DNA from: an uncultured Flavobacteriales bacterium
GTDB taxonomy: Bacteria; Bacteroidota; Bacteroidia; Palsa-965
Direction: 5' to 3'
Assembly: GCA_903873905.1 (NCBI GenBank)
Contig: CAIQQJ010000116.1
Span: forward strand, 1 to 41,810
DNA length: 41,810 bases
Shown here: one piece after another, positions 1 through 41,810 of the stretch
How the letters are laid out: the number at the start of each line of letters is the position of its first letter
How positions within the stretch are numbered: position 1 is the first letter of the stretch
The notes under the pieces: model-generated
Database searches by the model: none
Seen by the model: only the letters and a program-made list of their open reading frames with translations
What the model was told of the DNA's origin: nothing
Translations under genes and position numbers: made by a program

Positions 1-157
1 AAATTCATTTACAAACCGATGCGCTACTCCCAACAATACTGTTGGGACGCTACACCCCGATAAATATTTTAAAGAACAAAATTCATTTACAAACCGATGC
101 GCTACTCCCAACAATACTGTTGGTACGCTACACCCCCGATTATTATTTTAAAAGAAC
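1..157 (-). repeat. Truncated tandem array of about 78 bp tRNA-Pro-like units with a palindrome
   Basis: Two units lie 78 bp apart (about 1-78 and 79-157). They differ in the shared core by one substitution (position 124) and one extra C. Read on the minus strand, each unit starts at 138 or 59 with CGGGGTGTAGCG (one extra G in the inner copy), then TCCCAACA-GTAT-TGTTGGGA, then GTAGCGCATCGGTTTG. This matches a tRNA-Pro acceptor strand, D-stem, D-stem return and 5' anticodon stem, with the D-loop replaced by a 20-bp palindrome (28-47; 106-125, one arm base changed). The sequence leaves the tRNA pattern at the anticodon loop; no anticodon-stem return, T-arm or acceptor return is present. An AT-rich linker joins the units, and a similar AT tract lies before the inner copy. 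The array starts just after the ribH stop and runs off the window, so copy number is unknown. The tRNA relationship is from memory of tRNA-Pro sequences. Confidence 0.75.
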
Positions 158-162
158 TACTT

Positions 163-657
163 CTATTTATTCATTTTGTCACGAAGCTCAAGCATTTTCA
201 GTGCTGTTATTGCTGCTTCGTCTCCTTTATTCCCGTGAACTCCACCTGATCGATCAATTGCTTGTGCGAGGGTGTTTGTTGTTAGGACGGCAAAGATAAC
301 AGGTTTACTCAAACTGATGTTTAATTCTGTGATTCCGTACGTAACTCCTTGACAGATAAAATCGAAATGTGGTGTTTCGCCTTTTATTACACAGCCAATA
401 CAGATAACTGCATCAATATTTTCATCCGTTCCAGCCCATTCTGCACCCAAGGTCAGTTCAAATGCACCTGGAACATTATGGATTTCAATGTCACTTTCAC
501 TAACTCCATGTTTTTTCAAAGAACTAATGGCTCCGTCACGCAAGGCAAACGTGACCTCAGAATTCCATTCGGCAACAATTATTGCAATTCGCTGTCCTTT
601 ACCTGATTTGATGCTATCAGCATTGTAATCAGAAAGATTTTTCAGAACTGTTGCCAT
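163..657 (-). CDS. ribH: 6,7-dimethyl-8-ribityllumazine synthase
   Basis: This enzyme condenses 5-amino-6-ribitylaminouracil with 3,4-dihydroxy-2-butanone 4-phosphate in the penultimate step of riboflavin synthesis, normally as a cytoplasmic icosahedral or pentameric assembly. The 164-aa length is typical. Visible family motifs are AEWNSEV near residue 30 (aromatic substrate contact), GAFELT at 64-69, GCVIKGETPHFD at 89-99 with the catalytic His at 97, LTTNTLAQA near 125-133, and the C-terminal GNKGDEAA at 142-149. It lies 66 bp downstream of the TPR gene on the same strand and is probably co-transcribed with it. I recall ribH, a TPR protein and recF as a common Bacteroidota neighbourhood. 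The stop codon is followed within about 25 bp by the tRNA-like tandem array. Confidence 0.97.
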   Translation of the reverse strand: MATVLKNLSDYNADSIKSGKGQRIAIIVAEWNSEVTFALRDGAISSLKKHGVSESDIEIHNVPGAFELTLGAEWAGTDENIDAVICIGCVIKGETPHFDFICQGVTYGITELNISLSKPVIFAVLTTNTLAQAIDRSGGVHGNKGDEAAITALKMLELRDKMNK

Positions 658-723
658 TTTGATAACCTTAACTAAAAAGCCCCATTCTGCCTCAACAGAA
701 CAGGACTCTTTTTTCTGATGTTT

Positions 724-1404
724 TTACTTTACAGTCCCGCCAACTCTGGCAATATATTTATCAACCTGAGTAGCTTCCTGAGATTCTGGAAATTCTACTT
801 TGATTTGTTCGTATACCTTCAAAGCTTCTTCTTTCTGACCTTTATCTTCATAAGCATAACCAGCTTTCTTAAGATACACAGGAGAGGTAAACTTGTTAGG
901 GTTTTTCTTTGCAGCTTTCAGATAAGCGGCAATTGCATCATCTGATTTCCCTTGCTCCATGTAAGCATCACCAATAAGTCCGAGCGCCATCGCACCTAGG
1001 AACATATCATCAGAATCAAAATCCTGAAGGGTTGCAATTGCTTTGTCGAATTGACCGGTTCGCAGGTAACTTACACCTAGGTAATATTTTGAAATATTAC
1101 CTGCTGAAGTCATACCGTAATCATCGGTAATGCTCGCAAATCCAGCAGTATCGCCACTGCCGTTTATGGCTAGTTTGAAGGAATCCTTGGCGAAATACAT
1201 TTCAGCCTTGTACATCTTACCTGATGCTTCGTCGGAACGAGGCTTCTGATAAAAATACTTCCATCCAAAATAAATACCCACGAGCAACACAACACCACCT
1301 ACGATGAAAAGTAGGCTTTTTCGGTTCTGCTCAATGTAATTTTCAGTTTTGTCAAACGCGCCAATAATATCAACGGCCGGTTGCTCTTTTGTTTCTTTTG
1401 ACAT
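724..1404 (-). CDS. Membrane-anchored tetratricopeptide repeat protein
   Basis: A 226-aa protein with a short cytoplasmic N-terminus, one membrane segment (about residues 30-48, LLFIVGGVVLLVGIYFGW) and a soluble TPR domain. Two repeats are clear: one around YYLGVSYLRTGQFDKAIATL and a pair around GDAYMEQGKSDDAIAAYLKAA and AGYAYEDKGQKEEALKVYEQI. The topology resembles YfgM or BamD-like scaffold proteins, but a specific function cannot be read from the sequence. The start was set at the ATG at 1404 (MSKETKEQ). The open frame continues upstream, but that extension is unlike protein and contains a -7 promoter-like element. It is probably the first gene of a two-gene unit with ribH and is divergent from recF. 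Confidence 0.85.
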   Translation of the reverse strand: MSKETKEQPAVDIIGAFDKTENYIEQNRKSLLFIVGGVVLLVGIYFGWKYFYQKPRSDEASGKMYKAEMYFAKDSFKLAINGSGDTAGFASITDDYGMTSAGNISKYYLGVSYLRTGQFDKAIATLQDFDSDDMFLGAMALGLIGDAYMEQGKSDDAIAAYLKAAKKNPNKFTSPVYLKKAGYAYEDKGQKEEALKVYEQIKVEFPESQEATQVDKYIARVGGTVK

Positions 1405-1439
1405 GTTTGTCTTCAGTAAATTTGCTGAATAATAGGGCG

Positions 1440-1447
1440 CAAAAATA
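1440..1447 (-). promoter_or_regulatory. Candidate -7 promoter element for the TPR-ribH unit
   Basis: The minus strand reads TATTTTTG, a match to the Bacteroidota -7 consensus TAnnTTTG, 35 nt upstream of the ATG at 1404. No TTTG element is seen at the usual distance upstream, so the call rests on one box. Confidence 0.4.
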
Positions 1448-1472
1448 ATCTTTTTTTTCACTATTGCGGATA

Positions 1473-1480
1473 TACCTTTG
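1473..1480 (+). promoter_or_regulatory. Candidate -7 promoter element for recF
   Basis: TACCTTTG matches TAnnTTTG and lies 55 nt upstream of the recF ATG. The region around -33 is a T-run without a clear TTTG. It sits in the divergent recF/TPR intergenic region. Confidence 0.45.
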
Positions 1481-1535
1481 CTTTTTGGCAAATTTGCGTA
1501 GATAAAAAACACTTTTAGACTGATTTCCCTTTCCT

Positions 1536-2645
1536 ATGTACCTCAAAAGCCTGACTTTACTCCATTTCCGCAATTATGAAGAGGCTGGAATTAATTTTTC
1601 CGAGCGGATCAATTGCTTCACAGGTCTGAATGGATCGGGAAAGACAAATTTGCTTGATGCTATTCATTATCTCGCTCTCTGTAAAAGCTTCCTAAACCCC
1701 TTGGATAGCCAGAACATTCGATTTGAGGAGCCATTTTTTGTGGTGCAAGGTGTTTTTGAAGATGGCTCAGGAACAGAAGACAACATTATTTGCTCTTTAA
1801 AACGTGGTCAGCGAAAGGTTTTCAAGCGCAATGGGAAAGAATACGAACGACTTTCTGATCATATTGGTTTGTGTCCATTAGTTACTGTTTCGCCTGCCGA
1901 TGCGGTTCTGGTGACAGGAGGAAGTGAAGAGCGTCGGCGATTTATGGATACGGTTATTTCACAATACAACAAGCAATATTTAGATCAGCTCATATCTTAT
2001 AACCGCGTTCTTTCGCAGCGAAATGCGCTTTTAAAACGCATGGCTGAAGCACAAATTCCCGATGATGGAACGTTGGAGGTTTTGGATATGCAAATGGAAC
2101 AATTCGGAATGCCAATTTTTATTGCGAGAAAAGCTTTTATAAGAGAGTTGTTGCCATTTTTCAATAATTATTACGAACAATTAAGTGGTGGTGCTGAAAA
2201 AGTGGAATTGATTTATCAATCCAAATTGCATGATCATTCATTAGCGGATTTGCTGAAACAGAGTTTTTCAAGAGAGCGTTATTTAGGACATACAACGGTT
2301 GGAATTCACAAAGACGATTTGGATCTTCAAATTAATGGGCACTCTTTGAAAAGAAGTGGTTCTCAAGGGCAACAAAAAACATTTCTCATTGCCTTGAAAC
2401 TCGCAGAATATGTTTTTTTGGATCGCGCATCGGGGAAAAAGCCCATGTTGATTCTGGATGACGTGCATGATAAATTGGATGCCGATCGTGTTTTCCGTTT
2501 GATGGAAATTGTTTGTGGAAATGGATTCGGACAATTATTCATTACGGATACTGGCGCAGGGAGAATGGATGATTTGTTTGCCAAAAGAGGCTTGCCTTAT
2601 AAAATGTTTATGGTGGAAAATGGGACGGTGGTTAGTAGTGTGTAG
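1536..2645 (+). CDS. recF: DNA replication and repair protein RecF
   Basis: RecF is an SMC-like ABC-type ATPase that loads RecA with RecO and RecR at single-stranded gaps. The 369-aa length is normal. Visible elements are the N-terminal LTLLHFRNYE strand, Walker A GLNGSGKT at 30-37, the ABC signature SGSQGQQ at 274-280, and Walker B LILDD at 305-309 followed by the D-loop VHDKLD. The ATG at 1536 gives the canonical N-terminus. It is divergent from the TPR-ribH unit. In many Bacteroidota a DUF721/DciA-like gene follows recF; here about 400 bp without a gene follow. Confidence 0.97.
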   Translation: MYLKSLTLLHFRNYEEAGINFSERINCFTGLNGSGKTNLLDAIHYLALCKSFLNPLDSQNIRFEEPFFVVQGVFEDGSGTEDNIICSLKRGQRKVFKRNGKEYERLSDHIGLCPLVTVSPADAVLVTGGSEERRRFMDTVISQYNKQYLDQLISYNRVLSQRNALLKRMAEAQIPDDGTLEVLDMQMEQFGMPIFIARKAFIRELLPFFNNYYEQLSGGAEKVELIYQSKLHDHSLADLLKQSFSRERYLGHTTVGIHKDDLDLQINGHSLKRSGSQGQQKTFLIALKLAEYVFLDRASGKKPMLILDDVHDKLDADRVFRLMEIVCGNGFGQLFITDTGAGRMDDLFAKRGLPYKMFMVENGTVVSSV

Positions 2646-2723
2646 TTGGTCGTGATGAGTTTATTATAGCGGTAGTCTTTTTTGGTTTCAAAAATGAATA
2701 TTGTTGTTTAGGAGTTGGAATTT

Positions 2724-2790
2724 GGAAAGTTGAAAAGTTTTTTGGATCGATCGACTCCAACTTTTTTACTTGACAACTTTCAAACTTTCC
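2724..2790. repeat. Imperfect inverted repeat downstream of recF
   Basis: An arm reading GGAAAGTTGAAAAGTT (2724-2739) is complementary, with mismatches, to the arm at 2775-2790. An overlapping pair AGTTGGA (2713-2719) and TCCAACT (2755-2761), followed by a T-run, could form an alternative hairpin and act as a recF terminator. A similar phrase, AGTTGAAAGGTTGAAA, occurs downstream of the M14 peptidase gene near 25800, so this is probably a dispersed intergenic word. Confidence 0.45.
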
Positions 2791-2804
2791 CACTATTTTT
2801 TTTT

Positions 2805-2920
2805 CGCGTGAGGGATAGTAGCGCCACATAGTTGTCCCTATGGGAGTTACCCCGCAGCTGCGTGGATTGTGTAAGGCGCGAGGAGTAAAAGCGGATAGCC
2901 AGACCTTTGGGGCACGCCCA
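2805..2920. repeat. Dispersed intergenic palindromic element (GCGTGAGGG family), copy 1
   Basis: This element opens with GCGTGAGGGATAGTAGCG and closes with GGGGCACGCCC, so GCGTG and CACGC form a terminal inverted repeat. Internally it contains the phrase AGCGGATAGCC and small palindromes (TCCCTATGGGA, GCAGCTGC). The same opening, internal phrase and closing recur at 14789-14902 with a different middle. It is more GC-rich than its surroundings and lies in a 399-bp gene-free stretch (2646-3044). I recall similar GCGTGAGGGAT...AGCGGAAAGCCC...CACGCCC elements in Bacteroidota intergenic DNA, as with REP-like repeats. Confidence 0.7.
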
Positions 2921-3044
2921 AAAGAAAATAACTTCTTGTTGAATCAGAAAAGTAGATTGAAGAAAATCATTTCCAATATGGATTTGATTCGTCAGTAGTG
3001 TGACTTTTTTTGAGAAAAAATTGTTTCGTAAGTTTTGCAGAAAT

Positions 3045-3800
3045 TTAAAATGCAATCCAACCCAAACCGATTTTTATTTCTACAAAATTATGCGTGCGTA
3101 GATTCTTGTTGAAGTTTGCGAGAATATAATTTTGAGTGCTTGGTGTAGTTTTTACATAAGCTGCATCACCGCCACGGAAAAAGTTAACTCCCAATGCCGT
3201 GTTGATATAAAAATTATGGCCGATAGGATTTGTTTTCCCAATGGCATAACCAAGTTTATAACAAGTATATTTTTCAGCAGGTCCAGTAAGTATCAATGGA
3301 GGATTTCCAGATCCACCTAAATTTGTACTGTAAACCGTTAACTTATTATCGGGTGTTGCAAGACCATATTTTACAATTCCAACAGAAAGCTGATTGTATA
3401 AACCTGCTGGAGCGATGAAATTTTTTCTGAAAAACTGAAAATGAATTTCATAGATGGCGAGTTTACATTGGGCAATTCCTGCAGTAGGTTGCATGTAGCC
3501 ATAATTCTGGATTTGATCGTTTGTAAAAGCGTCATTTTGTTTTGCAGTGTAATAACTGAAACCTGCTGCAACTTTTCTTGAAAGTGCATAATTCACATTC
3601 ACTTCTGTTTTATAGGAAATTCTTGTCAATTCAAAAATTCCCAAGAGACCATTTTCGAAAGTAAAGTTTGGGCAATAGAAAAACGAGGAAGCATTATAGC
3701 CAATGAAAAAACGTTTTCCCTGATAACCGGGAACTTGTGCGGAAATTGTTTGCAGTCCGAATGCAAATATAAAAGTGGAAAAGCAGATTAATTTTTTCAT
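3045..3800 (-). CDS. Secreted barrel-like envelope protein, last gene of the envelope operon
   Basis: A 251-aa protein with a cleavable signal peptide (MKKLICFSTFIFAFGLQTISAQ). The mature part is rich in alternating aromatic and hydrophobic residues and ends in an aromatic residue (GLGWIAF), as outer-membrane beta-barrels do. Motifs include RFFIGYNASSFFY near the N-terminus, AAGFSYYTAKQ in the middle and INTALGVNFFRGGDA near residue 205. I do not recognise a named family, and it is not an obvious member of the five-paralog series upstream. Its ATG overlaps the stop of the M48 gene by four bases, which indicates translational coupling. Confidence 0.7.
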   Translation of the reverse strand: MKKLICFSTFIFAFGLQTISAQVPGYQGKRFFIGYNASSFFYCPNFTFENGLLGIFELTRISYKTEVNVNYALSRKVAAGFSYYTAKQNDAFTNDQIQNYGYMQPTAGIAQCKLAIYEIHFQFFRKNFIAPAGLYNQLSVGIVKYGLATPDNKLTVYSTNLGGSGNPPLILTGPAEKYTCYKLGYAIGKTNPIGHNFYINTALGVNFFRGGDAAYVKTTPSTQNYILANFNKNLRTHNFVEIKIGLGWIAF

Positions 3801-6157
3801 CGTGTAACAGTTGTAGTTTTTTTCTCACGTTTGATTTGGACCATCATGTCGTACATAATGGAATTGATAAATCCTTTTTTTGATTTTGATTTGATATGGA
3901 CTTCGCGAGAGACGTCTGGTTTGCCTGTATTGGCATCATACATGAGCGTGTAATAGTAGGTGTTGTATTCCGGTGAAAGGGCGTAGGCAATTCCAAATGG
4001 AAGTATTGGGTAACAGATAATGGAGAAGAAAATAATAAATCCGCGATCTTCTCTTTTTTGTTTCACTGTATAAATTCCAGTGTAACAGAAATGTGAGGTG
4101 TTGTATTTTTTCATCAATGGAATCATTCGATCCGTTTCCATTGGCACCATTTCCATTTCATCTTCATGTGCAACACGTTCTCCGATCCAATCATTCAAAA
4201 TGGATAAGTCGTTGTATTTTTCAACATCGTTTGCACCAAATGTTTTCGGATTGAGAACATCAATGCTAAGTTTAGCATAACCTGCATTTTCAGTAATCTG
4301 GTTACAGAATTCTAATTGTTCTGTTTCGGATTGAATGAACTTAATTCCTTTATGGTCATCGGCCATTACATAAAAAGGATCAACATAAACAACAGTATCG
4401 ATTCCAAGACTCATTCCTTTTTTTCGCATTTCGTTTGCACCATATTGTTCTTCTTTCCTCAATTCATAGGAACTCATTTTATCCCGTTTGTCCTGCACTA
4501 ATTTATCCGCTGCGTTTTTTGTTGTCGTCCTTTCTTCCGCCAAATCGAACATTGCTTTTACAGAGGCATTATCCATGACATCACCAAATGCCAATAAATA
4601 AAATTTACTTGCATCCGATTTTTTTGTTTCCACCGCTTGTGTCAAATCCTGTTTTTTCTTTTCCTTTCTAAGCTTGTCGTATTTTGAAACGTAAACTTTT
4701 GAATCGGCATCATCGGTTTGAACAGCCACTTTAACTGTGTCAATTACTTTTGCTTTTGTGGTATCAACAACGGGTGCATTTTTTATTTCAAGATACAATG
4801 CATATGTTTTTTTCATGTCCTCAAAATGCACATCATTCAAACGTACGGCCTCGTCTGCAAGATCATTTCGCATGGACGTAACGAAGAAAGAAGAATCAGT
4901 TTTGGAAAGGTTGTAGAGATATCTCAAGGCAATCATGTTCATCTGCACAGCACTTGCTTTTTGAAACAGGTAATAACATTGTTGTTGATTCCCTTCTTTC
5001 TTTCCATAAAAATCCGAGACATCACTGTATTGATCATGGTTTTTATATTTCGCAATTCCATACAATGATTTCCCCATGCACAAACGAAGGTAATTGCTGG
5101 TGGAATCTTCTTTTTGCAAAACATATGTATTGTAAAATGCCGCTACGTAATCTCGTTCATTCACTAAAATCCTAACGGTTTCAAAGCGACAGATTTTTCG
5201 AATGAAAAAGAAAGTTTTAGCTGACATCGTGAAATCCTGATTGCCACATCCTGTTAGATCATCCAGAATTATTTCCAGTTTTTTTCTTCGCGCAGCAACA
5301 TTTGGATGAGTAGAGTAGGTGTCATCCTCTTTGTCATTATCAAGATTGATTTTCTGCACGGTGTCGAGGAAAAGATCTTTTGGAAGAACCATCACTGGGT
5401 TTTCTAGGATGCTCGCATTGAATTCAAAATCTTCAAATGGAAGTTCAGAAAATTGGAGGACAAACATGGAACTTAGTGCAGCATCGCAATCATATCCTGT
5501 TTTTGACAAGCGAATTAATCCGATTGAATCCGCTTCCAATTCGAGTTCTTTACTGTAGGAACTAGCAGCACGAATTTGATCGTCGGAATTGCTGTATTTG
5601 TATTGATCGTTTTTTGAAAAAATTTGTTCGTTACGAATATATTCATTCATGGTATGATGCCGCTCGTAATGGGCAATTTCATGGGAAAGAACATAAGCCA
5701 ATTGTGCTTCATTTTCCAATTGTGCAATCAGTCCAAGTGTTACAAAAACAATTCCTTGATTAGTTGAAAATGCATTTGCCTCTGAAGAACGCAAACAATA
5801 AAACCGAAGTTTACCTCGTAATTCAGGCTGATTTACCAAAACTCGATCAGCAACTTTATTTACATATTCTGTAACGGTATCACCAAACAGGACTTTTCCA
5901 CTTAGCAATAATTGATCGATGATATAATTTGTTTCGAGCAAGAACTCTTCCTTCGAAGAACTTACATTATGATTTTTTGCTGCCTTGGCTTCTGTTTTGA
6001 CATCATTCTTGAATTTGTCTTGAGAAAGTGTGCGGAAATCTTCAGGAATTAAACCGACACATTTTATTGGCTGATAATTATTGAAATCGGGAATTGTTTG
6101 TGCGACGACGCTTGTCGTGAGGGCAAAACAGAAGAAAAAATTAATTAATAATCGCAT
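3797..6157 (-). CDS. Secreted M48-family zinc metalloprotease with a long C-terminal extension
   Basis: The start is taken at the ATG at 6157, which gives a signal peptide ending SVVAQ near residue 20; the longer frame adds 11 implausible residues. The 786-aa protein has an M48 peptidase domain at about 75-280. The zinc-binding HEIAH is at 159-163 (in LSHEIAHYERHH), with the third ligand Glu208 in ELEADSIG and the family's NAFSTNQGIVFVTLGLI stretch at 128-144. M48 enzymes such as BepA and LoiP act in the periplasm in outer-membrane protein quality control. Residues from about 280 on hold an uncharacterised region, a lysine- and threonine-rich linker near 470-530, and a hydrophobic segment near 705-727 (GFIIFFSIICYPILPFGIAY) followed by a basic tail. 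The following paralog stop lies one base upstream of this start. Proteolysis or quality control of the neighbouring barrel proteins is inference. Confidence 0.88.
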   Translation of the reverse strand: MRLLINFFFCFALTTSVVAQTIPDFNNYQPIKCVGLIPEDFRTLSQDKFKNDVKTEAKAAKNHNVSSSKEEFLLETNYIIDQLLLSGKVLFGDTVTEYVNKVADRVLVNQPELRGKLRFYCLRSSEANAFSTNQGIVFVTLGLIAQLENEAQLAYVLSHEIAHYERHHTMNEYIRNEQIFSKNDQYKYSNSDDQIRAASSYSKELELEADSIGLIRLSKTGYDCDAALSSMFVLQFSELPFEDFEFNASILENPVMVLPKDLFLDTVQKINLDNDKEDDTYSTHPNVAARRKKLEIILDDLTGCGNQDFTMSAKTFFFIRKICRFETVRILVNERDYVAAFYNTYVLQKEDSTSNYLRLCMGKSLYGIAKYKNHDQYSDVSDFYGKKEGNQQQCYYLFQKASAVQMNMIALRYLYNLSKTDSSFFVTSMRNDLADEAVRLNDVHFEDMKKTYALYLEIKNAPVVDTTKAKVIDTVKVAVQTDDADSKVYVSKYDKLRKEKKKQDLTQAVETKKSDASKFYLLAFGDVMDNASVKAMFDLAEERTTTKNAADKLVQDKRDKMSSYELRKEEQYGANEMRKKGMSLGIDTVVYVDPFYVMADDHKGIKFIQSETEQLEFCNQITENAGYAKLSIDVLNPKTFGANDVEKYNDLSILNDWIGERVAHEDEMEMVPMETDRMIPLMKKYNTSHFCYTGIYTVKQKREDRGFIIFFSIICYPILPFGIAYALSPEYNTYYYTLMYDANTGKPDVSREVHIKSKSKKGFINSIMYDMMVQIKREKKTTTVTR

Positions 6158-6158
6158 A

Positions 6159-6854
6159 TTAATTGTGTTTAAAAGGGAGGAATATACCAAAGTTAATAGA
6201 ATGTTGCATCAGTGCGCCATTGATGTGATGTGTCGCAACGTATCGGAATGTATAACCGGCAAATAATCTGAAATATTTGAATTCATAAAAAACATTTACA
6301 AATGCTTCGGGACAAAATCCTGAATAGTAGGCTGTGTTTTTTCCCGGTTTCATGTACGTGTCGTGCATTGGATCAGTTGGATTCATTCTGTAGAATTCAA
6401 TCTGCTCTGTTGGTTTTAGCGAATCAATTTGAAAGTGCCTTCTCCCTTCCAGAAGTCCAGCTCCAACACCCACATTAATCGTGAGAAAATCATTCCAATG
6501 TTGTGGGATTTCAATACCAATGCGTGCTGTTAAATTGATGAAAGTTTTAGTCATAACCGTATGATCAGATCGGCCCGAGACTGTCCAAATATATGCTGAA
6601 TCGTAAATGGGATTGTAACATTCAATTCCAACTGCTCTGTATTGACCTAGTACTTCAGCGCTAGCTTTTTTCAAAAACGTGAGTTCGACTCTTCCTCCAA
6701 TTTGTGTCATGTTTTTTTCAAACGGATTCCTGTACAAATAATCATCCGAATAATTTGTTTTCAGATTGGCAAATGCTCCGCTAATTCCTAGTTGTTGTGA
6801 AAGAACTGGGAAGGACAAAAATAAAAGACAGAAAAATGCAATTGTTTTTTTCAT
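6159..6854 (-). CDS. Paralogous secreted barrel-like protein, series member 5 in transcript order
   Basis: A 231-aa protein with signal peptide MKKTIAFFCLLFLSFPVLSQ. It shares a common layout with the four genes upstream: a QLGISGAF-like strand after the signal, a central IEIPQHWNDFLTINVGVGAG block, a YEFKYFRLFAGYTFRY block about 30 residues from the end, and a terminal INFGIFLPFKHN strand. Alternating hydrophobic residues suggest an 8-stranded or similar small outer-membrane barrel. No named family is recognised. It is separated from the previous gene by 24 bp and from the M48 start by one base. Confidence 0.75.
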   Translation of the reverse strand: MKKTIAFFCLLFLSFPVLSQQLGISGAFANLKTNYSDDYLYRNPFEKNMTQIGGRVELTFLKKASAEVLGQYRAVGIECYNPIYDSAYIWTVSGRSDHTVMTKTFINLTARIGIEIPQHWNDFLTINVGVGAGLLEGRRHFQIDSLKPTEQIEFYRMNPTDPMHDTYMKPGKNTAYYSGFCPEAFVNVFYEFKYFRLFAGYTFRYVATHHINGALMQHSINFGIFLPFKHN

Positions 6855-6878
6855 TTGAGAATTGTGTTCATGATATTC

Positions 6879-7565
6879 TTAATTATTCAAAATAGGAATA
6901 CTCACGCCAAGATCTGCTGTCCATCTGGTGCCAAGAGAATAATCTTGAAAAGTGAAGAAAGACCAATCGTAATTAACTTTTATGTGCACCATGAATTTTT
7001 CAAATTCATACGCTAAGCCAGTGTGTAATCCCAAAAACACACCATATTCTGTTTCAGGTAAAATCCCCAATACTGAATGGTCAAATGCAAAGTGTGCAGG
7101 ATCGAAAGTTGGAAGAATGTATTTTGATTTGTTGATGACGACTCCTGCTTGGATCCCAATCAAATAGTAGGAAAATTCATTCCACTTTGCTTTGAAAAAA
7201 TTGGTGTGATGGATGGATAAAAAGGAATAGTTTGTTTTTTGAATTCCGGGAAAAGTCATGGGCATGCTATAGTAAATGGATACATCATGACCAGCAACAA
7301 TTATTGAATCTGTTTCTTGCGAATAAACACCAAAGCCGATGGAAGTATAACGGAGATTTTTATTGTCATTCCTTCCTTCTCTAAGAAAAAAAATATTCAG
7401 CCCACCTCCGTTTTGAAAACCACTCTTGAATCCTTTGTGAGGAGAATTGTCGTAGTCGTAGAAGTTGTGATACATGCAGGAGCCAAATGCGGTAATTCCA
7501 AAACGTTGTGAAAAGATTTTGGATGAGATCAAGAGAAGAAAACAACAAACAAATATTTTTTTCAT
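6879..7565 (-). CDS. Paralogous secreted barrel-like protein, series member 4, most divergent
   Basis: A 228-aa protein with signal peptide MKKIFVCCFLLLISSKIFSQ. The shared layout is still visible (RFGITAFGSCMY after the signal, KWNEFSYYLIGIQAGVVI in the middle, AYEFEKFMVHIKVNYDW, and final DLGVSIPILNN). The central block has lost the IPQ motif and the terminal strand ends in NN, not an aromatic or basic residue. It starts one base from the stop of the gene upstream. Function unknown; a small outer-membrane barrel is the best structural guess. Confidence 0.72.
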   Translation of the reverse strand: MKKIFVCCFLLLISSKIFSQRFGITAFGSCMYHNFYDYDNSPHKGFKSGFQNGGGLNIFFLREGRNDNKNLRYTSIGFGVYSQETDSIIVAGHDVSIYYSMPMTFPGIQKTNYSFLSIHHTNFFKAKWNEFSYYLIGIQAGVVINKSKYILPTFDPAHFAFDHSVLGILPETEYGVFLGLHTGLAYEFEKFMVHIKVNYDWSFFTFQDYSLGTRWTADLGVSIPILNN

Positions 7566-7566
7566 T

Positions 7567-8262
7567 CTAGAATTTTTTCAAGGGATAATAAATTCCAACA
7601 GTCAACCCGTGTCTGTTTCCTTTGCCATACATGCGATCCATTCCAAGAACATACGAGTATTGTCCCACAACTGAGAATTTCTCCAATTCATATAATGCTC
7701 CAACCAATACTTCCATTGAGATGTCACCGCTTCTTACTGGAGTGAAATTACTTGCATCAAATTCCGATGCATCATGGTTGAAAGTGGTACTTTTTTCTGG
7801 CAAAATGTTTTGTGTTTTGTATTGCAGAAAACCCATTCCTACACCAATATGAATAGAAATAAATTCATTGAATGTTTGTGGAATATCATAAGCAAATCGA
7901 AGGCTAATGTGTGAACAAGTGGTTTTAGTAGTGGCCACTACCGGGACGGTAAAACCCGATTTTAATTTTGCTTGATAAAATGCAGAGTCGGAATGCGGAA
8001 GAAAATAAGAGAACCCTAATCCGGTATAACCAAACTTTGCAGGGCTTGTTCCTATCATCATGCAATTTGCTTCTATGCGAACGCCAGGTGAAAAAGTGGA
8101 GGTGTGACCCATTGTTCTCCCTTGGTAAACCGATTCATCAATCGGCACTGGTGCTTTAGGAAAAAAGCCCAATGCGTATGCACTGAATCCAAGTGATTGT
8201 GATTTCACCAAGTTGGGAATCAAAATGGAAATTGAAAATGCAATTAGAATTATTTTTTTCAT
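7567..8262 (-). CDS. Paralogous secreted barrel-like protein, series member 3
   Basis: A 231-aa protein with signal peptide MKKIILIAFSISILIPNLVKSQ, then SLGFSAYALGFFP. The central block reads FAYDIPQTFNEFISIHIGVGMGF, the next reads YELEKFSVVGQYSYV, and the terminal strand is VGIYYPLKKF. The last two are almost the same as in series member 2 immediately upstream, which makes these two the closest relatives in the series. It starts two bases from the preceding stop, so the genes are co-transcribed. Function unknown. Confidence 0.75.
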   Translation of the reverse strand: MKKIILIAFSISILIPNLVKSQSLGFSAYALGFFPKAPVPIDESVYQGRTMGHTSTFSPGVRIEANCMMIGTSPAKFGYTGLGFSYFLPHSDSAFYQAKLKSGFTVPVVATTKTTCSHISLRFAYDIPQTFNEFISIHIGVGMGFLQYKTQNILPEKSTTFNHDASEFDASNFTPVRSGDISMEVLVGALYELEKFSVVGQYSYVLGMDRMYGKGNRHGLTVGIYYPLKKF

Positions 8263-8264
8263 TT

Positions 8265-8954
8265 TTAAAATCTTTTCAATGGATAATATATTCCAATATT
8301 AATTGTGTTTTGATATTTCATGTTCATCTTATCACTCACCCCAAACATAAAACGAAAAGCATACTGTCCAAAGACAGAAAATTTCTCCAACTCATACATC
8401 GCACCAATTATTACTTCAGGCGCCGCTTCACCATGATGTTCTTTTATTTTATTTCCTTTTATCTTAATGTCAGGATCTCTAATTGTACTGATTGCTGCAT
8501 CGTAATTGGTTAGAAAATAATTTGCCCTTTGGGTTTCAAAACCCATTCCCCAACCAATATGAAGCAAAAGGAAATCACTAAAATTTGGATAGATTTCATA
8601 AGCAAAACGGAAAGCAAAATTAGTATACCGCGTTGTACTCGTTCCTTTCCAAACTGTTGGTCCGTAATTTATCCAACCATCCACAAGAATAGAATCCTGA
8701 ACGGGCAAAGAAAAAGTTGCTCCGAAACCATTAAAGGCTGAACCAGGGAAATCTGTTTTGGGAAGAATCAAATTTGTTTCCAACCGAATTCCTGGAATGA
8801 AAGTTGTATTTGTTTTGTCAGTGTGGCTCGACAAATACTGCTCAGTATAAATAGGAACAAAACCAGTTCCGGCTAAACTAAAGCCGAATGATTGCGATTT
8901 CACTTCCCCATGAAAAGAAACAATCAATACAAAAAGCGAAATTATTTTTTTCAT
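8265..8954 (-). CDS. Paralogous secreted barrel-like protein, series member 2
   Basis: The ATG at 8954 was chosen because it begins the signal peptide MKKIISLFVLIVSFHGEVKSQ; the open frame extends 22 codons further into the preceding gene without signal-like features. The 229-aa product has SFGFSLAGTGFVP after cleavage, a central FAYEIYPNFSDFLLLHIGWGMGF block, YELEKFSVFGQYAFRF, and the terminal NIGIYYPLKRF. Start and upstream stop are one base apart. Probably a small outer-membrane beta-barrel of unknown role. Confidence 0.75.
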   Translation of the reverse strand: MKKIISLFVLIVSFHGEVKSQSFGFSLAGTGFVPIYTEQYLSSHTDKTNTTFIPGIRLETNLILPKTDFPGSAFNGFGATFSLPVQDSILVDGWINYGPTVWKGTSTTRYTNFAFRFAYEIYPNFSDFLLLHIGWGMGFETQRANYFLTNYDAAISTIRDPDIKIKGNKIKEHHGEAAPEVIIGAMYELEKFSVFGQYAFRFMFGVSDKMNMKYQNTINIGIYYPLKRF

Positions 8955-8955
8955 G

Positions 8956-9645
8956 TTATTCCTTTTCTCGATTAAAGGCGTAATATATTCCTGCATTGAA
9001 ACGGACAGAAAATAATTCATCGGTAAATTGAGAAGAGTTCATGATAAAATCTACTTGAGAAAAAATGTAGAATTTATCCAACTCGTAAAATCCAGAAAGG
9101 AAAATGCCGGTGAGTGTACCATAACCTTTGTTTATTACTTCTCCATTTGTCTGCGTCATCATTTGATTCTGAAAGACGGGCAGGTAATAATTTTGTGGAT
9201 CATATCCTGGTAAATCATATGTCGTTTTTCCAATTCCCATCCCTGCACCGAAACCAATATTCAAAGAAAGAAATTCATTCCAGCGCTGTGGTATTTCAAA
9301 TCCAATTTTTAGTATTCCTTCAACTTGAGATTGTTTTCGTGTTCCTCTGAAAATTACATCAGGTGTATTATTGGATGCAATACCTAAAACAGCAGTATCC
9401 GCTTTTGAACCTGGAAAATAGGAGAAAGCTAAACCGATATAAGCTTGTTGGAATCTATCAATGCCCAATTTTGTTCTCAACAAATCTCCTCGGATACCAA
9501 ATTTCATTGGTTCTTTTGTTACCACGTTATTTACCATTGCACTTGGTAACATGAGGACCGGCATCGCTGACAAACCAAATTGCTTTTGTGCGAAGACATT
9601 TGTAACGGAAAATAAAAGAAGGAAGAAAATTAAAACTGATTTCAT
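8956..9645 (-). CDS. Paralogous secreted barrel-like protein, series member 1
   Basis: First of the five paralogs in transcript order, 229 aa, with signal peptide MKSVLIFFLLLFSVTNVFAQ. It shows QFGLSAMPVLMLP after the signal, a central FEIPQRWNEFLSLNIGFGAGM block, YELDKFYIFSQVDF, and the terminal NAGIYYAFNREKE, which lacks the aromatic last residue of members 2 and 3. It follows the 544-aa secreted protein gene by 16 bp. Function unknown; co-expression with the protease and the other paralogs is inferred from spacing. Confidence 0.75.
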   Translation of the reverse strand: MKSVLIFFLLLFSVTNVFAQKQFGLSAMPVLMLPSAMVNNVVTKEPMKFGIRGDLLRTKLGIDRFQQAYIGLAFSYFPGSKADTAVLGIASNNTPDVIFRGTRKQSQVEGILKIGFEIPQRWNEFLSLNIGFGAGMGIGKTTYDLPGYDPQNYYLPVFQNQMMTQTNGEVINKGYGTLTGIFLSGFYELDKFYIFSQVDFIMNSSQFTDELFSVRFNAGIYYAFNREKE

Positions 9646-9661
9646 TGATAATTAAATAAAC

Positions 9662-11296
9662 TCATTTGAATTCTACCTTGCCAAACTGATACACTTTCGA
9701 TTTTTGGCTACAAATGAATACTTCTTTTGCGCCTGTTTGCATGCACATTTTCGGTCGGACAATCAAATCGCCTTTTTCTGTTGTTAGTAATAATTCACGT
9801 GTTGCTTGACCATCGCTATTTACTTCCACCAATACAACAGCAAGTTCTTTTGATCCTGTAAATGGGAAAGGCTGTTCAGCACCTTTAAGAAAAAGATTTT
9901 TCGGATTGTCATTGAAAATGAAATAAATTTTATCACCTATTATTGAAAAGTTGTAAGAACTATAGTATCCTCCATCATTGGCAGTACATTGTCTTTTCGG
10001 TATTCTAGTTTTCCAAACGATCTGACCAGTTTTGTTAAAATTGATAACAAGGATGTCATTATAATTGTAATAGTAAGTTGTATGTGTAGAGGAAGAATGT
10101 GTGTTCGGATCATAGGTGGTATACGTTACGACATTCACGAAATATTGTTCGGCAATTAGTGTTACTCCTCCATCTTTTGCGGTCAATAATTCATCAAGAC
10201 GAAATTGATAGAGTTCAGGTTCTTCTCCTTTATCCTCTTTCCTTTTTTCTTTCCTTTTTTCTTTTTCAGTATAATATTGCGTGATAAAATCAGTTTCAAA
10301 TTCTGTTATTTGTTGTGTTTTCACTTCATGTGTTTTTGCATCCAATGCAATGTAAAAAGCGCCTTTGATACTGAATGAGTTTTTTTCAGAATAAAATCCT
10401 GCTGCGATAATATCTCCATTAGGAGCCCCATCAATTTGTAAATCGGTAATGAATTTCCCTTTCAAGTCAACAGGCATTTCGAGTACATCACTTCCATTTG
10501 CTGCATAGCGGAACAAATGGTAAGTATAGGATGGTTTTCCTTCCCGACGAGAGACTCTTGCATCTGATTTTTCTTGGTATTCAATTCCGATCAAATAAAC
10601 ATCACCATCATCATTGACTTTTATTTGCTCCACAGAAAAAATGCTCGGATCGAATGGAAGTTTAATGTCCTTTTCCCATTTTTTTTCCATTGTTGCATCG
10701 AACACTGCAAGATGGAATTTGGTATTTGTAGGCAGCGCACCATTTTCATCTTTTTCTTGATTAGTGCTGTAAATAAGAATTTGCGTTTCATCTGGGGAAA
10801 TTGAATGCGAAAAAAGATTACCAGAATAAACAGCCGCTTGCATCATCCCACGACGATTTTCATAAGTGGAAGAAGCAATTTCTTTTGGTTTATTGTCAAT
10901 TTGGAGTGTTGAAATGGAAACCGATTGTACAAAAAGTGTCATTTTATTCAAGCGCGAATCTTTCGAGTTGGAGAAAATAAATAAATGTCCATCAAGCATA
11001 GTTGTATAATCGTAGTACATCGGATTGTCTCCATCCTTTTGTTTGGGAATCTCCACCGATTTATCGACCACCATTTGTTTGTTGATGTGTTCTAGAAATA
11101 AATCTCTCTTTTGCGTTCGGACGATATAATAACCCGATTCATCGTATCCGCAGATGTCTTGAACGGAAGATCTTTTTGCTTCGATTTCCGGCCCTTCAGT
11201 TATGCTGGCTTTTTTTGTTTTGGTTTGAGCAGAAACACTTGTTGTTGAAAAAACGATTACAGTGAATGCCAGAATAGTAGAAATAAAATATTTCAT
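9662..11296 (-). CDS. Large secreted protein of unknown function, first gene of the envelope operon
   Basis: A 544-aa protein with signal peptide MKYFISTILAFTVIVFSTTSVSAQ. The mature region consists of repeated short beta-rich segments (VKVNDDGDVYLIGIEYQ, INFNKTGQIVWKTRIPK, FSIIGDKIYFIFND), suggestive of a beta-propeller, with a charged lysine/glutamate stretch near residue 345. No catalytic motif or sorting domain is visible. It lies at the head of an eight-gene minus-strand block that continues to 3045 with spacings of -4 to +24 bp. Upstream, TATTTTTA at 11335-11342 is a 7-of-8 match to TAnnTTTG; no perfect box is seen. I do not recognise the family. Confidence 0.75.
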   Translation of the reverse strand: MKYFISTILAFTVIVFSTTSVSAQTKTKKASITEGPEIEAKRSSVQDICGYDESGYYIVRTQKRDLFLEHINKQMVVDKSVEIPKQKDGDNPMYYDYTTMLDGHLFIFSNSKDSRLNKMTLFVQSVSISTLQIDNKPKEIASSTYENRRGMMQAAVYSGNLFSHSISPDETQILIYSTNQEKDENGALPTNTKFHLAVFDATMEKKWEKDIKLPFDPSIFSVEQIKVNDDGDVYLIGIEYQEKSDARVSRREGKPSYTYHLFRYAANGSDVLEMPVDLKGKFITDLQIDGAPNGDIIAAGFYSEKNSFSIKGAFYIALDAKTHEVKTQQITEFETDFITQYYTEKEKRKEKRKEDKGEEPELYQFRLDELLTAKDGGVTLIAEQYFVNVVTYTTYDPNTHSSSTHTTYYYNYNDILVINFNKTGQIVWKTRIPKRQCTANDGGYYSSYNFSIIGDKIYFIFNDNPKNLFLKGAEQPFPFTGSKELAVVLVEVNSDGQATRELLLTTEKGDLIVRPKMCMQTGAKEVFICSQKSKVYQFGKVEFK

Positions 11297-11545
11297 AATG
11301 GAGAGGAGAATAATAAGTTCATGAGACGAGCAAGTAAAAATAGAAAAATAAAACTAGTCCGATTAAAATATAAGTCATTCGTTTGGATTCAAACTCTTGG
11401 TTTTATTTTGAAAAATAATTAAGGATAAAATTTCGGATGAATGTGATTAGTTCATTTTGTTTCCTGTGGATTCATTTGGAAAAATTTTGCGAAAAACATT
11501 TATTCGATATAAATCATTTTAAATATTCAAACTAGATTTAGTGAT

Positions 11546-11553
11546 TACATTTG
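11546..11553 (+). promoter_or_regulatory. Candidate -7 promoter element directly before ispE
   Basis: TACATTTG matches TAnnTTTG and ends five bases before the ispE ATG. If used, transcription would start at or next to the ATG and the mRNA would be leaderless. No clear TTTG is present 19-21 bases upstream, so the call is tentative. Confidence 0.4.
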
Positions 11554-11558
11554 CTGCC

Positions 11559-12380
11559 ATGATTATTTATCCAAACGCCAAAATCAATCTTGGTTTGCAT
11601 ATTGTTGAAAAACGCGCCGACGGATTTCACAATATTGAAACTGTATTTTATCCTGTAGATTGGAAAGACATATTAGAGATCTTACCGGATGAAACAATTT
11701 CAACAGGCGTAAATTTCACTTCAAGTGGCATTCCGATTCCAGGTGCTGTAGAAGAAAATCTTTGCGTGCGTGCTTATAATCTTATTTCAAAAGATTATCC
11801 AATGCCTGGTGTGAAAGTTCATTTGCACAAAGTCATTCCAATTGGTTCTGGTCTTGGTGGCGGATCTTCTGATGCAGCTTTTTTCATTAAGGCTTTGAAT
11901 GAATTATTTGACTTGAATCTTTCTTGGGGTGAATTGCATCATTATGCAAAACAGTTGGGAGCGGATTGTTCTTTTTTCATTACCAACAAACCTGTTTTTG
12001 CAGAAGGAAAAGGTGATGAACTGGAACCGATTCATATTTCACTCGATGGATATTATGTCGTGATTGTTTATCCAGGAGTGTCAGTGACAACTTCACTTGC
12101 ATATGCAGATTGTGTTCCTGCAAGACCAAAAATCACATTAGAGGAAATCATTGCGTCCGTTCCTGTTTCCAGATGGAAGGAAAGGCTTGTGAATGATTTT
12201 GAAAAAACAGTTTTTCAGAAATTTCCAGATATTGCTGAGGCAAAAAGAAAAATGTACAAGCTTGGAGCGCTCTATTCTGCAATGAGTGGAAGTGGCTCTG
12301 CTGTTTATGGAATTTTTGAAAATGAAGTTGATTTGAAAAATAGCTTCGCAGGTAATTTGGTTTGGCAGGGAAAATTTTAA
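11559..12380 (+). CDS. ispE: 4-diphosphocytidyl-2-C-methyl-D-erythritol kinase
   Basis: IspE phosphorylates CDP-methylerythritol with ATP in the non-mevalonate isoprenoid pathway. The 273-aa protein has the N-terminal NAKINLGLHI with the conserved Lys near residue 8, the GHMP kinase loop PIGSGLGGGSSDAA at 94-107, the catalytic Asp in LGADCSFF near 136, and the third GHMP motif SAMSGSGSAVYGIF near the end. The ATG at 11559 gives the usual MIIYPNAKINL start; an in-frame GTG 18 bases upstream overlaps the promoter-like box and is unlikely. The gene is divergent from the envelope operon and convergent with the lptF/lptG-type gene. Confidence 0.96.
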   Translation: MIIYPNAKINLGLHIVEKRADGFHNIETVFYPVDWKDILEILPDETISTGVNFTSSGIPIPGAVEENLCVRAYNLISKDYPMPGVKVHLHKVIPIGSGLGGGSSDAAFFIKALNELFDLNLSWGELHHYAKQLGADCSFFITNKPVFAEGKGDELEPIHISLDGYYVVIVYPGVSVTTSLAYADCVPARPKITLEEIIASVPVSRWKERLVNDFEKTVFQKFPDIAEAKRKMYKLGALYSAMSGSGSAVYGIFENEVDLKNSFAGNLVWQGKF

Positions 12381-12431
12381 TAAAGAATTCGAAATTTCCA
12401 CTTAGGAAAAACAGGGATTCGAATCTTCAAA

Positions 12432-13520
12432 TTATTTTGGTGCCTTGCGAAGCATTAAGATTGCGATGACGGCAAATACCGCATTCGGAATCCAAACTGC
12501 AATGTATGCTGGTAAAACTCCCGAAGCAGCGTAGGAAGTAAACCATTGCATGAAGAAAATGAAAATGAAACTCAGTGCAAGCCCAACTCCCAAATGTCTT
12601 CCCATTCCGCCCCTTGTTTTTCTACTCGACACGGAAACTCCAATGAGTGTTAGAATAAATGTGGCGAATGGAAATGCGATTCGCTTGTTTTTTTCAATTT
12701 CATAAAGGGGAACATCGTTTGATCCTTTCATCTTTTCATTTTCAATGAAGGAATTTAATTCAGATGATGTCATGCTCTCCATTCTGTTTTCCGCTCGACT
12801 GAAATCTTTCGGATTTAGATTTAGAGTTGTGTCGATTTTCGCTCCTTTAACAAGAATTTCTTTTTTGCCATTTATGTAACGCTTGCTATAATCAATAATC
12901 GACCATCGACTTTTGATGCTGTCCCAACGGATTTCACGAGCTGAAAGTTTGTAAAGTAGCGTGCGTCCATTGAGTTTTTCGATTGTAAATTTTGTTCCAA
13001 TGTTAGCTTCATTATTATAGCTTTCCATATAGACAAAAACGCCTGGCGCAACCTGTCGGTGAATGTCACGGCCGCTATAAATAAAATGGTTGTCGATATA
13101 TTTCAACATAAATCCCAAGCGGGCTTTGTTTGCTTTTGGAATTACATGCATATTGAGAAAAAGTGAGGTGAACGCTATGATGGTAGCTCCAATTAAATAA
13201 GGGCGCAACAAACGATTGAAACTTACACCAGAACAGAGAATGGCAACTATTTCTGTTCGTGCAGCCATTCGTGAAGTGAAGAAAATTACCGCGATAAATG
13301 TAAAAAGCGGACTGAATAAATTAACGAAGTAGGGAATGAAATTGATGTAATAATCGAAAATGATTTCATGAATTGTAATGTCGGGCTTCAGAAAGTCTTC
13401 AATTTTTTCTGAAATGTCGAAGACAATTACAACGAGAACGATCAACAGGATGGACAGAAAAAAAGTCCCGAGGAATTTCTTCAGGATGTATTTGTCCAAT
13501 GTTGTTAGAAGTGATTTCAT
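12432..13520 (-). CDS. LptF/LptG (YjgP/YjgQ) family lipopolysaccharide transport permease
   Basis: This 362-aa protein is a permease subunit of the Lpt machine, which moves LPS from the inner membrane to the periplasmic bridge. It has the family N-terminus LDKYILKKFLGTFFLS, three membrane segments in the first 130 residues (with SRMAARTEIVAILCSGVSFNRLLRP, the coupling-helix region), a central periplasmic domain (about 130-260), and three C-terminal membrane segments (RIAFPFATFILTLIGVSVSS onward). The ATG at 13520 starts the canonical MKSLLTTLDKYILKKF; a second ATG six codons upstream is possible. It lies 73 bp downstream of tgt on the same strand, a pairing I recall in Bacteroidota. LptF and LptG cannot be told apart from this sequence alone. 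Confidence 0.9.
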   Translation of the reverse strand: MKSLLTTLDKYILKKFLGTFFLSILLIVLVVIVFDISEKIEDFLKPDITIHEIIFDYYINFIPYFVNLFSPLFTFIAVIFFTSRMAARTEIVAILCSGVSFNRLLRPYLIGATIIAFTSLFLNMHVIPKANKARLGFMLKYIDNHFIYSGRDIHRQVAPGVFVYMESYNNEANIGTKFTIEKLNGRTLLYKLSAREIRWDSIKSRWSIIDYSKRYINGKKEILVKGAKIDTTLNLNPKDFSRAENRMESMTSSELNSFIENEKMKGSNDVPLYEIEKNKRIAFPFATFILTLIGVSVSSRKTRGGMGRHLGVGLALSFIFIFFMQWFTSYAASGVLPAYIAVWIPNAVFAVIAILMLRKAPK

Positions 13521-13593
13521 TTTTATCGTTATTGGCATTTAGCAGTTGTCGGTCATCTTATTATTTTGACTGACAAACACTGAAGCCAAATTT

Positions 13594-14724
13594 TCACAGT
13601 CTTCTTTCCAAGTCAGGAACAATGTTGTTTTTCCATTGCAAAAATGTCCCATCAATTATTTTTCTTCTTGCTTCTTTCACTAAATCGAGATAAAAGGCCA
13701 AGTTGTGAACGGAAGCAATCATTCCACCGAGCATTTCTTCGCTGTGCATCAAATGACGAAGATAAGCCTTGCTGTATTGGTGGTCAACAAAAGCCGTGCC
13801 TTCATTGTCGAGTGCACTGTGATCATTTTTCCATTTTTCATTGCGCATGTTCATGATTCCCTGTCGCGTGAAAAGCAATCCGTGTCGTGCGTTGCGTGTG
13901 GGCATAACACAATCGAACATGTCAATGCCAAGTGCAATTCCTTCCAAAATATTTGCGGGAGTTCCAACGCCCATTAAATAACGTGGTTTGTCTTTCGGCA
14001 AAATATCAGTAACAAGATCCGCGAGTTCGTACATCATTTCAATGGGCTCGCCAACAGAAAGCCCTCCGATTGCATTTCCTTCACGATTTTGTTCGGAAAT
14101 AAACTCGGCTGAAGCTTTCCGCAAATCCTTATAAGTGCTTCCTTGGACTATTGGAAAAAGTGTTTGGTTGTAACCATATTTCCCTTCTGTCGCGTCGAAA
14201 CGTGTGATGCAACGCTTCAACCAACGATGCGTCATTTCCATCGACTTTTTTGCCGCATCATATTCGCAAGGGTAGGGCGTACATTCATCAAAAGCCATCA
14301 TGATATCGGCACCGATGGAGCGCTGAATATCCATTACCCTTTCAGGTGTGAACAAATGTTTTGATCCATCAATATGGGAAGAGAACTCAACACCTTCCTC
14401 ATTCATTTTTCTGCGATGAGAAAGTGAATACACTTGGTATCCACCACTGTCGGTGAGGATGGGTTTATCCCAGCCGTTGAATTTGTGCAAGCCTCCAGCG
14501 GTTTCAAGCACTTCCAATCCTGGGCGAAGAAAAAGATGATACGTGTTACCCAGAATGATTTGGGCTTTGATGTCATTTTTTAATTCATGTTGATGAACAG
14601 CTTTTACAGTTCCAGCAGTACCAACCGGCATAAAAATCGGAGTTTCGATTTCGCCATGATCGGTGGAAATGAGCCCTGCCCGTGCTTTGGAATTGGGATC
14701 GGTGTGTGAGATTTGGAATTTCAA
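13594..14724 (-). CDS. tgt: tRNA-guanine(34) transglycosylase
   Basis: TGT exchanges G34 for preQ1 in GUN-anticodon tRNAs during queuosine synthesis. The 376-aa protein shows TDSGGYQVYSL with active-site Asp92, the GGLSVGE loop at 220-226, MGVGTP, and the nucleophile Asp271 in MFDCVMPTRNARHG. The usual zinc motif C-x-C-x2-C before NYSRAYLHH is replaced by G309-T-A311-F-V-D314, while the fourth ligand His340 (SVHNL) remains. The start is a TTG at 14724: no ATG precedes the canonical MKFQISH beginning, and the first internal Met is residue 32. TAACTTTA, a 7-of-8 match to the -7 element, ends four bases before the TTG. It is probably transcribed with the lptF/lptG-type gene downstream. Confidence 0.96.
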   Translation of the reverse strand: MKFQISHTDPNSKARAGLISTDHGEIETPIFMPVGTAGTVKAVHQHELKNDIKAQIILGNTYHLFLRPGLEVLETAGGLHKFNGWDKPILTDSGGYQVYSLSHRRKMNEEGVEFSSHIDGSKHLFTPERVMDIQRSIGADIMMAFDECTPYPCEYDAAKKSMEMTHRWLKRCITRFDATEGKYGYNQTLFPIVQGSTYKDLRKASAEFISEQNREGNAIGGLSVGEPIEMMYELADLVTDILPKDKPRYLMGVGTPANILEGIALGIDMFDCVMPTRNARHGLLFTRQGIMNMRNEKWKNDHSALDNEGTAFVDHQYSKAYLRHLMHSEEMLGGMIASVHNLAFYLDLVKEARRKIIDGTFLQWKNNIVPDLERRL

Positions 14725-14788
14725 GGCGTAAAGTTAGTTGAAAAAAAAGGTATCAGGTATTTGGAATAAGGTATTGGGTATTGTATTT

Positions 14789-14902
14789 GCGTGAGGGATT
14801 GCAGCGGAAAGCCCGGAAGCCGCAGTGTCGGTTTTGAAAACCCGACACTGTGGCTGAGGACTTGCAGCGCAAAGCCCGACCTGAGGTACGAAGGGCACGC
14901 CC
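14789..14902. repeat. Dispersed intergenic palindromic element (GCGTGAGGG family), copy 2
   Basis: This copy begins GCGTGAGGGATTGCAGCGG and ends GGGCACGCCC, the same terminal inverted repeat as the copy at 2805-2920. Its middle has a strong hairpin at 14823-14850 (CAGTGTCGG paired with CCGACACTG) that the first copy lacks. The phrase TTGCAGCGNAAAGCCCG occurs twice inside. It fills the 304-bp gene-free stretch between tgt and the glycosyltransferase gene, which are divergent, so a terminator role for either gene is unlikely. Confidence 0.75.
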
Positions 14903-15014
14903 GTATCAGTTTCAGTAGGCGCTTAGCGGTCTTTTAATCTGAAAATCCTTGATTTGTTAATTACTTTGTTAGTTACGAGATTTTTTCTTGTTCAATGTCG
15001 GGAAAGCCTGCACC

Positions 15015-15022
15015 TACTTTTG
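15015..15022 (+). promoter_or_regulatory. Candidate -7 promoter element before the glycosyltransferase gene
   Basis: TACTTTTG matches TAnnTTTG and ends six bases before the ATG at 15029, the same close arrangement as at ispE. A TTG lies 24 bases upstream, slightly further than the usual 19-21. Confidence 0.35.
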
Positions 15023-15028
15023 CTCGAT

Positions 15029-16159
15029 ATGTTGAATCAGTTGATGACTTTTTCTTGTGGGATGATATTGTTTTGGGCACTTGTGCTTGGATTGCTCATT
15101 CAACTGTTTTATTATTTATTCTATTTTTTACGAATTCCGCGCTATAAAAAAGGCAAGGCTGTGGAAAATTTGCCTGCGGTTTCACTCATTATTTGTGCGA
15201 GGAATGAAGATGATAACCTGACACAAAATCTTCCCCTGATTTTAGCACAGGATTACCCTGATTTTGAAGTGGTGGTGGTGAATGATTGTTCGTATGATTT
15301 GACTGGAGATGTGTTGGAGGAATTTGCGAAGAAGAATGGCAATATGCGCATTGTTACCATTAAGGAAGATGAATATTACCAGCACGGAAAAAAGGTGGCG
15401 GTAATGATGGGAATCAAGGGTGCAAAAAATGAATGTCTTGTTTTTACGGATGCCGATTGTAGACCTTCGAGCAACAAATGGTTGCACAATATGGCTTGCA
15501 ATTTTGATGATAAGACAGAAATTGTATTGGGATATGGACCTTATGAGAGAGGAAAAGGTCTGTTGAATAAACTCATTCGATTCGATACCTTTTTTATTGC
15601 ACTGCAGTATTTCTCCTATGCACTTTCACACACGCCGTATATGGGTGTAGGAAGGAATCTTGCCTATCGCAAAGAATTGTTTTACCGTAAAAAAGGTTTT
15701 GCTTCGCATTATCACATTCAATCGGGTGATGATGATTTGTTTGTGAATGAAGCTGCGACAAAAACGAATACACGAGTAGAAATAGATTTGGAAAGTTTTT
15801 GCCATTCTAAAGCAAAAAGGACCATGAAAGAATGGTGGATTCAGAAAAAAAGACACCTTCAAACAGGTAAGCGTTACAAAACACCGCACAAATTTCTTCT
15901 TGGAACTTTTGTAATTAGTCAGTGGATTTTTTTCGGTTGTTTTACTGCAGCTATTATTATTCAATTTCTTCCATATGTTGTCCTTGGCGCATTCCTATTA
16001 CGTTTCTCGGTGCAAATGCTTATCTTTAAGATCGCAATGAAACGATTAGGCGAACGTGATTTGCTTCCACTGGCTCCGATTATGGAGATTTTCTTCATGT
16101 TTTTTTACCCTATCATCAGTGTTGCAAGAATATTTCAACGCAAGCGCAAATGGAATTAA
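15029..16159 (+). CDS. Membrane-associated family 2 glycosyltransferase
   Basis: A 376-aa GT2 enzyme. After an N-terminal membrane segment, the GT-A domain has VSLIICARNEDDNL, VVVNDCSYD (nucleotide binding), FTDADCRPSS (DxD-like metal site), SGDDDLFVNE (catalytic base region) and QKKRHLQTGKRY in place of the processive Q/RxxRW. Three or so C-terminal membrane segments follow (FLLGTFVISQWIFFGCF onward). This fits inner-membrane enzymes that build glycolipid or exopolysaccharide; the substrate is not predictable. The ATG at 15029 is preferred over an upstream TTG (14954). The next ATG, five codons on, is also possible. Its 3' end overlaps the sigma factor gene by ten bases. Confidence 0.87.
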   Translation: MLNQLMTFSCGMILFWALVLGLLIQLFYYLFYFLRIPRYKKGKAVENLPAVSLIICARNEDDNLTQNLPLILAQDYPDFEVVVVNDCSYDLTGDVLEEFAKKNGNMRIVTIKEDEYYQHGKKVAVMMGIKGAKNECLVFTDADCRPSSNKWLHNMACNFDDKTEIVLGYGPYERGKGLLNKLIRFDTFFIALQYFSYALSHTPYMGVGRNLAYRKELFYRKKGFASHYHIQSGDDDLFVNEAATKTNTRVEIDLESFCHSKAKRTMKEWWIQKKRHLQTGKRYKTPHKFLLGTFVISQWIFFGCFTAAIIIQFLPYVVLGAFLLRFSVQMLIFKIAMKRLGERDLLPLAPIMEIFFMFFYPIISVARIFQRKRKWN

Positions 16160-16764
16160 GAGAACACGAAAATTTGTCCGATAAAGCCTTGTATGATTAC
16201 AAGCTTGTGAAACGTGCACTTGAGGATTCAGATCAAAAAGCCTATGCTGAATTGATGGGACGTTATCGTGATTCGGTGTATTACATGTTGCTCAAAATGG
16301 TGAACAACAAGGATGACGCAGAGGATTTGACGGTGGAAGCATTTGGAAAAGCATTTAAGAGATTGAGTCAATACACTCCGAATTTCGCATTCAGCACATG
16401 GTTGTTTCGTATTGCAACTAACAATTGCATTGATTTCATTCGCCGAAAAAGAAAAAATACTTTTTCCATTGATCAACCGATTGAAGATGATGAAGGTGGA
16501 GAAATGGTAATGGATTTGCGTTCCGATACACTTGATCCAGAACAACACATCATGAAAAAACAAAAAATCATGATGTTAAGGGAATTGGTTGACAAGTTGA
16601 AACCGAGGTACAAAACGCTTATTGAAATGCGTTACTTCCAGGAACTTTCCTACGAAGAGATTGCTGATCAATTGGACTTGCCTCTAGGAACTGTTAAAGC
16701 ACAACTTTTCCGAGCTAGGGAATTTCTATACAACGTCTTGAAAAATACACAAGGAAAAATTTAA
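16150..16764 (+). CDS. ECF-type RNA polymerase sigma factor (sigma-70 family)
   Basis: This 204-aa protein contains sigma region 2 (about residues 28-100: YAELMGRYRDSVYYMLLKMV, DAEDLTVEAFGKAF, FSTWLFRIATNNCIDFIRR) and region 4 (about 145-200: LVDKLKPRYKTLIEMRYF and the helix-turn-helix ELSYEEIADQLDLPLGTVKA). It lacks region 3, as ECF factors do. No anti-sigma gene follows, unlike many stress-responsive ECF pairs. In Bacteroidota such stand-alone RpoE-like factors are often constitutively expressed. Translation is probably coupled to the overlapping glycosyltransferase gene. Confidence 0.94.
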   Translation: MELREHENLSDKALYDYKLVKRALEDSDQKAYAELMGRYRDSVYYMLLKMVNNKDDAEDLTVEAFGKAFKRLSQYTPNFAFSTWLFRIATNNCIDFIRRKRKNTFSIDQPIEDDEGGEMVMDLRSDTLDPEQHIMKKQKIMMLRELVDKLKPRYKTLIEMRYFQELSYEEIADQLDLPLGTVKAQLFRAREFLYNVLKNTQGKI

Positions 16765-16772
16765 TCGTCACA

Positions 16773-16850
16773 CTTCGATACATTTTTTATCAAATTACCA
16801 ATTCAGTGAAATGAGAAATTCAGGTTGATAAAAAACACTCAGTATGACAA
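16773..16850 (+). repeat. CTTCGATACA hairpin repeat, copy A
   Basis: The head CTTCGATACA and tail CACTCAGTATGACAA enclose a perfect 11-bp stem: TTTTTTATCAA (16783-16793) with TTGATAAAAAA (16825-16835). Two further copies lie at 18391-18470 and 18479-18555 with altered but still complementary arms. It lies directly after the sigma factor gene and may also end its transcript. Confidence 0.75.
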
Positions 16851-16860
16851 TCAAATTTTT

Positions 16861-16907
16861 ATTAGTACATCACATATTAGCACATTTTTAATTTTTAATT
16901 AGCACAT
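16861..16907 (+). repeat. Three copies of ATTAG(C/T)ACAT upstream of rsmG
   Basis: ATTAGTACAT (16861-16870), ATTAGCACAT (16876-16885) and ATTAGCACAT (16898-16907) precede the rsmG ATG by 9-56 bases. Spacings of 15 and 22 bp are not helical-phase regular. This may be a dispersed Bacteroidota word or a regulatory site; no TAnnTTTG is seen here. Confidence 0.4.
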
Positions 16908-16916
16908 TAAATCACC

Positions 16917-17567
16917 ATGCCAAAAGATTTCCCTTCCATCGCACATTATTTTCCGGAATTGACAACTGGTCAGGTTGCACGTTTTACCCGACTTGTAGAT
17001 GTCTATAATTTCTGGAACGCACAGATAAACGTTATTTCCAGAAAGGATATGGATAATTTTTATCTGCATCATGTATTGCATAGCCTGGCGATTTCTCAAG
17101 TTATTAAATTCAAGCCGGGTTCTGAAATTCTGGATGTGGGAACGGGTGGAGGATTTCCAGGAATTCCATTGGCAATTATGTTTCCAGATGTGAAATTCCA
17201 TTTGGTGGATTCCATCGGAAAAAAAATAAAAGTGGTGAGTGAAGTGGCCAATGCGTTGCAACTGAAAAATGTTACCTGGCAACAAGTCCGTGCCGATGAA
17301 ATGCGTCACCAATATGATTTTATTGTTTCACGTGCGGTGGGTCAATGGAATGATTTGCATAGCTGGACAGCCCGTTTGCTGAAAAAGAAAAGTGAACATG
17401 AACTTGCAAATGGCTGGATCCTTTTAAAGGGTGGCGATTTGAAAGATGAATTCCGTTTGGTGACAAGAAAAATGGTGGAATATCCCATCAGCAATTATTT
17501 CAAGGAAGATTTTTTCGAAACAAAAAAGGTGATTTATATTCCGAATGCACCTGCGTCAGAAAGGTGA
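16917..17567 (+). CDS. rsmG: 16S rRNA (guanine(527)-N7)-methyltransferase RsmG
   Basis: RsmG (GidB) methylates G527 of 16S rRNA using S-adenosylmethionine. The 216-aa protein has the N-terminal NFWNAQINVISRKD motif, the SAM-binding loop ILDVGTGGGFPGIPLA at 71-86, the acidic HLVDSIGKK strand end, and the catalytic-region FIVSRAV near 142. The ATG at 16917 gives the usual length. It stands alone on the plus strand and is followed by an inverted repeat that probably ends transcription. Confidence 0.96.
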   Translation: MPKDFPSIAHYFPELTTGQVARFTRLVDVYNFWNAQINVISRKDMDNFYLHHVLHSLAISQVIKFKPGSEILDVGTGGGFPGIPLAIMFPDVKFHLVDSIGKKIKVVSEVANALQLKNVTWQQVRADEMRHQYDFIVSRAVGQWNDLHSWTARLLKKKSEHELANGWILLKGGDLKDEFRLVTRKMVEYPISNYFKEDFFETKKVIYIPNAPASER

Positions 17568-17579
17568 AAATGATTTCAA

Positions 17580-17655
17580 ATTTCAAATGTGCAGATTGCA
17601 GATGATGTAATAAAATACTTTTCCATCTGAAATTGGTAATCTGCACATCTGAAAT
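17580..17655. terminator. Long inverted repeat between convergent genes
   Basis: ATTTCAAATGTGCAGATT (17580-17597) is complementary at 17 of 18 positions to AATCTGCACATCTGAAAT (17638-17655), with a loop of 40 nt. It sits between rsmG and the minus-strand gene ending at 17661, so it could act in both directions. There is no T-run right after either arm, so factor-independent termination is uncertain. Confidence 0.45.
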
Positions 17656-17660
17656 CAACA

Positions 17661-18341
17661 TTACATATCCGAAAATTTATAGGTTTTGAAGTACATCACT
17701 TTCAAAGTGACTCCAACGGAACTGTGTGCGAAGGATTGTGCACTTCCATCGGCAGCATAATTTTGAATGTTCAGGAAGGGAGTGAAGCCATATTTGTAAT
17801 AACCTTCCCAATGAATTGTCCAAGCCATATGATTTTTCGCTGAGCCTCCCCAAACACTATACATTCCCAAACCTATTTTTACATTCGCTTCGTTTCCTGT
17901 TTTTATATTTGGATTGGTGGAATTCATTTTGAAATTGTAAACGTAATCCGCACCGGCAATCAGGTTGAGCACGCGCGCAAAACAATAACCATTTTTCTTC
18001 TTGCAATCGAACGTAAACAAATCCAATTTTCCTGTCAAACCCGTTCCAATTCCGTTTAAATGATAGGAGGACGCAACAACTGGAGATTCATTTGAACTTG
18101 GAATTGTTCCATTGTGTTGCACAAAAAACAATTCCGGATAAAGGCAGTTTTTCCATTCGTGCGTAATTCCAAAAGCAATAGCATTTCCTTGAGCAATTCC
18201 ATGACCGGATTTATTCAAGCGCGTATCATCAATGAAATTATAGGAAGCCGTAATTCCAAAATTATGTTTCGTTCTAACATAATGCTGAGCATTTCCATCA
18301 AAATAAAGGAACAAAACCGGAAGGATAATGAGCTTTTTCAT
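17661..18341 (-). CDS. Secreted barrel-like protein of unknown function
   Basis: The ATG at 18341 is chosen because it begins the signal peptide MKKLIILPVLFLYFDGNAQ; the frame extends 20 codons further without signal character. The 226-aa product has alternating hydrophobic strands (NFGITASYNFIDD, AIAFGITHEWKNCLYPELFF, VKIGLGMYSVWGG, AWTIHWEGYYKYGF, VGVTLKVMYFKTYKF) typical of an outer-membrane barrel. Three cysteines (CLYP, FDCKKKNGYC) are unusual for a barrel. It appears monocistronic, between the rsmG inverted repeat and the repeat cluster at 18391-18555. TATCTTTT at about 18380-18387 on its strand is a 7-of-8 match to the -7 element. The family is not recognised. Confidence 0.7.
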   Translation of the reverse strand: MKKLIILPVLFLYFDGNAQHYVRTKHNFGITASYNFIDDTRLNKSGHGIAQGNAIAFGITHEWKNCLYPELFFVQHNGTIPSSNESPVVASSYHLNGIGTGLTGKLDLFTFDCKKKNGYCFARVLNLIAGADYVYNFKMNSTNPNIKTGNEANVKIGLGMYSVWGGSAKNHMAWTIHWEGYYKYGFTPFLNIQNYAADGSAQSFAHSSVGVTLKVMYFKTYKFSDM

Positions 18342-18390
18342 GGTGGCGGGTTTTGCATTCATAATACAAGCTCTTTGAAAAAGATACAGA

Positions 18391-18470
18391 CTTCGATACA
18401 TTTTTTTGTCAGTGAATTATTTAATTCAAAAAGAGCAGTTGGGTTGACAAAAAAACACTCAGCCTGACAA
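18391..18470 (+). repeat. CTTCGATACA hairpin repeat, copy B
   Basis: Same head and tail as copy A (CTTCGATACA; CACTCAGCCTGACAA). The stem is TTTTTTTGTCA (18401-18411) with TGACAAAAAAA (18445-18455), a perfect 11 bp. Compared with copy A an A-T pair has become G-C, so both arms changed together. The loop sequence is unrelated to that of copy A. Confidence 0.75.
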
Positions 18471-18478
18471 ATTTTAAA

Positions 18479-18555
18479 TTGTCAGACTGCTTGTTTTTGT
18501 CGACTGTAGTATCTCAAATGAATTGAAAAGTTTATCCGACAAAAATGTATCGAAG
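18479..18555 (-). repeat. CTTCGATACA hairpin repeat, copy C, inverted
   Basis: On the minus strand this copy begins CTTCGATACATTTTTGTCG at 18555 and ends with CAGTCTGACAA. The stem arms are TTTTTGTCG (18494-18502 on plus) and CGACAAAAA (18537-18545). It faces copy B tail to tail, so the tails pair as CTGACAA...TTGTCAG at 18464-18485, and 18391-18555 forms one large inverted repeat. It lies two bases after the stop of the ABC transporter gene and could end that transcript. Confidence 0.72.
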
Positions 18556-18556
18556 C

Positions 18557-20458
18557 CTACGCCATTTCTCCTTGGAATTGTAATCTGCTCAAACTCCTGT
18601 AAAGACCATTGTCCATCGCAATGAGTTCTTCATGTGTTCCCGCTTCAACAACTTTTCCATTTTCAACAACAATTATTTTATCGGCATTTCTAATTGTTGC
18701 CAAGCGATGCGCAATGACGATTGAAGTTCTTCCAATCATCAATTTGTCGAGCGCCTCTTGCACAATTCTTTCACTTTCAGAATCAAGCGATGATGTTGCT
18801 TCGTCAAGAATAAGAATTGCAGGATTCTTCAAAACGGCTCGTGCAATGGCAATGCGTTGGCGTTGTCCACCCGAAAGTTGAATTCCCCTGTCACCAACCA
18901 GCGTATCAAATTTGTCAGGAAAACTTTCGATGAAGGAATAGGCATTTGCTTTTTTCGAAGCTTCAACAATTTCTTCGTCTGTAGAACCAGGTTTTCCGTA
19001 AGCAATGTTTTCTCGAATTGAGCCTCCGAACAATAAGACATCTTGCGGAACAATGGCCATATTCTCACGCAAATCCGTTAAGTCATATTCACGTGCATCT
19101 TTTCCATCAAAAAACAAATTTCCATTTTCCGGATCATAAAAACGAAGCAACAACTGTGCGATGGTTGATTTTCCAGAGCCACTCGGACCTACAATTGCGA
19201 TGGTCTCTCCTGCATTAGCAGAAAGAGAAATATTTTTCAAAACCTGAAATTCTTTTCGCGTAGGATAAGTAAAGGAAAGATTTTTCAATTCCAGTTTTCC
19301 TGAAAGTTTTAATCTGCGCCGTTCACGTTCCGGATTGGTGTCAATTGGTTCTGGTGTTTCATCAAGGATTTCAAAAATTCTTTCCGATGCGCCGACCGCA
19401 CGCTGGATTTGTGCGTACTGTTCCGGAATTCCACCAATAGAAGCGGCAACAAAAAGTGTGTACAATAAAAATTTCATCAAATCGCCGGCATACAAATTAT
19501 GGCCTATGGTCATTTGAACGCCAGCCCAAACCAAGACCATTATCGAACCAAATAGACAGAAAATAATGAAAGAGAAAAATCCGCCACGAGCACGTGCATA
19601 TCGCATCGCATTGATGAGAATGTTTCCTGTACTCTTAGTATAACGAGCAATTTCAAAAGACTCATTTGTAAATGATTTCACATTTGCAATTCCCTGCATG
19701 CTTTCTCCCACAATTACATTCGATTCTGCAACGCGGTCCTGAACTTCCCGAGAATATTTCCTGATTTTCCTTCCGAAAAAAACTGTAATCAATGCAACTG
19801 GGGGAATGATACACAACATCAACAAGGCCAACTTCCAAGAAATCAAACAAATCATCAATGTTCCTCCAATGATGATAATTAATTGTCGAAGAAATTCCGC
19901 AACACCTACTGTAAGCGTGTCTCCGATTTGAGTTATGTCAGCACTAATACGTGAATTTAATTCCGCAGCCTGATGTGAAGAAAAATAACTCATCGGCATT
20001 TTTAATAATTGAGAGAAAGTGCTTCTTCTCAAGGATGCAAGTAATTGTTCCGTTGCCTGTGAAAAAAACCAAACACGTCCAAAAGAGAAAACCGCTTGCA
20101 AGGCAAACAAAACAAGCAACATCAAACCAACTTTGTCAGCCATTGCCGTCAAATCAGTGGCTTGTTGCGCTGTTAGATAAACATTGTCCAGTTTTTCAGC
20201 ATTGGCCATGCTAGGAGGGCCAGCATGACTTCCTCCAATTAATCCCATCAATTTCCCTAAAAGTGCTGGAAAAACTATTGCTGTAGCTGCAGTAAGTCCA
20301 AGAAAAATTAATCCAACAAAAAATTTCCATTTGTGTGGACCTAGAAACGAAAAAAGACGAGTTGCAGACTTTAACGATTTCTTATTGATTTTCGCTTTCG
20401 GCATTTCTTCCTTTGAAGAAGATTCCGGACCGAATCCTTGACGTTGATGTTTGGCCAT
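18557..20458 (-). CDS. ABC transporter half-exporter, MsbA/multidrug type
   Basis: A 633-aa half-transporter with a membrane domain (about 40-340, six segments) fused to an ATPase domain (about 385-620). The ATPase shows Walker A GPSGSGKST, the Q-loop region MAIVPQDVLLFGGSIRENI, signature LSGGQRQRIAIARA, Walker B ILILDEATSSLDSESE and the H-loop IAHRLATI. Such proteins work as homodimers or heterodimers exporting lipids or drugs. MsbA-like LPS precursor flipping is possible, but the substrate cannot be decided from sequence. A 60-residue insertion between membrane segments 1 and 2 (LIGGSHAGPPSMANAEKLDN region) is larger than in E. coli MsbA. The ATG at 20458 has a -7 element upstream. Confidence 0.92.
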   Translation of the reverse strand: MAKHQRQGFGPESSSKEEMPKAKINKKSLKSATRLFSFLGPHKWKFFVGLIFLGLTAATAIVFPALLGKLMGLIGGSHAGPPSMANAEKLDNVYLTAQQATDLTAMADKVGLMLLVLFALQAVFSFGRVWFFSQATEQLLASLRRSTFSQLLKMPMSYFSSHQAAELNSRISADITQIGDTLTVGVAEFLRQLIIIIGGTLMICLISWKLALLMLCIIPPVALITVFFGRKIRKYSREVQDRVAESNVIVGESMQGIANVKSFTNESFEIARYTKSTGNILINAMRYARARGGFFSFIIFCLFGSIMVLVWAGVQMTIGHNLYAGDLMKFLLYTLFVAASIGGIPEQYAQIQRAVGASERIFEILDETPEPIDTNPERERRRLKLSGKLELKNLSFTYPTRKEFQVLKNISLSANAGETIAIVGPSGSGKSTIAQLLLRFYDPENGNLFFDGKDAREYDLTDLRENMAIVPQDVLLFGGSIRENIAYGKPGSTDEEIVEASKKANAYSFIESFPDKFDTLVGDRGIQLSGGQRQRIAIARAVLKNPAILILDEATSSLDSESERIVQEALDKLMIGRTSIVIAHRLATIRNADKIIVVENGKVVEAGTHEELIAMDNGLYRSLSRLQFQGEMA

Positions 20459-20477
20459 TTTTAAATTTTCAGTGGGG

Positions 20478-20485
20478 CAAATTTA
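20478..20485 (-). promoter_or_regulatory. Candidate -7 promoter element for the ABC exporter
   Basis: The minus strand reads TAAATTTG, matching TAnnTTTG, 19 bases upstream of the ATG at 20458. No TTTG is visible 19-21 bases further upstream. Confidence 0.45.
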
Positions 20486-20695
20486 CCGCTTATAAATCGA
20501 GATATATGAAAAGGAAACCAGAGGCCTTTAGCCAAAACCATAAACGATAATCTTTTTGACTACCACTTCAGCTTAACACTTCCGTCTGTTTTGTAGTCGT
20601 TTTCACCCCTATTTGAATTGTATTCCAGAAAAAGATATTTTTCGCTACTATAAGTGCCTTGAAAATCAGCCATTTGAATAATATTTTCGTCAGGA

Positions 20696-20726
20696 TTTGG
20701 AGTAAACGTAGATTCCCTTATCTTTG
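20696..20726 (+). promoter_or_regulatory. Bacteroidota-type promoter for rpmH
   Basis: TTTG at 20696-20699, a 19-base spacer, then TATCTTTG at 20719-20726: a full match to the Bacteroidota sigma-ABfr consensus (TTTG-N19-21-TAnnTTTG). It lies 26 bases upstream of the rpmH ATG. This is the best promoter in the window. Confidence 0.8.
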
Positions 20727-20752
20727 CAGTCCTATTAAAAATAAGTAAAGCA

Positions 20753-20911
20753 ATGGCACAACGCACGTACCAACCATCAAAACGTAAACGGAAAAACAAA
20801 CACGGATTCCGTGACCGCATGTCAACAGCTAACGGACGCCGTGTGCTTGCAGCTCGTCGCAAACGTGGCCGTAGAAAACTAACCGTTTCTAGCGAAAAAA
20901 CTCATAAGTAA
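20753..20911 (+). CDS. rpmH: 50S ribosomal protein L34
   Basis: A 52-aa, highly basic protein starting [20 protein letters not shown], with the family core [20 protein letters not shown] and a short C-terminal tail (SSEKTHK). L34 is a late-assembling component of the large ribosomal subunit. The whole bL34 motif is present. A consensus promoter precedes it and two hairpin/T-run terminators follow, so it is probably transcribed alone, although carB lies 198 bp downstream on the same strand. Confidence 0.98.
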
Positions 20912-20935
20912 GAATGATTTTTCGAAACTCATATG

Positions 20936-20968
20936 AAAAGGTGTCGCTACGGTGTCACCTTTTTTTTT
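20936..20968 (+). terminator. Intrinsic terminator after rpmH
   Basis: AAAAGGTG (20936-20943) pairs with CACCTTTT (20956-20963) around a 12-nt loop, and the T-run continues to 20968. Located 25 bases after the rpmH stop. Confidence 0.8.
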
Positions 20969-20976
20969 GCGTATTT

Positions 20977-21002
20977 GCTTCCATAATGGAGGCATTTTTT
21001 TT
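20977..21002 (+). terminator. Second hairpin with T-run after rpmH
   Basis: GCTTCC-ATAA-TGGAGGC (20977-20993) forms a short stem with one G-T pair and is followed by eight T residues. Together with the terminator just upstream it looks like a tandem terminator insulating carB from rpmH. Confidence 0.55.
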
Positions 21003-21109
21003 GAATGTTCGCAAAATGTTAACAGCCGAGCCATCTGAAAATTGGCTAAGGTTTTATCCTCAAGTAATTTCGCACAACTTTCATTGCTTCTTCATTCTTT
21101 AAACTCGCC

Positions 21110-23929
21110 ATGCCAAAAGATAACTCCATCAAATCAGTACTGATCATCGGTAGCGGTCCAATTATTATTGGACAAGCCTGTGAATTTGATTACGCAGGTT
21201 CACAAGCTTCTCGTTCCTTGCGTGAAGAGGGAATTGAAGTCACTTTGATTAATAGCAATCCCGCTACAATCATGACGGATAAAGTGACGGCTGACAATAT
21301 TTATTTATTGCCCCTTACCACCCAATCAATTGTCAAGATTCTTGAGAAACACAAAATTGATGCGGTGTTGCCTACTATGGGCGGACAAACTGCGCTCAAT
21401 CTTGCACTGAAATGCGATGAGCTAGGCATTTGGAAAAAATATGGTGTGCGAATGATTGGAGTAGACATCGATGCAATAAAAGTTACTGAAGACCGTGATT
21501 TGTTTCGTGCACGAATGGAAAGTATTGGTGTGGCAATGGCTCCTTCTCATATTGCAAAATCATTTTTGGAAGGAAAAGAAATTGCACAACAATTTGGTTT
21601 TCCATTGGTGATTCGTCCTTCCTTCACACTCGGAGGAAGTGGAGGTGCAGTAGTTTATGTAAAAGAAGAATTTGATAAAGCACTCAATCGCGGATTACAA
21701 ACATCTCCGATTCACGAAGTGTTGATAGATAAAGCGGTTTTGGGATGGAAAGAATTTGAGTTGGAATTATTGCGTGATAACAATGACAATGTTTGCATCA
21801 TTTGTTCAATAGAGAATTTTGACCCAATGGGTGTTCACACAGGTGACTCGATCACCGTTGCGCCAGCCATGACACTGTCGGATTCAACATTCCAGCGCAT
21901 GCGTTCCATGGCCATCATGATGATGCGTTCCATTGGAAATTTTGCCGGTGGATGCAATGTTCAATTCGCTGTGAGTCCAGATGAAGAGGAAAAAATTATT
22001 GCGATTGAAATTAATCCGCGTGTATCACGTTCATCCGCGCTTGCATCAAAGGCAACGGGCTATCCAATTGCCAAAATCGCTTCTAAACTTGCGATTGGAT
22101 ATAATCTTGATGAACTAGAAAATCAAATTACAAAAAGTACTTCAGCTTATTTTGAACCAACACTTGATTATGTTATCGTAAAAATTCCGCGTTGGAATTT
22201 CGATAAGTTCAAAGGAGCGAATCGTGAATTGGGTTTCCAAATGAAATCGGTGGGTGAAGTGATGGCAATTGGAAGAAGTTTTCAGGAAGCTTTGCAAAAA
22301 GCATGTCAGAGTTTGGAAATAAAACGAAATGGATTAGGTGCTGATGGAAAAGAAATTACCAATCAAGCGGAATTGCTAAATGCATTGGAACGTCCATCAT
22401 GGAATCGTTTGTTCATGATTTATGATGCGATCAAATTAGGAATTGCTGTCAAGACAATTCAGAAACTCACGAAAATCGATCCTTGGTTTTTGAATCAGAT
22501 TGAAGAGTTGGTTGCTGTTGAAAAGGAAATTGAAAAATATTCCATTCATAACATTCCACGCGATTTGATGTACGAAGCAAAACAAAAAGGTTATGCTGAT
22601 CGTCAGATTGCTCATCTACTGCGTTGTTTGGAAAGTGAAGTTTTCAATAAGCGCCGAGATGAAATGAATATCAAACGCGTATATAAACTGGTAGATACAT
22701 GCGCAGCTGAATTTGAAGCAAGAACACCGTATTATTATTCTACGTTTGAAGATGAAAATGAATCGATCTGTTCTGATAAAAAGAAAATAGTTGTTCTTGG
22801 TTCAGGTCCAAATCGAATTGGTCAGGGAATTGAATTTGATTATTCCTGTGTGCATGGAGTTTTAGCTGCGAAAGAATGCGGTTATGAAACCATCATGATC
22901 AATTGCAATCCGGAAACTGTTTCAACTGATTTTAATGTTGCGGATAAATTATATTTCGAACCAGTTTTTTGGGAACACATTTACGAAATCATTTTGCATG
23001 AAAAGCCTGAAGGTGTAATCGTGCAATTAGGTGGACAAACAGCTTTGAAGTTGGCGGAAAAACTGGAGCGTTACGGAATAAAAATTATTGGTACCGATTA
23101 CAAGTCATTGGATCTTGCTGAAGATCGTGGAAGCTTTTCTACGCTTTTGAAAGACAATGGAATTCCATATCCGAAATTCGGTGTGATTGAAGATGCTGAT
23201 CAGGCAATTGAACTTTCACGTCAGTTGGGATTTCCATTGTTGGTTCGACCATCGTATGTACTTGGTGGACAAAACATGAAAATTGTCATCAATGAAGAAG
23301 AGTTGGAGCAGCATGTGGTGAAATTGTTGAATGATATTCCTGGGAATAAAGTTTTGCTCGATAATTTTCTTGAAAATGCAATTGAAGCGGAAGCAGATGC
23401 GATTTGTGATGGAGAAGATGTTTATATCATTGGCATCATGGAGCATATTGAACCTGCAGGAATTCATTCCGGCGATTCGTATGCAGTTTTGCCAACATTC
23501 GATCTTTCGGAAAAAGTTTTGGATCAAATAAAAGCCCACACGAAGAAAATCGCAATTGCATTGAAGACTGTTGGTTTGTTGAATATTCAATTCGCAGTGA
23601 AGGATGAAGTGGTATATATCATCGAAGCGAATCCTCGAGCTTCACGTACGGTTCCGTTCATTGCGAAAGCGTATGATGAACCTTATGTGAATTATGCAAC
23701 GAAATTAATGCTCGGTGCGAAAAAAGTAAAAGATTTCAAATTCAATCCAAAGAAAATTGGATACGCAATTAAAATACCAGTTTTCTCCTATGAGAAATTC
23801 CCCGAAGTTCAGAAGGAATTAGGACCTGAAATGAAATCCACTGGCGAAGCAATTTATTTCATTGACGATTTACACGACGAGTTTTTCCATCAAATTTATT
23901 CAGAGCGGAATTTGTATTTGAGTAAATAA
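21110..23929 (+). CDS. carB: Carbamoyl-phosphate synthase large subunit without MGS domain
   Basis: CarB makes carbamoyl phosphate from bicarbonate, ammonia (delivered by CarA) and two ATP, for pyrimidine and arginine synthesis. The 939-aa protein has two homologous ATP-grasp halves. The first begins SVLIIGSGPIIIGQACEFDYAG and the second VVLGSGPNRIGQGIEFDYSC near residue 564. Each half has a NPE/NPA loop, a GGQTALNLA or GGQTALKLA motif, an RPSFTLGGSGG or RPSYVLGGQNM grasp motif and an EINPRVSRSSALASK or EANPRASRTVPFIAK end. It stops after FIDDLHDEFFHQIYSERNLYLSK, where E. coli CarB (about 1073 aa) continues into the methylglyoxal-synthase-like allosteric domain. I recall the shorter form as usual in Flavobacteriia-type CarB. 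carA is not in the window. Confidence 0.97.
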   Translation: MPKDNSIKSVLIIGSGPIIIGQACEFDYAGSQASRSLREEGIEVTLINSNPATIMTDKVTADNIYLLPLTTQSIVKILEKHKIDAVLPTMGGQTALNLALKCDELGIWKKYGVRMIGVDIDAIKVTEDRDLFRARMESIGVAMAPSHIAKSFLEGKEIAQQFGFPLVIRPSFTLGGSGGAVVYVKEEFDKALNRGLQTSPIHEVLIDKAVLGWKEFELELLRDNNDNVCIICSIENFDPMGVHTGDSITVAPAMTLSDSTFQRMRSMAIMMMRSIGNFAGGCNVQFAVSPDEEEKIIAIEINPRVSRSSALASKATGYPIAKIASKLAIGYNLDELENQITKSTSAYFEPTLDYVIVKIPRWNFDKFKGANRELGFQMKSVGEVMAIGRSFQEALQKACQSLEIKRNGLGADGKEITNQAELLNALERPSWNRLFMIYDAIKLGIAVKTIQKLTKIDPWFLNQIEELVAVEKEIEKYSIHNIPRDLMYEAKQKGYADRQIAHLLRCLESEVFNKRRDEMNIKRVYKLVDTCAAEFEARTPYYYSTFEDENESICSDKKKIVVLGSGPNRIGQGIEFDYSCVHGVLAAKECGYETIMINCNPETVSTDFNVADKLYFEPVFWEHIYEIILHEKPEGVIVQLGGQTALKLAEKLERYGIKIIGTDYKSLDLAEDRGSFSTLLKDNGIPYPKFGVIEDADQAIELSRQLGFPLLVRPSYVLGGQNMKIVINEEELEQHVVKLLNDIPGNKVLLDNFLENAIEAEADAICDGEDVYIIGIMEHIEPAGIHSGDSYAVLPTFDLSEKVLDQIKAHTKKIAIALKTVGLLNIQFAVKDEVVYIIEANPRASRTVPFIAKAYDEPYVNYATKLMLGAKKVKDFKFNPKKIGYAIKIPVFSYEKFPEVQKELGPEMKSTGEAIYFIDDLHDEFFHQIYSERNLYLSK

Positions 23930-24037
23930 TTAATTTTCCGTGCCTCCGCGTCTGCGTTGTATTATTTGTGATTTTCATGTAGCTCCTTTTAATAAATTGA
24001 TCGCCTTTCTAAGGAAAGAACGATTTACATTAGCATT

Positions 24038-25783
24038 ATGAATAATTCTCAATTGAAATTAGGTCTCGTACTATTTTTCTTTTTGCCAATTTTTATTTCC
24101 GCACAAAAAGTTGAATCGAGAAAAGTGTTCACCACAACTCCAACTTACGATGAAATCATTTCCACCTACACCGCATTGGTTAAGGGAAGCAAAATTGCGC
24201 AGTTCAAGGAAAATGGGACAACTGATATTGGAAAACCATTGCATCTCTTAGTTATTTCAAAAGACGGGAAATTTGATCCATCCAGCAATTCTTCAAAAAC
24301 AAAAATTCTAATCAACAACGGAATTCATCCTGGAGAACCTGATGGTGTTGATGCCTGTATTGAATTGACAAAAGCATTTCTTGCGCATCCCGAAATGCTT
24401 CCTGGAAATGTTGTGATCTTAATTATTCCAATTTATAATGTTGATGGATGTTTGAATAGAGGGAATATTAGTCGTGCGAATCAAAATGGTCCAGAAGAAT
24501 ATGGATTCCGAGGCAATTCAAAAAATTTGGATCTCAATCGTGATTTCATAAAATGCGATGCACAGAATACAATTTCGTTTGAGAAAATATTTCAGCAATG
24601 GAAGCCAGATGTTTTTATTGATACACATGTTTCTGACGGAGCGGATTATCAATACGTGATGACATTGATCGCAACGCAAAGAAATAAACTGAATCCAATT
24701 GAAGCAAATTTCATGGATAAGGAAATGGTTCCTGCACTATATTCCGCAATGAAAGAAAAAAAATATGACATGTGTCCCTATGTAGAATCTATTGGAGAAA
24801 CTCCAGAATCAGGAATCGAGGGGTTTCTGGAAACGCCAAGGTTTTCTACTGGTTACACTTCACTTTTTAATTGTTTGAGTTTTGTAACGGAAACGCACAT
24901 GTGGAAACCTTACAATGATAGAGTGTGGGCCACGTATGAATTTCTTCTTTCCACAATAAATTATTGTTCGAAACAAAATGACACGATTAAGAAACTCCAC
25001 CGTGATGCTGATGATTTTGTTGCCAGTGAAAAAAAATATTCTTTGAATTGGGCATTAGACACTACTCAATTCGAATGGATATCTTTCCGTGGTTTTGAAG
25101 CGAAACATAAATTGTCGGAAGTTTCAGGTCTTCAAAGATTGTATTATGATAGAAATGCACCTTATGAAAAACAAATTAAATTTTACAATACTTATTCTTC
25201 AACGGCTAATGTCATTGCACCATTGATGTACATCATTCCCCAATCTTATTCGAAAGTAATTGAACGATTGCAATTGAATAATGTCACAATGAAATGTTTG
25301 AAAAAAGATACTGCTATTAAAGTTGGTGTTTATTATATCAACGATTATAAATCGCCGAATTCGCCATATGAATCGCATTATTTGCATTCGAAAATTAAAA
25401 TTTCAAGCGACACACAACTCATTCAATATTACAAAGGTGATTTTGTAATTCAAGTCAATCAATCCTGCAATCGATATATTGTTGAAACCTTGGAACCTGA
25501 AGGTGGTGATAGCTTTTTTGCATGGAATTTTTTCGATGGAATTCTTCAACAGAAAGAATGGTTTAGTGATTATATTTTTGAAGAGCAGGCCGATAGTATT
25601 TTGAAAAGTAATCCTGCAATAAAAGCGCAATTGATGACAAAAAAAATATCTGACACAACTTTTGCGAAAAGTAATTGGGCGCAATTGAGTTTCATTTACC
25701 GCAATTCCGGATACATGGAAAAATCATTTGATCGGTATCCTGTTGGAAGATTGAATCAATTTGCCAAATTACCTTTGGAATAA
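24038..25783 (+). CDS. Secreted M14-family zinc carboxypeptidase
   Basis: A 581-aa protein with signal peptide MNNSQLKLGLVLFFFLPIFISAQ. The M14 zinc site is visible as H97-x2-E100 in NGIHPGEPDG and His197 in VFIDTHVSDG. NLDLNRDF at 163-170 supplies the substrate-binding Asn-Arg pair, and Glu285 in FVTETHMW is the likely catalytic base. A C-terminal region of about 250 residues with beta-rich character follows. It is probably a periplasmic or outer-membrane-facing peptidase. TACATTAG, a 7-of-8 match to the -7 element, ends five bases before the ATG. It lies 108 bp after carB; that gap contains the phrase GCCTCCGCGTCTGCGTT and no clear terminator. Confidence 0.88.
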   Translation: MNNSQLKLGLVLFFFLPIFISAQKVESRKVFTTTPTYDEIISTYTALVKGSKIAQFKENGTTDIGKPLHLLVISKDGKFDPSSNSSKTKILINNGIHPGEPDGVDACIELTKAFLAHPEMLPGNVVILIIPIYNVDGCLNRGNISRANQNGPEEYGFRGNSKNLDLNRDFIKCDAQNTISFEKIFQQWKPDVFIDTHVSDGADYQYVMTLIATQRNKLNPIEANFMDKEMVPALYSAMKEKKYDMCPYVESIGETPESGIEGFLETPRFSTGYTSLFNCLSFVTETHMWKPYNDRVWATYEFLLSTINYCSKQNDTIKKLHRDADDFVASEKKYSLNWALDTTQFEWISFRGFEAKHKLSEVSGLQRLYYDRNAPYEKQIKFYNTYSSTANVIAPLMYIIPQSYSKVIERLQLNNVTMKCLKKDTAIKVGVYYINDYKSPNSPYESHYLHSKIKISSDTQLIQYYKGDFVIQVNQSCNRYIVETLEPEGGDSFFAWNFFDGILQQKEWFSDYIFEEQADSILKSNPAIKAQLMTKKISDTTFAKSNWAQLSFIYRNSGYMEKSFDRYPVGRLNQFAKLPLE

Positions 25784-25877
25784 AAAATAAAGTGGGCAAG
25801 TTGAAAGGTTGAAATTTGGATTGTTATTTCTGGTTTACTTTGGTTAATATTTCAAATAGATTGATTAAAAGTTAGAG

Positions 25878-26312
25878 ATGAAAAAATATAATGTACGAGT
25901 TTATGCGTTGATCATCCACGAAGGAAATATTCTTGTGACGGATGAGATTTGCGGTGGCGTACATATGACAAAATTTCCTGGAGGAGGGAACGAGTGGGGG
26001 GAAGGATTAATTGAAACGGTGAAACGTGAATGCGTGGAAGAATTGGCGCAAGAACCAATTTCAGTCGAACATTTTTATACAACTGATTTTTTTGTTGTCT
26101 CCGCTTTTCATTCCAATGATCAAATGATAAGTGTGTATTATAAGGTTGAAATTCCGAATCCTCAGAAAGTTGAAGTAGTACTGAATGCTTTTGATTTTCC
26201 TGAAGTAAAGGAGCGTGCGCAGATTTTTCGTTGGTTACCAATGGAAAATTTGTCGCCCAATGATTTTACATTGCCGATTGATAAAAGAGTTGCTGAATTG
26301 TTGTGTAAATAA
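25878..26312 (+). CDS. Nudix hydrolase
   Basis: A 144-aa protein with the Nudix box G36-x5-E42-x7-R50-E-C-V-E54-E55, which binds Mg2+ and cleaves nucleoside-diphosphate-linked substrates. The box's final glycine position is Ala57, a mild departure. The N-terminal strand VRVYALIIHEGNILVTDE and the late FRWLPMENL are typical of the fold. The substrate cannot be predicted. The start codon at 25878 has a purine-rich AGTTAGAG just before it. An AGTTGAAAGGTTGAAA intergenic word lies upstream, and a hairpin immediately follows the stop. Confidence 0.88.
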   Translation: MKKYNVRVYALIIHEGNILVTDEICGGVHMTKFPGGGNEWGEGLIETVKRECVEELAQEPISVEHFYTTDFFVVSAFHSNDQMISVYYKVEIPNPQKVEVVLNAFDFPEVKERAQIFRWLPMENLSPNDFTLPIDKRVAELLCK

Positions 26313-26342
26313 AAAAGGTTCATCATTTCTGACAAACCTTTT
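26313..26342. terminator. Bidirectional hairpin between Nudix and DUF5777 genes
   Basis: AAAAGGTT (26313-26320) pairs with AACCTTTT (26335-26342) around a 14-nt loop. The A and T runs flank the stem in both directions, fitting a shared terminator for these convergent genes. Confidence 0.65.
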
Positions 26343-26368
26343 CATTGTTGCAAATTATTTTATTTAAC

Positions 26369-27295
26369 TTATTTCTTCTTAGGCGACTTTGCAAATACGC
26401 GGGCAATATTGAATCCAACTCGAATATTTCCTTTTAACCAATCGCTGGTATTGTAAGGGATAAATTGAGCCTCATTCATGCCGTATTCATTGGAGAAAGA
26501 AACTTGGAATACGTGGCCTCCTGTTTCTAAATCGAAGCCAATTCCAAATGGATCATGGTATATGGTTTTATCCGCAATATATTTATTCACTCGATACGCG
26601 TATTCAAAAGTTATTGCAAATCTTTTGGAGACTTTGTAACGACCAGAAATACCTGTTGCAAAAATATTGTTTTTGTCAATCGCATGGTCTACGATATTGT
26701 AGTGAATGAAAAATTCATTTAACTCCAACGAAAGATTTTCGCTAAATTTTCTAGCGACTACCAATGTATTTGTATAGGAGATGCGATCAACAGGATAATG
26801 CCATTTGTCAACTCCTGTGAAGGCTGCATTTGGATCGTGCAAGAATGTATAATTGATCTTAGACTGCAGCGTCATTGAAAGTGGTGTTTTATTGTCAGTA
26901 GTTTGACGCAACAATTTTATTTTGACTGAAGCATCAGCAAGTTTATCTGCAGATGTTCTTCCAATACCAACTTGTAACCAATCTGTAATCCCGTGATCCA
27001 ATGCCAAACGAATGCAAGCTCCTCCATCGAGGCCGAATGCATTGTATGCGGGATTACCGTTTCCTGAAGCAATGTCACCGAAGCGGTGTGAAATTAGGAT
27101 ATCCACAGCGCCTTTTCCCATTGTCTCAGTTGTTGGGAATCCTATTATTTGAGTTGCCTTAAATGTTGCGTTGGTATAATCTTTAACGGGAGTATTTAAT
27201 GCATCAATACTGTCGGCCATTCTTTGCAAATCATCAATTTGTGCAAACAGATGAAACGAAGAAAACAGCAATGCAGATAGGAGAATCTTTTTCAT
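26369..27295 (-). CDS. DUF5777-type outer-membrane beta-barrel protein
   Basis: A 308-aa protein with signal peptide MKKILLSALLFSSFHLFAQ. The mature part begins with a short helical region, then the family hallmarks KATQIIGFPTTETMGKG, LISHRFGDI, NAFGLDGGACIRLALDHGIT and DWLQVGIGRTS, followed by repeated amphipathic strands and NEYGMNEAQFIPY near the end. This matches my memory of the DUF5777 barrel family. It is the last gene of a minus-strand trio with two small lipoprotein cytochromes, 18 bp after the second. A role with those cytochromes, such as envelope electron transfer or transport, is inferred from the context only. Confidence 0.82.
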   Translation of the reverse strand: MKKILLSALLFSSFHLFAQIDDLQRMADSIDALNTPVKDYTNATFKATQIIGFPTTETMGKGAVDILISHRFGDIASGNGNPAYNAFGLDGGACIRLALDHGITDWLQVGIGRTSADKLADASVKIKLLRQTTDNKTPLSMTLQSKINYTFLHDPNAAFTGVDKWHYPVDRISYTNTLVVARKFSENLSLELNEFFIHYNIVDHAIDKNNIFATGISGRYKVSKRFAITFEYAYRVNKYIADKTIYHDPFGIGFDLETGGHVFQVSFSNEYGMNEAQFIPYNTSDWLKGNIRVGFNIARVFAKSPKKK

Positions 27296-27313
27296 AAAAT
27301 GAATTGGGAGAAA

Positions 27314-27697
27314 TTAATTATTGGGAGAACCATCAAGACACCAATTGTAAATTTGTCTCAACTGACAACTATCGAGTTGATAACCTGGAGGCATTGGATG
27401 AAATCCTGGTTTGTGCCAAGATGCCCCTACAAGAACAGAGGAGGTGCCATTAGCTGTCCAGGGGAAAACTCCAGAGTAGGTGGATAAATTTGCGCCACCA
27501 TTTGGATTGGAAGAGGAATGACATCCGATGCAAAAGTTTTGAACTATGGGAGCTATGTGAGTGCTGTAGGATGGATGAGCAGTGGAATCACAGGGTGTAA
27601 ATAATCCAATCCCTGGATATATCTCATCTAACTTATCTTTATAACACGATGTGAATACACAAGCGGAAATGGCCGCAAGGAAAAAAAGTTTTTTCAT
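27314..27697 (-). CDS. Lipoprotein mono-haem cytochrome c-like protein
   Basis: The start is the ATG at 27697, giving MKKLFFLAAISACVFTSC with a lipobox (FTS-Cys18); an upstream extension of 13 codons overlaps the preceding gene. The 127-aa product carries a haem attachment motif C56-I-G-C59-H60 and a downstream HPMPPG whose Met is a likely axial ligand. Extra cysteines (CDST, DSCQL, NWC) occur in the mature protein. It should be membrane-anchored on the periplasmic side. It is sandwiched between another cytochrome-like lipoprotein gene and the DUF5777 gene. Confidence 0.8.
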   Translation of the reverse strand: MKKLFFLAAISACVFTSCYKDKLDEIYPGIGLFTPCDSTAHPSYSTHIAPIVQNFCIGCHSSSNPNGGANLSTYSGVFPWTANGTSSVLVGASWHKPGFHPMPPGYQLDSCQLRQIYNWCLDGSPNN

Positions 27698-27705
27698 ATT
27701 CTCAA

Positions 27706-28080
27706 TTAATTGTCTTTTGCTCCTTGGGCAATCCAAATAAAGAGCAATTTAATTTGACGATCTGTAAGTGGAGAGTAGGGCGGGCGTGGCATGAATTCCT
27801 CTCCTGAACCAGTCGTGACGGATTGATAAATTCGACTCTGCTTTGGTTGGCCAGGTACAACTCGTCTAGCTACATCATTATAAGTCACTAATGGGAAGGC
27901 CTCACCATGTCCAGAACCAACGCTATCATGGCAACCAGATTGTTGGCATCCACTAATAAAAATTGGCTTAATGTCAGTCTGATAACTTACTTGATGATCT
28001 GGAAGAATTGGTTGGTGGGTACAGGAAAAGAAAAATGAAAATGCTGAAACTAGCATTATAACCACAATCACTTTTTTCAT
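27706..28080 (-). CDS. Lipoprotein with C-x4-C-H haem-binding-like motif
   Basis: A 124-aa product with lipoprotein signal MKKVIVVIMLVSAFSFFFSC (Cys20). SYQTDIKPIFISGC-QQSG-CHD follows the layout of Bacteroidota and Planctomycetes cytochrome-c-like domains, where the spacing is C-x4-C-H instead of C-x2-C-H. FMPRPP near residue 96 supplies a potential axial Met, and LTDRQIKLLFIWIAQGAKDN is the usual C-terminal helix. First gene of the trio; its stop is eight bases from the next start. TATCTTTA on its strand near 28094-28101 is a 7-of-8 match to the -7 element. Confidence 0.78.
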   Translation of the reverse strand: MKKVIVVIMLVSAFSFFFSCTHQPILPDHQVSYQTDIKPIFISGCQQSGCHDSVGSGHGEAFPLVTYNDVARRVVPGQPKQSRIYQSVTTGSGEEFMPRPPYSPLTDRQIKLLFIWIAQGAKDN

Positions 28081-28201
28081 ATGTGATATTTTTGTAAAGA
28101 TAAGTAATGTATTTATTTATTAAGACGAGGGAAATGCCTAAAAGGTTGGTTGCCACCTTAAAGTTTTCTTAAAAAAACACAAATTTCGAATGTGCTATTT
28201 T

Positions 28202-28906
28202 TCAGATGTTACGAATTCTGGTGAAAAGACTTGCCAGTGTTACTTTCATCATATAATACACTGCACCCACCGAGTTAATTGAAGAAACTCCTCCTTGCCT
28301 TTCACGCATTTGCACTTGAACTTCTCCTACTTGAAGTTTATTCTTGGAAAATAAAACTATCGCTTCAGGTTCTGGATATTCATCAGGATAATATTCATTT
28401 ACTAGCGCAAGTACTTTTCGGTTTAGCAATCGAAATCCCGATGTCGTATCATTGATTGAAAACCCAGTGAGTAATTTGTTAAGTCGGGAAAAATATTTTA
28501 TTCCTGCTCGACGCATGTTTGAAGATTGAAATCCTTCTTTCGAAAGAAAGCGCGAACCGATTGTAACATCCCAATTGTTTTTAATAGATGCTGCAATTAT
28601 TTTTGGAATTTCAGATGCGGGATGCTGTCCATCACCATCAACCTGAATGGCGTAATCAAAATTATTCTCGAAAGCATATTTGAATCCAGTTTGCATGGCA
28701 CCGCCAATGCCGAGGTTGACAGGAAGGTGAAGTGCAACGCAGTGTAGTTTGTCGATGATTTTCCCAGTTTCATCAGTAGAGCAATCATTTACCACAACAA
28801 CAGTAAGTTGTAATTTATGACTAATTGCAACTGACAATAAATCCTCGACTACATTTTTTATCGAATGCGATTCATTGAAAGCGGGAACGATTGCGGCGAT
28901 TTTCAT
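28202..28906 (-). CDS. Family 2 glycosyltransferase, dolichol-phosphate-mannose-synthase-like
   Basis: A 234-aa soluble GT2 enzyme with IVPAFNESHSI, VVVNDCSTDETG, NLGIGGAMQTGFKYA and QVDGDGQHP (metal-binding DGD), followed by IGSRFL, TTSGFRLLNRKVL and MRERQGGVSS. These are the motifs of DPM1/GtrB-like enzymes that transfer sugars to polyprenyl phosphate or act on cell-surface glycans. It lacks the C-terminal membrane segments of GtrB, so it probably acts as a peripheral membrane protein. It stands alone: 121 bp to the cytochrome trio downstream and 168 bp to the T9SS gene upstream; neither gap has a clear terminator. Confidence 0.88.
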   Translation of the reverse strand: MKIAAIVPAFNESHSIKNVVEDLLSVAISHKLQLTVVVVNDCSTDETGKIIDKLHCVALHLPVNLGIGGAMQTGFKYAFENNFDYAIQVDGDGQHPASEIPKIIAASIKNNWDVTIGSRFLSKEGFQSSNMRRAGIKYFSRLNKLLTGFSINDTTSGFRLLNRKVLALVNEYYPDEYPEPEAIVLFSKNKLQVGEVQVQMRERQGGVSSINSVGAVYYMMKVTLASLFTRIRNI

Positions 28907-29074
28907 GGGTTATAAATGGCGGGATGTTTTTTAATTTATTTCTAATTCACAAAAAAAGTTTAGCTGACAAATGAAAGTTATTTATGGAGTTGTTTAGCTG
29001 TATCAGAAGCCTGGTATTCTTAGATCGAAATGCTGAAATAATTAGTACCTAGAATTTAAAATTTCATTACGGAA

Positions 29075-29581
29075 TTAGCGTGTCAAAGTGATTTTTGAAG
29101 TGTGCGTGGTAGTTTCTGATAAGGATTTTATTGTGCAACGGATAACATACACGCCATTTGCATTTGACGATAGATTTACTTGGAAAAGTTGTTTTCCTGC
29201 ATAACCTGAACTTTTTTCAGAATACACAATTTGTCCAAGTACGTTTACTGCCTCAATTGAGATATCGGCATTTTCCGATAATGTGTATTCCAGGAAAAAT
29301 TGCCCATTGCTTGGATTTGGGAAAAGGCCAAGAGTTTCACTTTCATTCACAGGAACCATTCCTGTGCCGATAGATGTGGGTTGCTGAAAACCTTGTGTTA
29401 ATATAAAAGTTCCACTCGTAAAAGTTCCAGTAATCGAACCTTGTCCAATTGTAAATGAATTAGTAAAACCCGCTCCACTTGCAAATCCGCCTCCTGAAGC
29501 CAAAACATCAGGGGCACTTGACTGTGCAATTAGGACATGGCCAAGAATTCCGCTTGCAATAAAAAGGATGATTTTTTTCAT
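29075..29581 (-). CDS. Secreted protein with T9SS type A sorting domain
   Basis: A 168-aa protein with signal peptide MKKIILFIASGILGHVLIAQ, a glycine- and threonine-rich region (SGGGFASGAGFTNSFTIGQG; TFTSGTFILTQGFQQP) and a C-terminal type A sorting domain of about 75 residues (LGLFPNPSNGQFFLEY, VNVLGQIVYSE, NANGVYVIRC, and the basic end SKITLTR). Type IX secretion moves such proteins across the outer membrane and usually anchors them on the cell surface. It lies 27 bp downstream of the collagen-like protein gene, so the two are probably one transcript. Confidence 0.9.
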   Translation of the reverse strand: MKKIILFIASGILGHVLIAQSSAPDVLASGGGFASGAGFTNSFTIGQGSITGTFTSGTFILTQGFQQPTSIGTGMVPVNESETLGLFPNPSNGQFFLEYTLSENADISIEAVNVLGQIVYSEKSSGYAGKQLFQVNLSSNANGVYVIRCTIKSLSETTTHTSKITLTR

Positions 29582-29608
29582 GAGAAAATATTTAGCGGTT
29601 ATGATATA

Positions 29609-30574
29609 TTACAACTTGATAATTGTTACGGTCAACACACCTTGTAATTGAGGGGCTGCAGCACTGCTTACGTTTGCGTTAGATGAACCTACAGCACCAC
29701 TGATGGCTTTCACTTCAAAGGTGTGAGTTGATGCGGATAAATTATAGGTCTGTTGAAAAGACCAATTGGAAATCAATTGTGCAAGTGCAGATGTATTTGC
29801 AATGGCAATTCTCCTTTGGCCTCCTGTAGTTGAAACAACACCATCACAGAATAATCCAATATCTACTACAGAAAAAGTTGCTGATGTTGCGCCTGTACTT
29901 TGAATTCCTCCACTTGTGTTGACAATAACTTTACAATTCGCAGGAATGGTAATTGTTTGTGTTAATCCTGGAATCAGTGTGTAGGTTGTGGTTGATGAAC
30001 TCACAACCAATTGACTTGTCCCATAAACTTCTGTTACAGCTTGTCCTGTTGTTCCTGATATTCCAGTTGGGCCTGTTGCTCCAATGGAACCTGCAGATCC
30101 AGTTGGTCCTGTCGCGCCATTTGCACCTGAAGGACCTGTAGCTCCTGTTGGGCCAGTTGGACCACCTGAAGAACTTCCTGAAGTTTGTGCATACAATGCA
30201 TAAGGAACTGAAAGCAATTGAGAAGAACCAGCAGAAACAAAATTTGTTCCACCAGTAATATCCATTCCTATTTCCAAATAAAATGGACCGAGCGCCCAAT
30301 TTATAGCGCTGAACGTAGCCGTAATTGGTGTACCCATTCCCATCTGAACGCTATAGAGACCGAATTGATTGGAAGTAGGAAAATGGTTTTCCTTGTAAAC
30401 AACTGTGCCTGTTGAAGAGCCTTGGTGAATTGTTAATTGCAATCCAAGTGCTTGATTGGTTAATGGATTTCCCAAATTATCGCGTGCAACACCTTGGTAG
30501 TTTACACCTTGTGGAGCTTGCGCAAACATTGAAAAGGAAATTAATGCGAAACAAAAAGTGACGATGTTTTTCAT
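29609..30574 (-). CDS. Secreted collagen-like protein
   Basis: A 321-aa protein with signal peptide MKNIVTFCFALISFSMFAQ. Residues 20-130 form an N-terminal domain (APQGVNYQGVARDNLGNPL; TVVYKENHFPTSNQFGLYSV; LLSVPYALYAQ) that I recall from many Bacteroidota secreted proteins. Residues about 138-178 are 13 Gly-X-Y triplets, mostly GPT, GAT and GPS, consistent with a short collagen-like triple helix. The C-terminal 140 residues are beta-rich (TQTITIPANCKVIVNTSGG) and may be a trimeric head. It has no T9SS domain of its own, but the next gene has one. Confidence 0.88.
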   Translation of the reverse strand: MKNIVTFCFALISFSMFAQAPQGVNYQGVARDNLGNPLTNQALGLQLTIHQGSSTGTVVYKENHFPTSNQFGLYSVQMGMGTPITATFSAINWALGPFYLEIGMDITGGTNFVSAGSSQLLSVPYALYAQTSGSSSGGPTGPTGATGPSGANGATGPTGSAGSIGATGPTGISGTTGQAVTEVYGTSQLVVSSSTTTYTLIPGLTQTITIPANCKVIVNTSGGIQSTGATSATFSVVDIGLFCDGVVSTTGGQRRIAIANTSALAQLISNWSFQQTYNLSASTHTFEVKAISGAVGSSNANVSSAAAPQLQGVLTVTIIKL

Positions 30575-30823
30575 AATATTATTTTGAAGTCTCGAAAGAT
30601 ATTAAGTTTACAAATGAAGGCTGCCTTTTATTATTAAGAAATGATTCACAATTGTAAATTACCAAGGGAAAATGCCTCTTTTAAAAGTTTGTCGTACAAA
30701 AAGTTCTATTCGTAGAAATGTGAAAAAAACTGATCAAACCACTGCTAGTGAAAGAAAAATTCACTATATCTTTACTAGCAACATTACTACATTCTCCCTT
30801 TTTACAAGTTAATTATTATTAAG

Positions 30824-33025
30824 ATGACTGATACTGAGAGTCTTACTTTGACTGAACAGTTACAAAAATACTTTGGGTTTAATAAGTTCAAAGGACATCA
30901 GGAAGAGATTATCAGGAGCGTTCTCGATGGAAAAGACACTTTTGTGATTATGCCAACTGGTGGTGGAAAATCGCTTTGCTACCAATTGCCGGCTTTGATG
31001 AGTGATGGTGTAGCGATAATTGTTTCCCCTTTGATTGCTTTGATGAAAAATCAAGTGGATGCCATTCGAAATCATGGTTCGGAAGATGGCATTGCGCATT
31101 TCATGAATTCATCCTTGAACAAAGCTGAAATTCTTCAGGTCAAAAAAGACATTACTTCAGGAAAAACAAAGTTGCTTTATGTTGCTCCAGAATCCTTGAC
31201 TAAAGAGGACAACATCAATTTTTTCAAGGAAATAAAAATTTCATTTTTTGCAATTGACGAAGCACATTGTATTTCAGAATGGGGCCATGATTTCCGTCCA
31301 GAATACCGTCGTCTTCGTGATATCATAGAAGCAATTGGAACAGTTCCGATTATTGCATTGACAGCAACAGCAACTCCAAAAGTTCAGCAAGACATTGTAA
31401 AGAATCTCGGAATGTTGGAGGCAAATATTTTTAAATCATCTTTCAATCGACCAAATCTTTATTATGAGGTTCGTCCGAAAGTGAATGTGGTGAAGGAGAT
31501 TATCAAATTCATTAAAAAAAATACCGGGAAATCTGGAATCATTTATTGCCTGAGTCGAAAAAAAGTGGAAGAGATTGCTGAATTTCTTCAGGTGAATGGA
31601 ATCAAAGCACTTCCTTATCATGCTGGGCTCGATGCACAAACGCGTGCAAAAACACAGGATGATTTTCTGATGGAAGAAATTGATGTGATCGTTGCAACAA
31701 TAGCATTTGGAATGGGCATTGACAAACCAGATGTTCGTTTTGTAATTCATCATGATGTTCCGAAATCATTGGAAGGTTATTATCAGGAAACAGGTCGTGC
31801 AGGCCGTGATGGAGGAGAAGGACAATGTCTTTCATTCTATGCTTATGCGGATATTCAGAAGCTGGAGAAATTCATGAAGGGAAAACCGGTTGCTGAAGTG
31901 GAAATTGGAAAACAACTTTTGTTGGAAACGGTTGCTTTTGCAGAATCGTCTGCTTGTCGGAGAAAAGTTTTACTTCATTATTTCGGTGAAACTTATAAAG
32001 AAGATAAATGTGATAATTGTGATAATTGTAAACATCCTAGGGCGAAAATAGATGCGACGGATGATGTTTGTTTGGTGATTGAAACCGTTTGTGATGTAAA
32101 GGAAAAATTCAAATCCAAACATATCATTCAGGTTTTATTGGGAGATGTTACCTCAACAGTTTCTTCCTACAAGCACGATGACCTTGAAGTTTTTGGAAAA
32201 GGAAATGAAGATGGAAAAGATGAGGCGCATTGGAATGCTGTAATTAGAACTGCCTTGCTAGAATGTTTTTTGACAAAAGACATTGATAATTATGGTTTAT
32301 TGAAAATTTCAAAAGCGGGTAAAGATTTTCTTGCAAATCCAACACCTATGTTCGTAACGCGCGATCATGATTATGAAGGTGCGGAAAGCGATGATGATGA
32401 TGAAATGGAAGGTGGAAAAACAGGAGCAGGATCTGATCCCGTTTTATTTGCCATGTTGAAAGATTTGGTGAAACAAGTTGCGCGTCAAAAAAATCTTCCT
32501 CCTTATGTGATTTTTCAGGAAACATCTTTGGATGAAATGGCGATTCAGTATCCTATCAACATGGAGGAGATGACACGCATCACTGGTGTTGGTCAAGGAA
32601 AAGCATTGAAGTTTGGAAAACCTTTCATTGATCTCATTGCAAAATATGTGGAGGAAAATGAAATCGAACGTCCACAGGATTTGCTGGTGAAATCTATCAT
32701 CAATAAATCCGGATTAAAAGTCCACATCATTCAAAGTGTTGATCGTAAATTGGATTTGGTTGATGTTGCTGCAGCGAAGCGATTGAAGTTGGATGATTTG
32801 ATTCATGAAATTGAAACCATTGTTCTTTCCGGCACAAAATTGAATATCAGCTATTATATCGACAGCATGATGGATTCCGATAAGCAGGATGAGATCATTG
32901 AATATTTCAAGGAATCAGAATCAGATTCTCTTGAAGATGCAATTGCAGAATTGGGCGAAGAGGATTTTACACAAGAGGAAATTCGATTGGTACGAATTAA
33001 GTTTTTGAGTGAATTCGGAAATTAG
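30824..33025 (+). CDS. recQ: ATP-dependent DNA helicase RecQ
   Basis: A 733-aa 3'-5' superfamily 2 helicase. Visible motifs are FGFNKFKGHQEE (motif 0), Walker A PTGGGKS at 44-50, DEAH at 145-148 with the following aromatic loop CISEWGHDFRPEY, TATATP, motif IV IIYCLSRK, and motif VI QETGRAGRDG at 321-330. Zinc ligands are Cys378, 396, 399 and 402, followed by a winged-helix region and an HRDC domain (about 540-615). A C-terminal extension of about 110 residues is longer than E. coli RecQ (about 610 aa); I recall this size as usual in Bacteroidota. An acidic stretch (ESDDDDEMEGG) separates the winged-helix and HRDC parts. TATCTTTA upstream is a 7-of-8 match to the -7 element. Confidence 0.97.
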   Translation: MTDTESLTLTEQLQKYFGFNKFKGHQEEIIRSVLDGKDTFVIMPTGGGKSLCYQLPALMSDGVAIIVSPLIALMKNQVDAIRNHGSEDGIAHFMNSSLNKAEILQVKKDITSGKTKLLYVAPESLTKEDNINFFKEIKISFFAIDEAHCISEWGHDFRPEYRRLRDIIEAIGTVPIIALTATATPKVQQDIVKNLGMLEANIFKSSFNRPNLYYEVRPKVNVVKEIIKFIKKNTGKSGIIYCLSRKKVEEIAEFLQVNGIKALPYHAGLDAQTRAKTQDDFLMEEIDVIVATIAFGMGIDKPDVRFVIHHDVPKSLEGYYQETGRAGRDGGEGQCLSFYAYADIQKLEKFMKGKPVAEVEIGKQLLLETVAFAESSACRRKVLLHYFGETYKEDKCDNCDNCKHPRAKIDATDDVCLVIETVCDVKEKFKSKHIIQVLLGDVTSTVSSYKHDDLEVFGKGNEDGKDEAHWNAVIRTALLECFLTKDIDNYGLLKISKAGKDFLANPTPMFVTRDHDYEGAESDDDDEMEGGKTGAGSDPVLFAMLKDLVKQVARQKNLPPYVIFQETSLDEMAIQYPINMEEMTRITGVGQGKALKFGKPFIDLIAKYVEENEIERPQDLLVKSIINKSGLKVHIIQSVDRKLDLVDVAAAKRLKLDDLIHEIETIVLSGTKLNISYYIDSMMDSDKQDEIIEYFKESESDSLEDAIAELGEEDFTQEEIRLVRIKFLSEFGN

Positions 33026-33044
33026 ATCTGAGGAAAATCTTAGC

Positions 33045-35531
33045 TTAGAAATGCACAATCATTCTTAGTGACAATTGGCGATTCGTTAGATAGTTTGGAA
33101 TTGCATAGGATCTTCCTGTTACATCTTTCACCCAGTAATAGGAAAGTGTGTTTTGCACTTGCAACAAATTATAAACTTCCACTCCAACCCAAAGCGATTT
33201 CATAAAGTGAAATGGATTGGAATCACGCAATGGTTTTTCAGGCTTGATGATTTGATAGGAGAAACCAATGTCAACTCTTCTATAGGGTGGCATTCTGAAA
33301 ATCGCCTTGTAACGTTCATGCGTTGGCGGACCAAATGGCAAACCACTTCCAAAAATCAATCCGAGATTCATTTTGCAATCAGGGAGAACAGGAAGATAAT
33401 CCTGAAAATATAAAGCGAAAGTGACCAACTGATCTGTAGGCCTTGGAATATATCCAGGCGTTTGTAGAATGCTGTCTTTTCTGACATTGTTGTACGTGTA
33501 GCCTGGAATGATTGTATCACCTGCGGAATTCAAATAGAGATAATAATTATCGTTGTACAAATCCTCTTTTGTGCGCATGATGGAAAGATTCGCCCACGAC
33601 TCAACACCTTTTACAATTTGTCCGTTCAATTTCAAATCAAGTCCGTATGCGTAACCGTGCGACAAATTAGAACCGAAATAAGTAATGCGCACATCGTTTA
33701 CTTCGTATGGAATTAAATGATCGAGATATTTGTAATACCCTTCTGCAATAAATCGCATTGGTCGTCCCCACGCTTTGAAAGTCCAATCGCTTCCAACAAC
33801 TGCGTGTGCAGAAGTTTGCGCCTTAATGTTTGAATTGATTTTTCCATCGAAGCCACGCATCTCTCTGTAAAATGGTGGTTGATCATACAAACCTCCTGCC
33901 GCTTTGAACGTAATGTTTCTTTTCCAATTTGGTTTCCATGTCAGTTGCGCACGCGGACTTACGATGAGTTGATTGTTGAACGTCCAATAATTTGCACGAA
34001 GACCGATTGTCAATGAAAGGTGAGAGGAATCTTTTAAAATATTCAAGTAACGCACTTGGGAATATCCCGTCAATCGATTTGAAAAAAGTTGATTATTCAT
34101 TTTGACAACATCCTGAAGATCTAAACTGTTGCTTGGTAAATATGGAATGGAATAACCTGCAGAATCAACATAATTCCATTCACTCATTTGGTCCTTGATG
34201 CGATCATTTTCAAATCGTACTCCGAATGACCAGGTGAATTTTTCGCCAGTTCGCCATGTTTTTATTTCAGCATTGTTCACCCAAGCATCCAAATAATTTC
34301 GCGCGTGATTGAGGAAAGTTCCAACACCACGATTGAAAGCTACTTGTCCGAAAGTAGGTTTTCCAAAATCAGCTTCAAGTTGATCAATGTAATATTGTCC
34401 TTGCACATCGAAGGCTTCAGATTCATAGGTATTGAAAGAAGAAAAAATAAATTTCGTACGCCAATGGTGATGATCATCGTAGTTCAATGAAAGTGCGTTG
34501 AACGTGGTTTGAAATCGATTTATTTCCTGACCATCAAAATAAACCGTGAAGCGAAGTGCATTGTTCAATGTTCCGAAATCGGTTTCACGAGTGGCAGGAA
34601 CTAAATTGTAACGATTTTCCGCATACGATCCGAGATAATCAAGCGACCAACGATCACTGAAATTGTAAGTGAGAAATGCTTGCGCATCGTTGAAATTTGT
34701 TTTGTAATCGCCATGCGTATCCAGTGAACGCAACAAATAGCGATTTGATTTGTTCCGGATTCCAATCATCCAAGTAAAACGGCGATTATCAGATGCGCCT
34801 TCAACTTCAGCATTGAATCCCAACAAACTTGCAGAGGCAACACCTTTGAATTTTGAAGGAGTGCGATAATGGATATCGAGAACAGACGACATTTTGTCGC
34901 CGTACTTTGCTTCGAATCCTCCAGTTGAAAAATAAATTTCATCGGTCATATCCGTGTTCACAAAACTCAATCCTTCTTGCTGACCGGAACGTGTAAGAAA
35001 TGGGCGATACACTTCAATGTCGTTTACATAAACTAAATTTTCATCAAAGTTTCCACCACGCACGGAATATTGATTGCTCATTTCATTGCTGGATTGCGCA
35101 CCGGCAAAGCGAAGAATTGCAGAAACATCGACGCTTGGCCCTGGAAGATGTTCGAAAATTATTGGAGGAATATAATCGCGAGGACGTTGTTCATTGATGA
35201 TGACCGTATCGCCAACATTATTTTTTTTGCTGAGTGTAACGTTCAAATGAAATTCTTCTCCAGTAGAAAGATTTAAAGTTTGTCGATAAGGAATATAGCC
35301 ACTGCGAACCACCACAACTGTTACATCAACACCGGAAGGAATTGTTATTTTATAATATCCGCTTTCATTCGTGTAAATAGCAGCCTTGCTTCCTACATAA
35401 CCGACATAGGCAAAGTCAACTGGAACACCGAGCGAGTCTCTTATTTTTCCATCAACACTTGCGGTTTGCGCATGTAAATTCGAAACAATTGCTGAGAGAA
35501 AAAATGATGTTATTAGTAGTGAATGTTTCAC
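33045..35531 (-). CDS. TonB-dependent outer-membrane receptor with CarboxypepD_reg-like domain
   Basis: No ATG precedes the conserved region. The GTG at 35531 is chosen because it starts a clean signal peptide (GTG-encoded Met, then KHSLLITSFFLSAIVSNLHAQ); TTG codons at 35546 and 35636 are alternatives. The 828-aa product has an N-terminal carboxypeptidase-regulatory-like domain (about 25-105), a plug (YSVRGGNFDENLVYVNDIEV; STGGFEAKYGDKMSSVLDI) and a large barrel ending LSLRMIVHF with a terminal Phe. This layout matches Bacteroidota receptors for TonB-driven uptake; the ligand is unknown and no SusD gene is adjacent, so SusC/D-type glycan uptake is unlikely. It is probably co-transcribed with the small gene upstream. 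Confidence 0.9.
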   Translation of the reverse strand: MKHSLLITSFFLSAIVSNLHAQTASVDGKIRDSLGVPVDFAYVGYVGSKAAIYTNESGYYKITIPSGVDVTVVVVRSGYIPYRQTLNLSTGEEFHLNVTLSKKNNVGDTVIINEQRPRDYIPPIIFEHLPGPSVDVSAILRFAGAQSSNEMSNQYSVRGGNFDENLVYVNDIEVYRPFLTRSGQQEGLSFVNTDMTDEIYFSTGGFEAKYGDKMSSVLDIHYRTPSKFKGVASASLLGFNAEVEGASDNRRFTWMIGIRNKSNRYLLRSLDTHGDYKTNFNDAQAFLTYNFSDRWSLDYLGSYAENRYNLVPATRETDFGTLNNALRFTVYFDGQEINRFQTTFNALSLNYDDHHHWRTKFIFSSFNTYESEAFDVQGQYYIDQLEADFGKPTFGQVAFNRGVGTFLNHARNYLDAWVNNAEIKTWRTGEKFTWSFGVRFENDRIKDQMSEWNYVDSAGYSIPYLPSNSLDLQDVVKMNNQLFSNRLTGYSQVRYLNILKDSSHLSLTIGLRANYWTFNNQLIVSPRAQLTWKPNWKRNITFKAAGGLYDQPPFYREMRGFDGKINSNIKAQTSAHAVVGSDWTFKAWGRPMRFIAEGYYKYLDHLIPYEVNDVRITYFGSNLSHGYAYGLDLKLNGQIVKGVESWANLSIMRTKEDLYNDNYYLYLNSAGDTIIPGYTYNNVRKDSILQTPGYIPRPTDQLVTFALYFQDYLPVLPDCKMNLGLIFGSGLPFGPPTHERYKAIFRMPPYRRVDIGFSYQIIKPEKPLRDSNPFHFMKSLWVGVEVYNLLQVQNTLSYYWVKDVTGRSYAIPNYLTNRQLSLRMIVHF

Positions 35532-35675
35532 TTTGAGTTTACGCAACGCAAAAAAAACAGATTCCAAAACCTTTCTTAAAACAAGGCCTTGGAATCCGGA
35601 AATAGAAATCTTGATTTTTGAATCGATAACGTGCAATTTATTTCCTGTTATTTTTTTGTGAATCTCGAATACAGA

Positions 35676-36332
35676 CTACTTTTTTTTCAAATCACCATTC
35701 TGAACGGATTGAATAAAACGTGCCCAAGCTATTGGGTTTAATAAATTATTCGGAGGTTTTTGGCCGGCATAATAATTTTTGTTCACTTGTTGTTGCATCG
35801 ATGAAGCGTAAACCATTCCCCCATCCATTGTGACATTCTGCGCCTCACGAATCATTGCTGCTTGCGAAAGATTTGCACGCGCGTGTTCAAGATCGTCGCC
35901 TGGAACAGTTGCAGTTAGGAATGCATTTTTGAATTGGTCTCTTGATGGCCACGGATATATAACAGCTTCGTGCAAAATAATTGTATCAGTATGCAAACCC
36001 TGTACGTGCGTATATTGGTTTGTAGTGAAAGTGTCGGCAATAATAAATGACGCTCTGTGATATCCCAAAGCATAAAAATCAATCGTGTCTTTTGGTTGAA
36101 CAACGATTGAATAATAACCTTTCATATTGCTGTATACACCGCGTTCGGTATGACGAACAACAATGGCAACGAATGGAAGAGGAGTAAGGCTATCGGCATC
36201 AACCGCGATTCCCGAAAACTGAATTATTTTTTTTGTGGAGTCGATTGCCGTTTGCGATTTTAATAATAGTGGTAACGCCATGCTTAAAGCACATATTAGC
36301 AGGAACTTACCAAAAACAGTTTTCAATCGCAT
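35676..36332 (-). CDS. Secreted CarboxypepD_reg-like protein upstream of the TonB receptor
   Basis: A 218-aa protein with a signal peptide (MRLKTVFGKFLLICALSMALPLLLKSQ, cleaved after about 27 residues). Residues about 38-110 form a carboxypeptidase-regulatory-like beta-sandwich (FSGIAVDADSLTPLPFVAIV; RGVYSNMKGYYSIVVQPKDT; FYALGYHRASF). The rest holds VIYPWPSRDQFKNAFL and a C-terminal helical part (LLNPIAWARFIQSVQNG) that I recall as a recurring Bacteroidota family. It comes first in the unit with the receptor gene. Its role is unknown; a periplasmic or outer-membrane partner of the receptor is inferred from the pairing. Confidence 0.8.
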   Translation of the reverse strand: MRLKTVFGKFLLICALSMALPLLLKSQTAIDSTKKIIQFSGIAVDADSLTPLPFVAIVVRHTERGVYSNMKGYYSIVVQPKDTIDFYALGYHRASFIIADTFTTNQYTHVQGLHTDTIILHEAVIYPWPSRDQFKNAFLTATVPGDDLEHARANLSQAAMIREAQNVTMDGGMVYASSMQQQVNKNYYAGQKPPNNLLNPIAWARFIQSVQNGDLKKK

Positions 36333-36336
36333 TGCT

Positions 36337-36344
36337 CAAAATTA
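36337..36344 (-). promoter_or_regulatory. Candidate -7 promoter element before the TonB receptor unit
   Basis: The minus strand reads TAATTTTG, matching TAnnTTTG, and ends four bases before the ATG at 36332, the third close case in this window with ispE and the glycosyltransferase gene. No TTTG is seen at the -33 position. The rest of the 247-bp gap to 36579 shows no gene. Confidence 0.4.
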
Positions 36345-36579
36345 ATGAAATATCAGAGGTTGAACTATGTAACTCCGTATTAAGACGTTTTATTGTGTTA
36401 AAGGTGGCTTTTTCGATTATAAATATCCATAACCAATGATGATTTGGCCAATGATTATTGTTGTGTTGATTTATTCCTGCCAAGGGACATTCTGTACGAA
36501 AATTCAAAATAATAACAGTTTTCACGCATTTAACAGAACAAATTGAGGCTTTTGGTTTTATTCTTTTTAAAATCTGCAA

Positions 36580-38001
36580 TCACCTTTTCAACTTTGGGTC
36601 TAGCGCATCTCGCAATCCATCACCAATTAAATTATATGCGGTTACCGTAATGAAAATTGCAATGCCTGGAAAAACAATCAGCCACCAAGCATGAAAATTA
36701 TCTTTCCCCTGACTCAATAGTTTTCCCCAGGTCACTAAATCTTTTGGTACACCAATTCCTAAAAAGGACAAACTTGATTCAATGAGAATTGCTCCTGCTA
36801 TTCCGAAAGCAATGGAAACAAGTGAAGGAGCCATTCCATTCAACAATGCATGACGAAAAATAATTCTGCTTTCCTTAAATCCCATTGCTTGTGCTGCTTG
36901 TATGTAATCCATACTTCGTATTCTTAAAAATTCCGCGCGTGTGAATCGTGCAATGCCTGTCCATGAAGTCAAACCGATTATTACCATTACATAAACTATT
37001 GATTCTTCTTTTGCCAATGATGCGAGTGATAAAATAAGAATCAATGTTGGAATGGAATTCAGGATTTCAATTGATCTGGAAATTATGGAGTCAACAGGAA
37101 CATAAACAAATTGTCCGAGTTTTTTCCCTTTGCTGAAAAGTTTTCCAAGTTTCGAAAAAATAAAAATCACCAATGAAAAAACCAGAATACTGATGATGAG
37201 TTGTAAAAGAAAGGATGAACCGGAATGTGCCATCGCATCTTTCAAAGTAAAACTTCTGAAACTGAAAGCGTAAAACCATGCTAATGGAATACCGATAATC
37301 ACCATCCAAAATTTCGCGCGTGTTGTTTGCAATCTTGTATCACCGAAATATCCGGCTAATGCGCCTAGGAATAATCCTAAAATGGATGCAATTCCCATTG
37401 ACAAAAATCCAATACTCAAGGAAACTCTTCCGCCGTGAATCAGTCCCGCCAAAACATCCTCGCCTGATTCATTTGTTCCAAGTAAATGTTTGAATCGCGC
37501 AGGCATGTAAAGTGTGTCACCTTTTCTGTCAATGAAACGTTGCGGATCATTTGGCCCAACATAATTTCTATTGTACCGATCACTTTTTCCTGGCGACCAA
37601 GTAATAGGAGCCCAAATAACAGATTCAAGATTCATTCTTTTCCATTCGACCAAATCGAGTTGAATGTTTTCTTCAATTCCTGTTTTGGAATTCTTGATGT
37701 GATAATTATTGGCGAATGAAAATGCAGGAAAAAAAGTTTGTCCTTGATATTTCATGTACAAGGGACGTTCATTTGCAAGAATAGGAGCGAGAAGTGCCAA
37801 TACAAGCAAAAAGGCCAAAATATAAAGTGAAAAATACGCAGGTTTATTTTTTTTGAATTGTTTCCAAGCATATTTCCTGAAAGAAAAATCCTTGCCTGAA
37901 ATTTTTGCAGAATCCTCCTCATTTTTAATCAAAACGGTTTTATCCACCGTTCTCTCTTGAGAATGTTGCGCTTCAGGATTCGATTTTTTTTCTTCCGACA
38001 T
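36580..38001 (-). CDS. Oligopeptide ABC transporter permease, OppC/YejE-like, enlarged
   Basis: A 473-aa inner-membrane permease, compared with about 300 aa for OppC and 340 for YejE. A cytoplasmic N-terminal extension (about 1-50, charged) precedes membrane segment 1. A periplasmic insertion at about 80-180 (MKYQGQTFFPAF, WAPITWSP, PARFKHLLGTNESGEDVLAGL) resembles the corresponding region of YejE. An extra pair of membrane segments lies at about 230-290, before DSIISRSIEILNSIPTLILIL. The EAA loop QAAQAMGFKESRIIFRHALLNG binds the ATPase, and LGIGVPKDLVTWGKLL is canonical. It is the last gene of a three-gene unit; no OppD or OppF ATPase gene follows, so those must be encoded elsewhere. Confidence 0.9.
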   Translation of the reverse strand: MSEEKKSNPEAQHSQERTVDKTVLIKNEEDSAKISGKDFSFRKYAWKQFKKNKPAYFSLYILAFLLVLALLAPILANERPLYMKYQGQTFFPAFSFANNYHIKNSKTGIEENIQLDLVEWKRMNLESVIWAPITWSPGKSDRYNRNYVGPNDPQRFIDRKGDTLYMPARFKHLLGTNESGEDVLAGLIHGGRVSLSIGFLSMGIASILGLFLGALAGYFGDTRLQTTRAKFWMVIIGIPLAWFYAFSFRSFTLKDAMAHSGSSFLLQLIISILVFSLVIFIFSKLGKLFSKGKKLGQFVYVPVDSIISRSIEILNSIPTLILILSLASLAKEESIVYVMVIIGLTSWTGIARFTRAEFLRIRSMDYIQAAQAMGFKESRIIFRHALLNGMAPSLVSIAFGIAGAILIESSLSFLGIGVPKDLVTWGKLLSQGKDNFHAWWLIVFPGIAIFITVTAYNLIGDGLRDALDPKLKR

Positions 38002-38008
38002 ACCTGAA

Positions 38009-39517
38009 TTATTTCGAATAGGTTATTCGTGGATCAACAACAGCATAAAGAATATCAGCAACGAGATAACCGATGAGTGTTAGGAAACCTGACAATGAAA
38101 AAACACAGACAATCATGGGATAATCTTTTGAAGAAATCGCTTGAAAAATTTCCTGTCCCATTCCTGGAATTCCGAAAATTACTTCAATGATCACAGCACC
38201 GCCCACTGCCGCAGGAAAAATATTTGCAAAAACTGTTATGATGGGCAGCAAGGCATTTCTCAATGCGTGTTTGTAAATCACCAAATAATTTGAAAGGCCT
38301 TTTGCTTTCGCCGTTCTGATATAATCCTGGCTGATTACTTCGAGCATGGAAACGCGCATGGTTCTACTTAGGAAGGCAAATGAGCTGTACGTGTAGCACG
38401 CAAGAGGAAGGATGAGATAAGGCAATGTGATTTTAAATTTCCCCCACAATGAAATTCCATCGGGATAACCAGTTGCAGGTTTTACTCCATTCGCAGGAAA
38501 AATATTGAATACCGCAGGATTTGCAAAAAGCAGTAACAATAATGTTGCCATGAAAAATATGGCTGTGGAATATAACATAAACAATACAACAGAAGAGCCA
38601 TGATCAAAAACACTTCCACGTTTTTCTGCGGCACGAATTCCTATTGGAATGCTAATGAGATATGCAAGAAAAACTGACATGATCGTAAAAAACAGCGACC
38701 ACGGAATGGCACGCGTAATTGTTTTTGTAACGGCTTGTTTTGTTGCAAAAGAAGTTCCGAAATCACCTCGAATAATTCCTTCCGTATTTCCCCAACCTTT
38801 ACCTGTAAGCCAATTCCCATCTCCAAAAATCCAACGGTGATATTGATTGTATCCATAAAATCGGATGCATGGAATCCAATTTTTCCATTGGGAAGAATTT
38901 ACTTTCATATCCTCAAATGATTGCCGACAAGAGGGCAATGCTTTGTGGAGAAAATAAAGCGGTGAATGATTTCCCAATGAAGATTCCGCTGCCATCATTT
39001 TTTGAAGTTTGGAAAGTTTGCTTGAAATAACCACTTCCTCATAACATACCGACAACGCGTAAATTTCTTGGCGGGCTTCATCGACATGTTGATTGGTTAT
39101 TTCAATTCCTTGCTGCGCATATGCAACAGAATCAGGAGCAACAGAATTTATTTTTTTTGTAATTGATTCGAGCGCTTTCAACCAAGCATTGATGGAATTC
39201 CAATTTCCATATTGGTCAATCAACCGTTCAATTGCATTTTTTTTATTTGAATCAAAAACTTTATAAATTGTATCGGGAGAGGCTAAACTTCCAATTGTAA
39301 AATAAAATACAGGAAGATCAAGGCCCAGTCTATGACGAAGCAATTGTTTTTCATGAGAAGTATTTGCATTGAATGTTCCAGGCTTTTCTTTCACACCTGA
39401 ATAAAGTGATTCAACAGGATCACCTGGAGAATTAATGCTAATGACAAATGCCATCAAGGAGATAACAAATAGTGTGGGAATAAAAACGAAAATGCGTTTA
39501 CTAATATATTTCAGCAT
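38009..39517 (-). CDS. Oligopeptide ABC transporter permease, OppB-like, with large insertion
   Basis: A 502-aa permease, compared with about 310-340 aa for OppB. The N-terminal segment ISKRIFVFIPTLFVISLMAFV and PGDPVESLYSG, then RHRLGLDLPVFYF, are canonical. About 170 residues of mainly helical, charged sequence (roughly 78-245) follow before the motif GIIRGDFGTSF, at the position of the first periplasmic loop. The rest is standard, with the EAA loop RTAKAKGLSNYLVIYKHALRNALLP and the end VADILYAVVDPRITYSK. The ATG at 39517 follows the binding-protein gene by 16 bp, and its stop is seven bases before the OppC-like start. Confidence 0.9.
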   Translation of the reverse strand: MLKYISKRIFVFIPTLFVISLMAFVISINSPGDPVESLYSGVKEKPGTFNANTSHEKQLLRHRLGLDLPVFYFTIGSLASPDTIYKVFDSNKKNAIERLIDQYGNWNSINAWLKALESITKKINSVAPDSVAYAQQGIEITNQHVDEARQEIYALSVCYEEVVISSKLSKLQKMMAAESSLGNHSPLYFLHKALPSCRQSFEDMKVNSSQWKNWIPCIRFYGYNQYHRWIFGDGNWLTGKGWGNTEGIIRGDFGTSFATKQAVTKTITRAIPWSLFFTIMSVFLAYLISIPIGIRAAEKRGSVFDHGSSVVLFMLYSTAIFFMATLLLLLFANPAVFNIFPANGVKPATGYPDGISLWGKFKITLPYLILPLACYTYSSFAFLSRTMRVSMLEVISQDYIRTAKAKGLSNYLVIYKHALRNALLPIITVFANIFPAAVGGAVIIEVIFGIPGMGQEIFQAISSKDYPMIVCVFSLSGFLTLIGYLVADILYAVVDPRITYSK

Positions 39518-39533
39518 CGTTTTAATTCTGAAC

Positions 39534-41411
39534 TCAGTTCACCGGAGCAATTCTTGCCCTATTTCCAGGTGACATCAATCGAAGATTATTGATTTTCATG
39601 CCCGGTCTTTCATAATAGAAATCGGCATTGTCAAATCGTTTATGAATGACCATTTTTCTTGGTGCTGAGAATAGAAAAACATATGGTTGTTCGTCGTAAA
39701 TAATTTTCTGTAAACGTTTTTCCATTGGCATTCTTTCTGTAGCATCAATTGTTGTTCTCAACGAATCAATGAGAGCATCCGATTGGGTAGTACCAAAGCC
39801 AATAAAATTTGAACCATTGTTACCCCAAGAAGTGGAATGCCATACCTGTTTATAATCTTCCGCTGCAAATCCTCCAGACCATGCGCCGAGATACATATCG
39901 AATTTATGTTGTGCAAGAAGCTCATTCATAGCACTGAATTCAATTACTTTGACATCCACTTTTATTCCTGCAGGGTACATGGCTTTTGCTACATCAGTTG
40001 CAATACTTAAAAAAATTGGACCTTGTGAAATATACAGTTCGCATTCAAACTGAACTTTTTTTCCATCAATCATTTTATCGCGGATATTATCACCGTCCGT
40101 ATCTATCCAGCCTGCTTCCTCCAATAATTGTTTTGCTTTTTCAATAGCATATGGAATGGGTTGCAATGTTGCATCATAAATGTCTTTATTTATTGGGGAA
40201 ACCAAACTTGTCATGCGTAATGCTTTACCAGAAAAATAATTATTGTTGAGGTCATTCACTGGCGTAAGATAAGCCATGGCTCTTCGTACGCGCACATCCG
40301 TAAAAAATGGAATCCGATTGACAGCTGCTGGTTTCATGTTCAATCCCATATACTGGTAACCGAAATTTGGAACAAAAGCATAATGATAATTGCGGGTGAA
40401 ATTGCTGTCTTTACTCAGTTCAACCAAGCCTCGTGTACTGATCCAGGAAGAGGCGTCGATGGTTTGTTGTGCCAAAGAAATTGCAATGTTATTGTCATCA
40501 AGGTTCAATTTGAAAATTATTTTTTCCGGTAATGCCACATCATACATGTTCGGATTTTTCAATTTGGACGTCCAATGATTTTTCTTTTTTGTTAATTCGA
40601 TTCTTTGCTGTTCTTCCCAAGCTGTAATCTTATAAGCTCCTAGGCCATTGAAGAAATTTATATCGTGACCATATTTTTCATCATTGAATTCCTTCGCCCA
40701 CATTTCGAGATCTCCATGTTTCTTCTTTGTAAAACTTGAATCATCAAATAGTCCCATTGAATAATTGGAAAGAATATTTTTTGGATCGAGAAATTTCTTT
40801 TGCAAAATTGGCATATCAGCAAATACGGCATCGTTTTGAATGTATTTTGCTTTCATTAGAACATAAAATTTCCGCGGATTGGATGGATCTTTCTCAATTG
40901 ATTTTACATAATCAAAAGTTGAGCGAGCAAAAGCATCATCGGTCAATGGACATTTCCAAGCCATGACGGTAAATAGTACATCATCAACACTTAATTGCGT
41001 TCCATCATCCCAAGTTGGTTCTTCTTTTAATTCGTAAGAATAACGTAACCCATCTGATGAAACGCTTGGCAACGACTTGATTAAATCAGGTCGAAATTTC
41101 AAATCCTCCATATCTGAACTAACCAGAAAGCGTTGTGTAAAACTCATTATTACGAGGGCAGCATCCGTATTTAATCCATTCGTTGGATGAAGACTTCCAG
41201 GTTCGGCTTTCCATTGATACACTACAACATTTTCTTTGGACCAATCACTTTCCCATTTTGTGGCGCCATTGGTATGAATAAATTTGACGGAAGTGTCAAT
41301 GTTGGAATTTTTTGTTGAGTCGTTATTTTGAAATTTGCCTTCAGGTGAACCACAAGTAGAAAGCAGCAAAACAGTGGTAATGGCGAAAAAGCAATACTTG
41401 AAAAGACCCAT
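39534..41411 (-). CDS. Oligopeptide ABC transporter substrate-binding lipoprotein
   Basis: The start at 41411 gives a lipoprotein signal MGLFKYCFFAITTVLLLSTC (Cys20); the upstream extension of 48 codons is not protein-like and covers a promoter element. The 625-aa product belongs to the SBP_bac_5 (OppA/DppA) family: FRPDLIKSLPSVSSDGLRYSY, WDDGTQLSVDDVLFTVMAW, VRRAMAYLTPVNDLNNNY, AKQLLEEAGWIDTDGDNIRD and the late YLGAWSGGFAAEDYKQVWHS. It captures peptides or similar ligands in the periplasm for the two permeases downstream. First gene of the transporter unit. Confidence 0.94.
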   Translation of the reverse strand: MGLFKYCFFAITTVLLLSTCGSPEGKFQNNDSTKNSNIDTSVKFIHTNGATKWESDWSKENVVVYQWKAEPGSLHPTNGLNTDAALVIMSFTQRFLVSSDMEDLKFRPDLIKSLPSVSSDGLRYSYELKEEPTWDDGTQLSVDDVLFTVMAWKCPLTDDAFARSTFDYVKSIEKDPSNPRKFYVLMKAKYIQNDAVFADMPILQKKFLDPKNILSNYSMGLFDDSSFTKKKHGDLEMWAKEFNDEKYGHDINFFNGLGAYKITAWEEQQRIELTKKKNHWTSKLKNPNMYDVALPEKIIFKLNLDDNNIAISLAQQTIDASSWISTRGLVELSKDSNFTRNYHYAFVPNFGYQYMGLNMKPAAVNRIPFFTDVRVRRAMAYLTPVNDLNNNYFSGKALRMTSLVSPINKDIYDATLQPIPYAIEKAKQLLEEAGWIDTDGDNIRDKMIDGKKVQFECELYISQGPIFLSIATDVAKAMYPAGIKVDVKVIEFSAMNELLAQHKFDMYLGAWSGGFAAEDYKQVWHSTSWGNNGSNFIGFGTTQSDALIDSLRTTIDATERMPMEKRLQKIIYDEQPYVFLFSAPRKMVIHKRFDNADFYYERPGMKINNLRLMSPGNRARIAPVN

Positions 41412-41439
41412 GTGCAATTGATTGGTGAGGGGATGAATG

Positions 41440-41447
41440 CAAATATA
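41440..41447 (-). promoter_or_regulatory. Candidate -7 promoter element for the oligopeptide transporter unit
   Basis: The minus strand reads TATATTTG, matching TAnnTTTG, 28 bases upstream of the ATG at 41411. A TTTG at 41484-41481 is 33 bases away, further than usual. Confidence 0.45.
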
Positions 41448-41539
41448 ACATCTGAAACCCACGCCGGCACTTGAATTGGGCAAATTAGCCAAGCCTAAAA
41501 TTGCAGTATAAATACACGTAGTATGCTCGAAAGTTTTTT

Positions 41540-41547
41540 TACCTTTG
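41540..41547 (+). promoter_or_regulatory. Candidate -7 promoter element for the tRNA-Ser-like array
   Basis: TACCTTTG matches TAnnTTTG and lies 21 bases upstream of the first tRNA-Ser-like unit at 41569, the spacing expected for a short-leader tRNA transcript. No clear -33 element. It suggests that the array is transcribed. Confidence 0.45.
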
Positions 41548-41568
41548 CGCCTCAATAATTTACCATCA

Positions 41569-41810
41569 GGAGAGGTGGGTGAGTGGCCGATACTCCCAAC
41601 AGAAATGTTGGGACTAAACTGCCGAACATCAAACGCCTACCAAGAGGACGAAAGGATTATGAAAATAGAAAAATGAAAATGAAATAAACATAGGAGAGGT
41701 GGGTGAGTGGCCGATACTCCCAACAGAAATGTTGGGACTAAACTGCCGAACATCAAACGCCTACCAAGAGGACGAAAGGATTATGAAAATAGAAAAATGA
41801 AAATGAAATA
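41569..41810 (+). repeat. Truncated 124-bp tandem array with tRNA-Ser-like head, palindrome and A-rich tail
   Basis: The unit at 41569-41692 is repeated without a mismatch for the 118 bases available up to the window end. Each unit starts GGAGAGGTGGGTGAGTGGC, which I recognise as the 5' strand and D-arm of a Bacteroidota tRNA-Ser. The palindrome TCCCAACA-GAAA-TGTTGGGA follows (41594-41613; 41718-41737), then CTAAACTGCC, which resembles the 3' half of a GCU anticodon arm. The expected 5' anticodon-stem strand is missing, and no T-arm or acceptor return follows. GGTGGGTG (41574-41581) can pair with CGCCTACC (41634-41641) with two wobbles, closing a structure around the palindrome hairpin. The unit ends in a purine-rich tail (GAGGACGAAAGGATTATG, then mostly A with G and T) containing a five-codon frame from that ATG. 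Copy number beyond the window is unknown. Confidence 0.8.

Follow-up and report, generated by a model that had tools for sequence, protein, structure and literature searches.

The DNA analysed here, referred to as the window, is an entire contig of 41,810 bp (contig C116 of genome G000, an assembly of 3.93 Mb in 181 contigs), and among named genomes a relative of the same family is VBWE01000003.1, from the metagenome-assembled genome Bacteroidetes bacterium isolate X1_MaxBin.021. Tandem arrays lie at both ends of the contig, and the features that concern us are as follows.

1-157, minus strand: second array (period 78), made up of truncated copies of tRNA-Pro whose D loop contains TCCCAACAGTATTGTTGGGA; the modules occupy 28-47 and 106-125.
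163-657, minus strand: ribH (lumazine synthase) gene, whose orthologues in congeners adjoin tRNA-Pro(TGG).
39534-41411, minus strand: family 5 solute-binding protein gene, whose orthologues in five relatives adjoin an intact tRNA-Ser(GCT).
41540-41547, plus strand: Bacteroidota-type -7 promoter element TACCTTTG, at the site of the tRNA-Ser promoter in relatives (leaders of G002, G003, G005, G006 and G007).
41569-41692, plus strand: unit 1, a damaged tRNA-Ser(GCT) copy with a palindrome module and an A-rich spacer (from TRF, alignment and base identity).
41569-41592, plus strand: tRNA-Ser 5' part of unit 1, comprising acceptor strand and D arm; every base agrees with the beginning of the intact tRNA-Ser(GCT) of G016.
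41594-41613, plus strand: palindrome module TCCCAACAGAAATGTTGGGA of unit 1, replacing the 5' side of the anticodon stem.
41614-41658, plus strand: resumed tRNA-Ser, with CTAAACTGCCG (anticodon 3' strand) and then degenerate variable and T arms (from alignment; the part 3' of CTAAACTGCCG aligns to tRNA-Ser weakly).
41659-41692, plus strand: A-rich spacer between the units (from sequence).
41693-41810, plus strand: unit 2, the same as unit 1, ending at the contig edge after 118 bases; module at 41718-41737.

TRF reports 41568-41810 as a tandem repeat of period 124 with 100% matches and zero indels, and 41568-41686 is identical to 41692-41810 across 119 bases, so the perfect 124-bp tandem repeat of the original prediction is confirmed. 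Each unit runs in the order GGAGAGGTGGGTGAGTGGCCGATAC, TCCCAACAGAAATGTTGGGA, CTAAACTGCCG, degenerate variable and T arm, and A-rich spacer. The head of the unit, GGAGAGGTGGGTGAGTGGCCGATA, which had been called tRNA-Ser-like, matches exactly the start of an intact tRNA-Ser(GCT) that is present in genome G016 and begins GGAGAGGTGGGTGAGTGGCCGATACCAGTAGTTTGCTAAACTGCCG. The promoter element that had been proposed does lie where relatives place their tRNA-Ser promoter, and the palindrome that had been noticed is the module of both units, whose family is above chance in the window and in the genome. What had been taken for the body of the unit is, by alignment, this palindrome, which stands within a tRNA-Ser(GCT) gene and occupies the position of the 5' side of the anticodon stem. 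The A-rich stretch, which had been read as a tail, is the spacer between units and is specific to this locus. Judged from its sequence, the repeat is a tandem array of broken tRNA-Ser gene copies, each with a small dispersed hairpin, and the simpler view that the original prediction had also offered, namely, tandem duplication of a damaged tRNA gene, was right because the unit aligns to tRNA-Ser(GCT) on either side of the module. In keeping with the damage to the copies, no tRNA in the window was called, either by ARAGORN (0 genes) or by Rfam at the gathering score. The predicted fold of the unit has a z score of -4.1 against shuffles and of -1.7 once the palindrome is removed; the closing stem that had been proposed is present in the predicted fold, but it is the palindrome that supplies most of the stability. 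The unit has no match among the plasmids and viral contigs searched.

An intact tRNA-Ser(GCT) with a similar promoter stands beside the solute-binding protein orthologue in G002, G003, G005, G006 and G007, and at this orthologous site tRNA-Ser copies are missing in all five. The completeness of the present assembly is given as 100%, yet it is without an intact tRNA-Ser(GCT): no other tRNA-Ser(GCT) was found in it with the Rfam tRNA model, ARAGORN, or pattern searches, and pattern searches for the 3' half gave zero matches. From the synteny and the absence of the gene elsewhere in the assembly, the intact tRNA-Ser(GCT) most likely lies just beyond the contig end. The original prediction had expected a tRNA there, and the five relatives support this for a gene whose presence we infer. 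Four further tRNA genes are within about 210 bp of contig ends (G000:C3:13791, C62:130, C136:32457, and C161:49906), so tRNA-linked repeats may be a general cause of breaks in this assembly.

The array at the other end of the contig is imperfect, with 93% matches by TRF. Its contig-terminal copy reads CGGGGTGTAGCG-TCCCAACAGTATTGTTGGGA-GTAGCGCATCGGTTTG on the minus strand, and this is a truncated tRNA-Pro whose D loop contains a module belonging to the same family. In congeners an intact tRNA-Pro(TGG), and mostly also a tRNA-Arg(TCT), is found beside ribH, and in G003 the same place holds a truncated tRNA-Pro with TCCCGAGTAATCGGGA followed by the intact tRNA-Pro. On another contig of this genome (L086 345-387, G000:C89) there is a 3' half of tRNA-Pro (TTTGGGAGCAG...CCACCCCGAC) with the 5' half missing; it matches the end of the intact tRNA-Pro of G004 and has the appearance of an attachment site for an integrated element.

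Broken copies of the kind found in the two arrays, as far as sequence comparison can tell, recur beside many tRNA genes in the genus, the comparison covering one genus and a few outside genomes. In the present genome truncated upstream copies are also found at tRNA-Arg(TCT), tRNA-Arg(CCG), and tRNA-Ser(TGA), and each of the three shows, on comparison with its intact neighbour, an exact 22-bp insertion without target duplication, namely, TCCCGGAGGGACTCCTTCGGAG in the anticodon loop, TCCCATAGGGATCCCTTCGGGA in the D stem, and CCACAGGGTGGTCCCTTCGGGA in the anticodon loop, in that order. The tRNA-Ser(TGA) leader has two further 22-bp insertions, and each 22-mer consists of two tandem 4-3-4 hairpins. 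At tRNA-Cys of this genome a 3' copy with TCCCAACAGAATTGTTGGGA lies downstream. Congeners have copies at tRNA-Phe, Arg(CCG), Arg(ACG), Pro, Asn, Gly, Leu, Thr, and Met, among others, and complete arrays followed by the intact tRNA are assembled in G003 at Arg(CCG) (period 80) and Arg(ACG) (period 101) and in G005 at Thr(CGT) (period 51). At any given tRNA the copies are sporadic among species, and the modules at one site differ from species to species. Downstream repeats like those of tyrT, made of the last 14-20 nt of the tRNA and the terminator with palindromic DNA between, were also observed (L148, L155, L157, L229, and L232).

The copies were counted around 178 tRNA genes from this genome and six congeners, a copy being an exact sense match of at least 11 nt to the tRNA's own gene within 400 nt, and swapped flanks served as the control. 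Upstream copies were found at 13 loci, against a swapped-flank mean of 2.0 and maximum of 5 and with 0 antisense, and downstream copies at 24 loci, against a mean of 2.4 and maximum of 7 and with 3 antisense. The upstream copies are mainly 5' parts, and the downstream copies are mainly 3' ends, usually including the terminator. Hairpins of the form TCCC...GGGA occur at 11 of 12 upstream-copy loci and at 2 of the 166 others, but two of the 12 loci had been recognised through their hairpin, so that 9 of 10 is the fairer count. When the module sites were scored by hand, 13 of 17 lay in a tRNA loop as against about 35% expected, with the reservation that related sites among the 17 may be non-independent.

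The module is a dispersed element. Its pattern, CTCCCAACANNNNTGTTGGGA, has 44 matches in the genome, some of which are one palindrome scored on both strands, against 0 for the reversed control, and within the window the family has 4 matches where 0.25 would be expected. Most of the matches are embedded in dispersed repeats of larger size, where they often form the tip of a longer hairpin. Large dispersed repeats of about 100 bp, with ends like GCGTGAGGGAT and GGGCACGCC and exchangeable palindrome modules at the hairpin tips, were seen on many contigs of this genome (L003-L037, G000). The idea that double 4-3-4 hairpins form a very abundant genome family was rejected because there are only 26 in 432 kb as compared to 10-15 in Markov sequence; about ten of the 26 are GC-rich and alike. 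In the alignments of the tRNA-Ser(GCT) and tRNA-Pro copies the module substitutes for tRNA bases and is not a clean insertion.

The explanation that we consider probable is that the array represents part of tRNA-Ser(GCT), copied and tandemly amplified but without function, between the original promoter on one side and the intact gene on the other, and that it arose by duplication, module entry, and re-amplification. The copies, the modules and the synteny can be read from the DNA itself. A tandem duplication with one endpoint within the tRNA gene would leave a partial copy upstream together with one intact gene, an outcome shown by the assembled equivalents in congeners, where the arrays are followed by the intact tRNA. 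A small dispersed palindrome module would have entered the redundant copy before or after this duplication, by a route that we infer, and the module-bearing unit would then have been re-amplified through slippage or unequal recombination, presumably recently since the units are 100% identical. Duplication of the leader and the 5' half would put a 5' part upstream, whereas duplication of the 3' half and the terminator would put a 3' part downstream; duplication with one end inside the gene would thus account for the polarity of the copies and for their location between promoter and gene. Insertion of a module would be harmless in a redundant copy and lethal in the sole intact gene, which would explain why modules are seen only in redundant copies. 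During tRNA maturation RNase P probably cuts off the leader RNA together with its copies, in which case the array would be tolerated rather than used. Three observations count against parts of this scheme. An intact tRNA-Ser(GCT) was not found in this assembly. The near-constant presence of modules in partial copies speaks against independent steps and, together with the loop preference, suggests some coupling of duplication and module entry, and the replacement of bases at tRNA-Ser(GCT) and tRNA-Pro means that simple insertion explains the array incompletely.

A rival reading has a single process behind both the modules and the duplications: a small structure-seeking element would enter tRNA loops, and its insertion, or the repair of the cut, would yield the tandem duplication, with a Y1 (IS200-like) transposase or a GIY-YIG nuclease able to cut tRNA genes perhaps responsible. 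We regard this as possible but doubtful. It agrees with the finding that almost every upstream copy has a module, most often in a tRNA loop, with the three Y1_Tnp genes of the genome, and with the five small GIY-YIG ORFs of the sampled DNA, each of which is within 600 nt of a tRNA gene and one of which sits between a truncated and an intact tRNA-Ser(TGA). However, no module of the kinds searched for was found in the DNA around the three Y1_Tnp genes, a single genome contributes four of the five GIY-YIG ORFs, three of them as one tandem set, and most copies are without an adjoining GIY-YIG ORF. Similarly tentative is the proposal that this genus has a mobile palindrome system adapted to tRNA genes, in which the entry of modules into loops would be coupled to duplication of the tRNA end, with the tRNA always regenerated, and which GIY-YIG or Y1 enzymes would perhaps serve. 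The small GIY-YIG nucleases and the Y1 transposases may be candidate players, as a lead rather than a result. The small GIY-YIG ORFs beside tRNA genes are at L067 about 1218-1457 (G000:C145), in G005 at L219 about 10032 and L231 about 9343-9862, and in G007 at L100 downstream of tRNA-Ser; in G005 three tandem GIY-YIG copies follow tRNA-Asn, where the tRNA 3' end is apparently read into the ORF.

That the tandem repeat is an assembly artefact of the contig end is quite unlikely. In favour of an artefact are the position of the repeat at the edge of a contig and the length of the repeated stretch, 119 bases, which is odd as k-mer sizes are, but a loop in an assembly graph requires reads that link the end of the unit to its start, similar arrays are found inside large contigs of congeners, and the array at the contig start matches only at 93% and is thus not an assembler copy. 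It is very unlikely that the copies are functional, as transcribed leader or trailer units whose RNA regulates or protects the tRNA in the way proposed for the E. coli tyrT repeats. The copies are within the tRNA transcription unit and the unit folds better than shuffles, but it is mainly the palindrome that carries the fold, tRNA-Ser copies are absent in five of five relatives, and the variation of modules between species at the same site and the sporadic occurrence of copies at a given tRNA argue against a conserved function. The SINE-like tRNA-derived retroposon of the original prediction, suggested by a layout in which a tRNA 5' part precedes an unrelated body and an A-rich stretch, has hardly any chance of being correct because the body is inside the tRNA sequence, which resumes after the palindrome, because the local tRNA gene and the known dispersed module explain the whole unit, and because the search of its own genome for the whole unit gave only the two tandem units, the other matches being the 22-bp module or short A-rich stretches and the dispersed whole copies, whose target duplications could have been checked, numbering zero.

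A tandemly amplified partial tRNA copy with modules has likenesses to several known systems. In E. coli, tandem repeats of 178 bp at tyrT (rtT RNA) reportedly contain a piece of the tRNA gene and adjoin the intact gene. The present array is alike in having a tRNA piece in a tandem repeat, the downstream 3' copies of congeners look similar, and an intact gene is predicted here and seen in congeners; unlike the tyrT repeats, the array in the window is upstream, holds the 5' part, and carries palindrome modules, and neither rtT nor any other Rfam family matched the window at the gathering score. Cyanobacteria have very small mobile repeated elements, the short dispersed repeats of about 21-27 bp, which are exact insertions without target duplication. 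By description and not by sequence, these are likened to the exact 22-bp insertions at tRNA-Arg(TCT), Arg(CCG), and Ser(TGA), but at tRNA-Ser(GCT) and tRNA-Pro the module replaces bases. The Rickettsia palindromic elements are small palindromes inside genes, longer and inserted in frame in proteins; by contrast, the present modules leave intact genes alone and strike redundant copies of tRNAs. In the GTAG/CGTC REP families there are clusters in which a palindrome is repeated in tandem together with flanking DNA segments (PMC3733652). A small palindrome in many dispersed copies (44 matches, control 0) and its tandem reiteration with flanking DNA are shared with these families, whereas the flanking DNA here is repeatedly a piece of a tRNA gene. 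Membership in them was rejected since only 1 of 31 modules has a GTAG or CGTC tag at its hairpin foot (within 9 nt), and the mark of a REP with its own Y1 transposase (RAYT), a transposase gene with the same palindromes on its flanks, was not found, the modules of the kinds searched for numbering zero in the DNA around the three Y1_Tnp genes. The parts of the system thus resemble REP-like palindromes, very small precise insertions, and tRNA-linked repeats, and for their genus-wide combination no description was found, which is weak evidence because the literature search for palindrome-bearing partial tRNA copies left most subscription journals outside its scope.

It has long been asked how elements of some 20 bp spread, and this genus supplies many natural cases at defined tRNA loops. 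A broken copy beside its intact twin is a record of before and after, from which the length of the element, its site, and the lack of target duplication can be read. The arrays would, in addition, account for the breaks at tRNA genes in assemblies of such genomes and for the apparent lack of essential tRNAs in them.
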